A stretch of 64,000 nucleotides of DNA from Eunapius fragilis. Its lineage: Eukaryota; Porifera; Demospongiae; Spongillida; Spongillidae. Where the stretch lies: positions 8,281,263-8,345,262 of the forward strand of contig OY811973.1 of NCBI GenBank assembly GCA_963681505.1, given 5' to 3'. The position numbers and the translations under genes are program-made. The notes under the pieces are model-generated. The model saw nothing but the letters and a program-made list of their open reading frames with translations, searched no databases and was not told where the DNA came from. Numbering within the stretch: the first letter of the stretch is position 1; each line of letters starts with the position of its first letter. This document shows, one piece after another, positions 1-64,000 of this stretch.

Positions 1-981
1 ATAGGCCAATTTCAATTTTCGAGTAAAATTTCTGTCACTCTTGTTTCCGTGCTTTTTACACCACCATTGGTCAATCCTATATACCATCAACTCTCTCGTT
101 AGAGAATGTTTTTATTTACTTGTTAAATAAGAAGTGGATAGCCTTAATTAATATATACAATTCGTGAACTGTCCGAATTAATTTGTATATACGCATACGA
201 ATTGTACGGTCAATTTGGAGACCAATAACTGGTCAAATGACCCCTCCTCGACCCAGTCCCGTTACATGTTTGATACCTTTTGTTCCTGCTATTCATAACG
301 AACGCGCGTTAGCCTTTTTATAGGTACATGTATACCGCTGATATTGTGATAGTTGTAGTTATTTTTTAATTAAGAGAATACGGTTTGTCCTGCTTGATGG
401 AAATCATGTCTGCCAAACGCCTGTAAAATGTTGAACACTCACGAGCCATTCCTCCTGTTGTACTAAAAACCAGATATAATTTGCAATAGTACAAAAAAGG
501 AGCCAATACGGTACGTCTTGCTAGTAAGGCTCTATCCGTAGCTCGAACAACTAGTCTGTCAAAGGGTGACGTTCGATTATTATCGTCCCCCATTATGTTC
601 ATTGTTCTAATTATCGGAACATTTGTTAACATTGTAGGGGGGCGGATCTAGGGAGCGAAATGATGTACATTACACACGCTAAAGCACTACATAAGGGGTG
701 TAGGGGGCGGGCTGATGTGATGCATGCATAATATGATTTAGAGTCCATAAAAGCCGCTCGCATAGGGAGTCAAAAAGTCTGAACAGGAAACTAATTTCAC
801 ATTCGGAATGGCCTTACTAAAAATAAAAATAGAAAACAGCGCGCGTTACTATCGCCCGTATGTTGGATCTAGGGGGAATACTAGTTGCTCGCGTGCATGC
901 AGCACACACATCCGGCCATGGAAAAGGATAATTAAAAAAATTAAAATACATATAAATAAAAAACTACACGCTTCACACGAA
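1..981. other. AT-rich intergenic DNA, no gene seen
   Basis: No reading frame here shows a recognisable domain or a convincing splice structure. A short minus-strand frame near 366-632 has no similarity I recognise and is treated as chance. The base composition changes sharply to GC-rich at about 990, where the neighbouring coding region begins. Confidence 0.6.
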
Positions 982-1911
982 TCACTTGAGAACATAGTCA
1001 GGCTTGTACCTGGGCAGCGGCCTAAAGATGGAAAAGATCACTAGCAGCAAGATCCTGATGACGAAGAGCCCGCACACGCCGATCAGTAGGACCAGCGACA
1101 TATCCTCGTTTCTGGGATTTACACCCCCACGTTGCAACTGCATCGTGTGAACCCCGCCCACGGTCCAAATGACGATCGGGTACACGACAAACACCCCCCT
1201 CAGGAAGCGATCGAGGATGGTGGTCTCCAGTACAAAGTACACTACCACGAAGAAGAAGGCAAGTCCCAGGACGAGCGTCCCCGATATCGCGCCGCGTCCG
1301 TCCGAGTAGCACAGTATGACGTCGTCCAAGTCCAGCAGGACGTCCAGCGTCGCCCAGGTGGCGTAGGCGACAAGGCCGTTCAACACGAGGGTCCACGCCA
1401 GCCTCAGGCTGAAGGCGTTGATGTCCGGGGCGAGCGTGTATAGGTGGAACCCCTCCATGGCGACGGCGGAGTACAGCGTAACAACCACCAGGAGGGAGAA
1501 CCCCAGAGGCAGGGGGCACGTCTTATTGGTCCTCCCCCAGGCCGTCGCGTAGACGAGGGCGACGTCTAACAGGGAAGCCAGCGCGTGGACCGCCAGGACT
1601 TTGCCGGGAACGCTCACGTTGGACACTCCGAACGCCAGCTGGACGATGCAGTAGCCGATCCACAGCAGCTGCCAAGGGTAGACCAACCCGAGGGCGACGT
1701 ATCGCACCCACTCCTCCGCGGGGACCTCGGAACCGTTGTCGGAGTGCCACAGGGGTGTGCGCCCGAGGCCGATGTCGTGCAGCTTGGTCGCGGGCAAGAA
1801 GCTGCAGCCGTTGGCGACGATGGACGCGAGGCTGCTCGCCAGTGCTAAGACCGCCAACGCCGTGTGGGACGCTCTGCCCGTCGGCCGCTGTCGCAGCGAG
1901 TCGTACTCCAT
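982..1911 (-). CDS. Intronless multi-pass membrane protein, family uncertain
   Basis: A single open frame of 309 codons starts at an ATG (1911) and ends at 982. The protein has about seven or eight hydrophobic segments (roughly residues 16-36, 73-93, 103-125, 137-158, 172-190, 209-228, 237-258 and 274-297). Two conserved-looking stretches are NGLVAYATWATLDVLLDL near the middle and VVYPIVIWTVGGVHTMQLQ near the C-terminus. These remind me of uncharacterised animal multi-pass proteins distantly like the TspO/MBR tryptophan-rich sensory family, but that is recollection, not proof. Codon use is strongly GC-biased, unlike the AT-rich flanks, and there is no intron although both neighbouring genes are intron-rich. 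A retrocopy or a transferred gene would explain both features. The function is unknown; the cellular location is presumably a membrane. Confidence 0.75.
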   Translation of the reverse strand: MEYDSLRQRPTGRASHTALAVLALASSLASIVANGCSFLPATKLHDIGLGRTPLWHSDNGSEVPAEEWVRYVALGLVYPWQLLWIGYCIVQLAFGVSNVSVPGKVLAVHALASLLDVALVYATAWGRTNKTCPLPLGFSLLVVVTLYSAVAMEGFHLYTLAPDINAFSLRLAWTLVLNGLVAYATWATLDVLLDLDDVILCYSDGRGAISGTLVLGLAFFFVVVYFVLETTILDRFLRGVFVVYPIVIWTVGGVHTMQLQRGGVNPRNEDMSLVLLIGVCGLFVIRILLLVIFSIFRPLPRYKPDYVLK

Positions 1912-2411
1912 TCGCGTTGCGTGTCTTTGCTCATCATATGACTCAATTTATTAATCGGCTCAACATCACGTGATAACTTAACTAATTTTTGCAACACACA
2001 ATACAATTTGGAGACGCGAGACAAACAGATTAGCAGAATAACACTTCACACCAGGTCAGGAGAAGTAGTTCCACACCAACAACACTAAGATGACAATGAC
2101 GACAGTAATGGCAGAGCCAACGGGTGTCCTGCAGGAACGTCAGAGTGCGTGTGTAAAATAATGGCAACGGCACACATGCCGTCAACACAACCTGTTGCAA
2201 AGTGCACTTGCCAACAATGTTACATGCAACTCAATGAATCCAATTATATTTTCAGTAAAACACTAGTTTACTAGAATTTAGCGTGCAACAGTGGATGTTT
2301 GGTCACCTCAACTACCACCCACACCCCCTCCCCCCCACACATACATATTCCTAGCCATTACTTTAACACTCTCAGCCCCACTCCTCACAGAAATGCTAGG
2401 TATGTTTGGAC
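1912..2411. other. Intergenic DNA between two minus-strand genes
   Basis: It should contain the 3' end of the TMCC gene and the promoter of the membrane-protein gene. I see no coding signal and no clear regulatory motif. Confidence 0.5.
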
Positions 2412-6534
<4,123 letters not shown>

Positions 6535-6928
6535 CCGCTCTCGTCAGTGCGGGGTGTGGCCCTATAATAAGGGGAATGATATATGAGCTCACGCCTTTAA
6601 GACGCAGCGTGTTGATTAAAAATTATTCACCTTCGTTAGCGCCAAGTATTGAACACATACGGAACGTGCATAATCATATATACAAACGCTAACACCACCC
6701 AGAGTATAAATCTGCGCGCACACTTCTTGTTTCAGCTACGCCAGGGTACCTACCAAAAGAGTTTGCTCGATGGCGTTGTTTCGCCTAGCAACGCACTACG
6801 AGCAGTTAACGGCACCCGCGTTGTAATGTTATCTTTCTTCGCACTTTAGCGACAACAAACATTTTTAATAACGTGGGGTGGTTAATTAATGATGTAACCC
6901 TTCTTTTTTTTTTTGTCGTCTCGCCGCC
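6535..6928. promoter_or_regulatory. Shared divergent promoter region of TMCC and lipin
   Basis: These 394 bases separate the start codons of the two divergent genes, so both promoters and 5' untranslated regions must lie here or inside first introns. The lipin start (6929) is preceded by GTCTCGCCGCC, which fits a Kozak context with C/G enrichment. I see no TATA box placed clearly enough to call. Bidirectional control is an inference from spacing alone. Confidence 0.6.
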
Positions 6929-7820
6929 ATGTCCTACTACCTGAATAAAGTAGGAAGGCTGGTGTCCTCTTGCAAGGATCTTTATAACGACGTCAATGCT
7001 GCATACCTTTCTGGGGCAATAGACGTTGTTGTGGTGAAGCAGAAAGATGGTTCGCTGAAGTCTACCCCGTTTCACGTGCGGTTTGGTAAGCTAGGCGTAC
7101 TGAGGACCGGGGACTTAAAGAAAGAGGTTAGTTGCATCCGTAGCCCAACTCTCTGAGCGTAGGTAGGGCTGGTCTATGATGCGCTGGTAGGTTTGGCGAG
7201 GAAATCACTGTACTGGTAACTGCGCACGTGCTTCAGGAAGCAGGAGCGTGCTTAAAAACGTAAAACCCCGAACGTTATGTGTGCATGGGTGTGCAGTCGT
7301 ATTTTGTTTGTGCTCGCGTGTGATTGCGTTTAGGATAGCGATGATATGCCCTGTACTTCGAACCCCCTAAATCCTCAGTCGAATGTAATATTGCCCTATG
7401 TCTGTGTTGCGCGTGAGTGCGTGTCCTCCTTGTGAGTCTAGACATTTAGCTTGTTGGCACCGTTACACACCTACACATGGGGCACATGCACACATGTTGA
7501 CTGATGTATTTTATATTCTCGGGGCAGGTGGAGATAGAAGTGAATGGCACCACAATTGACCTTAAGATGACCTTGGATGAGAGTGGTTCAGCCTTCTTTG
7601 TCAAGTCCAAGCCTGATTACGTGAGCTTTATAGTCTATAACCATGCCCATACATGGATGTGTGGCAACTTTTTCTTAAGCATCTCACAAGTGCTCACTTG
7701 AGAAAGTGAGGGTTGAGGTATTGGGGAGTGAGGGTTGAGGTGTTGAGAAGTATAGGAGTGGGTATGGATCATATTTTGTAACGTGGTGACTGGAGGAAAG
7801 GATTGGGGCCCTAGGATTGT

Positions 7821-7851
<31 letters not shown>

Positions 7852-7909
7852 GATGATGCATGTGGGTGACCCACATATACTGTTTCAGGATGCAAACTCC
7901 CCTGTTGAA

Positions 7910-7974
<65 letters not shown>

Positions 7975-8757
7975 GTTGCGACAAGCACACTGGACAGAGA
8001 TGCTGCTGGGGTCACTACCTTGTACGAGGGCAGGGAGCCAAGGGAGGCCGAAGATAAGCAGCAGACGCCCATTGACATAGCCAGCCTCGAAGCCATCATG
8101 GACCCCTCCTCATACTCTCACAGCAGTGCCTGCACCAGGCACAATAGCCTGCCATTGCTGGAGATGGGGTCCCTCAACCTGGTGGAGAGGAGGCCATCGG
8201 AGTGTTCCCCTCTGCCTCGCAGATCAGAACCCATGCAGATCAAAATGCAGGTCCTTAGCCACACCCACCATCCCTAATTAGGTCCTTAGCCACACACACA
8301 CACATCCCTATTGTGTCAAGCTCTGTCATGTTGCGCACATGATGGGCGTGGCTATGCCCAAGGGGTGCTTCTGCAGCACCCAGTGGGGGTGTATGCACAG
8401 TGCCCGGTGTGTATATACTAGCACTCAATTGGTACACCCGATTGGTACACCCGATTGGTGTGCCTCTTACAATTAAATTTAGGTGTATTTAGGTAGCATG
8501 CACATGTAGTACCTTCCTTTGTGGCTCTGCCTGTGATGATCATGTGAACACTCCTTTCCCTTCGTTGGATTCCAGGAGCAGCCATTTGTACATCGGTATG
8601 ATGACATGGACGATGGAGGTGTGGACGTCTATACCATGCAGGCACATTACGATGAGATGTGGGCGGAGTCTGTTGAAGGGGTATCACACAGCCTGTCCGC
8701 TGATCTTGACATCTTATCCAAAGAAGTGACGGGTCAAGAGATGGAAGGGTGTGTGTG

Positions 8758-8818
<61 letters not shown>

Positions 8819-11800
8819 TTTTATTCCCCTACATGTATATCCCTGGCACGCCTCCCTTACCATGCCCTCCTCCTACCCCACCACCATTAGTGCCGTGACA
8901 AGGGCAGCCACTGTTCCTTCCATCGTCACCACTTCCTACGATACCTCCTCACACCTTGGCCCCAGACCTGCCTCTTCTCTGGGCCTGGACACAGACCCCA
9001 ACAGAGACAAGGGAACAAGCAGTCCTGCTGTGAGAAGCCTGGGGAGGAGGGGGGAGTAGTTGTCTATGCTGTACTGTTACCAAGGTGACCACCACAATGG
9101 TGTACTGTTGCCAAGGTGACCCCACATGATGGTGTACTGACCCCCCCCCCCCCCATGATGGTGTAACGGTGCCAGTGGTGACCATCATGATGGTGTAGTG
9201 TTGCCAAGGTGACCCCCATAATGGTGTAATGTTGCCAATGGTGATCATCATGATGGTGTACTGTTGCCAATGGTAACAACTGTTATGGGGCACTGTGGTG
9301 CTGGTCTTTGTTGTGCATTGTGAGGTCTGAGGTTTTCCTGTATGTAGGGAATCTTCTGTTGTCAAGCTGAAGAACTAGGATAGTGTCATGTTATTGCAAT
9401 GTACAGTAATGTGTACGTGGTTTGGTATTTTGAGTATTAGCATGCATGTGGTGTGTGTGTGTGACTGATGTGTGTGTGTGTGTGCAATTAGTCCAGGTAG
9501 GTTCTTCAGATCCTCGTATAGCCACTAACAAAGCCATGCTTCTACTTTGTCAATGGGGGGGGGGGGGGGTGTTTACAAGTTGGTACATCTGGCCAGAACT
9601 TATCCCACCTTCTTTAGCTGGTGATGCCCTCAGTCTATTTGATGATGAGGTGCGGCAGTGTTTTGCATACTGCAGTAGACACTCCTGACTCTGCTTGTTG
9701 TGTGTGTTTTATTAACTAATTTATACGCCTGTACTTGGGCTGTCGAAAAAAATGCCACTCAAAAATTGCCAACTGTATATGCAAAAAAAAAATTCTCAGA
9801 CCAATTTCTAAATTCCACCAAAAATGCCGGTTACCTTTTTAACTGTGATGCTTGCTTGTTTGCATGGTGCTGTGATTCCAAAGCACAGCGGCTGTGCTGC
9901 TGGCCGTCTGTGATTTTAAGAGTTACTGTCCATCATGGAGTCAGTAAGCGCTAGAGTTTAGGTGTACATGTGACCTTGGGTCCGACCGTTTTCAGTTGTC
10001 TTTTTCTGGCCAATTTGGAAGACGGTACTCAACGTTTGGCCATAATAGCATTGTATTTATAACCTGTACATTTTCGAATAGCGCTCGTTTTATGTGACCG
10101 TTTGCGGCAGTATACAATGTCCTATATCATGCAATTAGAAACGGCCTTAAAAATGCCGGAATTCTAATGGAAATTTTTCCGACAGCTCTAACCTACAATA
10201 ATACACTTGTAATCATTGTGCTGTGGTAGGCAATGAATGTTTCCAGTCTCTATGGTTACAGACATATTTGGTGTAGTACCCTTCATTTGTTACATCATAC
10301 GTGTATGTGTTGCCCTATGCACACAGGAGGGTAGCTTGAAGCAAGGTGCATCCAGCGATGATACCAAAAGGAAGCCAGCTAGCACAGGCACGTTACCATC
10401 TTCCTCCCTTCCTCCCTCCCTCCCTCCCTCTCTCCCTCCCTCCCTCTCTCCCTCCCTCCCTCCCCCCTCCCTCCCTGCATCCCTCCCTCCCTGCATCCCT
10501 CCCTCCCTCCCCTGCATCCCTCCCTCCCTGCATCCCTCCCTCCCTTCATCCCTCCCTCCCTCCCTGCATCCCTCCCTCCCTGCATCCCTCCCTCCCTCCC
10601 TGCATCCCTCCCTCCCTTCATCCCTTCCTCCCTTCATCCCTCCCTCCCTCCCTCCCTCCCTGCATCCCTCCCTCCCTTCATCCCTCCCTCCCTCCCTCCC
10701 TCCCTCCCTCCATCCCTCCACCCTTTCCCTGTACAGTTCTGTCCTTACCACTGTATGTCTCCCCCAGCAGTGGACAGAGGTGGCATTTGGAACACACTGA
10801 CAGGTATGCTCTCCAGGAAGAAGGAGACAAAACCAGACAGTGGGATGTACCTGGTTGATCTGGAGGATTTCAGCAGCATACAACCAGAACCAGTGCGCAG
10901 GTGTGTGGGACTTGGTATAGCCCGGGTGGCCATATCTCTGGTACAGAGTTGGTCATACCTCTGGTACAGAGGTGGCCATATCTCTGGTACAGAGGTGGCC
11001 ATATCTCTGGTACAGAGGTGGCCATATCTCTGGTACGGAGGTGGTCATATCTCTGTACAGAGGTGGTCATATCTCTGGTACAGAGGTGGCCATATCTCTG
11101 GTACAGAGGTGGTCATATCTCTGGTACAGAGGTGGTCATATCTCTGGTACAGAGGTGGCCATATCTCTGGTACAGAGGTGGCCATATCTCTGGTACAGAG
11201 GTGGCCATATCTCTGGTACAGAGGTGGTCATATCTCTGGTACAGAGGTGGTCATATCTCTGGTACAGAGTTGGTCATATCTCTGTACGGAGGTGGCCATA
11301 TTTCTGGTACAGAGTTGGCCATATCTCTGGTACGGAGGTGGTCATATCTCTGTACAGAGGTGACCATATCTCTGGTACAGAGTTGGTCATACCTCTGGTA
11401 CAGAGTTGGCCATATCTCTGGTACAAGGGTGGTCATATCTCTGGTACAGAGGTAGTCATATCTCATGGTATGGAGGTGGTCATACCTCTGGTACAGAGTT
11501 GGCCATATCTCTGGTACAGAGGTGGTCATATCTCTGGTACAGAGGTGGCCATATCTCTGGTACAAAGGTGGCCATATCTCTGGTACGGAGGTGGCCATAT
11601 CTCTGGTACGGAGATGGTCATATCATACAGGGGTGGTCATATCTCTGGTACAGAGGTGGCCATATCTCTGGTACAGAGGTGGTCATATCTCTGGTACAGA
11701 GGTGGCCATATCTCTGGTACAGAGGTGGTCATATCTCTGATACAGAGGTGGTCATATCTCTGGTACAGAGGTGACCATATCTCTGGTACAGAGGTGGTCA

Positions 11801-14800
11801 TATCTCTGGTACAGAGGTGACCATATCTCTGGTACAGAGGTGGTCATATCTCTGGTACAGGGGTGGTCACATCTCTGATACAGGGGTGATCATATCTCTG
11901 GTACAGAGGTGGTTGGCACATGCATATGCTTCCCTCTCCTTCATCCCCTCCCCCTCTCCCTCCATCTTCACGACGCCCTCTCCCCATCACACCTTCCATC
12001 TCAACGTTCAGCAGTGCAGCTCTCCCAACCTCACTAGGACACACAGGGGGTGTGGCCTCATCGTTAAGGTCATCATCACAAGCAACCCCTAGCGACGGTG
12101 ATGACACACAGAACGTTTTGTAAGTCTGGGCTCTCCAGTCCTCGTAACGCTAAGATCTCATTGTATCTTACAGCTCCATGTTTGACAACATAGCCATGTC
12201 TCTGTGTGGATCGCTGGACACCATCAGTGCTGGTGAGTCCATTGTTGGGATTTGTATTTTTTGGTGGGGTTGACAGCAATTTCGACAGCCGAATATGGGG
12301 GTAAAACAGGCCCCCCATATGCTGACTGGGACAGGTGCAGTGTTTACGGAACCATCCACTGTAAAATATTGACACAACTCTGCACACAGGGGACTGTTTA
12401 CTCATATTCAGGCTACTGAATTGCTGTTGTAGGGAAGGGACCTTACTCTGATTGGTGATGGGGGTGTGGGGACCTTACTCTAATTGGGAGTATGGGGGGG
12501 AGGGGGGGGGCTTACTCTGATTGGGGGGGGTGCGGTTTCTGGGAAGTGACCTTAATCTCATTGTTCATATCATTTTCCAAAATAGTGTATTCTGATTGTG
12601 GCATGTCCATCTTTGACCCATGTACGTCTTCCACCTGTTGCACACTTACATCTCTCTTTACACTCACATCATCTACACTCCCACACCTACACCATCTACA
12701 CCTCCCACACCTACACCATCTACACCTCCCACACCTACAATCATTTACACCTCCCACACCTACACCATCTACACTCTCACACCTACACCATCTACACTCC
12801 CACACCTACAACCATATACACCTCCCACACACCTACACCTCCAAACTCTACACCATTACACCTCCCACACCTACACCATCTACACCATACCTTCCACACT
12901 CAGACACATTCCTCAACCATCAGGTGTCATTTGCAGACTTCTGCTCGGACCCAAATGTTCTCCAAAATCCTAACCTGATCATAAGAATTGATGGGAAGTA
13001 AGCAAGCCATCATCCTGTGATATGGTGATGGTCATGATCATCATCCTGTGATATGGTGATCATCATCCTGTGATATGGTGATGATCATGATCATCATCAT
13101 TCTGAGGTACATGTCACACATGTCTTGTGTTCCCCTCAAAGGTACTACAATGCACAGGTGGCTCTTCCATGATCATGTCGGCAGTCATGTATATGAAGGT
13201 CCTTCCAGAGGTAAATGTAGGATGGATGGAGCTAGGGGAGGTGGGAGGGTGGGTGGAGCTAGTGGAGTGGGAGGGCGGGTGGAGCTTGTGGGGTGGGGAT
13301 GGTGCACTCAGCTCTGTATTGATGAGGTGATGTGGATGAGGTGTTGTGATGGTTGTGAAGAGATATTGGTGTGGATATTGGTGACATTCTGTGTTGAAGA
13401 TGCAATGAGGAAATCAGATGGTGTGTATCAAGCAGTGTACATGCACAAATCAGTTAACAGTGAGGTGATGGTACTAGCAGGTGATGGTACTAACAGGTGA
13501 TGGTGGTACTAGCAGGTGATGGTACTAGCAGGTGATGGTACTAACAGGTGATGGTACTAGCAGGTGATGGTACTAGCAGGTGATGGTACTAACAGGTGAT
13601 GGTAATAGCAGGTGATGGTACTAACAGGTGATGGTACTAGCAGGTGATGGTACTAACAGGTGATGGTACTAGCAGGTGATGGTACTAACAGGTGATGGTA
13701 CTAACAGGTGATGGTACTAGCAGGTGATGGTACTAGCAGGTGATGGTACTAGCAGGTGATGGTACTAACAGGTGATGGTACTAACAGGTGATGGTACTAG
13801 CAGGTGATGGTACTAACAGGTGATGGTACTAACAGGTGATGGTACTAGCAGGTGATGGTACTAGCAGGTGATGGTACTAGCAGGTGATGGTACTAACAGG
13901 TGATGGTACTAGCAGGTGATGGTACTAACAGGTGATGGTGCTAGCAGGTGATGGTACTAACACGTGGGCATGTATTCCTGGATGGGGTTGATATCATATC
14001 TCCTTGCTTATCTATGTAACAGAGCATTCACGCCAACCTTGTCAAAAAGCACATGTCCAAGAAGGTATGCCCGATAAGAGGGGAGAGAAGTGTGTTGGTG
14101 GGGGAGTAAGGGATTGGGGTCGGAATTGGAGAGGACTGGGTCACCTGACTATTATGCTTCAGACCAATCGACAATATTTCTGGAATTTCTTTGTGCGGAG
14201 CTCAAGTTCAGAGTCGGCAGATGAGGTAACCAGAGTGGTGGTGGAGGGGAGGGGAGGGAGTGGAGGTGGAGGGAGGGAGTGGAGGTGGAGGGGAGGGGAG
14301 AGAGTGGAGGGGAGGGAGGGAGTGGAGGTGGAGGGGAGGGGAGAGAGTGGAGGGGAGGGGCACACCATGACCCTGAATGCAAGCGATGGTGGTACTGTTA
14401 GCTCCTCCCCCTCAACCTTACACATCAGCTACAGGGAGTCCAAGTTATGTCATCGCAGGCCGTGATATCTGAAGGCCACACCCCCTTGGGCTCCCCCCCA
14501 AAGTGGGCAGAGGGCCCCGCCGTGGAGGTGGTGTCCAGCGATGAGGAGGGGCCGAGGGAGGTGCCGCCGCCCCAGGTCCCCAGACAGCACTCGTTCAGGA
14601 AGAGGGAGTACCACCTCACAAACAAGCTGAGCTCTGAGCAGCTGGCATCCCTGCCCCTGAAGCCAGGTCCCAACACACTGGTGTTCTCCATCACAACCAA
14701 GTACCAGGGCACAGCCAAAGCTGCGTGCAGTATATACCTGTGGAACTACAACGACAAACTGGTGGTGTCGGATATTGATGGGACCATCACCAGGTAAGGG

Positions 14801-15062
14801 TGCATGTGACCATCACCAGGTGAGGGGGCATGTGACTATCACAAGGTGAGGGTGCATGTGACCATCACCAGGTAAGGGTGCATGTAGCATGTGACTATCA
14901 CCAGGTGAGGGTACATGTGACCATCACTCATGTTGTGTGATATGTGTACATCCGGTCTGTGTACAGTGGTATTCGTGCATGTGTGTGTGTTTATGTGTGC
15001 TTGTGTGTGTGTGTATGTGCGTGTTTGCATATATATGTGTGTGTTTATGCGTGTCTGTGTGT

Positions 15063-15119
<57 letters not shown>

Positions 15120-15520
15120 GTGTGTGTGTGTGTGTATGTGTGCTTATTGACTTATGGCTGCTGGTACAAAACCACCTTCCCCCAATACAGGTCAGATGTT
15201 GCTGGTCAAGTGTTCCCCTTGCTTGGGAAGGACTGGACTCAAAACGGAGTGGTTAGTGGGTACTATGGCTTTGTAGCTGTGTCATCACAACATTTGTAGA
15301 GTGGCTATGTTTTTAAGTGATGTGTGTCCTTTCTTGGTACTGTAAACACATGAATAATAGAGCGGTAGCTAAGTGTCTGTGTGCGTATGCATGCATCACA
15401 TGGCTGAGGTCAAGTTATGCATGCCGGGGGGGGGGGGGGTAACAAAACACAAATGGCTGGTCAGTTGGTATTGGTACGGAGAGGAGGACCTTGGACCAGT
15501 GGGTGTGGTGTGAGGCATAA

Positions 15521-15570
<50 letters not shown>

Positions 15571-17769
15571 GTGTGTGTGTGTGTGTGTTTTGTGTATCAG
15601 TGGGTCATGTGGTGTTCTTTGTTCGTCCTGCGTTAGGTGGAGCTGTTCAATGCCATAGTGACCAATGGCTACCGCATGGTCTACCTGTCTGCTAGGGCCA
15701 TCGGACAGGTTAGTAACCCCTTGGGTAAGGGGGGGGGAAGGGGGCTGCGGGTAATTTATGGGGCGGTATTGAGATGTTTTCTCTAATGGTAATGTCTTGT
15801 TCGTCTCGTACGTTTGGAACAAATGTGGGAGGTGCCCTCTGAGTGGTCGTATCGCTTAGCGTTGGGTTTTACAGGCCGCCATGCACTTTCCTGTCCCCCT
15901 GCCCTCCTCCCCCCCCCCCCCCCCGCCCACCAATAATGTAGCATAGCCCACCATGGCATAAGTGATGATGATCTTTTGGGCTAGGTAAGAGGATACGGAT
16001 ACATGTAGTCACGCTAAGTCCACTTTTATTTTTTGTTTGTTTCAATATACACTGTACTTGGACAAAATGTTATTTTGAAAACATGCCCTGCCCCCTTCTG
16101 CCCCCTAACTCCCCGGGGACACCTGAAGGGGACTTTGTGAATGTATTTGCATAACATGTTCTTGCAAAACTAATCTGTTGACAGCTTAACTTAGTAGTCA
16201 TGCTAACCCAATTATGCAACAGCAATTTATCAGTTTTAATGTGACCACAATCTACATGTATGGTGACCTATGCAGATGCCAGTGTGGGGTGATGTCATGA
16301 ATATAACGATGCAGGTGTAGGGTGGAGAGCTGATGGTACTATTTAATGCCCACCCTAACTCTTCTAGTACAATAAATAGTATCCAGAGCAAAGCCTTTTT
16401 GTTATTCATTAATTGCATTGACCAACGGAATAACTTTGGACAGGCACTATGTATCCATGACAACTATGTATCCATGACGACTAGTACAAGTATGTGGACA
16501 TGCTCAGACATGTACAAAGGGATGCCTACGTAATGATGTAATCACTTGGGTCCATTCCTGTGATCACCAATGCCTTTGTGGCATGCAGTGAACTTGTAGC
16601 GTCTTACGATCACATGTCTTAACTGGTTGCCATTTTTAATAACCAGGCTGGATACACAAAGGAGTTTCTTAGGAATATACGTCGCGGGACTTCCAAACTA
16701 CCAGATGGTCCTCTGTTTGTAATGCCCTTCTCATTAGTGACTGCATTTAGAAAGTAAGAAATGGTGACCATGTTTTCAGCACGTCTTCTTCTTTCTTAAT
16801 CGTGCCTTCCATACTTCTGTCCCCTCTAATTCTGCACTAACCCTCCCCTCTCTTCTGTCCCCTCTCATTCTGCACTAACCCTCCCCTCTCTTCTGTCCCC
16901 TCTCATTCTGCACTAACCCTCCCCTCTCTTCTGTCCCCTCTCATTCTGCACTAACCCTCCCCTCTCTTCTGTCCCCTCTCATTCTGCACTAACCCTCCCC
17001 TTTCTTCTGTCCCCTCTCATTCTGCACTAACCCTCCCCTCTCTTCTGTCCCTCTCATTCTGCACTAACCCTTCCCTTTCTTCTGTCCCCTCTCATTCTGC
17101 ACTAACCCTCCCCTCTCTTCCGCCTTCCACTAAACCTCTCTCTCCTTCTCCCCCTCCTCTCCTTCCCTCTGCAAAACCTTCACTCTTCCTACTTCCACCT
17201 ATCTCTCCAACCCTCTCTCTCCCTCCCTCCACCCCCTTTCTCTCCACCCACTAACTCCTCCCTCCTTCCACTACCACCTTTCTCTCCACCCACTAACTCC
17301 TCCTTCCACTACCACCTTTCTCTCCACCCACTAACTCCTCCCTCCTTCCATCATCCACATACAACTCAGAGAGGTGATTGAAAAGAAGCCAGATGAGTGC
17401 AAAATAGAGTGCCTCTTGGAGCTGAGGTCCGTGTTCCCTGAAGGCTACAACACTTTACATGCTGGCTTTGGAAACAAGCTCACTGTACGTTTGGGTCATT
17501 CCATGTCCAGGTCCCCAGCCCTTACATTAGACCCGACAATACCTTCTACTCCCCTCTGTACTTCAGCCTCATCCCCATTCCACTCTACTCCATATTAGCC
17601 TCTTCTGTCCATCACCCCCTTGGAAATGACCAGAGGACATAGCTTAATGCACCTTCTCCTGCATCCTCTTCCCCAGCCCACTATCTTAACCCCTCATGAA
17701 ACTACCCTAAATGGTGTTTTACAAAACCATTTACAACTCACTGCACACACACACACACACGCAAACACG

Positions 17770-17805
<36 letters not shown>

Positions 17806-17967
17806 ATGTGAAGTCATACACAAAGGTCAGCATTCCAAGCTCTCGGATATTTACAGTTGATCCAAAGGTAACCACACTTCAGGTTTGTGGTAGGCCATTC
17901 CACGAAGGCAGTCAGCCATATTAATGTATATGCACCCTTAATAGTGCTGTGTTTGGTACCCCACTGA

Positions 17968-18008
<41 letters not shown>

Positions 18009-21000
18009 TACACGTAACTGAATAAATCATTCTTGGTTTGAAAGGTCAGCACCAGATCATGTCCGATGTTGTGTTGGCCATGTGCAATCTTATTTTGTGA
18101 GTACTAATAGTTACCATTGCTAATACATGTACATGTGTAGCTTCAGTGTTTTGTGTCTTGGGGAGAACACACACATGCACATGCACACACACGACACACA
18201 CACATGCACACACACACACACACATACACACACACACACAGCGCTGGGACCACATTGTTATAATACCGCCCCTTTAGTAAAATCCTGGAGCCCCTCCTCC
18301 TATGACATCATTGTAATGCGACCCATTTATTAATATCACGGAGCCCCTCCCCTATGACATCATTCTTGTGCTGCCCCAGACAGGCTCCGCATGCCCTTCA
18401 TGATTATTGCTACCCACCCACACCCAATGTCCAACATTGGTGCCAGCATCACTGGATGCATGCCATGACTACAACACAACATAGACTAATCTTATCAATA
18501 ATCTGAAGAAGATGCTGACCCCCTCTTCCGGCCCAGGCACTACTCTCTTCTGCTTGGCAGCAGTGTCTAGCTTCCTCTTCCTCGCCAACATCTTCCTCTC
18601 TGCAGCCTTCTCGGCATTCTCTAACCTGTGCTTGTCGTCTGGGTTTTCGGCTAGCTCATCCACCTGATACTCTGCGACTCCCGCCCACCCCAACTCAGAG
18701 CGATCCGCCACCTTTATAAGTTTCTGTCAATGTACAAGCTACCCCTTACCTTCTTTAACGGCTGCCCTGGCCCGAGGCATCCTTAGCTGGACCCTCTGCA
18801 ATAGTGTGAGCCGCCCGTGCCTCGGCCTCCTTTAGCTTGTCCGCCACCACTTCATTAAACGAGAACAGCTCCTCGTGGCCTTTCTTCTGGAAGTGGTACG
18901 GCCTTTCTTTCCTCTTTGTGGACTGCCTCCCAGCCGCTTCTTCTTGAGCCGCTCTCACCTCTTCTCTCAGCTTCCTCATATCCCCCTGGGAGCTGTTGGT
19001 TACCGTTAGCAGGACCTGATTGGCGTCCTGACCACTGCCGCTCGATCTGCCGGCTATTGACAATCCGCTCATCCCGTTGTTCCCGTCCTCTTGCGTAATA
19101 AAATATACAACAGTATGTATACCAGTGTGCACGTATGTATACCACAGTGTGCACGTATGTATACCACAGCGTGCACGCATGTATACCACAGTGTGCACGT
19201 ATGTATACCACAGTGTGCACGTATGTATACCACAGTGTGCACGTATGTATACCACAGCGTGCACGTATGTATACCATAGCGTGCACGCATGTATACCACA
19301 GCGTGCACGTATGTATACCACAGTGTGTACGTATGTATACCACAGTGTGCACGTATGTATACCACAGTGTGCACGTATGTATACCACAGTGTGTACGTAT
19401 GTATACCACAGTGTGCACGTATGTATACCACAGCGTGTACGTATGTATGCCACAGCGTGTACGTATGTATACCACAGCGTGCACGTATGTATACCACAGT
19501 GTGTACGTATGTATACCACAGTGTGCACGTATGTATACCACAGCGTGTACGTATGTATACCACAGCGTGCACGTATCAGGAGCCTAGACTGACCTCTGCA
19601 ATGTCCTTCACACCTATTTATACACACCCACCACGTGGCACTCTATTTAACCAATCACATGTCATCACAACATTCCGTCGGGTGCTTATTTCCTGTCTAA
19701 TTCAGTACCTTCAACCGACAGGACTTTCCCCTACCTCCCTGCTCTTTACTGATGTACATGTAGTAGATGATAGCTATTGGGGTGGGGGGGGGAGGGGGTT
19801 GGTGCAGCCATATGACTTACAATCATGAGTATACATTGTAGCTTTGTTAATATTGTACACTTTGTTAGGGCCTGATGAGATGTGACAGTTCAAAGACATT
19901 CCAGTCTAGGTAAGTTATAACATGAACAGCTGTGTCAGTATGTACACACATGTGATATACAGTGTGTCCAAGAGTGTTTGAATCATAATAATTGAAGATA
20001 AAATCCAGTACTTTGAAACTGAAGTTGGGGGTTCAGGCAAATTTACTTAATCCAAATTATTTAGAGTTAATTAACATTACTGTGATCAACAAATTAACTA
20101 AAGTGTGTCCATAAAAAAATTATGTGCAGCAACATTTAATTAATTGAGATTTATAAACTGCAGGATAACATAAAGAAGTATTTTAATAATAAGAGAATAC
20201 ATGAATTTAAAAAATAAGCACTACAAATAACTAAAAGTCACAGCAGGTGTTTGGTGAGACACATCTGGCCAAAATTTCCCTGGTACTCTGCCTCATGAGG
20301 GTGAGGCTGAGGCGACTGTAAATGTTTGATATAACCTCATTTAGAGGTCGACATAGTTGCGTGGCTACCTTTTTGGATATGGCCAAAAGTACATTGATGG
20401 CTTCAATGCCCCATCCCCCAAACACCTCCACAACCAAAGGGATGCATGACCATCCTCTAAGGGCACGTGTCTCACCATTTCTTAAATAAATGTTTAAAAA
20501 TTATGAAATATTGACGTACTGCTAGTTAATATTCAAAACAACAAATCAAACTTGAGAGAAGACCACTGCAATTTAAATGAACTTTGAGTTTTAATTTTTA
20601 AACTGGTTTCCTACTTCATTTCATAATGTTCAAATTAGATATGTTTACTAAAATTAATAGCGTCATCTAATAACTTTAGAGCAATAAATGTTAATATCGC
20701 AATATTGAACTTCGTAACTTATATCAATAATGTTCCACTGTACATTCATATTTTTTAATTATCAATCTTGAATAACTTTGATAATAGAGGGCTTTGAATA
20801 TTTTGGATTTTGATACAATTACTTAACCGCTTACAGTAATTTAAAATCTAATTGGATTGTTAATATTTATCTAATGGTAATATATATTAATTAAAATCAA
20901 TTGGACCATTTTAATGTACATGTATGTACATGCCATTTGTTACGTGTTTATTGTGCATATTTTTATTATTACCATTATCTATAAATCAAGTTGTTAATTA

Positions 21001-21398
21001 ATTTTACACTGATTTAAACACGTTCGGTTCTTGTTCTTTTGTGACACCATGTGTATATATGTACTGTAAGGTACACCTGCCTGCAACAAAAAATGGGTTG
21101 TGTTTAAGCACAACTCCGTAATTGCAAATACCTACGCATATTTCAGGACACTCCCCCCCCCCCCCCCTCCCTGCTTATGATACCTGTATATGATTATGAA
21201 ATCACATATATGGAAGTCTGTTGTTCATCTCCCCCATCCCTGCCCATGCTCAGTTATCCTCACATGATGGCATTTGTGGATACTCAGTTCCCTCCTCTGG
21301 TGAGTGAAGAACCTGATGGAGGGTGTAGTGAGCAGTTCTCAGCCTTCAACTACTGGAGGGTCCCCATTCCTGCCGATATCCCTCTTCAGTTATCTTAA
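6929..21398 (+). CDS. LPIN-like: Lipin-type phosphatidate phosphatase, about 21 exons
   Basis: Lipins dephosphorylate phosphatidate to diacylglycerol at the ER and can act as nuclear co-regulators. Supported exons: 6929-7126, 7528-7620, 7972-8250, 8576-8748, 8891-9029, 10771-10900, 12012-12119, 12174-12232, 12904-12997, 13142-13210, 14023-14064, 14163-14225, 14435-14793, 15191-15251, 15637-15708, 16647-16753, 17370-17484, 17805-17867, 19869-19909 and 21254-21398. A further one near 10327-10392 is likely. Exons 1-2 encode the N-LIP domain ([28 protein letters not shown]). 12174-12232 carries MSLCGSL. The LNS2 catalytic domain contains DIDGTITR, the DxDxT signature of Mg-dependent HAD phosphatases, then [18 protein letters not shown] and EVIEKKP. 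The end, [12 protein letters not shown], matches lipin C-termini. The total is roughly 800 residues. Exon 13142-13210 needs a one-base correction to stay in frame. Joining between 9030 and 10771 is unresolved. Introns hold minisatellites and antisense retroelement debris. Confidence 0.9.
7821..7850. repeat. Poly(dG) tract of 30 bases
   Basis: Thirty consecutive G sit in lipin intron 2, 63 bases before the next (AC)n tract. Confidence 0.95.
7914..7970. repeat. (AC)n tract ending in a lipin splice acceptor
   Basis: The AC repeat runs directly into the CAG acceptor of the exon that begins at 7972, so it replaces the usual polypyrimidine tract. The acceptor at 17805 is built in the same way. Confidence 0.9.
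8763..8812. repeat. (GT)n tract directly after a lipin splice donor
   Basis: The donor of the exon ending at 8748 is the first GT of this repeat, so the tract offers many alternative GT dinucleotides at a two-base register. Confidence 0.85.
9062..9280. repeat. Minisatellite of about 31 bp, about 7 units
   Basis: Diverged units contain ATGGTGTACTGTTGCCAA followed by GGTGACC. It lies in the lipin intron after the exon ending at 9029, together with a short poly-C run. Confidence 0.85.
10327..10392 (+). other. Probable additional lipin exon
   Basis: A CACACAG acceptor is followed by an open frame reading [16 protein letters not shown], a charged and serine-rich stretch typical of the lipin linker. 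The phase fits the preceding exon (ending 9029). No donor is convincing before the frame enters the CCCTCC repeat, so the end is approximate. Confidence 0.45.
10403..10722. repeat. CCCTCC/CCCTGCAT pyrimidine repeat
   Basis: About 320 bases of CCCTCCCTCC with interspersed CCCTGCAT and CCCTTCAT variants. It is a strong purine/pyrimidine asymmetry in the lipin intron. The long Pro/Leu/Ser frames that cross it are artefacts of the repeat. Confidence 0.92.
10915..11912. repeat. 23-bp minisatellite, about 43 units
   Basis: The unit is close to GGTGGCCATATCTCTGGTAC plus AGA. It starts about 15 bases after the lipin donor at 10900 and fills almost the entire intron up to the acceptor at 12011. Variants alternate between TGGCC and TGGTC. 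Because 23 is not a multiple of three, all three frames stay open, which creates spurious reading frames. Confidence 0.95.
12485..12530. repeat. G-rich tract in lipin intron
   Basis: Several G runs broken by AGG and CTTACTCTGATTGG segments. The ACTCTGATTGG motif recurs three times between 12440 and 12530. Confidence 0.75.
12655..12890. repeat. CACCTACACCATCTACAC minisatellite
   Basis: Units of about 18 and 24 bases built from CTCCCACACCTACACCATCT repeat about ten times immediately upstream of the lipin exon that starts at 12904. Confidence 0.9.
13452..13965. repeat. 16-bp minisatellite containing TACTAAC
   Basis: About 31 units of GGTGATGGTACTAGCA or GGTGATGGTACTAACA lie in the lipin intron between exons ending at 13210 and starting at 14023. 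Roughly half the units carry TACTAAC, identical to the optimal spliceosomal branch-point sequence, followed by AGGT. Confidence 0.95.
14236..14362. repeat. Purine-rich GGAGG/GTGGAGGTGGA repeat
   Basis: About 125 bases with almost no pyrimidine except T in GTGGAGG units, directly after the lipin donor at 14225. It ends about 70 bases before the next acceptor. Confidence 0.88.
14794..14930. repeat. Duplicated splice-donor region of lipin
   Basis: The sequence CATCACCAGGTAAGGGTGCATGTGAC spanning the donor of the exon ending at 14793 is repeated about five times as variants. Intact CACCAGGTAAGG donors recur near 14868, so cryptic donors are present a short way downstream. Confidence 0.75.
15056..15140. 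repeat. (GT)n microsatellite in lipin intron
   Basis: An almost uninterrupted GT tract with a TTTT break, about 50 bases before the acceptor at 15190. Confidence 0.95.
15521..15592. repeat. (GT)n microsatellite in lipin intron
   Basis: GT repeat with one GC variant about 45 bases upstream of the acceptor at 15636. A 14-base G run lies nearby at about 15425. Confidence 0.95.
16795..17125. repeat. 38-bp pyrimidine minisatellite, about 8 units
   Basis: Units of CTGTCCCCTCTCATTCTGCA followed by CTAACCCTCCCCTCTCTT. It lies in the lipin intron before the exon at 17370 and grades into further CTCC-rich DNA up to 17350. Confidence 0.93.
17969..18007. repeat. Poly(dG) tract of 39 bases
   Basis: It is one of the longest uninterrupted G runs in the window and lies in the lipin intron that also holds the antisense retroelement remnant. 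Confidence 0.95.
18469..19072 (-). pseudogene. Retroelement gag-like fragment nested in a lipin intron
   Basis: Two minus-strand open segments fit one element. The first (start at 19072) reads [14 protein letters not shown] and continues to a coiled region and [19 protein letters not shown]. The second, after an apparent intron near 18735-18755, reads [17 protein letters not shown] and ends in a basic tail. This arrangement (a KKGNE-FNF segment, then ADRSE-GW, then a Lys/Arg-rich tail) resembles the N-terminal protein of tyrosine-recombinase (DIRS/Ngaro-like) retroelements in cnidarian and sponge genomes. That family assignment is from memory and tentative. No reverse transcriptase or recombinase follows, so only a fragment remains. 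It lies antisense within the lipin intron between exons ending at 17867 and starting at 19869. It could also be a domesticated nested gene. Confidence 0.45.
19103..19577. repeat. 22-bp minisatellite, about 21 units
   Basis: The unit is GTATGTATACCACAGTGTGC plus AC, with GTGTAC and GCGTGC variants. It abuts the 5' side of the nested retroelement fragment. TGTATACC contains a palindromic GTATAC core in each unit. Confidence 0.95.
20231..20470 (-). pseudogene. LINE reverse-transcriptase C-terminal remnant
   Basis: On the minus strand the frame reads [20 protein letters not shown] and continues with [18 protein letters not shown]. In animal LINE polyproteins a similar module (G-W-C-P-L-V-V-E-x-x-G-x-W-G) closes the reverse-transcriptase protein. 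Nothing else of the element is recognisable, and the surroundings (20000-21000) are AT-rich. It lies in the last lipin intron, antisense to lipin. Confidence 0.6.
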
Positions 21399-21496
21399 GG
21401 TGGTCGCCCCACACACCCCTCATGGCCTCTGGGAGTGTAGAGAAGGCTTTTGACCTCTGAGTTTGAAGGGAGACTATTTTTATGTGCAGAGATATT

Positions 21497-21585
<89 letters not shown>
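21497..21585. repeat. (GT)n microsatellite just after lipin
   Basis: Nearly 90 bases of uninterrupted GT, about 100 bases past the lipin stop codon. Confidence 0.97.
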
Positions 21586-21586
<1 letters not shown>

Positions 21587-21886
21587 CCTTGTTCAATCTT
21601 GCCATACTTGCACAATTGGTTAAGTTATACATGTGTTACTGAATCACTGCCGCAGCGGCGACGGAAGGAATTAAAAATATAGCCGCCATTATGCCCATTA
21701 TGAAGATTAATATTTAATAATATGCGTTTGCACTGTAGTACACATCAGTTATTGCAACTTAACTTTCCAAACAAGGTAAGCCTATGCTCTGGACCGAAAC
21801 TAAAATCGTTACCAATATCGATCAAATTGAGCTTTCGGTCCCGCATATCGCTATGCATGTGGATGCATTATTCAACCGCATTACAG

Positions 21887-22149
21887 GGGGGGGGGGGGGG
21901 GGGCTAAAAGTAACACTCAGAACAACGAACATTAAAATGAGAATCATTGGGCCTAAAATAGCTGTTAACGGTCGTATCACATCCCACCATCAATATATAT
22001 AATTATATAATAGAGGGGGAAAGATGGTTTTGATGGTGGGATGTGATATGACCTCTAACAGCTAGTTTAAGGCCCAATAATCTCATTTATTGTTCGTTGT
22101 TCCGAGTGTTACTTTTCCGTTGTTGTGAACCCCCCCCCCCCCCCCCCCG
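21887..22149. mobile_element. Foldback MITE bounded by poly-G and poly-C
   Basis: A G17 run, then AAAGTAACACTCAGAACAAC, is matched in inverted orientation by GTTCGTTGTTCCGAGTGTTA and a closing C18 run. The arms of about 115 bases (AT-rich centre near 22000-22015) are mostly complementary, including GGTGGGATGTGATA pairing with TATCACATCCCACC. No coding capacity is seen. Confidence 0.75.
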
Positions 22150-22342
22150 TATGGTCATAGTACTTCGTGAAATTTTAATTCTTTGCAGCGTGCTGAAAGA
22201 ACGTTCACTTGTAGCATTTGGGCAGGACCAAATCAGCGATACTAATGTGCAAACTTGTGAAACAAGCAATCTTTGGATGCATGGGTGTGGGTAGTCTCGG
22301 CCCCAGACCAATATGACGCAATGTTTATCGCAAATGTATAAA

Positions 22343-23306
22343 CACGTTCAGCACATCGAGAAAGATCGTGAACATTGCTAAATTCGACAATAGATTCCTA
22401 GCTACCGTTCATGCTGCGTACTCTGAACATTACCCGTTGGTTCTGACACCTGACGTCATTTGGATGTGCATTGCGCAAGGCTTTGCGAAACACGTCAACT
22501 GTAATGCGGAGAAGCTACGTCACCTCTTCGTCCAACAGAAGGGTAAGAAGGAACTCCACACGCGTCGTGACGACTTTGACAAAGGATCCCCATCCAACCC
22601 TTGGCCTAAGGTATTCGATGACTTCTCCGCCCAGATTAAAACAGCAGTGGGAGATAAGGTATACGGAGCTCTAACTCCGTCATTCACAGCGACGGGTCCA
22701 GTCGATAGAGCTGCAGCACAGTTGGTGATAATGGACGCCTTTAAGGAGTACTTCAGTTACACGTTACACTCAAGGTGTGGTATTCCGGAAATTACCCTAG
22801 AAGGAACGGTGTCAGATTGGATAGCTCTCAAGGAAAAAGCAATCGCATTGAGAGATTTCGACCTCTCATGGTGGACCGATGAACTAAATCCTATACTGGA
22901 TCAGTTTGTGAAGGCTGCTTCTGGTAGAGTGGACCAGAAGTTTAGGTCATCCATTTATAAACTTGGAGGAGGGTCAGGTGGACCTTTTATCTCAGGATGG
23001 ATAACCACCCTTTTCCCATACATTGGCGAGAATAGGAACCACTACATCGGCCTGTGGAGAGAGAGAAGTGATGATGGTTATTTTTGTGGCATGACAAGTG
23101 ACAACTTCTCACCAGGCCTCTGCTCCACCCCTTTCAAATGGGACTATTTTGGCACTGAGTATCCAATGATATTCTATTCTGGGTTCATGGCCGTCAGCCA
23201 AGACCCAAGTACCTTGGCCTTACGTCCTAAAGTAGGGTGGGCTGTGGCTGACCAAGATGAACATGATCGTCAAGTAGAGCTGGCTGAAAAACAGAGCTTT
23301 TGGTGA
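22343..23306 (+). pseudogene. DUF4419 copy 1, 5'-truncated
   Basis: The open frame matches the other DUF4419 copies from CACGTTCAGCACATCG onward, but everything upstream (about the first 50 codons, including the ATG) is absent and replaced by unrelated sequence. The first in-frame ATG lies inside the conserved block (PDVIWM). The rest is intact: PLVLTPDVIWMCIAQGF, RRDDFDKGSPSNPWPK, LGGGSGGPFISGWITTLFPY and the tail QVELAEKQSFW. DUF4419 proteins have no established function. The copy shares its last 1 kb and its 3' spacer with copy 2. Confidence 0.8.
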
Positions 23307-24480
23307 TACAAATTCCAGAGTTTGTTTTATTAGTTTTAGGTTCCATATTTCTAGCCGGCTGTGTAGAATGTAGAAGGTACACTGCATGTGTTGTGCACAT
23401 GCATACACATTGGCTTGCAGGGTGTTTTAACTTAGTTACACATACACATGAGAATATCCTACTGACTACAAAGGTTAGAAAAACAAGGACAAGTGAACGC
23501 GTCAAATTGGCATAGTGTGTGGGCATTATATAGTGTTCCCGGAGGAATTGGTCCTTGATCGACGTACATAGCGATGATGTCTTGTAACCTCCGCAGCTGT
23601 GAACGTAGAATCGACATCAAACAACTATTGTATGCTAAACCTACCTTCCAATTTGAAAAATGGGTTCCATGCATCCTCCATTTAAGTATTATACATGCTG
23701 GATCGCACGGTCATTGCTGCACGTACCAGAAGATAATATAATTATATATAGATATTATCCTGACCGTATCTACAGCATTGTGCAACTTCACGCATTAAAT
23801 ATACTATAAATACCCTATTGAAGGATGTTTGAGGTGCTGTATAGGTAACATGCCCACCCTGTCACGTAGTAATCGGAAGAGTAAGCTACATAAGGTTCGA
23901 AAAATAACAATAATCCGAGGCTATGTGTAATTATTAACCCGTAATTGAATTACTCGGATTACCTTTTTGAACCCGTTATGAGTAATGAAACTTTATGTTT
24001 ATTTTTGTTTACATTCATTGATTATAGCATTGTGAAAATATCAGCTCGATATTTGGACTTATAATAAATCAAGCTAGAGGACCGCCGATGTATAGGTGAT
24101 TTGTGGAAGTATGGTCGTATATATATATAAATGCAGGCAAAGCTTTTATCAACATTGTATGCACGTCGACGTCTATATAACCCTCTGCATGCCATGTCTG
24201 TATAGCACCATCTTAATATATGTTACGAAATCTGACGGAGCCAACGGATTACATTTTAGCTTAGCATGTTTTCCTGCCTATATACAGTGAAGAAAACGGG
24301 CATAAGTTAATATAATTTAAGACATTACAAGATTTATACCACACCCTAATTCATGCAAGGCGCCATAAATGGTCATGGAACGCATCAGTGTTGCATTCAT
24401 GGAACATAATTAACGAGCAATATCCTTATGAGAAATTTCCTATAATAGTCTACTGTCTCGTGATCAGTACTGTTTATGCT
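23307..24480. repeat. Tandem-duplicated spacer, first copy
   Basis: About 1.17 kb downstream of DUF4419 copy 1 is near-identical to 30081-31247 downstream of copy 2, with small indels. It includes ACTCGGATTACCTTTTT and the promoter-proximal sequence ACTGTTTATGCTATGGCAGA. It presumably carries the promoter for the next DUF4419 copy. Confidence 0.9.
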
Positions 24481-24501
24481 ATGGCAGACAGTACGTTCAA
24501 G

Positions 24502-24536
24502 CAAGGATTATTAACTATTACATGGATTGGAATCCG
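24502..24536 (+). repeat. Left terminal inverted repeat of the P-like element
   Basis: The 35 bases are an exact reverse complement of 28977-29011. The next base pair differs, which fixes the inner limit. Confidence 0.93.
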
Positions 24537-24589
24537 TGGCATTTAACCCTCTCCATCCCCGTTTCATCCAGAGTTCGGTACCACGTAGT

Positions 24590-25709
24590 ATGGCAAATGC
24601 GAGTAATGGAGCGCCTAACCCAACGATTGACGAGGCAAGCAGCATACAGATAGTTAAAGAAAGTATCCGACTTGTAACTGGGGATAGTATCATTAAGGCA
24701 TCGTTGAAAGGGCCAGAGGCGATAAGGTTGTTAACTAAAGTGGAAGAAAATGAAGATGGGCACGATTTATTTCTCAGGTTTAGCAATAACTTGGTTGGTG
24801 CGCTAATGAGTTGCTTTCCTGGAGCTTCATCAAGTCAGCTTGATGCCGTGTCTTTGTGGGGTGAATTCCACAAAACTCGGTTGTCAGAGAAGCTACATGC
24901 TGCATGGCGCGAGTTAACTCCATCGACATCTTTAGAACAGGGTACCATGGCCATAGCTTTCCAGCTTCTAGTTACCTTCTGCATGAAAATCATCATAAAA
25001 AAAAAAATTAGATCAGCAGTCACCTGTACGCGTACGTGAGGTACATGTATGTGAGGTGCAGGAGTTGTCATTGCGTGAGAAGAATGTAATAAGGTACATC
25101 GCTGGATACGTATTTCTAAAGCTAAGAAATAAGTTTTCAAAACGACGAAAAACAATGGCGGGCTCAAAGGAACAGTGGTTTTATAGCATTCTTACATGTA
25201 GTTCAATGCCAGACACCAGTATGTGCCGATTGCGTTCCTCTATTGAAGAATACACTGAGCAGTGGTTAGATCAGAGAGATAGAGGAGGTCTCTACAGGAT
25301 TAATGAAGAGGTACAGATGCATGTGTAGATATGTACATGTACATGCCTCTAAATGAAAACGGAAGTGTATCTTGCTCTTTATATTAAATCTCAGGTTCAG
25401 AAACTCATGGAGGAGATAGAGATGGTCACTAGGAAGTATTTAAACACTCAAGTGCTTCCCACAGGTAACATTATAGATAGCATAAGCCATGATGTGTTGC
25501 AATCAGGCAAAGTATCTTTGTACTGGAACACACTGATCCCATATGAAAACATTTGGAAAACTGAATTGCTTAAAGAGATTACTTGTTTGTGGAGTACTAT
25601 TCGTGTGCATGCATTTTCTAAGCATTTGACTCAACAGTTTGACACTCCTGGGAAAAAAGGAACACGAAAAACATTAAAAGCAAAAAGTACAAAGTGCAAA
25701 GAAGCCTGA
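24590..25709 (+). CDS. Accessory protein of the P-like transposon
   Basis: From the ATG at 24590 (MANASNGAPNPTIDEASS) a frame runs to an A-rich run at about 24999-25010. There it must shift by one base to continue as LDQQSPVRVREVHVCEV and SLREKNVIRYIAGYVFLKL. An intron at 25311-25394 (GTACAG...CTCAG) joins RGGLYRINEEV to QKLMEEIEMV, and the product ends at 25709 in a lysine-rich tail. I associate the RYIAGYV and RGGL motifs with a second protein encoded beside P-like transposases in sponge and cnidarian genomes; its role is not known to me. The A-run shift could be a sequencing error, programmed, or true decay. Confidence 0.7.
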
Positions 25710-25736
25710 AGCTGAGAACTGATAATTCTATATAAC

Positions 25737-28386
25737 TCATTTTTTACCCTGTTGTATGTTGTGTTTATGTCTTTTTGGTAGAGGCTCTGTTAACTGTACA
25801 CGTGATTCTGATGGTGCAATATTCATTGTCTTCAAATCTCTGTACATTGCTTTTTGTTGCACAAGAGTGGCTGTATTGTGGAAAAAATCTTGAACAGATG
25901 GGTTCTCACAGCTGCCACCATGATGCCGCTGACGTGAAAAGTATATTTCAAGTGGATCTTGTGAAAATACTTCACTCAATATGTATTCTTGTCCACTGTC
26001 AAGCAGCTTTGGGACTAGCTCTGTAAATGACATAACTATATAAGAAAAAATAAAGAACAATAATTATGCACTCATTTTTAATCACATACCTGTAATCTTC
26101 AAACCTTCTAACGTTTCTCTACTTAGCTGCATTGCAGCTTTCTGTTTCTTTTTCAAAGTGGTCATGGATGAAATTTCTGCTTCCCACTCATTATAGTAAC
26201 CAAGAAAAGTATGCCTTAGCCACTGAAACATTGAAATGCACGTAATGTCAAATACTTTATAAATAATAACTACTTTAAAACGTTCATCTGATGCTTTCCT
26301 GTAAGGCTGCAAGTTCTCATTTTTCTTATTATTGCCATCAAAGGTGTTCCTGACATTTAAACAGTCAAAAAACGTATCCATCATTCTTATCAATTTTCTT
26401 GTTTCAGTTGTTTCATCATGGTCAAGAAATGTAAGAGCATCTGCTACACTTGAACTGAGTACCTACATGATGCATATGGAAAATCAGTGCCAATAGTAAA
26501 CACTTTATAATTTTACCTACCTGAGCTGCAAGGCAAACGCGCATTTTGGAAAATGAAGTCAATTTGATATGATCCTTGGAAAGTTTATGACATAACTTTA
26601 GACCTGGATTAATCTTGTCAATGTCAGAATAATAAAGGTCGGTTATATGTTTCCAGCTAATGATCTTTCCATGGATCTAGAAATGACATTTAACTTCATT
26701 TACAATAATGACTGTTAATATAATACAACTTACTGTAAGCTGTCTGCTCTTGGAGTTGCAAAAGGAATTATACATGCAGTTTCGAGTAGTTTTTATTAGA
26801 TGAGGCACATCACAAAAGAAGTATATATAGTCAGATGGCCGGTATGGGTTTTGTGTCCTGTATGGAATTGTACATTTCTCTGCACTGATATGAAAAAAGC
26901 TGCGATTTGCACTTGCTCCATCACAAGTAATAGAAACGACGTGTAAGCCATTCAACTCTAACACTTGAACAGTGTCCCACACTACAGAATAGAGCTTTCC
27001 TCCACTCATATTAGCAGAGGGAAACTGAGCAATTGGAAACGTTAATGATGGTTTAGTGATAATTCGACTCATCAGAACAAGCATATGGGTTGCAATCTCT
27101 TTTTTGGTAACTATAGTGGGCTTCTGTAATGATTGTTCTAGCAGCATCATATCATTGTTAGCTTCCCCCAAATTCACAAATCCTACTAAGGTACCTGTGG
27201 ATTTATGAAACACCAATCCACTTTTTACTTTTATTTCATCAATAAGTAGACCTATCTTAAGTCCATCAAATTGAAAGCCTTCGTTAGTAACCTCTTTTTT
27301 AAAACAATCAATAATATCAGCATCTGTACCAGTTTTGAATTTAACATAATGAGTATAGTCTCTTAATAAACGTGAGGAAGGTAGCTTGAAAAATTTGCCT
27401 AATGTATTGTACGCAGCAGTTGACTGATATTTTATGCTCAGAGCAAATCTTATCATGACAGGGTGCCATCTCATATTTTTCTTGTTCCGAACCATGTTAT
27501 ACTTCTTTTGCTGTTGAAAAAATATATTCTGAAAAGAGTTCTGATCAAAACCTTGCATAGATCCATCTAAAAGTTCTTCAATATCTTTTGTGTCACTGTC
27601 ATTAAAATCCACACCATATTTTGTAATCAGGTGCAAAAGCTTGTCTTCCAAACGTTGTTTTGATCTTCTTAGTGTTTTCAATGCTGATTGCACACTTTTC
27701 AAACGCTCTCTCATTTTGTATTCATTGAGCCATCGATAATTTGCATGGCTGTTGTGTGTTGTACATGTGTTAGGCTTATCTTCTTTACTTTTTCTTTGCT
27801 TTGAGCATAGGGCACGCAGGCTATTTCTATAATTGTGGCATATTTTGCACCGTTTTGTATTGCTTTCAACTTCTGTCCTGTCTAACACTAGTGTGCATGA
27901 CTGATGTCTAATTGTTCCAGATTCATCAATGAATGATTCAGATGTGTCTTTCAAAGTTCCATTGAACCGTGCTTTTAATATTTCTATAATGCCTTTATCT
28001 GAATTACCAGTACATACTGAGCTTTCATCTAATGCCAATAGAATACATTTGAAATTGTTAAAGTTACTTATCTTCAGTGGGAGCAAATGACATTGTAATA
28101 CTGAATCAGAAACTTTTCTTTTCATAATAGACCAATCCCAAGTCATGTCAGAGTAGATAGTAAGGTACTTGCTTACGAATGGTGGATGAGACATTCCAGA
28201 GCACAAGTAAGATAGCTGAATAATTTCAGGGATATCCGTATTAGCTACCCATCCAACGTTGATTGATGTAGGACAGCTCTTTATATCTTTTCGCAATTCA
28301 TCCAAGAAATACCCTTTTGAAGTTCTCCTAAACATATTCTTGCGATGATCGTGGAAACGACGCCTGCTCTTTTTTACTTTCGGCAT
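25737..28386 (-). CDS. P-element-type transposase, 5 exons, no THAP domain seen
   Basis: Exons 28386-26734, 26676-26521, 26462-26274, 26222-26090 and 26020-25737 join with matching phases to 2415 nt (804 residues). Landmarks resembling THAP9/P-element transposases: LLIDEIKVKSGL with the first likely catalytic Asp of the RNase H-like fold, CDGASANRSF with the second, and the C-terminal SQDPLEIYFSRQRHHGG. ISWKHITDLYY and KMRVCLAAQV fit the central helical region. The N-terminus is basic (KKSRRRFHDHRKN) and I see no C2CH THAP zinc finger. A CKICHNY...C cluster near residue 180 may bind metal. All exons are open, so the gene may still be active. Confidence 0.88.
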
Positions 28387-28976
28387 TTATTTCTCTATAG
28401 CTAATTAAGGTACCCAAATAAATGTAACACTTACTAATTTCATAACATACGTAAAAAAGTATATAAACAGTCCAAAACATAATCTCCCAGTGAAGAAACC
28501 ATTCGTGAATGTAATGTATGTATTTTATAAAGCTACATGTGTAAGGGAATGCAGCTAGCCTGACACAATCCACACCACTTCAATTTTTGTTTACATGCGA
28601 TAGGTCACGAAAGCTTGCTAGCTCTTTCTGCAAAAGTACATCTCCCAGTGGGCGTTGGTGCGCTCTGTTGAAATTCAGTCAGATCGAAGCTCTAGTGCGT
28701 ACGCGATGCTAAGTAGCCTGACACAAAGGCTATGCGAGCCAATGATAATGTGGTTTCCCGCGTTATTCCGCCCCCTTTTGTGCAAATAACGTCCTCGGAG
28801 GTATTTGATCACAAATTAACGATTACTGGCGTACATTTAAAGCAAAGAACCATTTTAAATTATACAGATGCATTGCAACAAAACACGATATAACTTACAA
28901 CAAAAACTGTCACTTGTACGGTCTGCGTACGAGGCGAAACGAGGATGGTGACAAATAATTTCACGCGATTGTACAG
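28387..28976. other. Transposase-side leader of the P-like element
   Basis: About 590 bases between the transposase start codon and the right inverted repeat. It presumably holds the transposase promoter and subterminal binding sites. The phrase AGCCTGACACAA occurs twice (near 28556 and 28715). I see no coding signal. Confidence 0.5.
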
Positions 28977-29011
28977 CGGATTCCAATCCATGTAATAGTT
29001 AATAATCCTTG
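28977..29011 (-). repeat. Right terminal inverted repeat of the P-like element
   Basis: It pairs exactly with 24502-24536. The flanking GTTCAAG at 29012-29018 is the second copy of the target duplication. Confidence 0.93.
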
Positions 29012-30080
29012 GTTCAAGACGTTTCAAGTCGACAAGGTCGAGCGAGCTACCGAACTATTAAAGTTGTCAACGGTCGACGAAGCAGTCAAAGGACGAGTAA
29101 CAATTCAATGCGAAGCCACGTTCAGCACATCGAGAAAGAGCGTGAACATTGCTGAATTCGACAATAGATTCCTAGCTACCGTTCATGCTGCGTACTCTGA
29201 ACATTACCCGCTGGTTCTAACACCTGACGTCATTTGGATGTGCATTGCGCAAGGCTTTGCGAAACACGTCAACTGTAATGCGGAGAAGCTACGTCACCTC
29301 TTCGTCCAACACAAGAGTAAGAAGGAACTCCACACGCGTCGTGACGACTTTGTCAAAGGCTCCCCATCCAACCCTTGGCCTGAGGTATTCGATGACTTCT
29401 CCGCCCAAATTAAAACAGCAGTGGGAGATAAGGTATACGGAGCTCTAACTCCGTCATTCACAACGACGGGTCCAGTCGAGAGAGCTGCAGCACAGTTGGT
29501 GATAATGGACGCCTTTAAGGAGTACTTCAGTTACACGTTACACTCAATGTGTGGTATTCCGGAAATTACCCTAGAAGGAACGGTGTCGGATTGGATAGCT
29601 CTCAAGGAAAAAGCAATCGCATTGAGAGATTTCGACCTCTCATGGTGGACAGATGAACTAATTCCTATACTGGATCAGTTTGTGAAGGCTGCTTCCGGTA
29701 GAGTAGACCAGAAGTTCTGGTCATCCATTTATAAACTTGGAGGAGGGTCAGGTGGACCTTTTATCTCAGGATGGATAACCACCCTTTTCCCATACATTGG
29801 CGATAAAAGGAACGGCTACATAGGCCTGTGGAGAGAGAGAAGTGATGATGTTTATTTTTGTGGCATGACAAGTGACAACTTCTCACCAGGCCTCTGCTCC
29901 ACCCCTTTCAAATGGGACTATTTTGGCACTGAGTATCCAATGATATTCTATTCTGGGTTCATGGCCGTCAGCCAAGACCCAAGTACCTTGGCCTTACGTC
30001 CTGAAGTAGGGTGGGCTGTGGCTGACCAAGATGAACATGATCGTCAAGTAGAACTGGCTGAAAAACAGAGCTTTTGGTGA

Positions 30081-31247
30081 TACAAATTCCAGAGTTTGTT
30101 TTATTAGTTTTAGGTTCCATATTTCTAGCCGGCTGTGTAGAATGTAGAAGGTACACTGCATGTGTTGTGCACATGCATACACATTGGCTTGCAGGGTTTT
30201 TTGATTTAGTTACACATACACATGAGAATATCCTACTGACTACAAAGGAAAAACAAGGACAAGTGAACGCGTCAAATTGGCATAGTGTGTGGGCATTATA
30301 TAGTGTTCCCGGAGGAATTGGTCCTGACCGACGTACATAGCGATGATGTCTTGTAACCTCCGCAGCTCTGAACGTAGAATCGACATCAAACAACTATTGT
30401 ATGTTAAACCTACCTTTCAATTAGAAAAATAGGTTACATGCATCCTCCATAGAAGTATTACATGCTGGATCGCACGGTCATTGCTGTACGTATCAGAAGA
30501 TAAAATAATTATATATAGATATTATCCTGGCCGTATCTACAGCATTGTGCAAAATCACGCATTATAATACCCTATTGAAGGATGTCTGAGGTGCTGTGTA
30601 GGTAACATGCCCGCCCTGTCACGTAGTAATCGGAAGAGTAAGCTACACATAAGGTTCGAAAAATAACAATAATCCGAGGCTATGTGTAATTATTAACCCG
30701 TAATTGAATTACTCGGATTACCTTTTTACTCGTTATGAGTAATTAAGCTTTATGCTTTTTTTTGTTTACATTCATTGATTATAGCATTGTGAAAATATCA
30801 GCTCGATATTTGGACTTATAATAAAACAAGCTAGAGGACCGCCGATGTATAGGTGATTTGTGGAAGTATAGTCGTATATATAAATGCAGGCAAAGCTTTT
30901 ATCAACATTTTATGCACGTCGACGTCTATATAACACTATTTTAACCCTCTGCGTCCATGTCTGTACAGCACCATCTTAAAATATGCTACGAAATCTGACG
31001 GAGCCAACGGATTACATTTTTGCTTAGCATGTTTTCCCGCCTATATACAGTGAAGAAAACGGGCATAAGTTTAAGACATTACAAGGTTTATACCACACCC
31101 TACTATATGCAAGGCGCCATAAATGGTCATGGAACGCATCAGTGTTGCATTCATGGAACATAATTAACGAGTCGTATTCACGCAACTTCCTTATATGAGA
31201 AATTTCCTATAATAGTCTACTGTCTCGTGATCAGTACTGTTTATGCT
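30081..31247. repeat. Tandem-duplicated spacer, second copy
   Basis: It is near-identical to 23307-24480 and leads into the start of DUF4419 copy 3, as the first copy leads into copy 2. Differences are small indels, for example the loss of a few bases near 30245 and 30735. Confidence 0.9.
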
Positions 31248-32333
31248 ATGGCAGACAGTACGTTCAAGACGTTTCAAGTCGACAAGGTCGAGCGAGCTAC
31301 CGAACTATTAAAGTTGTCAACGGTCGACGAAGCAGTCAAAGGACGAGTAACAATTCAATGCGAAGCCACGTTCAGCACATCGAGAAAGATCGTGAAAATT
31401 GCTAAATTCGACAATAGATTCCTAGCTACCGTTCATGCTGCGTACTCTGAACATTACCCGCTGGTTCTAACACCTGACGTCATTTGGATGTGCATTGCGC
31501 AAGGCTTTGCGAAACACGTCAACTGTAATGCGGAGAAGCTACGTCACCTCTTCGTCCAACACAAGAGTAAGAAGGAACTCCACACGCGTCGTGACGACTT
31601 TGTCAAAGGCTCCCCATCCAACCCTTGGCCTGAGGTATTCGATGACTTCTCCGCCCAAATTAAAACAGCAGTGGGAGATAAGGTATACGGAGCTCTAACT
31701 CCGTCATTCACAACGACGGGTCCAGTCGAGAGAGCTGCAGCACAGTTGGTGATAATGGACGCCTTTAAGGAGTACTTCAGTTACACGTTACACTCAATGT
31801 GTGGTATTCCGGAAATTACCCTAGAAGGAACGGTGTCGGATTGGATAGCTCTCAAGGAAAAAGCAATCGCATTGAGAGATTTCGACCTCTCATGGTGGAC
31901 AGATGAACTAAATCCTATCCTGGATCAGTTTGTGGAGGCTTCTTCTGGTAGAGTGGACCAGAAGTTCTGGTCATCCATTTATAAACTTGGGGGAGGGTCA
32001 GGTGGACCTTTTATCTCAGGATGGATAACCACCCTTTTCCCATACATTGACGAGAATAGGAACCACTACATCGGCCTGTGGAGAGAGAGAAATTGTGACG
32101 CTGATGAGATGTACATGTTTGATAACATGACAAGTGACAACTTCTCACCAGGTCTCTGCTCCACCCCTTTCAAATGGGACTATTATGGTACTGAGTATCC
32201 AATGATATTCTATTCTGGGTTCATGGCCATCAGCCAAGACCCAAGTACCTTGGCCTTACGTCCTGAAATAGGGTGGGCTGTGGCTGAACAATCTCAACTT
32301 GATAATCAAATAGCGGAGCTGGAAAAAAGATAA
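31248..32333 (+). CDS. DUF4419 protein copy 3, intact, single exon
   Basis: The frame of 361 codons starts at ATG 31248 (MADSTFKTFQVDKVERATEL). The upstream in-frame GTG is not needed. Family landmarks in order are PLVLTPDVIWMCIAQGF (about 75-91), KGSPSNPWPEVFDDFSAQIK, CGIPEITLEGTVSDW (about 187-201), FDLSWWTDEL and LGGGSGGPFISGWITTLFPY (about 245-264). It ends with SQLDNQIAELEKR, whereas copies 1 and 2 end QVELAEKQSFW, and it has a longer NCDADEMYMFDNM segment. DUF4419 occurs in fungi, protists and some animals with no assigned function. No signal peptide or membrane segment is visible. It is the only full-length copy of the first cluster. Confidence 0.88.
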   Translation: MADSTFKTFQVDKVERATELLKLSTVDEAVKGRVTIQCEATFSTSRKIVKIAKFDNRFLATVHAAYSEHYPLVLTPDVIWMCIAQGFAKHVNCNAEKLRHLFVQHKSKKELHTRRDDFVKGSPSNPWPEVFDDFSAQIKTAVGDKVYGALTPSFTTTGPVERAAAQLVIMDAFKEYFSYTLHSMCGIPEITLEGTVSDWIALKEKAIALRDFDLSWWTDELNPILDQFVEASSGRVDQKFWSSIYKLGGGSGGPFISGWITTLFPYIDENRNHYIGLWRERNCDADEMYMFDNMTSDNFSPGLCSTPFKWDYYGTEYPMIFYSGFMAISQDPSTLALRPEIGWAVAEQSQLDNQIAELEKR

Positions 32334-33042
32334 AAGAAAAGACAACAGTTCCGGTGATGCTAATTTACGTTTGATTTGCTCCATTAGTACATTACATTCA
32401 ATACTGAGCACTGTGTGGTGTGCATGTATGGTGAATAAGCTTGCAGGGTGCATGTTTTTTGTCTAAAACATGCAACTATTCCCTGTGGATAACATTGGAG
32501 TTTCATTTCATACCACGTTTTTAATGACATTCATTATACGACATCAATCCTGTATGGAACCTGCTTCTGCAGGTTCCGATAACATGTCTAGCAATCCCGG
32601 ACATAGATAACCACACATCACGCGATAAAAATTATTTCGATGGAATTAAGTGTATGGAGAAAGGTGTAAAAGCACGCACTGTTATTCTGCAGTAGCTAAA
32701 TTCCAGCTTTAATCATGATAGAGTTACTAATGACCCATCTTTTCTATATTCTGGTCTCCATTGAAAAGTGTTCAGTACTAATTCCATGCATGTGCAATTC
32801 TGTGCCGCTTGTTGCGTACTTTTGAGCACGCAGCATGGTATTGTCATCTTTTTTCTCATCGCTAGGTCAGCCATAAACCTGAAGTTTACACACTGGAATG
32901 TGAAGACGGAACTTCTGAGTCGTTTGTTGGAGCAAGCGGTGTATTTTTGGCTCTTACACACAACATTCCCAAGGCACTTTTATGAACCCCACTTCAAACT
33001 ATATGAAACTGGGTCAGTTCACGCGTATCATGTTTAAGTATA
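32334..33042. other. 3' flank of copy 3, homologous to flank of copy 4
   Basis: The first 350 bases (GGTGATGCTAATTTACG, GTGTGGTGTGCATGTATGGT, ACATTGGAGTTTC) match the flanks at 45611 onward and 60265 onward, with more divergence. No gene is seen beyond that. Confidence 0.75.
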
Positions 33043-33297
33043 TATGGGACAGTGTCCAGCTAAATCACCCTTATGGTACTTTTTCAAAATTTCCAGAACA
33101 AGCAAAAGAAAAGTAACGCTCGCATTGAAATGTATGGCTAATTATAAATCCAGTGCCTAATAACTTTGTGATGGATAGTCCGATTAGGATGCGTAAGGAC
33201 CATTTCACAGAAGCCCATGGGGGTTCAAGGAAAATCAAAAAGTTTGAAAACTTGAAAAACTAGCCAGAAGGGTGATTCTGCTGGACACTGTCCCATA
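33043..33297. mobile_element. Foldback MITE with TATGGGACAGTGTCCAGC ends
   Basis: The left end TATGGGACAGTGTCCAGC...AATCACCCTT is repeated in inverted orientation at the right end with two mismatches in the first 32 bases. Each end is flanked by TA, as in Tc1/mariner-type insertions. It has no coding capacity. Confidence 0.8.
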
Positions 33298-33837
33298 TTA
33301 TATATATATAAAGTTATAAAAATGATTCACTTTGAAATCGCTACATCTCCTGAACCGTATAAGCTATTGAATTCCTATTTTCAACACTTCATACTACATC
33401 AATTTTCTCTCGTAAAATAAATTTTGGGCTCTTGCGTTAGCTTCGTGCCAGTGTTGCAATGTCCGATACACCTTGGGGTTCAAACTGGCCATATCTTTCC
33501 GCAGGACATTTCTATTAACTTAAAATTCGGTTTATATGCAGAGGGATCCTGTACCTATCGATTTTTCCTGTTCGTTAATTTTTACTTGATCCGTTACGGA
33601 GATACAGCTGTGCAAAGTAATTGCACATTTCTCGTTCATTTCGCGCATTAACCTACTCCTGGTAGTACGTACCGTGTTTTGTATGGTGATGGTAGCTGAA
33701 TCCCACGCATTTTGATCGCTTAACGAATCTTGTTCATTATAGAAGAGAACCACTGACGTTTTGTATGAATTAACGGTGGTACTTCTGTTGTACATGTAGT
33801 TGCATGGGCACGGGAGGTTATTGTATATTCAGTTCTC
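33298..33837. other. No gene recognised
   Basis: Unique-looking DNA with only short frames and no known motif. Confidence 0.5.
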
Positions 33838-34340
33838 GGTACCGATACGCGCGCACAACAGTATGTGTTCTTGTCGATTCGGTCATACTCTTTGGGTGCC
33901 ACTCATTGCGTGGCCATTTATAGGCTCACAACCTATAACAGTATACGTCAGAGCCATGATATATAGTGCACGGTGTATCAGCTAGACTATGGGAGAGGCG
34001 TGGTCGAGTTAAAGATACATGCAGCATAGCTAGGCTGGAACACATGTAACCCTTCCTTATTGTCGGGATTTGCGTTCTGCTGGCACATGTATTTTAAATG
34101 CCCATCGTTTTTCATTTCATCTGCATGGCTGGCACACACACACCCACCCATGAACCAACACATACACACGTCTCACGTCACACTTATACACACTGTTCTT
34201 TCCCCCTTGCTGTACACCCTGTAAATTGTTAATTGCCCGATCGGTTAGACGTCTAACAGATACCTGAAGATAACATGCGGACACATCCTGAAGCGATTGG
34301 TACACATGGCGTGCTTTACAAACGTTCCTGTCGTGAGTTA
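33838..34340. repeat. Direct duplication, left copy, flanking the GAA tract
   Basis: From GTACCGATACGCGCGCACAA through GGTCATACTCTTTGGGTGCC and GGGAGAGGCGTGGTCGAGTT to CCCCTTGCTGTACACCCTGT the sequence matches 37088-37515 in the same orientation, with indels. The copies are about 3.25 kb apart, and the GAA tract and the 36.1-36.5 kb segment lie between them. I do not see TG..CA ends that would make them LTRs. Confidence 0.8.
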
Positions 34341-34352
34341 TGCTATCCCGAA

Positions 34353-35940
34353 GGAAGAAGAAGAAGAAGAAGAAGAAGAAGAAGAAGAAGAAGAAGAAGA
34401 AGAAGAAGAAGAAGAAGAAGAAGAAGAAGAAGAAGAAGAAGAAGAAGAAGAAGAAGAAGAAGAAGAAGAAGAAGAAGAAGAAGAAGAAGAAGAAGAAGAA
34501 GAAGAAGAAGAAGAAGAAGAAGAAGAAGAAGAAGAAGAAGAAGAAGAAGAAGAAGAAGAAGAAGAAGAAGAAGAAGAAGAAGAAGAAGAAGAAGAAGAAG
34601 AAGAAGAAGAAGAAGAAGAAGAAGAAGAAGAAGAAGAAGAAGAAGAAGAAGAAGAAGAAGAAGAAGAAGAAGAAGAAGAAGAAGAAGAAGAAGAAGAAGA
34701 AGAAGAAGAAGAAGAAGAAGAAGAAGAAGAAGAAGAAGAAGAAGAAGAAGAAGAAGAAGAAGAAGAAGAAGAAGAAGAAGAAGAAGAAGAAGAAGAAGAA
34801 GAAGAAGAAGAAGAAGAAGAAGAAGAAGAAGAAGAAGAAGAAGAAGAAGAAGAAGAAGAAGAAGAAGAAGAAGAAGAAGAAGAAGAAGAAGAAGAAGAAG
34901 AAGAAGAAGAAGAAGAAGAAGAAGAAGAAGAAGAAGAAGAAGAAGAAGAAGAAGAAGAAGAAGAAGAAGAAGAAGAAGAAGAAGAAGAAGAAGAAGAAGA
35001 AGAAGAAGAAGAAGAAGAAGAAGAAGAAGAAGAAGAAGAAGAAGAAGAAGAAGAAGAAGAAGAAGAAGAAGAAGAAGAAGAAGAAGAAGAAGAAGAAGAA
35101 GAAGAAGAAGAAGAAGAAGAAGAAGAAGAAGAAGAAGAAGAAGAAGAGAAGAAGAAGAAGAAGAAGAAGAAGAAGAAGAAGAAGAAGAAGAAGAAGAAGA
35201 AGAAGAAGAAGAAGAAGAAGAAGAAGAAGAAGAAGAAGAAGAAGAAGAAGAAGAAGAAGAAGAAGAAGAAGAAGAAGAAGAGAAGAAGAAGAAGAAGAAG
35301 AAGAAGAAGAAGAAGAAGAAGAAGAAGAAGAAGAAGAAGAAGAAGAAGAAGAAAGAAGAAGAAGAAGAAGAAGAAGAAGAGAGAAGAAGAAGAAGAAGAA
35401 GAAGAAGAAGAAGAAGAAGAAGAAGAAGAAGAAGAGAAGAAGAAGAAGAAGAAGAAGAAGAAGAAGAAGAAGAAGAAGAGAGAAGAAGAAGAAGAAGAAG
35501 AAGAAGAAGAAGAAGAAGAAGAAGAAGAAGAAGAAGAAGAGAAGAAGAAGAAGAAGAGAAGAGAAGAAGAAGAAGAAGAAGAAGAAGAAGAAGAAGAAGA
35601 AGAAGAAGAAGAGAAGAAGAAGAAGAAGAAGAAGAAGAAGAAGAAGAAGAAGAAGAAGAAGAAGAAGAAGAAGAAGAAGAAGAAGAAGAAGAAGAAGAAG
35701 AAGAAGAAGAAGAAGAAGAAGAAGAAGAAGAAGAAGAAGAAGAAGAAGAAGAAGAAGAAGAAGAAGAAGAAGAAGAAGAAGAAAGAAGAAGAAGAAGAAG
35801 AAGAAGAAGAAGAAGAAGAAGAAGAAGAAGAAGAAGAAGAAGAAGAAGAAGAAGAAGAAGAAGAAGAAGAAGAAGAAGAAGAAGAAGAAGAAGAAGAAGA
35901 AGAAGAGAAGAAGAAGAAGAAGAAGAAGAAGAAGAAGAAG
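34353..35940. repeat. (GAA)n tract of about 1.59 kb
   Basis: More than 500 triplets of GAA/AAG run with only about ten single-base slips (AGAGAAG or GAAAGAAG), clustered between 35140 and 35600 plus two near 35780 and 35905. A short GACGACGACGGCGGAGG tail closes it. The poly-Arg, poly-Glu and poly-Lys frames crossing it are repeat artefacts. GAA tracts of this size are known to form triplexes and to silence chromatin in Friedreich ataxia. Confidence 0.98.
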
Positions 35941-36086
35941 ACGACGACGGCGGAGGAGAAATTTTAGGTGGGACTGGGTATGGACGATGGGGACGAGTAT
36001 GTTTGTTCTCTAAAAGTACACCGTCTTATGACACAGATATAACGCAGAACTGTTCTCCTTTTTGATATTGCTCGATTGCCACTAAG

Positions 36087-36475
36087 AACGACGTGACCCG
36101 ACTCTTGGCTGTCCCGCTAGATGAGAGTGACGTTTTTAATGACATTCATGATACTGCAGGATTCCTATATGGAACCTACTCGCGTAGGTTCCGATACATG
36201 GATTCACTCATAAGCTTTGTCTATTTGAACTTTTTTTGGTTACAGTGCTTTCACTGGCCTACTATCCAACCCTCTTTCTCAACTATTTATATTCTGACTG
36301 ATGTGTTTTTCACGTGTGTAACTGGATTGTGTATTTTATATTATAGGGCCACGATCTTTATCTTTAGGGATAAAGCAGGAATAATATTCATACCGGGCTT
36401 ATATACAAAAGTAGGTCTACTAAAGTCCCTCTTACAGAGTGGTAGATCTACACGTAATATCACAAAAGATAAATA
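36087..36475. repeat. Diverged segment also found at 37525 and 32510
   Basis: ACATGGATTCACTCATAAGC, TTTGTCTATTTGAACTTTTTTT and TACAGTGCTTTCACTGGCCTA recur at 37525-37640. GACATTCATGATAC with TATGGAACCT...AGGTTCCGATA recurs near 32525-32585. No gene product is recognised. Confidence 0.7.
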
Positions 36476-36509
36476 GCACAGATTCCTAGAAGGGGCCCAT
36501 GTATAATGC

Positions 36510-36510
<1 letters not shown>

Positions 36511-36574
<64 letters not shown>

Positions 36575-36585
36575 ATGCACACACA
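36511..36585. repeat. (AC)n microsatellite
   Basis: About 60 bases of pure AC followed by TCACACATGCACACAC. Confidence 0.95.
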
Positions 36586-37087
36586 CAAACCAGTGCTTCT
36601 TAGAATTATGGTGTTCTGGTAGGTGTGACTGTCAGTATGTGCAAAGCCACCCATGGAAGCCACCCATGGAATGTTGATTTACACGCAAATAGATAGGCTA
36701 ATGCCTTTGTGTTTAGGACTCTGCAATTAATGAGACATATGGTCACTAACCCACCTGAGGATCACAACACTTGGTGTCATTTTTTGTGTATGTTTTTGGA
36801 TCTGGGGCAGTGCCACTTCCAAACATGTTACAGACCTGTGAGTTCCATTGGCTTTTGCATTTGGTATTATGTGTAGCAAACATGACAGTCATCCTCACCA
36901 GAACCACAAATCCTAAATAGCATTGGAATTTCCATGTGTGTTTGTGTGTGTATATGTGTGTGTGTGTTTGTGTGTGTGATGGAGTGTGAGTGTTTGTGAG
37001 TGTGTGTGTAGCATTGGAACCTTTCTTTCTTGGAGGATGTGCAATTTATTTTGAATGTGTTTACAAGGATTTTACGGTATGTACTAC

Positions 37088-37515
37088 CAGTACCGATACG
37101 CGCGCACAACATCATGTAGAAATTGCGTCCCTGTCGATTCGGTCATACTCTTTGGGTGCCACTCATTGCGTGGCCATTTATAGGCTCACAAGTCACAACC
37201 TATAACAGTACGTCAGAGCCATGATATATAGTGCATGTTGTATCTGCTAGGCTAGGGGAGAGGCGTGTTCGAGTTAAAGACACATGTAGCGCAGCTAGGC
37301 AGGAACACATGTAACCCTTCCTTTTTGTTGGGATTTGTGTTCTGCTGGCACATATACACCGTTTTTCATTTCATTTGCACAGCTGGCACACACACACACC
37401 CATGAACCATATTGCACACCCATGAACATATACATGTCTCATGTCACGACTATTCACACTCTTTCCACCATAAGACACTACTCTTTTCCCCTTGCTGTAA
37501 ACCCTGTGTTATGTT
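37088..37515. repeat. Direct duplication, right copy
   Basis: Same-orientation partner of 33838-34340 with several insertions and deletions. The order of all shared blocks is conserved. Confidence 0.8.
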
Positions 37516-37659
37516 GTGTGCTACATGGATTCACTCATATGCTTTGTCAATTTGAACTTTTTTTTCTATGTATTTCGGTTACAGTGCTTTCACTGGCCTA
37601 ATATGCGACCTCTTTCTCAACTATTTTTGTCAGACTCATGCCCTCCACTGTATGCTCAT

Positions 37660-38166
37660 ATCCCATGGCCTCCTCTACATGGTCATTTTCAAAGGCCTCC
37701 ATGTCACTGATGTGGATGACACAGGCCCAAACAGTTCATCACATTTGGCATCATTTGAACAGTGCTTTTTTTGCTCCTTGCTCTGAGCAGCTGCTCCTGT
37801 TGTCACACTCGCTTCCAAAATAATTTTGTGATTAAGCAGGGATGTGACGGACAGGATGAAAGCTGCTGGCTTGCCCAGGACCCAGTTTGGAACCAACAGG
37901 TCAGCTGGACGAGTGTGGTTGTGATTGGGGGTGCATGACATTGCTACCCATTTCTGCCTGGACACCCAAATGAGCTCGCCAACAGGACTCTGCAAGGACA
38001 TCATGTAGTTTGTTGTGGTGAGAGACCACATCACCACCCCTTTTGCAGGTAACAGCGTGATGGCCAAGTGGGTCTTGGGCAATCTCAGGACACAGTGGGA
38101 AGCAAGAACCATAGGAAACGTCCAGGCCAAGACACTATTTTTATTGCTATTGCATATAATTTTCAT
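37660..38166 (-). pseudogene. LINE reverse-transcriptase C-terminal fragment
   Basis: The minus-strand frame reads TRPADLLVPNWVLGKPAAF, then SVTSLLNHKIILEASVTTGA and HCSNDAKCDEL. This corresponds to the ADVLVPNW-GKPAA and SND-KC-ELGW modules at the end of a reverse-transcriptase family common in sponge and coral genomes. After KCDEL the expected GWVCIPLVVE module is lost by a frame change. Related shreds lie at 54360-54445, 55240-55500 and 20231-20470. It is a dead fragment. Confidence 0.65.
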
Positions 38167-38859
38167 GGAACATGTACAACATTCATGATCAGATTGCTGT
38201 CATTTTAGATTTTGCAAACAGACTATAGAGGAGCTTTACTTTTCAAGTTAACACACTTTCCTTATGCCAGGATCACAGTTTTCAGATGTCTCTCATGGTA
38301 CATATATCTGGCATTATAAACTCGAAACCCACTGTGCAAGAGGATCAAAAATATTACGCCTTGTCCTACTCCATTGTGACAGAGCCGATATTTAATAACT
38401 CGCGAAGTTAGCAGCCAGTGGTGTGGTGGTTATTTCATGGCTGGTCCGTGGGGCCGGAATATTTGTTTCCCCCCCCCCCCCACCCCCCTTCCCTTCCAGC
38501 CGCTAGAGTTTACATATAGCACTTGCAGCAAGCAGCAAATCAATACAATTGTGTTCAATTTTGATTTTAATGTATGGGTTCGAGGCCGGCAGCGAAAAGG
38601 TATTTTTAACAGGATCGTCAAAATGGACGCCGGCTTGCAATTAAAATGTACGCATGATTAAAAATTCAGACCACTGTAACTCCGATCCATGATGGACAGA
38701 CTAATTTCCTGTGCATAAGAAAAAAGTTACAAAGGACATAAGAGCCTCTTAGAATATGAAATAATTTCAAAACGAAATATCCGTTAGGTCCTTTTTTCGC
38801 TGCCACGATCCCATAATTATATTCTTCTGAGTTTTATATAAAATATTCTCCGTTACAAA
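38167..38859. other. No gene recognised
   Basis: It contains a poly-C run near 38470 and AT-rich DNA. No domain is seen on either strand. Confidence 0.5.
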
Positions 38860-38862
38860 TTG

Positions 38863-38990
38863 ATCTTCTCCCTTATACTGTTCTCCTTCTCTCTTACTGT
38901 TGACCTTCTCTCTATACTGTCAACCTTCTCCCTATACTGTTGGCTTTCTCCCTATACTGTTGGCCTTCTTTCTTTACTGTTGACCTTCTC
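38863..38990. repeat. TTCTCCCTATACTGTTG short tandem repeat
   Basis: About six diverged units of 19-20 bases (CTTCTCCCTATACTGTTGGC) in AT-rich DNA. Confidence 0.8.
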
Positions 38991-39282
38991 CTATCAACAC
39001 TAATAATTGATGAATTTTGCCATGAAGCAGGGTTTCAACAATTGAGGTATGATAGAAAAGCTTGCTGTCTTGGTGGGCATGGGTTTTTATACGCACCCTA
39101 TTTAATGTATCTAATATGGGCACATATTTAGTACATGAAATATAAGTAGCAAGTAGCATTTATGAAACATCTGTATATAGAAATACACGAGGTTACCATT
39201 TTGTACTTTTGCTATATACTGCGCTACTCTGTGCCGTGCGGTGCTCGTGTAAAACTGGATCATTAGAAATTACCAAATCATT

Positions 39283-39495
39283 GTGCTTGTCATGCGAGAT
39301 ATTATCTCTCCTATTACTGGCAAAGGAGCATTAGATGTTGTTTGTGAATGCTTGGAACAATCACCACATGCATACAGAAAGGAATTAGAGCCCCAAACGG
39401 ACAGAGCAAGGCGTGGAGCTCTATGTATTGTAGATAAACCAGCCTGCGGGATTGATGAATTTGATAATGATCCAGACGGACCAATATCTATGTAA
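39283..39495 (+). other. Unrecognised short open frame
   Basis: The frame reads VMRDIISPITGKGALDVVCE and continues to DNDPDGPISM before a stop. The composition looks protein-like rather than random, but I recognise no family and see no splice partner. It lies just beyond the 3' side of the degenerate transposon gene to its right, on the opposite strand. Confidence 0.3.
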
Positions 39496-39589
39496 TGAGA
39501 CACATGATATATTAGCACCCATGGGCGCCCCCAGCTTTTCTGGAAAGGGAGGGGCAGGATAGGGCAAGGGGGCGCCATTTGACAACCGC

Positions 39590-39855
39590 GAATACGTTGT
39601 CCGCTTTCGGCAGATTCAACCAGTGAGGGGGTGGGGGTGCTGTCCGCTTCCGGCCGATTCAACCAGTGGGGGTGGGGGGGAGGGGCTGATCTCAGCTTTC
39701 GGTCGATTCAACCAATCAGCGCGCTTCGGCAGATTCAACCAGTGGGTGGTGGGTGCTGTCCGCTTTCAGCCAATTCAGCCAGTGGGGGGTGCGCATGTAC
39801 GTAAACTTATTACAAGGGGGGGGGGGGCATGGCCCCCCCCCCCCCCCCCCCCCGG
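39590..39855. repeat. G-rich tandem repeat with TGTCCGCTTTCGGC units
   Basis: Units of about 40 bases combine GCTGTCCGCTTTCGGC, GATTCAACCAGTGGG and a G run. The block ends in an inverted G12-CAT-GG-C18 structure. The same CTGTCCGCTTC-plus-G-run design recurs at 52600-53230. Confidence 0.8.
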
Positions 39856-42500
39856 GGACGCCAATGGCACCCTTGGCCTGGATTATCACCAGTTGAACTT
39901 ATTTTTGTCTTGAGTGGATCGGCTGAAATTACAGCTTGTACGAAGGCATTGCAAGCCACTTCAAATTCATGTATGCAACTTTGCCTCACCACATGCATTG
40001 CAGCAAACAATCCTAAATACATTTAATCTCAAAAAACCGTGTTCATGATTTAAGCTCATCACTGAACAGCCATACATTTAGCAGTGTTGTCCAAGTCTCC
40101 ATCTCTCCAATTATTAAATATGGTTGGAGAGTAAACAGTGACATCTGAGCAAAAGCTTTCAGATCTCTGCCAACCAAGGAACCTGAATATCAGCATATTC
40201 GCTTTGCCCTTGGCTTCACATGAAATCCGGAGTAATTGAAGGCCTCCATAAAAGCTTGAAGTTGCAAATTGTCTTTGCTTTTCAATGTACTCAGAATGCT
40301 GCGAACAAAGTATTTCAGTGGTCCCAGCAAAAGTGTGTGTAATACCTCAAGAGGAATACAGCTGTATATTATAAATAAGATATCAAAATTATATATTTTA
40401 TATTTGCAAACTTACCAAATTTAATACTGCTGTTTGCTTATCACACAGCCCAGATGCAGTCTTCAGCTCAGTTCGCCGTTCCCCATGTGCTGAAGCAATT
40501 TTCTGAAATTCAGAGATGCTCGCCTCCTTACTTTGCATAATCCCTATCAGATCAGGTGAGTTGTTTACATTGGCCTATAAGGTTGAATTAACAGCACAGC
40601 AGGTTTGAATTAAATGACTGTACATACCGTACACACTCTGCAGAACATTATTGGTCCTCCAGTCATGTGGCCAAGAATTTATGATGTTCTGGGATTGTCA
40701 CAGAGTATCGCAAGCACTGAGCAATAACAAATACATTCTGGTTGAGCATGGCATCAAACATCTCAACTCCATTTTCTAGTGTGCAAAGATCTTTGACAAC
40801 AGCACTCATCGTGTCAACAGCTGCTGCGGTATTAGATGCACACAACAGACGAATATGGCGAAGATGATGGTTTTGCTGTTTTGGAAGACCAGCCAAAAGC
40901 AAACACCATACGTCAAACAGATTCCATTGTTTGTTGCGGTTTCCACTGAGATGATCAGAGTACAGCAATAATGGAGCAACGACAACAGCCATTTCTTTGG
41001 CTTTCTCCTTTACAGGATGTGGAGAGGTGAAGCATTTAGTTTCCTATTTGCAGAAAGGGATAACATTAATCAATGCCTATGAAGACGAACCTCTGAATCC
41101 ATCTGATATCAGATATACGATATCTGTACCAGAATTGCACCAGAATTGGGAATTTTAATTGTGTGATAAATAGCTATTGATAAATAGCAATACTCTGACA
41201 ATCGGAATCTCCTTTATAGTGACTTCATCATGGCCAAGAAATAGAGTATTGTCCTCTGCTGTCAAAGAAAGTGATTCACTGGGAAACAGCTTGGAATACT
41301 GCCACATATTGTACAGGGGGAGAACTGACACGTGAACCTCCTTATCACGTGCCTAGAAATTTCAATGTATGCAATTGTACAATATCATCTGTTCTGCACT
41401 TTTGCTACCACCCGTCCAGATCCAAGGTTATCACTATAAAATTCAATGAAATCATTCACATATATGACCTTGCTCTTGTACAGAATTGTAACAGCTTGAT
41501 ATGCTGCCTCCTTGTTCCCTTTATCAGCCTCCCACATCTCGCTATGACTTATACACATGTAGAGGAAATATTCCAATCTAAAACACCTAAGCAACTTACG
41601 ATACAACATCTGTATGTGATACAGGCAATCTTTGAATAGAGCTGCTGATAGCAGAGTTTCTAAAACAACGCTGCACAACATCAATGGGTTAAGATAAAAG
41701 GGTTCTCCAGTCTCAGTATGCATCTAAATTGAGTGTGAAAAATAGTTGGCAGTCTGTTTAAAAATTATAATTGTGTGATATATTAATAGCCATGGTATAC
41801 TTACGCATACCAGTGATGGTGTTACATAACCAGGCAAAGCAAATCTCTTTAAATCATATAATGATGGTGACGATGGATCGTCCCTTTTGATGATGTGGCA
41901 CATAAACTTCACATTTCTTTCACCCTTATATAGTTAATTGATGATCATCTTCATAGCATGGCTTACCAGAGGACGAGAACTGTGATAGACTGCATATAAA
42001 AGTGCAAACTGTTCTGAAGGAAATTGTTCTGTGTGCTGATTTGGCACTACGTCTAGACATTGCCCCGGATAGAATGAATGACATTTTAGATCAGCTTTGT
42101 TTAACTAACTAGTCACTGTTGATTCTTCACATTCAGATTCAGTCTGAATATCTGATTCACAATCAGAATCAGAGCCAGAACTACTGGATGCGATATTTTC
42201 ACATGCTAGCTCCTCTTCAGACTCCTCTGCAGTGGGTACTTCAAGGTACATATTACCTTCACTGACATCGTAGTGTGCATTGTCCATATCAAACTGCATG
42301 CATATGTGAAATTGTTTGGATTTATATATTGTTCATCCACATCACTTAGTTACCTCAGCTCATTTTATTGAGATTCTAGAGTTTCACCAAACTCCCTGTG
42401 GTTGCTAGATAGTTTATGTCGACAAAGTTGGGATGAATATTCGAACTGAATATTACAAATGCTGCAGTGCCTGGCATGCGTGAATAAGCATAGGTAGATG
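39856..42500 (-). pseudogene. Degenerate C2H2-type transposon gene
   Basis: Reading leftward on the minus strand: a C2H2 zinc finger CSICNIQFEYSSQLCRHKL with the H-x4-H pair (near 42430-42400), an acidic Ser/Asp/Glu segment (42300-42105), then LLLYSDHLSGNRNKQWNLF and HIRLLCASNTAAAVDTM (40990-40800). An exon with NNSPDLIGIMQSKEASISEF (about 40570-40420) and one with VLHTLLLGPLKYFVRSIL (about 40350) follow. An in-frame TGA interrupts the last exon between AKRIC and YSGSLVGRDLK (near 40198). The layout matches a transposon-encoded protein family I have seen in sponges and cnidarians, whose superfamily I cannot name. The stop and broken frames indicate decay. Confidence 0.55.
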
Positions 42501-42690
42501 GAAAAGTGGAATAAGCATCTTTTCGTAAGATACTTGATGTCAAAAGACGTATACACAACAAACCACAACCTCAATCTCCCGCGAGACCCATTAAAATCAC
42601 ACATATATAGTACCTGTTGCCATGTTCGTGGAGCGATAGACGATCACGTGATTTTGCTAGTTGGGCGTGACCCAACCTTGGGATGCTAAG

Positions 42691-42883
42691 GCAGAGACGT
42701 CAACTTACGTTATAATTTATCCGTGTGACGGAAGTAGCCCCTGTCTGTTTTGAATGCGTTCTGCTCTCATAAAAGCTATGAGATAGTTACTAACACACAT
42801 AGTAAGAGATAGTTCTTCAAGCAGAACGACAGACAGGGACTACTTCCGTCTCACGGATAAATTACGTAAGTTGACGTCTCTGC
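42691..42883. mobile_element. 193-bp palindromic MITE
   Basis: The left end GCAGAGACGTCAACTTACGT continues to TAATTTATCCGTG and CGGAAGTAG, and is matched in inverted orientation by the right end with only a few differences over about 75 bases. A central unpaired region of about 40 bases is AT-rich. No coding sequence. Confidence 0.85.
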
Positions 42884-43197
42884 TACGGTCGGTTCACTCC
42901 CAACTACTTGCAGAGGTCAGTTTTATAACAAAGCAAAGCATTTACGTGGTGCATTTACTTGTAGTCTTAACACATAAATTAGCCTGATAAATCACATAGC
43001 CACAGTTTGTTGTCCTGGCACCATTTAGTTTGTGCCATTATGGTACTCATATGGTCCTCATATTTGTACCATATGCTTCATTTGTAACATAAACGAGGCA
43101 CATATGTGCACCATATATGCCACTTGCTATAGTTGGCACTGATATTATGAACCAGAAACCATATTGTGCCATATATGACCATCATTGATGTGCGTTA

Positions 43198-44460
43198 CAG
43201 TGCCGGCTCGGATCAACAAACTATTCACACCTCGGAACAACGAACTATTAAAGCAATTCACAGTTTATCTATGTGCCCTATAATTGCATTAGCGGGTAAG
43301 CTTAGCGGCATACTACGTAAACTTTCTCAGGTCAATTGCGGTTGATAGAAGTCTTTTCGATAACGTAGTGACGTCAGCCGCGAGCTTGGAATCGAGGCGC
43401 AGCTGAAGGTGTGGCATGCGAACAGATATGTTTTCTTTTTCGTAGGCAATAGCACCCGAGCAACACAGTGAAGCTGTGCGTAAGGTGTGGTTTGTCCAGT
43501 CAAAGAAAGACTGCATCAGTCTAGGATAGAGGACCATTGGCATACACATTTATACTGCTGCCCAAAACATAATCACCCATGCACTGCACGCGTAGTACAC
43601 ACCGCAAATAGCTGGATAGGAGCGCTTTGCTGTCACCTTCTTTGATGACATTTACACTCTCCATGCATGACTCCATCCAATCCAAGCTACACATGGAAAG
43701 GGGTTGTGGAGTGATGGCGTTCTTTATGCTCACACCATCATGCTTTTGCAACAGATCAATGGATACGACAGTGATTTAGCATGATAAATGTGGATGGAAC
43801 CATACACTGTCAAAAATGGGACATCAGAAAACTGTTTAGGACAGCTTTGCCAACCATTCATGCAAAACATAGATCAATTGCGTTCAGGTCACTGGCCCAT
43901 TGCAGTAGCGGATCCAGAGGGGGGGCTGAAACAATATTCACAATTAATTTTCACCATAGAAGGCATTGTCAGTACCATATATGGTGAAAATGAATTGTGA
44001 ATATGATTCGAGCCCCCTACCCCCCCTGGATCCGCTACTGCATTGAGGCAGATCGACGTTGCGGACAAATGTCTGTGGAGTACGATCAGGTTAATTAGGC
44101 TGCCTGCCACGGGGATCTAAGCTACATGTAATGCTGCTTCTTTGTATGTGTAGGAACCATACACACTTGTGCATAACTATACATGCATACAGAATACATT
44201 GTACGATTGAGTAACAAAACATATCTGTTCGCATGCCACTCCTTCAGCTGCGCCTCGATTCCAAGCTCGCGGCTGACGACACTACGTAATCGAAGAGCGG
44301 GGAAACTTCTATCAACCGCAATTGACCTGAGAAAGTTTACGCAGTCATGCCGCTAAGCTTACCCGCTAATGCAATTATAGGGCACATAGATAAACTGTGA
44401 ATTGCTTTGATAGTTTGTTATTCCGAGGTGTGAATAGTTCGCTGTTCCGAGCCGGCACTG
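43198..44460. mobile_element. 1.26-kb foldback DNA element (copy A)
   Basis: The left end CAGTGCCGGCTCGG and the right end CCGAGCCGGCACTG close long inverted arms of about 240 bases, including GCCGCGAGCTTGGAATCGAG. TA lies on both sides. The interior carries a nested hAT-like MITE at 43903-44040. Short minus-strand frames (43313-43751) match no family I know. Confidence 0.82.
43903..44040. mobile_element. hAT-like palindromic MITE (copy A)
   Basis: 138 bases start CAGTAGCGGATCCAGAGGGG and end CCCCTGGATCCGCTACTG. The interior CAATTAATTTTCACCATA pairs with ATGGTGAAAATGAATTG. CAG-GGCGGATCCAG termini are typical of hAT-derived MITEs. CATTG occurs at both flanks, shorter than the usual 8-bp hAT duplication. 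Confidence 0.78.
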
Positions 44461-44542
44461 TAGTTCATATTAATTTGATTACATAATTAGAACTTCCTGG
44501 GTGTGTATCTGTTTCTTGTCGCGTGATCAGTACTTCTATGCT

Positions 44543-45610
44543 ATGGCCCACAAGACGTTTCAAGTCGACAAGGTTGAGCGAGCTACCAAACTACTACAGT
44601 TATCAACGGTCGACGAAGCAGTCAAAGGACGACTAAAAATCCAATGCGAAGCCACGTTCAGCACATCGAGAAAAATCGTGAACATTGCTGAATTCGACAA
44701 TAGATTCCTAGCTACCGTTCATGCTGCGTACTCTGAACATTACCCGCTGGTTCTGACACCTGACGTCATTTGGATGTGCATTGCGCAAGGCTTTGCGAAA
44801 CACGTCAACTGTAATGCGGAGAAGCTACGTCACCTCTTCGTCCAACACAAGGATAAGAAGGAACTCCACACGTGTCGTGACGATCTTGTCAAAGGATCCC
44901 CATCTAACCCTTGGCCTGAGGTATTCGATGACTTCTCCGCCCAAATTAAAACAGCAGTGGGAGATAAGGTATACGGAGCTTTAACTCCGTCATTCACAAC
45001 GACGGGTCCAGTCGAGAGAGCTGCAGCACAATTGGTGATAATGGACGCCTTTAAGGAGTACTTCAGTTACACGGTACACTCAAGGTGTGGTATTCCGGAG
45101 ATTACCCTAGAAGGAACGGTGTCAGATTGGATAGCTCTCAAGGAAAAAGCAATCGCATTGAGAGATTTCGACCTCTCATGGTGGACAGATGAACTAAATC
45201 CTATACTGGATCAGTTTGTGAAGGCTGCTTCCGGTAGAGTAGACCAGAAGTTCTGGTCATCCATTTATAAACTTGGAGGAGGGTCAGGTGGACCTTTTAT
45301 CACAGGATGGATAACCACCCTTTTCCCATACATTGGCGAGAAAAGGAACGGCTACATAGGCCTGTGGAGAGAGAGAAGTGGTGATGTTAATTTTCGTGGC
45401 ATGACAAGTGACAAATTCTCACCAGGCCTCTGCTCCACCCCTTTCAAATGGGACTATTATGGTACTGCGTATCCAATGATATTCTATTCTGGGTTCATGG
45501 CCATCAGCCAAGACCCAAGTACCTTGGCCTTACGTCCTGAAATAGGGTGGGCTGTGGCTGAACAATCTCAACTTGATCATCAAATAGCGGAGCTGGAAAA
45601 AAAGAAATGA
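44543..45610 (+). CDS. DUF4419 protein copy 4, intact, single exon
   Basis: The 355-codon frame starts at ATG 44543 (MAHKTFQVDKVERATKLLQL). An upstream in-frame start would add 14 residues, but the alignment with copy 3 favours this one. It retains PLVLTPDVIWMCIAQGF, SPSNPWPEVFDDFSAQIK, CGIPEITLEGTVSDW and LGGGSGGPFITGWITTLFPY, and ends SQLDHQIAELEKKK. It has the short RSGDVNFRGM segment like copies 1 and 2 but the AELEK tail of copy 3, so it looks mosaic. No domain other than DUF4419 is visible and the function is unknown. Confidence 0.88.
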   Translation: MAHKTFQVDKVERATKLLQLSTVDEAVKGRLKIQCEATFSTSRKIVNIAEFDNRFLATVHAAYSEHYPLVLTPDVIWMCIAQGFAKHVNCNAEKLRHLFVQHKDKKELHTCRDDLVKGSPSNPWPEVFDDFSAQIKTAVGDKVYGALTPSFTTTGPVERAAAQLVIMDAFKEYFSYTVHSRCGIPEITLEGTVSDWIALKEKAIALRDFDLSWWTDELNPILDQFVKAASGRVDQKFWSSIYKLGGGSGGPFITGWITTLFPYIGEKRNGYIGLWRERSGDVNFRGMTSDKFSPGLCSTPFKWDYYGTAYPMIFYSGFMAISQDPSTLALRPEIGWAVAEQSQLDHQIAELEKKK

Positions 45611-46139
45611 CCACGGTTTCGGTGATGCTAATTTACGCTTTGTTCCATTAGTACATGACATTCAATACTGAGTACTGTGTGGTGTGCATGTATGGTGAAT
45701 TAGCTTTCAGGGTGTTTTTTGTGTGTCTAAAACATGGAAGCATTCCCTGTGGAAAATATTGGAGTTTCCGGACATGGATAATCGATCTCCGAATACCCGC
45801 GTCACGCGATAAAAATTATTTGAATGGGATTAAGTGTATGGAGAAAGGTGTAAGAATGGTGTAAGGTGCTTGGTCAGTAGAGCCGACCGGGCCTAGCCTT
45901 TTATAGCTTCCACTTACAGGTAAACTGGAATTATCACCCTAACCTTATCTGGTTACACGCATGGTCAGGAGTACAGGTGTTCGGTATGAAATAACATGTA
46001 CCAGTCTCGCAAGCGAACACATTCAGGCATTACTCAACCACAAACCAGTTTTAAAAAATAAAATACAGTGCGCATAGGTATTCGGATAGCGCGCTATATA
46101 GCGTCCCGATAGGCCAGGACCGTTTTTTTTTTTTTTTTG
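45611..46139. repeat. 3' flank of copy 4, repeated at 60265-60830
   Basis: GACCACGGTTTCGGTGATGC, CCGGGCCTAGCCTTTTATAG and GGCCAGGACCG are shared in order with 60265-60830. The distant copy is the displaced 3' flank of DUF4419 copy 5. Confidence 0.9.
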
Positions 46140-46300
46140 AACTCATATGGTCCTCATATTGTAGCATATGCTTCATTTGTAACATAAACGAGGCACATAT
46201 GTGCACCATATGCCACTTGCTATATTTGGCACTGATATTATGAACTAGAAACCATATTGTGCCATATATGACCACATATATGATTCATTGATGTGCGTTA

Positions 46301-47554
46301 CATTGCCGGCTCGGAACAATTATTAAAGCAATTCACAGTTTATTTATGTGCCCTATAATTGCATTAGCGGGTAAGTTAGCGGCATGACTGCGTAAACTTT
46401 CTCAGGTCGATTGCGGTTGATAGAAGTCTTTTCGATTAAGTAGTGACGTCAGCCGCGAGCTTGGAATCGAGGCGCAGCTGAAGGTGTGGCATGCGAAAGA
46501 TATGTTTTCTTTTTCGTAGGCGGTAGCACCCGTGTAAATGTACGAGCAACACAGTGAAGCTGTGCGTAAGGTGTGGTTTGTCCAGTCAAAGAAAGACTGC
46601 ATCAAGTCTAGGATAGAGGACCATTTACACATTTATACTGCTGCCCAAAACATAATCACCCATGCACTAAACGCGTAGTACACACCGCAAATAGCTGGAT
46701 AGGAGCGCTTTGCTGTCACCTTCTTTGATGACATTTACACTCTCCATGCATGACTCCATCCAATCCAAGCTACACATGGAAAGGGGTTAATTTTGGAGTG
46801 ATGGCGTTCTTTATGCTCACACCATCATGCTTTTGCAACAGATCAATGGATACGACAGTGATTTAGCATGATAAATGTGAATGGCACCATACACTGTCAA
46901 AAATGGGACATGAGAAAACTGTTTAGGACTGCTTTGCCAACCATTCATGCAAAACATAGATCAATTGCGTTCAGGTCACTGGCCGATTGCAGTAGCGGAT
47001 CCAGAGGGGGGGCTGAAACAATATTCACAATTAATTTTCACCATAGAAGGCATTGTCAGTACCATACATGGTGAAAATGAATTGTGAATATGATTCGAAC
47101 CCCCTACCCCCCCTGGATCCGCTACTGCATTGAGGCAGATCGATGTTGCGGACAAATGTCTGTGGAGTACGATCAGGTTAATTAGGCTGCCTGCCACGGG
47201 GATCTAAGCTACATGTAATGCTGCTTCTTTGCATGTATAGGAACCATACACACTTGTGCATAGCTATACATGCATACAGAATACATTGTACGATTGAGTA
47301 ACGAAAAAAAAAACATATCTGTTCGCATGCCACTCCTTCAGCTGCGCCTCGATTCCAAGCTCGCGGCTGACGTCACTACGTAATCGAAGAGCGGGGAAAC
47401 TTCTATCAACCGCAATTGACCTGAGAAAGTTTACGCAGTCATGCCGCTAAGCTTACCCGCTAATGCAATTATAGGGCACATAGATAAACTGTGAATTGCT
47501 TTAATAGTTTGTTATTCCGAAGTGTGAATAGTTCGTTCTTCCGAGCCGGCACTG
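46301..47554. mobile_element. 1.25-kb foldback DNA element (copy B)
   Basis: Duplicate of 43198-44460 within the segmental duplication. Its left end has decayed (CATTGCCGGCTCGG and a short deletion), while the right end CCGAGCCGGCACTG and both flanking TA dinucleotides are kept. Confidence 0.82.
46990..47127. mobile_element. hAT-like palindromic MITE (copy B)
   Basis: Same length and position as the copy at 43903-44040, with a handful of substitutions. It was duplicated with its host segment rather than inserted independently. Confidence 0.78.
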
Positions 47555-48079
47555 TAGTTCATATTAATTTGATTACATAATTGGAACTTCCTGGGTGTGT
47601 ATCTGTTTCTTGTCGCGTGATCAGTACTTCTATGCTATGGCCCACAAGACGTTTCAAGTCGACAAGGTCGAGCGAGCTACCAAACTACTACAGTTATCAA
47701 CGGTCGACGAAGCAGTCAAAGGACGACTAAAAATCCAATGCGAAGCCACGTTCAGCACATCGAGAAAAATCGTGAACATTGCTGAATTCGACAATAGATT
47801 TCTAGCTACCGTTCATGCTGCGTACTCTGAACATTACCCGCTGGTTCTGACACCTGACGTTATTTGGATGTGCATTGCGCAAGGCTTTGCGAAACACGTC
47901 AACTGTAATGAGGAGAAGCTACGTCACCTTTTTGTCCAACACACGGGTAAGAAGGAACTCCACACGTGTCGTGGCGATCTTGTCAAAGGATCCTACGGTG
48001 GCCCGGTAGGTCGCGCTCTCGAGCGATGAGCTTCGAGCGGTTTAGACGTTGTGCTGAAGACACAAAAGCTGTTAAGCTC

Positions 48080-48260
48080 AGAGCTATGACACATTTAGCG
48101 TTCCGGCCGTAAGCCCAAAGCCCAGAGCAGTGACGCAATTAGCGTTACGGCCGTAAGCCCAAAGCCCAGAGCAATGACGCAATTAGCGTTACGGCCGTAA
48201 ACTCAAAGCCCAGGGCTATGACGCAATTAGCGCTCCGCCCAATGACTCAGAGCAATGACG
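48080..48260. repeat. Subterminal 45-bp repeats of the palindrome, left arm
   Basis: Four units contain AGCGTTACGGCCGTAAGCCC with AAAGCCCAGAGCAATGACGC. Each holds the palindrome ACGGCCGT. The mirror set lies at about 50880-51080. Confidence 0.85.
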
Positions 48261-48300
48261 CAATGACTCAGACCGAATTGGCGTTTAGTCCCAAAGGCGT

Positions 48301-49510
48301 TTAGTCTAAGAGCTCAGGGAGAACTATGGGATGGATCGGATATATTACGTCATATATGTTTACGGTGTCACGTGATGGAAAGTTCAGCAACATGCTTCGC
48401 AACGATCCTAAAGTGGAACGTAAGAAAGGCAGCTCATTGTTAGCGTTGAGGCTATCATTCTCATCAACTTGGTAGGTCTCATACTGCGCTATTGGAGGCA
48501 AAACAAGACCATCGCAAATGCTCGCATATTTACGCTTCGTCCACCACGTTTCAGCATGCAGGGTGTGTTTCAAGATTTGCATTTTGCAAAATACTTATTT
48601 TTAATTGTAGGCTCACTTGGCTAAAACGGAAAGTGGCTGAGCTTGGATTAAAACGACGTGGCCAACTTGAAACACCTCTACAACAACTAGTTAAAACTAT
48701 CAAGGTGTTCCCGTTTTTATTCATGTACTATCCTGAATTACCCTTGTTCCCCCCCCCCCCCCCCCCCCCCCCCCCCTCAGATGGAGCTGGTTTTTAAGAG
48801 TGAACTTAGATTAGATTATCAGTGGGTGGTCCAAGGCCTTACACTTCAGGCTGTCATTGCAGCCTTTAAGGATTTGCTGTGTGTACAAGTACTTGATAGT
48901 CTGCTGTAATCCAACTACAGTATGATCAATTGGTTAGAATGTGCAGGCACATGTACATGTAAGTGCATGTGTGCAAGGAAAATACATGCATGTAAGCTTA
49001 GTAGCCCTGTGGTTTAAGGGTTGTGTGTTTAGATAAACAATGTGGGTTGAGGGGTGGTACTTATATGCACACACACTTGGCCACAGCTTGTTTTGACTGT
49101 TCCTTTGTTCTGGCTTCATGTTTGCAGTGTTATTGTAGTTTGGCCTTGCAGGGTGTCCTGTGCGCATAAGAGCAGATTGTGGGAGTGATAATGTTGCTTC
49201 GGCACCACCATCATGATCGCTACTCTTGACCTAACTGCTTTGTGTTTGGAAGTTCCATCCGAAACACCGTAAATACATAAATTCTCATTCCTTTTTTTCA
49301 TGATGCATACTCTTGACAGCAAATTGAAAGCTGGTGGTCTAGACTGAGACGTTTCAGAACAGATTTTTAAAAAGGTATCTTGTTTATGAGTATGTGCTTT
49401 TTTTTTTTACTTATTAATTCTTTTCAGGGACTGGTGGAAGAAGGATTGTATGACACTACAATTGGTGCCAGCCAGCCACCCCAATTCTACCCTGATAAAT
49501 TTAAACTGAT
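48301..49510 (+). pseudogene. Integrase-like gene fragment captured in the palindrome
   Basis: In the left arm (+) splice-like segments read WLKRKVAELGLKRRGQLETP, then LRLDYQWVVQGLTLQAVIAA (about 48790-48870) and LVEEGLYDTTIGASQPPQFY (about 49430-49490). The first pieces resemble the helical region upstream of the catalytic core in a family of integrase-like animal proteins (LKRRG-TPL, then a GYR-type motif); this is a tentative match. No DDE core follows. A mirror copy is in the right arm. A 93-codon frame on the opposite strand (48582-48301) with HAETWWTKRKYASICDGLVL is the other readable piece, function unknown. Confidence 0.4.
48749..48777. repeat. Poly-C tract inside the palindrome, left arm
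   Basis: Nearly 30 C. The mirror arm has an interrupted poly-G of about 50 bases (50358-50408), one of the few places where the arms differ. Confidence 0.9.
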
Positions 49511-50357
49511 CATATTCTGTCATATTTGAACATAGCACAAGATGAAATCACAGCAGATAATTGCAAAGCTGTGTATTGTTTTTGTTTGTATGAATTATCC
49601 AAATTAGAATGAAAATGATTACTTGTGTTTTCCACCTAGTTGTTCAATGGTAGTGTCATGCAATCCTTCCACAAGTCCCTCAAAAGAATAAGTAAAAAAA
49701 AATGCACATACTCATAAACAAGATGCCTTAAAAAGTTAATCCACCAATTTGTAGCTGTTATGAAACGTCTCAGTCTAGACCACCAGCTTTCAATTCGCTG
49801 TCAAGAGTATGCAGCATGAAAAAAAGTAATGAGAATTTATGTATTTACGGTGTTTCGGATGGAGCTTCCAAACACAAAGCAGTTATGTCCAGAGTAGCGA
49901 TCATGATGGTGGTGCCGAAGCAACATTATCACTCCCACAATCTGCTCTTATGCGCACAGGACACCCTGCAAGGCCAAACTATAAAACACTGCAAACATGA
50001 AGCCAGAACAAAGGAACAGTCAAAACAAGCTGTGGCCAAGTGTGTGCGTGTGTGCATATAAGTACCACCCCTCAACCCACATTGTTTATCTAAACACACA
50101 ACCCTTAAACCACAGGGCTACTATGCTTACATGCATGTATTTTCCTTGCACACATGCACTTACATGTACATGTGCCTGCACATTCTAACCAATTGATCAT
50201 ACTGTAGTTGGATTACAGCAGACTATCAAGTACTTGTACACACAGCAAATCCTTAAAGGCTGCAATGACAGCCTGAAGTGTAAGGCCTTGGACCACCCAC
50301 TGATAAGAACTGATAATCTAATCTAAGGTCACTCTTAAAAACCAGCTCGATCTGAGT

Positions 50358-50390
<33 letters not shown>

Positions 50391-52499
50391 GGGGGAGGGG
50401 GGGGGGGGAAAACAAGGGTAAATTCAGGATAGTACATGAATAAAAACGGGAACACCTTGATAGTTTCAACTAGTTGAGAGGTGTTTCCAGTTGGCCACGT
50501 CGTTTTAATCCAAGCTCAGCCACTTTCCGTTTTAGCCAAGGGAGCCTACAATTAAAAATAAGTATTTTGCAAAATACAAATCTTGAAACACACCCTGCAT
50601 GCTGAAACGTGGTGGACGAAGCGTAGATATGCGAGTATTACTGCGATGGTCTTGTTTTGCCTCCAATAGCGCAGTATGAGACCTGCCAAGTTGATGAGAA
50701 TGATAGCCTCAACGCTAACAATGAGCTGCCTTACTTACGTTCCACTTTAGGATCGTTGCGAAGCATGTTGCTGAACTTTCCATCACGTGACACCGTAAAC
50801 ATATATGACGTAATATATCCGATCCATCCCATAGTTCTCCCTGAGCTCTTAGACTAAACGCCTTTGGGACTAAACGCCAATTCGGTCTGAGTCATTGCGT
50901 CATTGCTCTGAGTCATTGGGCGGAGCGCTAATTGCGTCATAGCCCTGGGCTTTGGGTTTACGGCCGTAACGCTAATTGCGTCATTGCTCTGGGCTTTGGG
51001 CTTACGGCCGTAACGCTAATTGCGTCACTGCTCTGGGCTTTGGGCTTACGGCCGGAACGCTAAATGTGTCATAGCTCTGAGCTTAACAGCTTTTGTGTCT
51101 TGAGCACAACGTCTAAACCGCTCGAAGCTCATCGCTCGAGAGCGCGACCTACCGGGCCACCGTAGGATCCCCATCTAACCCTTGGCCTGAGGTATTCGAT
51201 GACAATTCTCCGCCCAAATTAAAACAGCAGTGGGAGATAAGGTATACGGAGCTTTAACTCCGTCATTCACAACGACGGGTCCAGTCGAGAGAGCTGCAGC
51301 ACAGTTAGTGATAATGGATGCCTTTAAGGAGTACTTCAGTTTCACGTTACACACAATGTGTGGTATTCCGGAGATTACCCTAGAAGGAACGGTGTCAGAT
51401 TGGATAGCTCTCAAGGAAAAAGCAATCGCATTGAGAGATTTCGACCTCTCATGGTGGACAGATGAACTAAATCCTATATTGGATCAGTTTGTGGAGGCTG
51501 CTTCTGGTAGAGTGGACCAGAAGTTCTGGTCATCCATTTATAAACTTGAGGGAAGGTCAGGTGGACCTTTTATCTCAGGATGGATAACCACCCTTTTCCC
51601 ATACATTGAGGAGAATAGGAACCACTACATCGGCCTAAGGAGAGAGAGAAATTGCGACGCTGATGAGATGTACATGTTTGATAACATGACAAGTGACAAC
51701 TTCTCACCAGGTCTCTGCTCCACCCCTTTCAAATGGGACTATTATGGCACTGAGTATCCAATGATATTCTATTCTGGGTTCATGGCCATCAGCCAAGACC
51801 CAAGTACCTTGGCCTTACGTCCTGAAATAGGGTGGGCTATAGCTGAACAATCTCAACTTGATCATCTAATCATTACCAGAAATTTCGGACGCTCATTACG
51901 TATTCCTGACGCGTCAATGCAAACGTCCGTTAATTTTCCGCGCACGCGTCCATTGACATGTATGGAACAAAGTGAATTTCTGTTCAGTATAAATCAGGAA
52001 TCGTCAGAAAAAAGGAAGGCGGTCAAATATATAGTTAAGAACATCTTTTACTATGCTTTATTGATGAAACAAAAAAATTCAGGGTCTATCTGTAGGTTCC
52101 ATGGCCCTAAAACAACACGTCCATAGACACATGTAGAAATTGTGTAGAAATTTGGGTTTTGTCAAGATGTTTGTGCATTTTTCTCAGGATCTGTGATAGT
52201 TGCAGTAAGAATCAGTGATTAAAATGTTAGCCAGATCATCGAGGAAGGGGCCAGATACCATAAAACACTCTTTCCTCTACTTTTCAAGGTTCCAGAGTCA
52301 CTTCAGTGGTGTTAGGTACTGAATGTCCCATTATTAATTCTTCCACTTGCATGACGTAATGGACGTTTTAATACGGGCTCTGCCACTGTGTGACTCACTC
52401 AGGTATGTTACATCTGAGGTGCTTATATAGGCGTTCTACATGTGCGTAACAGCCATAGCTTGACCCACACACGTAGTATATATACATGGGCGTATCCAG

Positions 52500-53235
52500 A
52501 ATTTCAGCGAGGGGGTTGCTTAAGGTGGGGGGGGGGGGGGGGGGGGAGGCAGAGATTATATATATAATCTCTGGGGGAGGGGAGGGCCCGTTTCTGGTCC
52601 GATACGAAAAGTGTGTGTGTGTATGTGGGAGGGGGGGGAGATGCAGTCCGCTTCAAGTCCGATACAAAAAGTGGGGGCCTTTGGCACACAGCAAATACGT
52701 TGTCGTTATATTTAATAACTAACGGTTACAGGGTGCTCAAAAGCACACGGAGCACCCTCTCCAGGAGCGGATACAGAATTTTCCAAAAGGGGGGTTTAGA
52801 CCCGCGATACAGTGGCGTAGAGCTAGAGAGAGGGGTGGGGGGGGGGGGGGGGGGGGACATATGTCCCCGGGCGCAGGGTTGAGGGGGGCCGAAATAGACG
52901 AGAGATAATTAATTATCGCGTCAACGAACGAACGCATGAGCAGATACCCCCCCCCCCCCCCCCCCCCCCCCCATCGGGCCCGGGCCAGAAGCCGCGACAA
53001 CACCCCCCCCCCCTCCCCCCCCCCACCACACCGGGCGCTTAACATCACACTACGTCACTGCCGCGATACGAAAAGCGGGGGTATGGGGGGGGGGGGGGGG
53101 GGGGGGGTGGTGGTGCTGTCCGCTTCAGGCCCGATACGAAAAGCGGGGGGGGGGGGGGGAAAGGGGGGGTTGCTGTCCGCTTCAGGTCCGATACGAAAAG
53201 TGAGGGGGGGGGGGGGGGAGGGGGGGTGCCGTACG
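52500..53235. repeat. Poly-G and TCCGATACGAAAAG tandem units
   Basis: Units of about 45-60 bases pair CTGTCCGCTTCAGGTCCGAT with ACGAAAAGTG and a long G run. Opposing G and C runs near 52840 and 52950 make the block partly inverted. Frames here give meaningless Gly or Pro runs. Confidence 0.88.
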
Positions 53236-53330
53236 CTTAAGACTGGACTGAATAATATCTTACATATTTACCAGACCCCGCAATACGCTTAAGACTGGAC
53301 TCAATAATATCTTATACATTTACCAGACCC
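53235..53330. repeat. Short tandem duplication
   Basis: CGCTTAAGACTGGACT followed by AATAATATCTTA and ATTTACCAGACCCCGC occurs twice in a row with a 56-base period. Confidence 0.88.
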
Positions 53331-53579
53331 CGCCAAACTAAGAACTACACAACATTTGAAATAGCCTACAACCAGCCTGCCTATCAGTACAACTGTATAG
53401 GCCTAACTGTGTGATAGTAAACAGAGATTGTCTAGTTGTTGGATCAGTTTCCATCACAAAAGTGTTGGTGCCATATGTATGTGTGTGCTTGTGTGTGCTT
53501 GTGTGCATGTGTGCACATGTGTATATGCATGTGAATGTCAAAGCACATGGATGCATGTGTGTGCATGTGCATGTGTGTG

Positions 53580-53580
53580 A

Positions 53581-53620
<40 letters not shown>

Positions 53621-53622
53621 AT
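53580..53622. repeat. (GT)n microsatellite
   Basis: Pure GT tract preceded by 100 bases of GTGTGCATGT-type sequence. Confidence 0.95.
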
Positions 53623-53689
53623 GTGGATATTGTAATTGTGTGTTCATTTGTGTCACTTACTTCATACACTCACATAGGTCTCAGTAGTA

Positions 53690-54240
53690 GAGTATTTGGG
53701 CAAGCTGGACTGACAATAGATTGGAACTGGACCTCTCAAGCTAGAGGTGTTTCATGTACATGTACGTTGTTTTGTGAGTGTGTGTGTATGTGTGTATGTG
53801 TGTGTGTGTGTGTGTGTGGAGTATGTATGTGTGTATTTCTGTGTTTTTATAACATTTCTGCATGTTATCAAGTGGGGCTCAATAGCCCAAGTATCAAGCT
53901 GGACCTCTCTAGCAAGGGGAGCTAGATCATACACAAGGGGAGCTAGTTAGATCATACGCATTGTGTGTGGGTGTGCATATGTCTGTTGAGAATATATGTC
54001 TGTTGAGAATATATGCATGTGTTTGTGTGCGTTAGATGTGTGTGCATTGTACATATGTTATCGCTCTTCTGCTAATGGGCTGCTTCTGTACTGTTAGGTG
54101 AGCAGCAGCTGGCTTCATGTGTGTTAGTTAATTATTTGCTCATGCATGTAAACACATGCACACATGTATATCACTATACACACATCACATATCACACATG
54201 CACATGACACACAACACACACACACACACACACACACAGG
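53690..54240. repeat. Internal dispersed repeat, copy 1 of 3
   Basis: The order GGCAAGCTGGACTGACAATAG, GTTATCAAGTGGGGCTCAAT, TCTAGCAAG, GTGAGCAGCAGCTGGCTT, GTATATCACTATACACACAT is repeated at about 55570-56110 and partly at 56720-57020. Short frames such as LTIDWNWTSQ and VYGFVPKNDWGDSRRSSDE are shared, but no family is recognised. Confidence 0.75.
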
Positions 54241-54359
54241 ATGTTTGCTATGACCAAATGCAAAGTCTCCCATTTAGCACCATGGAATTTATGTTAGTTG
54301 GTCCAATACATACAACACACCAGTTGTTGCATGTACTGGACTTATACATATTGGATTGC

Positions 54360-54445
54360 CTTTTGAAAGTGGCGCTGCCCAAGCCACTAAGATCCAGAAA
54401 CCTACTTCAAATGACAGCAAGTGCTCAGATCTTGGGTGGGTGTGT
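54360..54445 (+). pseudogene. LINE reverse-transcriptase shred
   Basis: The + frame reads SGAAQATKIQKPTSNDSKCS followed by DLGWVCL, the GAAQ...SND-KC-ELGW-C module found near the end of the reverse-transcriptase family noted at 37660-38166. Flanking frames are broken. Confidence 0.5.
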
Positions 54446-54819
54446 CTCACTAGTTCTCGAGTCCTACATACAGTACAGAGGCATTCGGTATTTGCCACTT
54501 CCACCACATGTTGTATTTACAGGACTGGCGTATTGGATCGCTGTGATGTATGTAGTGGACTGGTATGTTGTATGATGGAGGAGGGAAGGGGTGTGGCATT
54601 GCCCCTACACCTTTATTAAAGAGGGAGGGGGTTGGTGGGAAGTACGACACTCCGGTGTACCATCCTCAGATTTTTACATTTGAAGTTCTGAAGCCATGGG
54701 TAAATATGAAGTCATGTGTGTGAATAGCTCAGCATATCCAGTAGCCAAATCTTTTGAGATAGGGTAGAAATAATTTCACTGCCATTATCAAGGCTCCATC
54801 CAGTGAGACCATTTACATG

Positions 54820-54825
54820 CAAATA

Positions 54826-54868
<43 letters not shown>

Positions 54869-54910
54869 CACACACACACACACACCATATGCACACACAC
54901 ACACACAGAG
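54820..54910. repeat. (AC)n microsatellite
   Basis: AC tract with two breaks. It precedes GATGTTTG, which also follows the AC tract ending at 54238, so the two places are diverged copies. Confidence 0.93.
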
Positions 54911-55239
54911 GATGTTTGACATCACCAAATGCAAAGTCTGCCATTTAAGTCCATGTAGTTTATGTGAGGTGGTCCAGTGCATACTACACACACCAGTCCA
55001 GTACATACATCACACCAGTCCAGTACATTCAATACATCAGCCCAGTACAATACCGGCACCAGTCCTGTACATTTATCGATCACACACGTACGTGTCAAGT
55101 GTAGGCCTATTGCAATCGATAGTGTATGGATTATGGTCAGTTTGCCCACACAGTTGGACTTGGGTTTCAGAGTAAGCAATACTCGTATTCCAAAGGCGAG
55201 CTCTAAACAATAACCAACTGGTGGTTAAGTGGTGTTTTG

Positions 55240-55500
55240 GCTTGCAATCGGACACTTCCAGAGGCACTTCATGTGCTCTTTGCCCTGATGTGGCACTCAA
55301 CCCTCTCGACCATCATGCAGCTACCTGTCGGCATGGAGTTGATGTTGTATGGAGTTGACGTTGTGGTACGCCACCATAAGTTGTGTGATGTCTTTCTGAG
55401 CTATTGCCACATTGCAGAGTTAGAAGCAGGAAGATGCCACACACAAGGACTGGACCACACTCACCTAGCTGATGTGCTAGTGAGGGATTGGGCACGGCTG
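55240..55500 (+). pseudogene. LINE reverse-transcriptase shred
   Basis: The + frame reads HKLCDVFLSYCHIAELEAGR, then DHTHLADVLVRDWARL, matching the order of the C-x-x-x-x-x-x-C-H-x-A-x-L and HTRPADVLV-W modules upstream of the tail seen at 37660-38166. It may be part of the same dead insertion as 54360-54445, rearranged. Confidence 0.5.
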
Positions 55501-55569
55501 ATGTATGTGAGTGTGCATGTGTGTGTTATATTTGTGTGTTCATTTGTTTCACCTGTTTCATCCACTCAA

Positions 55570-56110
55570 GTGGGTATTTGGGCAAGTTGGTCTGACAATA
55601 GATTGGAACTGGACCTCTCAAGATAGAGGTGTTTTTTCATGTACATGTACGTTTTGTGTGTGTGAGTGTGTGTGTGTGTGTGTTGTGTGTGTGTGCATGT
55701 GTGTAGAGTACAGTGTATGTGTGTATTTGTGTGTTTTTAATTTTTCTGCATGTTATCAAGTGGGGCTCAATAGCCCAAGTATCATCAAGCTGGACCTCTC
55801 TAGCAAGAAGAGCTATGTGTCTGTTGAGAATATGCGTATGCATTTGTGTGCATCTTATCCCTCTTCTGGTCATGCAGAGCCAGAGGGTATATGGCTTTGT
55901 CCCTAAGAATGACTGGGGGGATTCAAGACGTTCATCAGACGAGACCAATGTGCTGCTTCCTAACAACAAGCTCATACTGTACAGCGAGGTGAGCAGCAGC
56001 TGGCTTGATGTGAATTATTTGTTCATGCATGTAAACACATGCACACATGTATATCACTATACACACATCACATATCACACATGCACATGTATATTCACAC
56101 CAACACAACA
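55570..56110. repeat. Internal dispersed repeat, copy 2 of 3
   Basis: Best-preserved copy. An apparent exon (55877-55989) with CATGCAG acceptor and GAGGTGAGC donor encodes SQRVYGFVPKNDWGDSRRSS and LLPNNKLILYSE. It may be a captured host exon of unknown family. Confidence 0.7.
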
Positions 56111-56130
56111 TATGCATGTACATACTAAGC

Positions 56131-56135
56131 ACTAG

Positions 56136-56193
<58 letters not shown>
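56131..56193. repeat. (AC)n microsatellite
   Basis: Nearly 60 bases of AC between the dispersed repeat and the WD40 fragment. Confidence 0.95.
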
Positions 56194-56194
<1 letters not shown>

Positions 56195-56202
56195 GTCTAC
56201 CA

Positions 56203-56545
56203 GCTACCAGTGAAACACTGGGACCTCAGGGCTGGACTGAGTATCTGCACGCTGTATGTGGGTCACATGGGTCACTAGGGTGCCCAGCCCATTTGTATTC
56301 TGAGTGTGACCATGAGCATTATGCACATGTGGTCATGGCTGAGAACTGTGCAATGATATTCTTGCTGGATAACATAAGAGCTCAGTTTCACTTTCACACA
56401 ATCCTTTCTATATTTAACCATGCCCACAATATGTGTGTGAAGTGGAACCACAATGGAAACTGGCTGGCAATCGCTACCAGGGATTGGTCCCCTCATCAAG
56501 ATTTTCCACATCAGGAAGAGATGTCGCAACTATGAAGTAGACCCT
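56203..56545 (+). pseudogene. WD40 gene fragment, WDR33-like
   Basis: A frame opening with PVKHWDLRAGLSICTL is the end of one WD40 blade. After unrelated or decayed sequence comes CVKWNHNGNWLAIATRD, the B-C strands of the next blade. A shift of one base then allows LIKIFHIRKRCRNYEV, the closing strand. The GNWL-TASRD-x-x-x-K-x-F-D-I-R pattern is characteristic of WDR33, a component of the polyadenylation specificity complex. An in-frame stop after GHMGH and the later frame change show that it is not functional. It was probably captured or copied from a host gene. Confidence 0.6.
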
Positions 56546-56719
56546 ACATGGATGTGTGATAGAGGTGTGTAGTAGCCTAGTGGGGTGTGTTTAGCCAGGT
56601 GTGGAGGGGGAGGAGGTGACTGATGGAGCTTCTTTTTGTGTATGTTCTGTGTGTGTGTGTTTGTGTATGTGCACGTCGACTATGCGCATGTGTATGTGTG
56701 TTTTTGTGTGTGTTAGGTG

Positions 56720-57020
56720 TGGGTGCATTGTGCATATGTTATAGCTCTTCTGGTCAGAGGGTATATAGCTTTGTCCCTAGGAAATGACTGGGAGGATTCA
56801 AGACGTTCATCAGACGAGGCCAATGGGCTGCTTCCTAACAACAAGCTCATACTGTACAGCGAGGAGAGCAGAAGCTGGCTTGATGTGAATTATTTGCTCA
56901 TGCATGTAAACACATGCACACATGTATATCACTATACACACATCACATATCACACATGCACATGTATATTCACACAACACACATACACGTACATACACAA
57001 AGCACACAGCTACACACACA
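56720..57020. repeat. Internal dispersed repeat, copy 3 of 3
   Basis: It matches the second half of copy 2 (GACTGGGAGGATTCAAGACG, CTGCTTCCTAACAACAAGCT, CATGTATATCACTATACACA), with a lost acceptor-side segment. Confidence 0.75.
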
Positions 57021-57668
<648 letters not shown>

Positions 57669-58344
57669 CTGGGAGAAGGTGAAAGAATGGTGGTGTAAAT
57701 AATTTAGTGCAGAATCGATTCTGTTACATGTAGCACATTCACACCACATCAACATGTGTGCATTTTACCAAGCACCACATCATCCTGGGCATCTGGGGCA
57801 CTTGTAGAATTAAGAAGAGTACAGGGAATAGTGTTACATATCAAATGAGTAGGAAGGTATTTAAAGCTGTGGGCAAATACATGGTTGTATCTATAGGCAT
57901 GGGGAGGTTTCCCAATCTGAACAACCAGGGGACCTGGGTGCTGTTTTGCTCAACCCAGTTTGGCTGTTGTCAATGGTCATACATGTGCAGCAGCTGTCGG
58001 TAGGATTGCTTGGGTGGGCCAGTACATAAGGTACGGGCAAGCAAGCAATATGCAGATACACAAGCACGCAGGCACACACACACACACATACAATGTGTAG
58101 AGGTGGAACACATTCATGATAAAACAAATGCAAGATGCAAATAAAAAAGCATTTTTAAAAGTATAATTGTGAAAGGTACTTCTTGTTTTCTCAGGCTAGC
58201 TGATAACTGTGACCTCATTCTTACAATCACATTACCCTTATCATCTGATCATACATGTAGGGAGGGACAATGGATGTAGTAGTATCCTTTGAAGGCTTAC
58301 TGCCTCTACACTTCCCAACCCCTTCTGTATATTTATATGCCCCA

Positions 58345-58462
58345 ACCCCCTACTCCTCTCTGAAGGGCTTAGTCCCATGCCCCTCCTCCCCCTACGAAAG
58401 GCAGAGTGCCCACACGTCCTCTCCTGCACTAAGCCCTTCAGAGGGGAGGAGGTAGTTGGGAC
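58345..58462. mobile_element. Small inverted-repeat element
   Basis: CAACCCCCTACTCCTCTCTG with AAGGGCTTAG is mirrored by CTAAGCCCTTCAGAGGGGAG with GAGGTAGTTG. The arms of about 35 bases enclose about 50 bases. It looks like a miniature foldback. Confidence 0.6.
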
Positions 58463-58793
58463 ATGCACATACACAGTGCTTAGAGATAGAACTCACAACT
58501 AGAGCAACCTTTTTACAGGCCATCCACTATCCTGAAGAGAGCACAGGTGTCAGTACAATATTTGGGTGGTCACAGTAAGCTTCTCTTCATCACCTAGCTA
58601 CATGTACTGTAGCTGGGAGATACCATGTACTTTTAATAAATCCCTGTAATAAAAAATAGAGACCTCAACATTAACAAGTATCCCACAATCAGATAAAGGT
58701 ACATGTAGGCAGCCAAATACACAACCACATATGTACATAGGCTTTGGAGATGAATATAATATTAGTAATATACGCCCCAGAAAAGAGCTGGGA

Positions 58794-58796
<3 letters not shown>

Positions 58797-58832
<36 letters not shown>

Positions 58833-58872
58833 GTGTGTGTGTGTGTGTGTGTTGTGTGTGTGTGTGTGTGTG

Positions 58873-58919
<47 letters not shown>

Positions 58920-58920
58920 C
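58797..58920. repeat. (GT)n microsatellite with TTG interruptions
   Basis: GT tract broken three times by a TGTTGTG at an 18-base period. It follows GAAAAGAGCTGGGAGTATGT, which also precedes the GT tract at 59229. Confidence 0.95.
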
Positions 58921-59223
58921 GCTTGTGTACAGACCTGACCCAGGCATTGCAATGACCAGTGGCCCTTTCTGGGGTACAAGCCACACCCAGACATTAAAAC
59001 GACTAGAGAATCTGAATTCTTGCCCAGACCAACTGACCAGCATGCAGCTTGAGAGATTTAAATATTAACCCAGGGTATTGACCACACCCACATGACACAA
59101 CTGACTAGCAGCTAGAGATATTTAACTCATTCTTGCCCAGGGTACAGATCAACCCAACAAGTTACATCAGCATCAGCTTAAAAGATTCTTCCTAATATAT
59201 ACACCCTACGAAAAGAGCTGGGA

Positions 59224-59289
<66 letters not shown>

Positions 59290-59430
59290 GGGCGGATTCA
59301 GAGGGGGGTTGAGATCATATTCACAATCAATTTTCACCATATATGGTGTTGAGTCCATATATGGTTAAAATTGATTGTGAAATCATCTCAACCACCCCCC
59401 TCTGAATCCGCCCCTAGTGTGTGTGTGTGT

Positions 59431-59482
<52 letters not shown>

Positions 59483-59700
59483 GCTACACCCAGACAACAC
59501 AACTGACTTGCGGCTAGAGGTATTTAACCCATTCTTGCCCAGGGCACTTGCCACACCCAGGCAACTCAACTAGATAGATTTAACCCAATCTTGCCCAAAG
59601 TACAGACCACACCCAGACGACACAGAGATATTTAACCTATTCTTGCCCTGGGTACAGACCAAACCAAACATTTAATCAGCATCAGCTCATTATATATAAA
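58920..59700. repeat. Diverged tandem block with TTAACCCATTCTTGCCCAGG
   Basis: Units of about 60-70 bases contain CCACACCCAGACAACACAAC, CTAGAGATATTTAACC and TTCTTGCCCAGGGTAC. About six recognisable units are interrupted by GT/AC tracts and the MITE at 59287-59416. Confidence 0.75.
59287..59416. mobile_element. hAT-like palindromic MITE (third copy)
   Basis: It starts CAGGGGCGGATTCAGAGGGG and ends CCCCTCTGAATCCGCCCCTA. The interior AATTTTCACCATATATGG pairs with CCATATATGGTTAAAATT. It is related to the copies at 43903 and 46990, but the centre differs. It is inserted in a GT repeat, which hides the target duplication. Confidence 0.75.
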
Positions 59701-60239
59701 GTGATTCTTCCTAATGTGCATCCCAGGAAAAAGAGCTAGGAGTATGTAAGAATGTGTGTGCGCGCGTGCGCATGGTGTGTCATTGCGCATATCGGGATGA
59801 GGTATGAAGGAACGGACCGTTAACTTACGCAGTCGTAGCAAACAGGTAGATACACGCCGAGCGCACGTTCGTCTATCCATGCCGATGAAAGAAATATATG
59901 TATTGAACCAAGGGCACATTACTGTACGAGCATTTAGAAAACCACACGCTCCTCCCACTCACACACGCACCAGCACATATAATGTGCACTATAAGGGCGC
60001 GCCCACCATTTGATGTTTATTAATCATTATTGACTCTAAAGAAAATGATTACGTAATAACGAAAGTAATTAATTTTGTTGTTGATTCTCCTGATCGCCAA
60101 ATGAAAGCGAAAAATAAAATAATGCATTACTTATATTTTAAAAAATAATCCTACTGCGTTAATGTTTGAAAACAATCAAATACTTTACATGCGTTTTCAA
60201 TGCATAGACGTGTATGGATGTCCGAAATTGCTGGACATG

Positions 60240-60850
60240 TAGCGGAGCTGGAAAAAATGAAATGACCACGGTTTTGGTGATGCTAATTTCCGCTTTGTTC
60301 CATTAGTACATGACATTCAATACTGAGTACTGTGTGGTGTGCATGTATGGTGAATTAGCTTTCAGGGTGTTTTTTGTGTGTCTAAAACATGGAACCATTC
60401 CCTGTGGAAAATATTGGAGTTCCGGGACATGGATAATCGATCTACGAATACCCGCGTCACGCGATGAAAATTATTGAATGGGATTAAGTGTATGGAGAAA
60501 GGTGTAAGAATGGTGTAAGGTGCTTGGTCAGTAGAGCCGACCGGGCCTAGCCTTTTATAGTTTCCACTTACAGGTAAACTGGAATTATCACCCTAACCTT
60601 ATCTGGTTACACGCATGGTCAGGAGTACAGGTGTTCGGTATGAAATAACGTGTACCAGTCTCGCAAGCGAACACACTCAGGCATCACTCAACCACAAACC
60701 AGTTAAAAAAAAAAAAAAAACAGTGCGCATAGGTATTCGGATAGCGCGCTATATAGTGTCCCGATAGGCCAGGACGGTGTTTTATTTATTATTTTTTTAA
60801 ACAGATTTCTGAACTCATATGGTCCTCATATTGTACCATATGCTTCATTT
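60240..60850. repeat. Displaced 3' end and flank of DUF4419 copy 5
   Basis: AGCGGAGCTGGAAAAAATGA (last DUF4419 codons) and the following 600 bases correspond to 45588-46170 with few changes. This shows where copy 5 ended before the 8.4-kb insertion. Confidence 0.9.
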
Positions 60851-63180
60851 GTACACTGTGGAAAATCGAAGTTTACAGTACCGTATAACGCATGAATTAT
60901 TTTGATATACACGCGCAATACACTCGTGTACGCATGTTATACACGCAAGGTGCATGGATACTATATACGCTGCATTTTTGTATAACAATATAGAATACAC
61001 ATGCAGTATAGCGTATGTATAACATGAGTATGGTGTGTATTCGCGTACGTATAACATGAGTACCCGGTGTATAACTAGGAGAATTCTATTGTGGTTACAT
61101 ATGTTGTTTCAACCGATTCCGCAGATACTTGTTTACACTGTCCGGACATTACATGGCTACACATACCGCTTTCTTCAACCCACTTATTCTGGTGTATTCA
61201 GCCCGCCTTTTTTTGTTCACTTGACTCGCATTCTTCAGGATTTTAATTACAATATACAATACACATTGCCAAACAAAAAAGAGTGTAATGTTCACAGAAG
61301 CGCACAAGGCGTAGGCGGCGATCGGAGAGCCCAGAACACGCGTTGCTTATTCAGCCTCTGATGAGTATTTTGAGTGGCTTTCCCAAAGCTGCAGTAAAGT
61401 AAAACAAACTTTGGCAGGCGAGTAAATATAAAAACGTACTTGAAGTTCCCTGCGCTGCAGCTTGCATGATCACGCGGAGGACGCAGCTGCTAGGAGACTA
61501 TGTCGAAATCATTGCCAATTTCCATGGATATGTATAAGAGCAAAAGCAAAGTTTTAATATGACGGTTCAAACGACCACTTACGCGATGGTTCAGGTGTTT
61601 CATATGGCATTCCAACGAGGGGGATGTACCCCTTCTCTGATTAATGCAACAGGCATAACTCACATGCGCAACAAATAGAAAAAAAACATGCTAACCTTTG
61701 GGTTACCACCTTTTGTTCTACCGAGTGACACAGCAAGTTACTCCTTTCCTTTTGCGCGTGAAACAGGTTAAGAAACATAAGCAAACAGAGCAACGTCCAA
61801 CGATTGATTTGCGGCATGCCTTTTTCAGCACTCGAGGCATCACAAGTAGAAGCATGTGACTCAAAGCTCGTAGAAGTAAATCTGAATGTGTCACACAACC
61901 TAGATCACATAATTTACGCACGCAAATAAGTATACGAAGAGGACATACGAATAGTACATTACCGTGTTGGTAGAGGTCATACCTCGCAAAGGAACAAAGC
62001 AGAAAAATGATCGAGATAAGTTACCGAGTCCTGTTCAGGTCTAAGACCAGCCATGCAAGGAGAGTCACCAGCCATTTTTGCGCGCCAAAATCATAAATTC
62101 GTATATAGACAGTAAAATTGAAAGGCCCAGGGTCTGTTACGAGCATTTGAGTATCATCCTATTTTGAAGGGTTAATTTATAAATCCGCCCACTATCACAC
62201 ACACACACGCACACTATACCGTATATGACATGTTCGAGACAATATTGTCATATTGTAAACAACCAGTATAGATCTATGTATAGAAATATTTGCTTCACCG
62301 CATTATTATTCAGACATGCAGGGCTCTATGTTGACTCAGCTAGTTTCTTTCACACAAAGGTATACGAACAATATTATCAATTACGACGGGCACGCTTGGA
62401 GGCATTAATTTGCTATACCCTCTTAGTCTTTAAACTGCCGTTGCTTCACGGCTCGCTGAATGCGGAAAAACTACTCTGATGTTCTTCCTTCACTGAATCG
62501 GGCTATATCACAAGTGGGTCTGTATCCAACCTTGTGTTGTAAGAAAAGAGGGCGTGGCATCATAAGAACGAGGCATGACAACATATACAGCTTGTAAAGT
62601 TAATAACCCAGTCTATATCATTCCTGAGTCACCAGTGATTCGACTGGCCATACCCAATTCAAGCTATAAAGCACGTTCAAATTTATACTTCGCTTAAATC
62701 TGAGTCCTTTGAGCCCAACTATAAAAATAGAAACAGGCTCGACTCAGGTCGCGATGATCTGCAGCATAAATGAACGTGGCGGCCGGTATAGCATGATCGG
62801 AGTTCTGATTTCTGACTATACAAGTAACATGTATATTGAAGAGTACAATCGGATCGATATACATACATATGTTATGCGCGAAGCATGGATTTGCGCAATC
62901 CAGGGATTGCCCTGCGCAAACCCTGGATCCATGGTTTGTTTGCGCAATCTCGAGATTGCACCAACGTATTGACGTAATCAGTTGCATTTCGAATTAAAGG
63001 ACTGAAGCTATTACGAAGTTACAACTTGTATCGTACCGTTCAGAATACACATTGATAACAGTCTCTTGGTCTCCAAGCTGTTTGGGCTATTTAAACACCA
63101 CACGCTGTGTACAGCTACTTCATCAACCAACTGTGAGTTGCTAGGCGTTATTTAGAGCGGATCGGTTATATGCGATATGG
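60851..63180. other. No gene recognised
   Basis: The segment 60860-61080 is rich in TATACACGC/GCGTATA half-palindromes. A minus-strand frame near 61641-61921 and a + frame near 62225-62479 match nothing I know. At 62880-62960 short inverted GCGCAATC/GATTGCGC motifs cluster (TTTGCGCAATC twice, CTGCGCAAACC once). Part of this stretch must hold the promoter of the next gene. Confidence 0.5.
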
Positions 63181-64000
63181 ATGCTCATGCAAAAGGACAC
63201 CTTCCAGACGTTTTTGGTGGATTCATTCTTGTCAGGGAAGAAACCTGGCAGTAAAGTAATAACAAGAGCAAAGGGCAACAAGATCGTTGCGCTTTTGAAA
63301 GGGACTTGTAACGATAGTGATCATCATTTGAAATTTTGGGTAAAATCACGCAAATTTTCCCTAATGTCCTATTCTGCGCTTGGTCTGTCGGATGTGCTTT
63401 GCTTGCCTGCCAGAAAAAAGGTGAGCATTAGAAAAATGTGATAAGTATTTTTTACTTGTACTTGTTTTTTCTGTGTTAACCATACAGGATTGTAGTGACA
63501 CCACCGTGCTTAGCCACGTTAGAAGAGTGGCTTATGTTGAAGACTTCTTTGAGATACTTCACAGGGTGCATTGCCAAGAGCGAGGTCATGTGGGCTACAA
63601 AAAAACTCTTGCAGAGGTATTCTGGTAGAATTTGTTTCATGAATTTTATACAGTATAATAAAGTATGGTTTTTACAATTACAGATTTCGGCATGCTATGA
63701 GTGTCTTCCACGGTCAGCTGTACAGAAGTTTGTGAGCCTGTGCCCCCTTTGCAGTACTCAAAAAGTACAGCACAATCAAGCACCCCTGAAACCCATCATT
63801 GCATCAGGATTTATGAGTAGAGGTCAGGTGAGTTACACTTTATGCACAGCAAAACAAAGTTGACAGTGGTGTTTAACAAGCTAGGTAGAACTAATAGACA
63901 TGCGCCACCGACCTGATGGACCGTATAATTGGATAGGACACTACATCGACCATTGGTCTAAATTCCATGTACTATTATTTGCCCTTCAGAGGAAGAGTAG
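63181..64000 (+). CDS. KRBA2-like integrase gene, 5' part, runs off the window
   Basis: Exons 63181-63420, 63488-63616, 63684-63827 and 63885 to the end join in phase 0 at every junction. Exon 1 encodes FKRW-like KFWVKSRKFSLMSYSALGL. Exon 2 gives HRVHCQERGHVGYKKTLAE and exon 3 CPLCSTQKV, together an HHCC-type zinc-binding module of integrases. APLKPIIASGFMSRGQ follows. Exon 4 gives VELIDMRHRPDGPYNWIGHY and IDHWSKFHVL, where the Asp residues fit the first acidic positions of the DDE core. This order is shared by KRAB-A domain-containing protein 2-like proteins and related transposon integrases. The rest lies outside. It could be a domesticated gene or an active mobile element. Confidence 0.75.

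Follow-up and report, generated by a model that had tools for sequence, protein, structure and literature searches.

A foldback DNA transposon, non-autonomous and most likely of the IS3EU/GingerRoot type, that moved as a 3,171-bp palindrome in the sponge Eunapius fragilis

Complete IS3EU families are described as always having TA..TA termini and usually 6-bp target-site duplications (TSDs), and GingerRoot families as having 6-bp TSDs and mostly TA..TA termini, in the part of the source devoted to them (PMC10045372). Foldback organization has been reported from other superfamilies. Galileo, a foldback-like P-superfamily transposon of Drosophila, has one 9,021-bp copy whose terminal inverted repeats (TIRs) measure 4,246 and 4,680 bp; the recruitment of its ORF into the TIRs was termed, in the relevant passage of 2014, so far unique to Galileo (PMC4168063). 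Tm1 elements of root-knot nematodes are divided, in the account available, into hairpin-motif, MITE-like and transposase-bearing groups (PMC3169594). In maize, the dominant locus Mu killer is reported to silence MuDR, and a hairpin RNA is proposed in the sections that treat it (PMC3440606).

Here we describe a palindrome in a 64-kb stretch of Eunapius fragilis DNA (C3:8281263-8345262; hereafter the window), with searches extended to the 219-Mb assembly of 24 contigs. Very probably, the element is a DNA transposon of foldback structure, non-autonomous and most likely of the IS3EU/GingerRoot type, with the formation and movement set out below. This assignment is based on the ends, the TSD length and the PF24764 profile.

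The palindrome and its insertion site

The first-pass annotation had placed a giant palindrome at 47994-51164, with arms of about 1.5 kb and a 180-base loop, and self-alignment verified the exact coordinates, the arms and the loop (Table 1). The arms differ by 29 substitutions over 1,455 gap-free paired columns of the left-right alignment, which also contains 81 gap columns, the largest gap lying at the C/G tract; the longest perfect stem is 221 bp. With a paired fraction of 94%, the element has the very long TIRs of a foldback transposon. Internal direct repeats inside the TIRs, another foldback trait, are present as three copies per arm; the subterminal repeats had been recognized earlier with a length of 45 bp, which our measurement corrects to 44 bp.

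Both flanks match the DUF4419 profile PF14388. Alignment with the uninterrupted DUF4419 copy 4 gives 14 substitutions in 499 columns for the left flank and 40 in 706 columns for the right flank. Because copy 4 contains a single GGATCC and no insert, the exact GGATCC on either side of the palindrome is a 6-bp TSD, and the insertion lies in DUF4419 copy 5, whose domain it splits. The first-pass annotation was therefore right about both the insertion and the duplication.

Table 1. Positions of the palindromic element, its parts and its insertion site in the window
Feature	Position	Strand	Details
DUF4419 copy 4, uninterrupted; empty-site comparison	44880..44910	+	single GGATCC, no insert
DUF4419 copy 5, 5' part, ending in one GGATCC	47595..47993	+	PF14388 E=5.7e-20
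TSD GGATCC, left copy	47988..47993	.	6 bp
Whole element, palindromic non-autonomous transposon, most likely IS3EU/GingerRoot type	47994..51164	+	3,171 bp
Left arm, transposon 5' half	47994..49464	+	1,471 bp
Terminal 17-mer TACGGTGGCCCGGTAGG, common to family, left end	47994..48010	+	
Three 44-bp subterminal repeats, left arm	48074..48240	+	
28-base C tract, left arm	48749..48776	+	counterpart in right arm is an interrupted, longer G tract
Second transposase exon fragment (second catalytic D region), left arm	49170..49265 (C3:8330432-8330527)	+	78% identity to relative's exon, 1 stop, E=6.6e-10
Loop, transposase gene 3' end, single copy	49465..49644	+	180 bp
Transposase 3' exon piece in loop	49496..49609 (C3:8330758-8330871)	+	84%, 2 stops
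Right arm, inverted second copy of 5' half, replacing relatives' 3' end	49645..51164	-	1,520 bp
Second transposase exon fragment, right arm, strand opposite to left arm's	49852..49941 (C3:8331114-8331203)	-	80%, no stop, E=1.7e-9
Three 44-bp subterminal repeats, right arm	50918..51084	-	
Terminal 17-mer, right end	51148..51164	-	
TSD GGATCC, right copy	51165..51170	.	6 bp
DUF4419 copy 5, 3' part	51171..52126	+	PF14388 E=7.5e-53 for 51230-52123

Ends, relatives and transposase of the family

A search for further copies by the TACGGTGGCCCGG end, proposed in the first-pass annotation, was run and returned many. Genome-wide, the terminal 17-mer gives 202 + 181 occurrences (at most 1 mismatch) versus 0 for a reversed-pattern control, so chance does not explain the ends. 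All 21 tabulated elements, the window element included, have TACGG...CCGTA termini, that is, TA..TA. Both ends were readable in these 21, whose matching flanks measure 6 bp in 16, 7 bp in 4 and none in 1 (at C1:19.16 Mb), and the TSD sequences differ among the elements. That 4 of the 20 elements with a TSD match at a seventh base is near the chance expectation. A TSD is also absent at C6:758308-766029, an element outside the 21 tabulated.

Comparison with non-palindromic 3.3-kb relatives, such as L012 (C9:7154429-7157759), which possess TIRs of ~0.5 kb and pieces of an integrase-core transposase, defines the anatomy of the palindrome. Relative to L012, its order is the 5' half (1 to 2200), a 341-base deletion, the 180-bp loop and the inverted 5' half, which occupies the place of the relatives' 3' end. 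In alignment, both arms end at the same L012 base, 2200, and the loop corresponds to L012 2542-2728; at the right junction, GTT is common to the loop end and the inverted arm. The arms are devoid of an internal ~0.74 kb of the L012 5' half, and the first catalytic exon lies inside the missing stretch.

This first catalytic exon, in the relatives, matches PF24764 (integrase core) at 29.9 bits against a curated cut-off of 26 (E=5.8e-7). Two further transposase pieces match the same profile below the cut-off (E=0.027 and E=0.022); the latter lies inside a longer ORF that scores E=0.0026. No Pfam family matched the 70-aa piece of the relatives' 3' exon; of seven ORFs searched against Pfam, five had no match and one a chance-level match only (E=0.12). 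When intact transposases are compared directly with the palindrome, the matches are weak (E=0.23-0.29, including 49151-49195 at E=0.29), the stronger link running through the exons of the relatives. The first-pass annotation had read the coding pieces as captured genes; captured host genes are rejected, since the pieces match fragments of the transposase of the palindrome's own family.

In the genome, PF24764 has at least 155 matches, with 150 of 475 candidates scored, and among them are intact open frames 514 and 521 aa long; none of 14 control genomes yielded a match. Within six intact-PF24764 loci and their 1.5-kb flanks, no TA..TA end pair with a 6-bp TSD was found, which counts against the IS3EU/GingerRoot assignment. 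Three candidates for autonomous elements, two measuring ~5.5 kb and the third 7 kb, contain no long transposase frame, and L059, one of the three, has a paired fraction of 69%. The C2:6.35 Mb locus showed short frames only, and the end motif was not found there.

The palindrome transposed in palindromic form

Both junctions, searched as 24-mers with at most 4 errors, are present in six fetched loci (the window locus on C3, C1:22.24 Mb, C1:0.32 Mb, C2:5.93 Mb, C4:3.13 Mb and C4:11.47 Mb) and absent from all fetched 3.3-kb relatives, which makes a single origin the simplest explanation. Transposition of the element is evident from the TSDs, the empty site and the dispersed copies, and the TSD of the window copy (GGATCC) differs from that at C1:22.24 Mb (CTTAAA). 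When these two copies are oriented by their loops, 7 of 1,413 columns differ between the left arms and 2 of 1,507 between the right arms. Of the 1,400 sites represented in each of their four arms, 27 are arm-split (left against right), 0 copy-split and 0 cross, with 8 singleton or other and 1,365 invariant. The 27 arm-split versus 0 copy-split sites place the palindrome before the last jump and indicate that it moved as a unit; the palindrome thus transposed in palindromic form. An earlier reading of it as recent does not hold, the arms having diverged before the last transposition and the junctions being common to six loci.

At C4:3.13, C4:11.47 and C1:0.32 Mb, arms group in the tree by copy and not by side (supports 0.933, 0.990 and 0.856, respectively). 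Together with the common junctions, this grouping suggests gene conversion between arms; repeated origin is the alternative.

Palindromy recurs among elements with these ends. The paired fraction of 20 measured elements is at least 93% in 8, 69-82% in 3 and 18-47% in 9, in a sample that is non-random because its members were picked for matching the window element, for coming first in the end search or for the spacing of their ends; for L032/L033, the value of 71% is too high, owing to an alignment with 481 gap columns. Six of the measured elements, palindromes of 2.4-2.6 kb, form another subfamily, with arms lacking a match to the window arms at E<=1e-10. Exon matches entered comprised all 93 for the first exon, 58 of 59 for the second and 53 of 54 for the C-terminal exon, one overlapping row being dropped from each of the latter two. 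Among the 93 first-exon matches, pairs within 8 kb are convergent in 12 cases, divergent in 1 and tandem in 0, versus a mean of 3.2 convergent pairs and a maximum of 10 in 10,000 strand shuffles, a control that treats the matches as independent despite their common descent. Nine of the 12 convergent pairs, with spacings of 3.32-3.42 kb, probably descend from one ancestor. The C6:758308-766029 element has all three transposase exons on both sides in opposite orientation, and its outer arms (outer ~2 kb per side) differ at 25 of 1,369 columns.

We propose that the palindrome formed once, during repair synthesis such as that filling an excision gap. The template would have switched at the 3-base match GTT, and the 5' half would then have been copied back out. 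A loop may subsequently have been trimmed at the stem base; the 341-base deletion may correspond to such hairpin-loop trimming because it starts exactly at the stem-end base. Movement would have proceeded by cut-and-paste transposition in trans, in which a related transposase would act on both of the equal ends and recognize them, presumably, together with the 44-bp subterminal repeats of both arms. In some copies, sequence may have been exchanged from arm to arm by gene conversion.

Long palindromes are expected to disappear quickly. Against this expectation, the kilobase palindromes described here survived at least one transposition and multiplied, and their arm-by-copy site pattern offers a direct timer for palindrome survival, arm-to-arm conversion and jumping.

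Alternative explanations and known systems

Fold-back reads and mis-joins are existing sources of artefacts in assemblies, and either could in principle duplicate one arm. Such an artefact is very unlikely here, given that the arms differ at 29 sites plus indels, that 27 of these differences are found again in a second copy, which lies on a different contig and has a different TSD, that an exact TSD and an empty site exist and that the junctions are common to six loci. Inverted duplication in place, within DUF4419 copy 5 and without transposition, agrees with the single pair of such ends in the 64-kb window; with the TSD, the empty site in copy 4 and five other loci bearing the same junctions, its probability is close to nil. 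Both explanations were rejected on the TSD, the empty site and the junctions in other loci. There is a small chance that the element is a foldback transposon of another superfamily with similar TSDs, such as Dada (6-7 bp) or P (7-8 bp). The P superfamily (Galileo) and the Mutator superfamily (Tm1) both include foldback-like elements, and the six loci surveyed with 1.5-kb flanks had no intact PF24764 frame between ends of this kind; speaking against another superfamily are the mostly 6-bp TSDs, the TA..TA ends and the match of the relatives' transposase pieces to the integrase-core profile.

A further reading adds a function to the foldback transposon and does not replace it: the transcript of the palindrome would form a long hairpin RNA with transposase sequence, processed by Dicer into small RNAs that silence related active transposons, as suggested by Mu killer, and the palindrome would be kept since hosts that carry it are protected. 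We regard this as possible but rather unlikely. In its favor, part of the second transposase exon lies in both arms in opposite orientation, convergent first-exon pairs recur as counted above, and five 3.3-kb relatives each share 1,099 to 1,173 perfect 21-mers with the palindrome, of which 420 to 539 per relative lie more than 700 bp from the relative's ends, so palindrome-derived RNAs would find targets there. Mu killer itself is given, in the passages concerned, as a partial inverted duplication of the transposase gene plus terminal repeats (PMC3440606). Shared 21-mers are few elsewhere (6 in L059, 4 in L060 and, for the C6 element, 49 and 86 in its outer 2 kb), any working transposase in the tested relatives is putative, and foldback structure is also known from other superfamilies, all of which weigh against a silencing role. 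A broader proposal, that IS3EU-type transposons here repeatedly duplicate their own 5' half, where the gene starts, in inverted form and that the mobile palindromes are hairpin-RNA sources silencing their autonomous parents, is less likely again. If true, it would describe a transposon system that limits itself by means of a silencer able to jump. Judged from its sequence, a transcript of the palindrome is a possible source of small RNAs, and the element could serve as a natural, mobile system in which to test the silencing of transposons by hairpins.

Returning to the foldback transposon of the IS3EU/GingerRoot type, foldback transposons with very long TIRs are already known, and an IS3EU-type foldback appears to be new; a literature search with subscription papers mostly outside its scope, hence a weak absence, found no foldback form of IS3EU; the single paper that came up for the two together concerned oyster satellite DNA. 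The element resembles IS3EU and GingerRoot in its TA..TA termini and 6-bp TSD, and may also do so in its integrase-like transposase; it differs from them, as described in a source whose relevant part mentions no palindromic or foldback forms, in that palindrome arms account for 94% of its length and contain transposase sequence (PMC10045372). With Tm1 Mutator/Foldback elements, as far as that account goes, it shares foldback-like composite TIRs and internal repeats, whereas Tm1 has a 9-bp TSD and a Mutator-type transposase, and one described element measures 1,080 bp (PMC3169594). Like Mu killer, in the portrayal cited, it combines a partial inverted duplication of transposase sequence with terminal repeats, and a hairpin RNA is proposed for both (PMC3440606); unlike Mu killer, the palindrome here is mobile and multi-copy, with a putative silencing role. 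The likeness to Galileo, following the published sections on it, comprises very long TIRs and the recruitment of transposase ORF sequence into them, and the difference lies in Galileo's P-superfamily membership and its TSD of 7 or 8 bp (PMC4168063). The sponge palindrome would thereby extend the recruitment of transposase sequence into inverted repeats from Galileo to a second, integrase-like superfamily.

DUF4419 copies and composition of the window

The DUF4419 site that carries the palindrome, a 3,171-bp foldback transposon, is matched five times in the window, so that the DUF4419 copies form a cluster; the rightmost match belongs to the part of the interrupted copy that lies right of the insert. 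Immediately right of the insertion, copy 5 exceeds the uninterrupted copy 4 by 2 bases, a length difference that is no multiple of three. Elsewhere in the window, pieces similar to the C-terminal part of a PF24764-type (integrase-core) transposase, containing one stop, match a 514-aa open frame at C4:1.08 Mb with E=1.5e-8 and 0.003. One interval displays extreme strand asymmetry, with a GC skew of 0.72 and an AT skew of 0.83, and is a purine-rich strand.

Coordinates of features in the window and in the genome assembly (contigs C1, C4, and C6)
Feature	Location	Label
DUF4419 site matches	window 22572, 29346, 31596, 44880, 51160	
Right flank of insertion	window 51171-51230	
Transposase pieces	window 39322-39925	
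Strand-asymmetric interval	window 34001-36000	
Stretched palindrome copy	C4:3127402-3137046	L021, L022
Two-sided element	C6:758308-766029	L077, L078
Flank-sharing ends	C1:5138903; C1:5259364	L034; L035
Short palindrome	C4:5214921-5215778	

Related elements in the assembly

One palindrome copy, flanked by the target-site duplication (TSD) CCTTTG, is stretched across 9.6 kb, apparently split by a later insertion of ~6 kb. The two-sided element on C6, measuring 7.7 kb, bears all three transposase exons on each side, the two sets being oppositely oriented, and comparison of its flanks for a TSD gave no match. The two C1 ends share 12 identical bases of flank, which suggests a duplicated region rather than two separate insertions.

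Short palindromes, composed of two outer arm segments of ~0.3 kb each separated by ~60 bp, occur at the tabulated C4 locus, where the terminal motifs (the family's common 17-mer) delimit 858 bp, and at seven other places. They have the palindrome's ends and are MITE-like relatives.
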